From positions 1 to 9,572 of the forward strand of contig JAJZQR010000201.1 in NCBI GenBank assembly GCA_021806765.1: 9,572 nt of DNA, read 5' to 3'. Of the stretch, positions 1 through 9,572 are shown in pieces. The DNA comes from Chloroflexota bacterium. Its GTDB lineage: Bacteria; Chloroflexota; UBA6077. The first letter of the stretch is position 1; each line of letters starts with the position of its first letter. The notes beneath the pieces are model-generated. The model did not search any database. It was not told the origin of the DNA and saw only the letters and a program-made list of their open reading frames with translations. The position numbers and the translations under genes are program-made.

Positions 1-593
1 CGTTCCTCCTGGCAGCCCGGAGCGAGCCGATCCGGAACCGCTGCATGATCGGCCTGGCTTACGATGCCGCACTCCGCCGCGAGGAGCTGTGCCTGCTGGA
101 GTCCACCGACCTCGACCCAGCCTACAGGCTGCTGCGGATCCGGGGAGAGACGACCAAGGGGCGACGGGAACGGGTCGTCCCCTATTCGGCGGCCTCCGGC
201 GAGTTGCTCAAGGGCTACCTCGTCCATCGTCGCGCCCTCGGCAACACGCGAGGCCCTCTCTTCCTGTCCGAGTCGCGTCGCAACCGGGCGGAGCCCATCA
301 CCTTTTGGACCTGGTCCAAGGTGATCCGGAGCATCGCCGACCGGGCGGGGCTGTCCCAGTTCTCGACTCACACCCTGCGCCATCTCTGCCTGACCGATCT
401 GGCGAGGGCAGGCTGGGACCTCCACGAGATCGCCCGCTTCGCCGGACATCTCAACCCGGACACGACCCAGCAGTATATCCATCTGTCGGGCCGCGACCTG
501 GCCGAGCGGCTGGAGCAGGGGATGGAGCAGATCCACCAGTGGCGAGTCCGCGCCATGACCGAGGCATTCCTGGAGCAGGAGACGGCGGAATGA
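1..593 (+). CDS. Tyrosine recombinase, TnpA-like (5' end outside window)
   Basis: This is the catalytic C-terminal part of a tyrosine site-specific recombinase, which cuts and rejoins DNA through a 3'-phosphotyrosine intermediate. The reading frame (first full codon at 3) is already open at the window edge and reads FLLAARSEPIRNR before the first ATG at 45, so that ATG is internal and the core-binding domain lies upstream. All catalytic residues are visible: Arg in ALRREEL (75-77), Lys in TKGRRE (156-158), HTLRH with His at 369-371 and Arg at 378-380, His in FAGHLNPDTTQQY (447-449) and the nucleophile Tyr at 474-476. The stop codon overlaps the start of the next recombinase as ATGA (590-593), so the two are translationally coupled. 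Paired overlapping recombinases of this kind are typical of Tn554-type transposons; assignment as the TnpA partner is inferred from gene order. Confidence 0.88.
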   Translation, partial: FLLAARSEPIRNRCMIGLAYDAALRREELCLLESTDLDPAYRLLRIRGETTKGRRERVVPYSAASGELLKGYLVHRRALGNTRGPLFLSESRRNRAEPITFWTWSKVIRSIADRAGLSQFSTHTLRHLCLTDLARAGWDLHEIARFAGHLNPDTTQQYIHLSGRDLAERLEQGMEQIHQWRVRAMTEAFLEQETAE

Positions 594-2956
594 GCGGGCA
601 ACCAGTGCTGGATGGCGGGGACGCGCTCTGGCGCGCCCCAGTCGAAGATGGCCGGTACGACCGGACGCCACGTCTCACAGCGACAGAGCAACAAGCCTTG
701 GTGGAACTGCTGGCCAGCCGGAGCCGATGGGGCGATGGCGGAGTGGAGGCGGTGGCGGGAAGACAACGGGCTCTGGCTCGTCTCCTGACCCCCCTTCAGG
801 AGGCTCTCGATCCAATCGAAGGGCGGGTTGATCTCAAGGAAGCGGCGGCGGTGGGACTGCTGCGGGCCTGTGGTCGAGAAGGGCTCGCCTTCTGGGGATG
901 GGACGGGGATACCTGGTGTCGGATCCTGGGGCCAACCCAGGCCGCCTTCTTTCGAGAGAACGGCCACCTGGCCGATGGCGACCATCGCCAATACATGATG
1001 GCCGCCGCCTACCTGCTGGGTTGTTTCAGGGGCGTCCGGGCACTGGGCGATTTCAAGCGAGCGGCTCTGGCCACCAAGGTTTTCGGCCGCGAGGCCGTCC
1101 AGGCCGCCATCCAGGCGGTCGGGAGCGTCATATCCGGCTGGGGATACTATCGGTCGAGCCGTGTTCCCCTCCAGTCCACGGTCTGTGAAGTGTTTCTGCT
1201 GATCGGCAGTCCCCGACTGGAAGACATCACGCCGAGGCGCCTGGAGGAGTTGGGTCGAGGCGTTACCCCTACTCGTCGCTCCCACTTCCTGAAGCTGAGA
1301 AGGGGGTTGGTGGCGCTCGGTTTCCTGAAGGGGCCGCTTCCAGCGGAGACCAGCCCCTGGGCGAGGGCCAACGCGACCGGGGTAGAAGAGGGCATCCATC
1401 CCGACTGGATGGCCTGGGTTCGTCGTTGGGAGAGCACCTCCACCCTGGCCCCACCCACCCGCCGGAGCACCCGGATCGTGCTGATGAAGGCCGGTCGCTG
1501 GCTTGCAGCCAACCATCCCGAGGTGACCACCCCGGAGCAGTGGACCCGGGAGCTGGCCGTCGGTTACGTGGCGGCCATCGACCGCATGAAGGCCGGGGAG
1601 TACACGGGACCCCACGTAAAGATGAAGAATCGCAGCTCCACGGGCCATCCCCTCTCCGCCCGAACCAAGGACAGCTACTTGAGCGCCATGCGGGTGTTCT
1701 TCTGGGACTGCCACGAGTGGGGCTGGATCCCCCACCGCTTCGATCCGGCCCGGGCCCTCGCCACACCGCGCAGCGTCAAGGCGTTGATCGGGCCTTCCCC
1801 GCGAGTGATCGCGGACGACGTCTGGGCGAGACTGCTCTGGGCGGGCTTGAACCTTGGCGCCCAGGACCTGCGCCGCTCGGACAACCAGCCCACCTACTAC
1901 CCCATCGAGTTCGTTCGGGCCGTGGCCATCGTGTGGCTCTTCGCAGGGCTACGCAGCGACGAAATTGTGAGGCTGCGGGTAGGGTGCATCCGCTGGCAAC
2001 GGGAGGACATCCTCGTGCCGGGCACTGGCGAGGTGCTGCCCAAGAGCACGGTGTGTCTGCTGGAGATCCCGGTGAATAAGACGGGGACAGCCTTCACCAA
2101 GCCGGTGGACCCCGTCGTCGGGGAGGCGATCGGGGAGTGGGAGCGAGTGCGGCCCCAGCAGCCGGTCTTTGCCGACCGCAAGACAGGGGAGTTGGTCCAT
2201 TTCCTGTTCTGCCAGCGGGCGCGACCCCTGACTCCGGAGTACCTCAACGGCTCCCTCATCCCCATCCTGTGCCGCAAGGCGGGCGTGTCCAAGGCCGATG
2301 CCAGAGGCTCCATCACCAGCCACCGGGCGCGTTCCACCATCGCCAGCCAGCTGTTCAACGCCCGAGAGCCGATGTCCCTCTTCGAGCTACAGGCGTGGCT
2401 TGGCCATCGTTCGCCGGCGACCACGCAGAACTATGTGGCCCTGACGCCGACGAAACTGGCCAAAGCCTATGTCGATGCCGGGTACTTCGCCAGGAACGTG
2501 CGGGCCATCGAGGTGCTGATCGATCAGGACGCGGTGAGGAGCGCCGCGGCGGCAGCGGGTGAGCCCTGGCGCTACTACGACCTGGGCCACGGCCTGTGCA
2601 GCTACGAGTTCTTCGACCAGTGTCCCCACCGAATGGCCTGTGCCCGGTGCGATTTCTACAGCCCCAAGGACTCGGGTCGAGGCCAACTCCTGGAGGCGAA
2701 GACGAGCCTTCTCCGCTTGTTGCAGGAGATCCCGCTGACCGAGGAGGAACGGTCGGCGGTGGATGGGGACCTCTCGGCCCTGGACCGCCTGGTGGCGAGG
2801 CTGGTCGATCAACCAACCCCTTGCGGACAGACCCCAGGCCAGATGGCGGCGGCGCCAGCCGCGACCAGCCGACCCGCCTGCCGGATTGCAGACCCCGGGG
2901 GCGCGGGCTTCATCGCCGTAAGGGCTTGCGGCGAAGGCTGTGAGGCCGTACGCTGA
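590..2956 (+). CDS. Large tyrosine recombinase with Cys-rich tail, Tn554 TnpB-like
   Basis: A 788-aa tyrosine recombinase. The frame is open further upstream, but the ATG at 590 overlaps the preceding stop and is the natural start. Residues 1 to about 260 form an N-terminal region I do not recognise. About 280-420 look like a helical core-binding domain (HPDWMAWVRRW...LSARTKDSYLSAMRVFFWD). The catalytic domain follows with the full set: R455 (FAGLRSDE), K497 (NKTGTAF), H578 and R581 (SHRAR), H606 (WLGHRSPATTQNY) and Y615. A tail with C670, C678, C684 and C687 (CSYEFFDQCPHRMACARC) probably binds zinc and is typical of TnpB-like recombinases. TnpB of Tn554 is about 630 aa, so this one is long, chiefly in its N-terminal region. 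After QTPGQM the last ~36 residues are Ala/Gly-rich and look unlike a normal end, perhaps reading into a rearranged junction. No TnpC-like gene follows. Confidence 0.87.
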   Translation: MSGQPVLDGGDALWRAPVEDGRYDRTPRLTATEQQALVELLASRSRWGDGGVEAVAGRQRALARLLTPLQEALDPIEGRVDLKEAAAVGLLRACGREGLAFWGWDGDTWCRILGPTQAAFFRENGHLADGDHRQYMMAAAYLLGCFRGVRALGDFKRAALATKVFGREAVQAAIQAVGSVISGWGYYRSSRVPLQSTVCEVFLLIGSPRLEDITPRRLEELGRGVTPTRRSHFLKLRRGLVALGFLKGPLPAETSPWARANATGVEEGIHPDWMAWVRRWESTSTLAPPTRRSTRIVLMKAGRWLAANHPEVTTPEQWTRELAVGYVAAIDRMKAGEYTGPHVKMKNRSSTGHPLSARTKDSYLSAMRVFFWDCHEWGWIPHRFDPARALATPRSVKALIGPSPRVIADDVWARLLWAGLNLGAQDLRRSDNQPTYYPIEFVRAVAIVWLFAGLRSDEIVRLRVGCIRWQREDILVPGTGEVLPKSTVCLLEIPVNKTGTAFTKPVDPVVGEAIGEWERVRPQQPVFADRKTGELVHFLFCQRARPLTPEYLNGSLIPILCRKAGVSKADARGSITSHRARSTIASQLFNAREPMSLFELQAWLGHRSPATTQNYVALTPTKLAKAYVDAGYFARNVRAIEVLIDQDAVRSAAAAAGEPWRYYDLGHGLCSYEFFDQCPHRMACARCDFYSPKDSGRGQLLEAKTSLLRLLQEIPLTEEERSAVDGDLSALDRLVARLVDQPTPCGQTPGQMAAAPAATSRPACRIADPGGAGFIAVRACGEGCEAVR

Positions 2957-2962
2957 AGAACG

Positions 2963-3007
2963 CCTGGTGAAACGGAAGTGGGCTCCGGTGAAGACCGACC
3001 CACCAGG
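2963..3007. repeat. Inverted repeat enclosing small hairpins after the recombinase gene
   Basis: CCTGGTG (2963-2969) pairs perfectly with CACCAGG (3001-3007). Inside are CGGA/TCCG (2973-2976 and 2984-2987) and CGGT-GAAG-ACCG (2986-2997); these share two bases, so full-length versions cannot form together. The structure begins seven bases after the recombinase stop codon. It could be a recombination end, an attachment-site hairpin or an RNA structure. There is no T-run, so it is not a classic terminator. Confidence 0.4.
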
Positions 3008-3040
3008 GATAGCCAGGCGGGGTGGCGACGGGTGACCGTT

Positions 3041-3064
3041 GGGGGAAGCCCGGGGGCTTCCCCC
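3041..3064. repeat. Perfect 11-bp GC-rich inverted repeat
   Basis: GGGGGAAGCCC (3041-3051) and GGGCTTCCCCC (3054-3064) are perfect reverse complements separated by GG. The stem is followed by more C residues rather than T, so intrinsic termination on the plus strand is doubtful. A REP-like or terminator-like hairpin are both possible. Confidence 0.6.
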
Positions 3065-3127
3065 CCCCACTCAACCACCTGTCACCCAGAGCTATCCCCC
3101 TATGCCTAAGAAAACTTCGGGGGTTCG

Positions 3128-3140
3128 GGGGCAGAGCCCC
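3128..3140. repeat. Short GC hairpin GGGGC-AGA-GCCCC
   Basis: A perfect 5-bp stem with a 3-base loop inside a G-run segment (TTCGGGGGTTCGGGGGC). It resembles the short GC-rich intergenic repeats common in high-GC genomes. The copy number in this genome cannot be judged from one window. Confidence 0.4.
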
Positions 3141-3268
3141 TGACTCGAAACGGCCCAGCCAGCAGACTCGATCTGTCACGAAGCCACAAGCGCTGCGCTT
3201 CCCGGTCCGCTTCCTCCAGCCAACGTCCCCATCGCAGAGACCCCTGCAACCTCGACAGGATCCCCATA

Positions 3269-3469
3269 TTCCACATAATAACTTCCAACAAGTCCTTCTC
3301 CGACTGGGCGAGCCTGTTTCCCGACGTGGCGATCGCTTCCGCCATCCTGGACCGGCTGCTGCACCACTCCACCACCATCAACATCCGAGGCGGGGAGAGC
3401 TACCGGCTGAGAGAGAAGCGAAAGGCGGGGCTCCTGTCGAGGGCGGAGGGGGAGGCCGTCCATGGCTGA
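3269..3469 (+). pseudogene. istB: istB 3' remnant (IS21 helper ATPase)
   Basis: In this frame the sequence reads FHIITSNKSFSDW, then AILDRLLHHSTTINIRG, SYRLREKRKAGLL and a stop at 3467-3469. This is the C-terminal part of IstB, the DnaA-like AAA+ helper of IS21 transposition. IITSNKSF corresponds to the segment around the sensor-1 strand. IstB proteins are usually about 250 aa; only about 66 codons remain. The Walker A and B motifs and the start are gone, and the residues just upstream in frame (CNLDRIP) no longer look like IstB, which places the break near 3270. The frame is otherwise clean, so the loss is a deletion or recombination and not gradual decay. The stop overlaps the start of the next gene by 8 bases. 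Confidence 0.85.
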
Positions 3470-3860
3470 GCTGCAAGGAGGTAGCAGCGGGGGCTCGCTC
3501 GTCGGCCTCTGCCCGTCGGGTAACGATGGCGTAACGAAGGAAAGGGCGATCTGCCCGGTGTGCGGGCGCGGCTTCCAGTCAGGCGGCCGGCGCCGCTTCT
3601 GCTCCGATGGGTGCCGCCAGGCCGCCTGGAGGGCTCGCCACCCCAGCCCAAAGGAGCCGGTGCCGCCGCCGAAGGATGGGCCGCGAACGACCCGCTGGGC
3701 GACGGTCTACGAGTGTCCGTCCTGCTCATCCCGCTACCTGGGAGAGCAGCGATGTCCGGAGTGCGGGCTCTTCTGCCGACGAGTGGGCCCGGGTGGCCGC
3801 TGCCCCCACTGCGATGAGCCGGTGGCCCTCTCCGATCTCCCTGCCGACGGATGGAGGTGA
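3462..3860 (+). CDS. Small zinc-ribbon protein of the IS21 element
   Basis: A 132-aa protein with two cysteine-rich modules. The first is C31-x2-C34 with C47-x3-C51 (ICPVCGRGF...RRRFCSDGCRQAAW), a treble-clef-like zinc finger. The second is C85-x2-C88 with C98-x2-C101, followed by C105 and C114-x2-C117 (YECPSC, RCPEC, RCPHC). A basic, proline-rich linker joins them. The ATG at 3462 has a good ribosome binding site (GGGGGAGG, six bases upstream) and overlaps the istB stop by 8 bases, so translation was coupled to istB in the intact element. I recall similar small zinc-ribbon genes directly downstream of istB in IS21-family elements; their function is not known to me. It may help transposition or bind DNA. 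The gene is complete, but its original promoter is gone with the 5' part of the element. Confidence 0.75.
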   Translation: MAELQGGSSGGSLVGLCPSGNDGVTKERAICPVCGRGFQSGGRRRFCSDGCRQAAWRARHPSPKEPVPPPKDGPRTTRWATVYECPSCSSRYLGEQRCPECGLFCRRVGPGGRCPHCDEPVALSDLPADGWR

Positions 3861-3942
3861 TGCCCCCTAGCTACCGCCGGCCCATGGCGGTGGGCCATTG
3901 CCGAGCATCGAAACGGGCCGCTAAGAACTGCTGAGGACGGCT

Positions 3943-3964
3943 GCTGGCAAGGCGTGCTGCCAGC
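3943..3964. repeat. 7-bp inverted repeat near the IS21 right end
   Basis: GCTGGCA (3943-3949) and TGCCAGC (3958-3964) form a perfect stem with an 8-base loop, between the zinc-ribbon gene and the terminal repeats. It could end transcription of the IS operon or hinder read-through, but no T-run follows. Confidence 0.4.
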
Positions 3965-3972
3965 TCACCTGG

Positions 3973-4019
3973 TGAATTTCAAACCGGTGTTATTGCTGAA
4001 TTCCAAAACGTTGTTGACA
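3973..4019. repeat. IS21 right terminus with two direct repeats
   Basis: TGAATTTCAAACCGGTGTT (3973-3991) and TGAATTCCAAAACGTTGTT (3997-4015) match at 16 of 19 positions, with starts 24 bases apart. The outer copy ends in GACA at 4016-4019, so the element terminus read inward is TGTCAACAACG. IS21-family ends characteristically begin with TG and carry multiple repeats that bind the IstA transposase. The bases from 4020 on are IS1380 coding sequence, which fixes the boundary to the base. Confidence 0.8.
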
Positions 4020-5087
4020 CCGCTGCCACTCCAGGAGCTCCCTGCCTGCCGTGTCCCAGTCGTTCGTCACCACGGCGAAGCACTTCACCTTCGTGCCGTC
4101 GTTGAAGAGCACGCCCTGGGGAGAGCGGATCCGGATCGCCAGGTAGCGATAAGGCTTCGTGTCCTTCTTCTCGCCTGTCCGGCTGGGCACGTAGGCCACC
4201 TCCGCCCACTCCCGCACGTAACCCCCCTTCTCCACCTCCCACAGCTGCCACTCCTCGAAGGAGAGCCTGTCGATCTCGGCGTGCAGCTGCCGGCTCATAT
4301 CGGCGCTGACCGCGAACTTCCACCCCCTGGTGTTCCAGTGATCGAGCACCTCCTGGTCGTAGGCGGCCGAGTCGGATCGGACCGAGACGGTCCAGCCCCC
4401 CTGCCTGTAAGGCAGCGCGGCGTAGGCGCTGTCCACCATCCTGGCGATATCCTTGCCGGCGGGCACGTTCCCGTCGCGGAACTCATCGGCGAGCACCAGG
4501 TGAGTCTCGGCCCACACCACCAGCATCGGCTGATATCCCCGATAGCCCTCGTAGGTTGGTAGCGCCTCCCGCTTACTCGACTCGACGAGGTGGGCGTCCA
4601 CGTCCAGCGTCACCTCTGCCTTCGGTCTTACTGCCGTGATGTAGGCCCGCACTGAGTGATCCCTCACTGCGCCGAGCCCTGCGAGCCCAGCCGACTCCTC
4701 CGGGATGAAGCTCCCTTGGAGGGGTCGTCGGGCAAGGAGGCTCTCGTCGTGGAAGCTCCGCTCCAGCCATTGCCGCCCCGTCGATGCGGCCGGCAGGTCG
4801 TATCCAACTATCGCCGAGAGCCCGCGGTCCCGCCTCAAGGAGTCGAGGTCGTCCATGCACTCCCCTCCCAGGGCCGAGAGCAGGATGAAGGACTCCACCA
4901 TCTGGGCCTGAGCGAGCCCCTTCGGGTTCCCCTTCGTCGGCAGACACTTCTCGGCTGCGCCCATCACCCCGCTTACTCGCCCCAACTCCACCAGGAGCGC
5001 CACCCCAGCATGGGGCGTTACCTCGTTGGTGAGTCCTCCCCGAAAGTCGATGTCCAGGGCATTCGGCAGTACCTTCCTCCTCGCCAT
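3990..5087 (-). pseudogene. IS1380-family transposase, C-terminus cut off by IS21 insertion
   Basis: A DDE transposase remnant of 365 codons. The frame is open to 5141, but the ATG at 5087 has a fitting GGGAGG site upstream and begins MARRKVLPNALDIDF, so I choose it. IS1380 hallmarks are TLDVDAHLVES with the first catalytic Asp (D162 or D164), KREALPTYEGYRGYQPM, and SVRSDSAAYDQEVL with D239. Native sequence stops after LLEWQR (R356). The last nine residues, CQQRFGIQQ, are read from the IS21 terminus and end at a chance stop. Family members are usually about 430-480 aa; the missing part holds the third catalytic acidic residue, so the protein should be inactive. The rest of the frame has no stops or frameshifts, which suggests recent disruption. 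Confidence 0.85.
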
Positions 5088-5209
5088 CCCCCACCTCCCA
5101 GGTCCACAGTCTACCCGGAAGATGGTTCCTCGTCCCGCCACACCCGCCCTGTCTACTTCTTCTCATTCACCCATCGGGTGAACGTACACGCAGGAATCCA
5201 CGGATTAGG
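4020..5209 (-). mobile_element. IS1380-family element, left part
   Basis: The element reads on the minus strand from its probable left end at about 5209 to the IS21 junction at 4020. The proposed end starts CCTAATCCGTGGATTCC (5209-5193). Its CCTA start resembles the ends of ISEcp1, an IS1380-family member (CCTAGATTCTACGT), and lies 122 bases upstream of the transposase start, a sensible leader length. The right end, the matching inverted repeat and the 4-bp target duplication expected for the family are not in the window, so the left boundary is a motif-based inference. Confidence 0.65.
5166..5182. repeat. Inverted repeat in the IS1380 leader
   Basis: TTCACCC and GGGTGAA form a perfect 7-bp stem around ATC, between the proposed left end and the transposase start. 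It could be a subterminal transposase site or reduce translation of transcripts entering from outside, as known for other insertion sequences. No direct evidence separates these. Confidence 0.4.
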
Positions 5210-5212
5210 GTG

Positions 5213-5238
5213 GCTCGTTGGCTGCGCTCGTTGGCTTG
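5213..5238. repeat. Tandem 13-bp repeat, two copies
   Basis: GCTCGTTGGCTGC (5213-5225) is followed at once by GCTCGTTGGCTTG (5226-5238); the first 11 bases are identical. The pair lies just outside the proposed IS1380 left end and before the cadA terminator-like hairpin. It may be a replication-slippage duplication. Confidence 0.55.
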
Positions 5239-5246
5239 CGCAAACA

Positions 5247-5273
5247 GGCTCGGTCTACCGCATCGACCAAGCC
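5247..5273 (-). terminator. Probable transcription terminator of the cadCA operon
   Basis: Ten bases after the cadA stop, the minus strand can form the stem GGCTTGGTC/GACCGAGCC (9 bp with one G-U pair) with a 9-base loop. Only TGTTTG follows, so the U-run is weak. Termination is plausible from position and stem strength but not certain. Confidence 0.5.
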
Positions 5274-5282
5274 CGTTCACTC

Positions 5283-7415
5283 CTATTCCTTGTCCGGCTT
5301 CATCCCGAGGAGCCTGATCCCATTCATGGTGACCAGCAGCGAAGCCCCCATATCGGCCAGCACCGCCAGCCAGAGGGTGAGCCAGCCAGGGAAGACGGCC
5401 GCGACGGCCACGGCCTTGATCACAAGGGAAAACGTGATATTCTGCTTGATCACGGTGAGGGCCATCCGGCTGAGGCGCACCGTGAAGGGCAGCTTGGAGA
5501 GGTCGTCGGCCATCAGCACGATGTCGGCCGTCTCCATGGCCGTGTCCGTCCCCGCCCCTCCCATGGCGATGCCCACCGTCGCCGTCGCTAGGGCCGGCGC
5601 GTCGTTGATGCCGTCACCCACCATGGCCACCTTCCCATACTTGGCAAGAAGGCTCTCGATGGCCTTCACCTTGTTCTGGGGGAGTAGCTCCGCCCAGAAC
5701 TCGTCCACCCCGACCTGAGCCGCCACGGCCCTTGCTGTCGCCTCGTTATCCCCTGTGAGCATGTAGGTGCTGCGGATCCCCGCCCGCTTCAACCCCGCGA
5801 GAGCGGCCTTGCTGGTCTCACGGATCTCATCCGCTACGGCGACGATCCCCAGGAAGCCCTCGGCCGTTCCCACCACCATGGCCGTCTTGCCCTCCTCCTG
5901 GAGGCGGCGTACAGCCCCCGCGACGGGCTCGGTGGACGCTCCCAGTTCCTCGAACAGGCGCAGGTTTCCCACGTAGACGGTTTCTCCGATGACGGTCCCT
6001 TGAACCCCTCGGCCGGGCAGGGCGGAGAAGCCCTCCACCGGCTCAGCCTTCATGCCCCGTGCCTCCGCCGCCTTGACAATCGCGACGGAGAGAGGGTGCT
6101 CCGAGCGCACCTCCAGGTTGGCGGCTAGCTGGAGCAGCTCCCGCTCAGAGATCGAGTCGAGAGGCAGGACGTCGGTGGCGATGGGCTCTCCCCTGCTGAG
6201 GGTACCTGTCTTGTCGAGGGCGATGGCTGATACTGCCCCGGCATCTTCCAGGCTCATGCCTCCCTTGATCAGGACGCCGTTTCGCGCAGCGTTGCTGATC
6301 GCGCTGACTATGGTGACCGGTGTGGAGACCACCAGGGCGCAGGGGCAGGAGACCACCAATAGGGCGAGGCCGCGGTAGAGCCATGGAGCCCACTCGTAAC
6401 CCTGGACAAGCGGCGGGATCACGGCGACCCCGGCGGCCAGGGCCAGCACGATGGGGGTGTAGAGGGCGGCGAAGCGGTCCACAAAAGCCTGGGAGGGGGC
6501 ACGCTTGGCCTGCGCCTCCTCGACCAGATGGATGATCCTGGCAAGGGTGGTGTCCTCCGCCAGCTTGGTGACCGCGACCTCGAGGGATCCGTGGGCGTTG
6601 AAGGTGCCGGCGAAGACCTCGTCCCCGGGGCCCTTCTCCACGGGCACCGACTCGCCGGTGATCGCCGCCTCGTTGATGGCGGACGACCCTTTGAGGATCC
6701 GCCCGTCCATGGCGATCTTCTCGCCCGGGCGAAGGACCATCACGTCGCCGACTCGCACCTCCTCGACGGGGACTTCGATCTCCTCAGCGCCCCGCTGGAT
6801 CCTCGCTACCTTCGGTGCCAGGTCCATCAACTGGCGCAGGGAGCGGCGCCCCCGCTCCATGGTCCAGGACTCCAGCAGCTCGGAAAGGGCATACAGAAAG
6901 GCAACTCCCGCACCCTCCTCCCACTCCTGGATTGCTGCTGCCCCGATCAGGGCGAAGGCCATCATGACGCTCATGTTGAAGTTGAGACGGGGCAGCGCGT
7001 AGCGGGCCTTGCGGAAGTTGCCCCACCCGCCGATCACCATGGCCGCGATGTAGAGGGGGACGAAGACCGTGGAGGGGCCTCCGGCCCGGGACAGCGCGTA
7101 GGCCACCGCGAAGGCAACGCCGGAGAGAACGGTCCTCACCAGAGTCCAGTTGCGCCTGACTCCCGCGGCTTCCATCCGCCGCCCTTCTAGGGGAGTAATC
7201 AGATAGTTCTCGCTCTTGGCCTCCCCCCTTATCGCTTCCAGATCGACCATGCCATCGACGGTGAGCTTGCCAGCCGTGGGGTTGAGGACAGCCCTGGCGA
7301 CGCCAGGGAGAGCCGCCACGTTCTTCTCGAACTTGGCGGCGCAGTCCAGTCAGGTGATGCCTTCGACGCGGTAGACCTTGGCAACGCCGGGCTTGACGAG
7401 TTCGGCTTGGGCCAT
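5283..7415 (-). CDS. cadA: Zn/Cd/Pb-exporting P1B-type ATPase with in-frame UGA in the CxxC motif
   Basis: A heavy-metal efflux pump of the inner membrane, subgroup P1B-2. Read from ATG 7415 it has 710 codons. Residues 1 to about 75 are an HMA metal-binding domain (KVYRVEGIT-UGA-LDCAAKFEKNV). About eight membrane segments follow. TGES (253-256) is the actuator motif, CPC (357-359) the transport site, and DKTGT holds the phosphorylated D401. H440-P441, TGDN (554-557) and GDGIND (600-605) form the nucleotide and hinge sites. K667 and D688 in the last membrane segments mark Zn/Cd/Pb specificity. Start 7415 has a strong site (AAAGGGGAG) and lies six bases after cadC. Codon 22 is UGA, exactly where the first Cys of GxxCxxC belongs. 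It may encode selenocysteine; otherwise translation could restart at GTG 7319 and give a 678-aa pump without the HMA motif, which is often dispensable for transport. The rest of the gene is intact. Confidence 0.88.
7312..7352 (-). promoter_or_regulatory. In-frame UGA with SECIS-like stem-loop (candidate selenocysteine site)
   Basis: The UGA is at 7352-7350. Nine bases later a stem-loop forms: GCCGCC (7340-7335) pairs with GGCGGC (7317-7312), and inside it GTTC (7332-7329) pairs with GAAC (7323-7320), closing the loop GAGAA, with an AA/GT internal loop between the two stems. The apical loop begins 22 bases after UGA and starts with G. Known bacterial SECIS elements lie just downstream of UGA, with an apical loop roughly 16-37 bases away and a G among its first two bases. 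The stem is built from codons for conserved residues (AAKFEKNVAA), so part of it could be chance. No selenocysteine synthesis or insertion gene is in the window. Confidence 0.5.
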
Positions 7416-7421
7416 CTTGTC

Positions 7422-7880
7422 TCACTCCCCTTTGATCCGAGCTGCTTGCTGGGTTTGGGAAACCATCCGCGGTGTCGGTGAGCGGAAGGCGGCCCGACCG
7501 TGCGAGTCCTGGTCCTCAAGGTGCTGGACCACCTCGCCCACCAGGTTGCCGATGTGGGGGTCGGAAAGGCGGTAGTAGACCAGCTTCCCCTCCTTGCGGT
7601 AGGCCGCCAGACCCATGTGGTGAAGCAGGCGCAGGTGGTAGGAGGCCGTGGCCTTGCTGCTGCCGATGAGGCTCGCCACGTCGCAGACACACATCTCGGC
7701 CCGGCTGAGGGCGTAGACCACCTTCACCCGGGTGTCGTCGGCGAGGGCCTTGAAGATGGAGGCAACGCCTTCAGTGCGAGGGACCTGGGCCTTGAGCCGG
7801 CCCACCAGCTCCTCGTTGACACAGGTTACCTGGCAAACCGGCGCTTCCTCCCGATAATCGTCGAAAGACGGCAGCGACAT
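7422..7880 (-). CDS. cadC: ArsR/SmtB-family metal-sensing repressor CadC
   Basis: A 152-aa winged-helix repressor that leaves its operator when it binds Cd, Pb or Zn. The helix-turn-helix is about residues 62-92 (CVCDVASLIGSSKATASYHLRLL), followed by the wing (YRKEGKLVYYRL). Two metal sites are visible. The alpha3N site uses C16 and C20 (VCQVTC) with C64 and C66 (MCVC). The alpha5 site of SmtB/CadC type has D107, H109, H120 and D123 with the expected spacing. The N-terminal cysteines distinguish CadC from plain ArsR. A C-terminal extension of about 30 residues after QHLED is unusual and of unknown role. The ATG at 7880 follows a GGGGGTGAT site. It is the first gene of the operon, cadA starts six bases after its stop, and its operator overlaps the promoter region upstream, so it should repress itself and cadA. 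Confidence 0.92.
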   Translation of the reverse strand: MSLPSFDDYREEAPVCQVTCVNEELVGRLKAQVPRTEGVASIFKALADDTRVKVVYALSRAEMCVCDVASLIGSSKATASYHLRLLHHMGLAAYRKEGKLVYYRLSDPHIGNLVGEVVQHLEDQDSHGRAAFRSPTPRMVSQTQQAARIKGE

Positions 7881-7900
7881 AGCATCACCCCCGGCTAATA

Positions 7901-7918
7901 ATCAAACGGTCGTTTGAT
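7901..7918. promoter_or_regulatory. CadC operator palindrome
   Basis: ATCAAACG-GT-CGTTTGAT is a perfect 8-2-8 palindrome. Its CAAA/TTTG core resembles the CadC/SmtB operator type (CTCAAATA/TATTTGA), and the surrounding sequence fits the 12-2-12 layout of ArsR/SmtB sites. It begins four bases downstream of the -10 box, so a bound repressor would cover the transcription start. Confidence 0.85.
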
Positions 7919-7922
7919 CATG

Positions 7923-7951
7923 AGTATAAGACCGGTTGGCGGCAGCGTCAA
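7923..7951 (-). promoter_or_regulatory. Sigma-70-type promoter of cadCA
   Basis: On the minus strand TTGACG (7951-7946) and TATACT (7928-7923) are separated by exactly 17 bases, a near-consensus housekeeping promoter. The expected start point lies inside the CadC operator, and the cadC start codon is about 35 bases further on. Confidence 0.85.
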
Positions 7952-7989
7952 CATCCCTCTCGCCGGCGTGAGCCAGTGGGTAGAGAGGT

Positions 7990-8049
7990 GCCGATCCCGA
8001 GGAAGCTATCAACCCGGACTCAATGTCCGCTTTGCAGCCCGGGATCGGC
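7990..8049. repeat. 10-bp inverted repeat with an inner hairpin
   Basis: GCCGATCCCG (7990-7999) and CGGGATCGGC (8040-8049) are perfect reverse complements 40 bases apart. Between them CGGAC-TCAAT-GTCCG (8015-8029) forms a second hairpin, and AAGC/GCTT can pair at its base. The whole could fold into a 60-base extended stem. It lies upstream of the cadC promoter. There is no T-run, so a structured RNA or protein-binding site is more likely than a terminator. Confidence 0.5.
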
Positions 8050-8115
8050 TTTGCTCACCCCTTGAGTACTTCGCCTCCTGCCGACCCTGCGTCCAATCTC
8101 CTTGCCTTCAGGTGC

Positions 8116-8140
8116 CTACCGTTCCTATGGTAGAGCATAG
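8116..8140. repeat. Two overlapping, mutually exclusive hairpins
   Basis: CTACC (8116-8120) can pair with GGTAG (8129-8133), and CTATG (8125-8129) with CATAG (8136-8140). The two stems interleave, so only one can form at a time, as in attenuator-like switches. The stems are only 5 bp, so chance is possible. Confidence 0.3.
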
Positions 8141-8183
8141 TGTTGTGGGGGGACTGAGATGGAGATGTGGGGACCGAACCGGC

Positions 8184-8307
8184 GCGGGGTGCAGGACTAC
8201 CCGCTGATAAGGAGCGAGTTGGGTCGCTGGCGATTGGGTTGACAGCCAATCGAGTCGCACAGCGGCCATGCATTCCGTCTGCATCGCTTCTCACGGCTTT
8301 TGCGTGA
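8184..8307. repeat. Row of five short stem-loops
   Basis: Consecutive inverted repeats: GCGGG/CCCGC (8184-8204), GCGA/TCGC (8214-8227), CGATTGG/CCAATCG with an 8-base loop (8231-8252), ATGCA/TGCAT (8268-8284) and TCACG/CGTGA (8291-8307). Each stem is modest, but five in 124 bases of non-coding sequence suggest a folded RNA or a protein-binding region. No known RNA family is recognised. Confidence 0.35.
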
Positions 8308-8679
8308 CTACATCAACTTAGTGCGGCTTCTTCCTGTAACAAGTCACAGTGAGCTGCAGTAGTGCGGAGCTACGTATTGCTAGCGCCCATACTTAGTCTG
8401 TGCTACAATGACGCCCGCTAATCAATTCAACCCGTCCGGAATCCCCAGACCGATCGTCCGAAGATCCAACAGGACCGGCACAGCAGGCGACCATCGGCCG
8501 TCCTCGCGCGGCGCCTCGGTTCGCAGGACTTGCTGACGGCGCGGCAGCGAGGCTGGCTCCTTGAGGTGCGTTGGAGGGCAGGGACAGGGATTCCAGGGGC
8601 CGCGCACTTGGACCGTGGCGAAGAACGTCTGTCATTGGCTTGTGTGACTCGGAACCAGGTGAGATAGGGAGGCCAGGGA

Positions 8680-9360
8680 GTGAGCTCCACAACACTCTCT
8701 CCAACCCGCGCTCTGCGTCAGCCGAGACGCCTCGATTGGCGCGCCGTCTTCGGGATATTCCTCCTGCTCGTGGCCACCGGCGGGTCCATCACCTTCTGGA
8801 GCGCCTCGTCGGATACCCGCGCCCTCCTCGTTGCCACCCGCGATCTTCCAGCGGGGGCGGAGCTTGCGGCGGAAGACCTCGCCGTTGCCAGGGTCCGGGT
8901 GGACGATGCTATCTACCAGGCAGCGTTTCCTGCAGCGGAGCTGGCAGGCCTCGTCGGGAAGCAGTTGGCCGAGCCGATCCACACCGGGCAACTGCTGGTG
9001 CGAGCCCAGCTCTCCTCCCGACCACGCCTCGGCCCCGACCAGATGGCGCTCACCATCGCCGTCAGCCCCGAAACTGCCGCGGGCGGCCGCCTGCGAGCAG
9101 GAGATGCCGTGCAGGTACTGCTGACCACCAACAAAGGGAAGCCCGAGGCTCGAACGGTGGTGGTGCTGCCCCGGGCTACGGTCTACGACGTCGGCCACGA
9201 CCAGCGAGTGGCCGTGGTCAACACCGAGCTGGCTGATCGTTCCGGCGCTCAAGGGGCAGCCAAGTGGCTCACGCTGGTGGTGACCCAGGAGCAGGCCCTC
9301 CAGTTGGCGCAGGCGAAGTGGGCGGGCGAGCTGGATGTGGCCCTGCTACCCCCACGGTGA
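8680..9360 (+). CDS. cpaB: Tad/Flp pilus assembly protein CpaB (SAF domain)
   Basis: A 226-aa membrane-anchored protein of Tad-type (Flp) pilus machines. The start is GTG with GGGAGG seven bases upstream. Residues about 1-22 are cytoplasmic and basic, and a single membrane anchor spans about 23-41 (AVFGIFLLLVATGGS). A SAF domain follows at about 47-112 (ALLVATRDLPAGAELAAEDL...GLVGKQLAEPIHTGQLL), then an RcpC/CpaB-type domain (ALTIAVSPETAAGGRLRAGDAVQVLL) to the end. In Caulobacter and Aggregatibacter homologues CpaB/RcpC works with the outer-membrane secretin. In a single-membrane organism its partner is less clear. The protein is somewhat shorter than the usual 250-300 aa. The next gene begins 19 bases downstream, so it opens an operon, and more pilus genes (ATPase, platform, pilin) should follow outside the window. 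Confidence 0.85.
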   Translation: MSSTTLSPTRALRQPRRLDWRAVFGIFLLLVATGGSITFWSASSDTRALLVATRDLPAGAELAAEDLAVARVRVDDAIYQAAFPAAELAGLVGKQLAEPIHTGQLLVRAQLSSRPRLGPDQMALTIAVSPETAAGGRLRAGDAVQVLLTTNKGKPEARTVVVLPRATVYDVGHDQRVAVVNTELADRSGAQGAAKWLTLVVTQEQALQLAQAKWAGELDVALLPPR

Positions 9361-9379
9361 AGGAACGAAGAGGGAAACG

Positions 9380-9572
9380 ATGGAGCTGGAGGAACGAGGT
9401 GGAGACCCCGGCGAGGAGCGCCGACCGAGAACCCCTGGCCACGGCTTGCGCCCGCCCATCAGGCTCGCCCTCGCCCTCGGGGATCCCGAACGCGAACGTT
9501 CGCTTCTGCCGGCCCTCGGTGAGTCGGGCGATTTCGCCATTGCCGAGCGCTGCCTCGCCTCGGGTCAGTTGC
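9380..9572 (+). CDS. Probable TadZ/CpaE-like protein, 5' part
   Basis: A reading frame opens at ATG 9380 after a suitable AGAGGG site and stays open to the window end (64 codons). After a charged, low-complexity start (MELEERGGDPGEERR) it reads IRLALALGDPERERSLLPAL and GDFAIAERCLASGQL. This looks like the first strand and helix of the degenerate receiver domain at the N-terminus of TadZ/CpaE proteins, which carry a ParA/MinD-like ATPase domain further on and position the pilus machine. The position directly after cpaB supports this. The ATPase motifs would lie beyond the window, so the name rests on the N-terminus and context only. Confidence 0.65.
   Translation, partial: MELEERGGDPGEERRPRTPGHGLRPPIRLALALGDPERERSLLPALGESGDFAIAERCLASGQL

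Follow-up and report, generated by a model that had tools for sequence, protein, structure and literature searches.

The cadC-cadA operon of the window (the whole 9,572-nucleotide stretch of DNA analysed here) appears to encode a Zn/Cd/Pb efflux ATPase in which selenocysteine (Sec), inserted at a UGA codon under the direction of RNA hairpins, stands at the first Cys position of the CxxC motif in the N-terminal metal-binding domain, making it UxxC. We put the probability of this reading, which is drawn from sequence comparison, at roughly 85%. The cadA gene occupies positions 5283–7415 of the minus strand and, if UGA is a residue, gives a Zn/Cd/Pb-type P1B ATPase of 710 residues. Its start at ATG 7415, favoured in an earlier note on this DNA, holds up: the codon lies six bases past the cadC stop (7424–7422), and a likely ribosome-binding site, AAAGGGGAG, is located at 7433–7425 on the same strand. 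From this ATG the gene reads MAQAELVKPGVAKVYRVEGIT-UGA-LDCAAKFEKNVAAL... The UGA (7352–7350, minus strand; codon 22 of the translation) interrupts a frame that has no other stop ahead of the terminal one at 5283 and is otherwise intact on both sides. This probable selenocysteine codon replaces the first Cys of GITCLDC, the GxxCxxC motif of the HMA domain, as the earlier note had also described.

The rest of the cadA translation has the features of such a pump. It retains TGES, CPC, DKTGT, HP, TGD and GDGIND, again in agreement with the earlier note, and we take these to be the named motifs of P-type pumps. P1B-2 (Zn/Cd/Pb) ATPases are marked by a transport-site CPC together with a downstream Lys and an Asp-x-Gly, and the translation carries these in SCPCALVV, SLVIKA and LADMGA. 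Pfam assigns an HMA domain (residues 14–63), an E1-E2 ATPase domain and a hydrolase domain. The product scores above the NCBIfam cut-offs of both TIGR01525 and the cadmium subfamily TIGR01512 (521.1 bits, cut-off 313.5), with an NCBIfam profile match of 608.7 bits (cut-off 346.25), and falls just under the cut-off of the copper model TIGR01511 (396.4 bits, cut-off 397). Its top structural matches are the solved cadmium-translocating ATPase 7qbz and the zinc-transporting ATPase 4umv.

The UGA recurs at the same codon in homologous pumps. The relatives considered were 119 proteins, i.e. the best 120 of 7997 matches minus the window's own shortened protein. Among those listed, 87 contain the full Cys motif within their first 140 residues, and 19 (two of which are also among the 87) start with MDCA, exactly one residue past the UGA site, because gene callers place a start there when they meet an in-frame TGA; an annotation fault is thereby exposed. 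A further 15 of the listed relatives start still further downstream, and four downstream-starting proteins (P0097, P0098, P0095 and P0074) are identical to a UGA locus. Scanning genome contigs for the pattern GIT-TGA-xDCA returned 40 loci, of which 28 are homologous pumps with TGA at the same codon, amounting to 29 places (one locus, L035, has two) in 25 genomes. The other 12 loci were judged to be chance matches and dropped. The UGA-form loci fall in Bacillota and Actinomycetota, and their Bacillota carriers include Desulfofundulus, Pelotomaculum, Thermosediminibacter, Desulfosporosinus, Syntrophomonas, Dethiobacter and Alicyclobacillus. The exact pattern is absent from the viral contigs, where 17 loci have related pumps, and the 1846 plasmid records partly similar to the query include none that spans 80% of it.

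The earlier note had proposed looking for alternation between UGA and Cys in homologues, and both forms are indeed found at this codon. From an even draw of 299 Bacillota genomes, 34 have a pump match at E 1e-200 or better, and the motif was read at 30 of these loci: nine have UGA and 21 have Cys. The note had also named, as damaging to its proposal, close relatives that all carry Cys without a conserved hairpin. As far as Cys is concerned, this is true of the two nearest listed proteins (81% and 79%) but not of the family at large, with UGA in 28 loci. An error of sequencing or assembly, or a recent mutation of the Cys codon to a stop (TGC or TGT to TGA), would fit the single contig and the Cys of the nearest listed proteins; it is nevertheless very improbable given TGA at the same codon in 28 other loci from independent assemblies, the UGA-specific hairpins described below and the completeness of the second of these hairpins in the window. 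A variant genetic code, in which UGA would stand for another amino acid such as Trp, is scarcely conceivable: any code that assigns UGA an amino acid would leave the cadA frame open, but cadC in the same window terminates at TGA, and the relatives show Cys rather than Trp at the UGA position in the motifs read.

Several loci depart from the simple arrangement of one UGA in one HMA domain. In Syntrophomonas sp. STD2_151 (L035/L061), three tandem HMA domains precede the pump and read GITCMDC, GITUMDC and GITUMDC, one with Cys and two with UGA. In Dethiobacter sp. Tomsk_51_21 (L047/L058), a single pump has a UGA-form HMA domain followed by a Cys-form one. A second group of UGA pumps (L087, L117, L119–L122 and L108), about 50% identical, has UGA at the same position in the motif G[LM]D-UGA-PDC. 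Separately, in-frame TAG, TAA and TAG codons occur within the pump matches G017:C1:321656-323731, G067:C63:963-3053 and G088:C2:4185-6293, respectively, which are possibly broken genes.

The RNA immediately 3' of the UGA is predicted to be strongly folded. The 60 nucleotides that follow the codon in the window have a folding energy of −32.8 kcal/mol (z = −3.41 against dinucleotide shuffles). The stem-loop proposed in the earlier note is present as SL1 (7340–7312, minus strand) with the loop GAGAA (7328–7324), but the spacing between the UGA and the loop is 21 nt and not 22. Beyond this single stem-loop, there is a second hairpin, SL2 (7292–7308, minus strand; CCCUGGC-GUC-GCCAGGG), the loop of which lies 47–48 nt from the UGA and which is kept in most UGA forms. 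It is the least expected part of the finding. As pairing may simply follow from the encoded protein, a null was made by replacing codons at random with synonymous ones, weighted by the usage of the gene concerned, at 34 UGA places and 34 Cys places. Against this null, SL1 of the window, with all 11 of its 11 pairs, stays within the protein constraint (pairing P = 0.16, energy z = −1.38, not significant); the earlier note had itself cautioned that conserved codons force part of the hairpin. SL2, with 6/6 pairs, shows a modest excess (P = 0.0235, energy z = −1.90). By our own implementation of the bacterial SECIS rules of PMC13188914, the SECIS-like SL1 fits, with its GAGAA loop at 21 nt and an energy of −20.2 kcal/mol. 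Rfam, searched in the window at a permissive threshold, gave six matches, all under their gathering scores and none of them a SECIS element, and a tRNA search of the window found none.

The strength of the structural case, as judged from sequence, comes from the relatives rather than from the window alone. Conservation of the hairpin, a check that the earlier note had suggested, is specific to the UGA forms, as judged by the synonymous null, sliding windows, covariation and the SECIS rules. With synonymous codons redrawn, the mean energy z of the 34 UGA places is −1.67 for the first 45 nt and −1.27 for the SL2 region, as opposed to +0.32 and −0.08 in the 34 Cys places. The UGA places form 5.38 of the six SL2 pairs (3.73 expected; P < 0.05 in 17/34) and 9.41 of the 11 SL1 pairs (8.00 expected; P < 0.05 in 7/34). 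The same significance level is reached by none of the 34 Cys places for SL1 and by one for SL2. Sliding windows were laid along 23 UGA genes (23 of the 34 places, with near-duplicates and short frames removed), a control of the same ancestry, and the two windows at the UGA are the lowest of 155 (−1.61 and −1.43; the next is −0.77). In an alignment of the 34 UGA sequences (33 distinct), 86.6% of cells pair compared to 81.1% after shuffling, and covariation is 0.221 compared to 0.134; none of 500 shuffles is as high in either measure. Changes on both sides of a pair occur at columns 15–39, 18–36, 24–30 and 48–58, although neither the number of pairs with two-sided change (333/500) nor that of further pair types (244/500) exceeds the shuffles in this alignment. 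The Cys alignment (28 of the 34 Cys places) shows 48.7% pairing and a covariation of 0.123, with 29/500 shuffles as high. Since related sequences can outscore shuffles without any structure, the synonymous and sliding-window controls carry more weight. The SECIS rules fit 30 of the 34 UGA places and five of the 34 Cys places. In the second UGA clade (UPDC, seven places), the positions of SL1 and SL2 show no excess (mean z of 0.20 and −0.23); other hairpins let six of the seven places fit the SECIS rules, several of them with a C-GU-N-G loop.

Mapped onto a 155-row tree, the UGA label has to change 18 times, and well-supported branches force no fewer than 17 of these changes; Sec and Cys therefore appear to have switched repeatedly. 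The tree was built by a quick method from protein matches up to P0100 with end-cut loci left out, and some of its long branches were flagged. The window's cadA is sister to two Cys forms, P0003 and P0004. The Alicyclobacillaceae (41 genomes, 13 of them with selA over the cut-off) contain three strong Cys forms and two UGA-form copies. Pairing of SL2 is complete in one of the Cys forms (L134), as would be expected of a change from Sec to Cys, and partial in another (L136). The two UGA-form copies (L124 and L125), one of which is frameshifted, belong to Alicyclobacillus sp. ALC3, and they were found without Sec genes. The UGA form can thus occupy a host seemingly unable to decode it.

Most of the genomes that carry the UGA form also have genes for Sec insertion. 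The carrier set represents 25 of the 28 UGA loci, the remaining three (L042, L043 and L049) lying in assemblies already included. Both selA and selB are over their cut-offs in 20/25 genomes each (one, G012, has two further selA fragments), and tRNA-Sec scores above 60 bits in 19/25. The 60-bit line is our own, adopted because the curated cut-off of 47 bits, passed by 20/25 carriers, is also passed by 5/14 control genomes. Of the 25 carriers, all of which are relatives and not the window's own host, 22 have one or more of these markers (selA, selB or a tRNA-Sec above 60 bits). The complete chromosome of Alicyclobacillus sp. ALC3 (G013) has no selA and neither selB nor tRNA-Sec over the cut-off. 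Two metagenome-assembled genomes (G015 and G024) have neither selA nor selB over the cut-off and no tRNA-Sec above 60 bits; the tRNA hit of G024, at exactly 47.0 bits, was left uncounted. In the Bacillota draw, selA is found in all nine UGA genomes, in 18 of the 21 Cys genomes read and in 197/299 overall, and the association of selA with UGA is weak by itself, as selA is common anyway. The three Cys genomes that lack it include G288, the pump of which is 69% identical to that of the window.

These genomes bear directly on the possibility that the UGA is a real stop. A host lacking Sec genes might have inherited a Sec-type cadA or acquired it by transfer; the gene would then give a short peptide, and any pump would arise from an internal start (e.g. 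GTG 7319, a 678-residue frame) and would lack the N-terminal metal-binding domain. The two ALC3 copies, one frameshifted and with no Sec genes found, are a parallel, the window's contig carries an IS-type transposase and two tyrosine recombinases, and the N-terminal domain of such metal pumps is often dispensable. We nonetheless consider a real stop unlikely, given the Sec markers in 22 of the 25 carriers, the complete hairpins of the window (11/11 and 6/6 pairs) and its intact frame on both sides of the UGA. Moreover, codons −10 to −4 upstream of the UGA evolve as protein, with a pN/pS of 0.51 compared to 1.16 and 1.65 in the shifted frames (361 non-independent pairs), a pattern not expected if the pump arose from an internal start alone.

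Directly upstream of cadA, cadC (7422–7880, minus strand) encodes an ArsR/SmtB-family metal-responsive repressor with an EMCVCD motif. It is preceded by a palindrome, ATCAAACG-GT-CGTTTGAT (7901–7918), which is likely to be the operator. A regulator with a CadC-like motif is found within 900 nt upstream at 27 of the 34 UGA places, on the same strand in 18 and on the opposite strand in nine; two of the other seven places had too little sequence. UGA pump loci with such regulators look like metal-induced efflux units. The surroundings in the window are mobile, with two phage-integrase-type (tyrosine) recombinase genes and an IS-type DDE transposase on the contig (45–2956, plus strand, and 3990–5141, minus strand). 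An RcpC/CpaB Flp-pilus assembly protein with a SAF domain is encoded at 8680–9360 (plus strand).

If cadA is a selenoprotein gene, a ribosome starting at ATG 7415 would reach the UGA at codon 22, where SelB and tRNA-Sec, presumably supplied by the host, would decode it as Sec under the direction of the hairpins just 3' of it (SL1, perhaps together with SL2). The resulting selenolate-thiol pair may capture soft metal ions ahead of transport. Being softer than a pair of thiols, such a site may have a preference for Cd, Pb or Hg. The earlier note had proposed a selenolate-thiol UxxC site in CadA, and both the alternation with Cys and the UGA-specific hairpins of the relatives support it. This raises a testable question: does selenocysteine aid the capture of soft metals by the pump?

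Heavy-metal P-type ATPases with UxxC are already listed as predicted selenoproteins (PMC2398784, PMC9312934, PMC13188914 and PMC5029168, the last listing 32 selenoproteins in 25 organisms). The listed proteins (ABB15669.1) appear to be of the same kind as the window's cadA product, so that cadA joins a selenoprotein family already predicted, and the recoding signal is the newer question. The passages on the listed family treat it as predicted only and give no RNA signal, and a literature search by title returned nothing that pointed, for these pumps, to such a signal or to Sec-bearing HMA domains in tandem. Here, the family gains comparative evidence: two hairpins defined at the level of codons, HMA domains repeated in tandem with Sec, and UGA/Cys switches that recur many times across a tree.

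In the part of PMC13188914 that sets out the bacterial SECIS element, the loop has 3–9 nt with a G among the first two, the stem has at least four pairs, the spacing is 16–37 nt and the energy is −7.5 or lower; the loop mostly has that G followed by G or U. SL1 agrees in its 5-nt loop with G first, its spacing of 21 nt, its stem of at least four pairs and its energy, but its loop has GA in place of the G[G/U] that the model describes as usual. SL2, on the contrary, has a C-GUC-G loop that conforms to the pattern N1-G-[G/U]-N-N2 with N1 and N2 pairing, but at 47–48 nt it lies outside the spacing range. Because SL1 has the right spacing and a non-standard loop, SL2 has the GU loop and is too distant, and both are kept in UGA forms and not in Cys forms, we tentatively raise the possibility of a two-hairpin recoding signal, in which SelB would bind SL2 and SL1 would serve as a folded spacer. 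This would be a distinct class of SECIS, with Sec as a metal ligand and not a redox residue. Sec as a metal ligand is suggested for SaoB, SaoC and UXX-star in the relevant part of a review; these and the putative mercuric transport protein are metal or metalloid selenoproteins of families other than that of cadA. With the P1B-2 zinc, cadmium and lead pumps ZntA/CadA, in turn, the window's cadA shares its domain order and motifs, and it differs from them in the probable Sec that replaces one Cys of the N-terminal CxxC.
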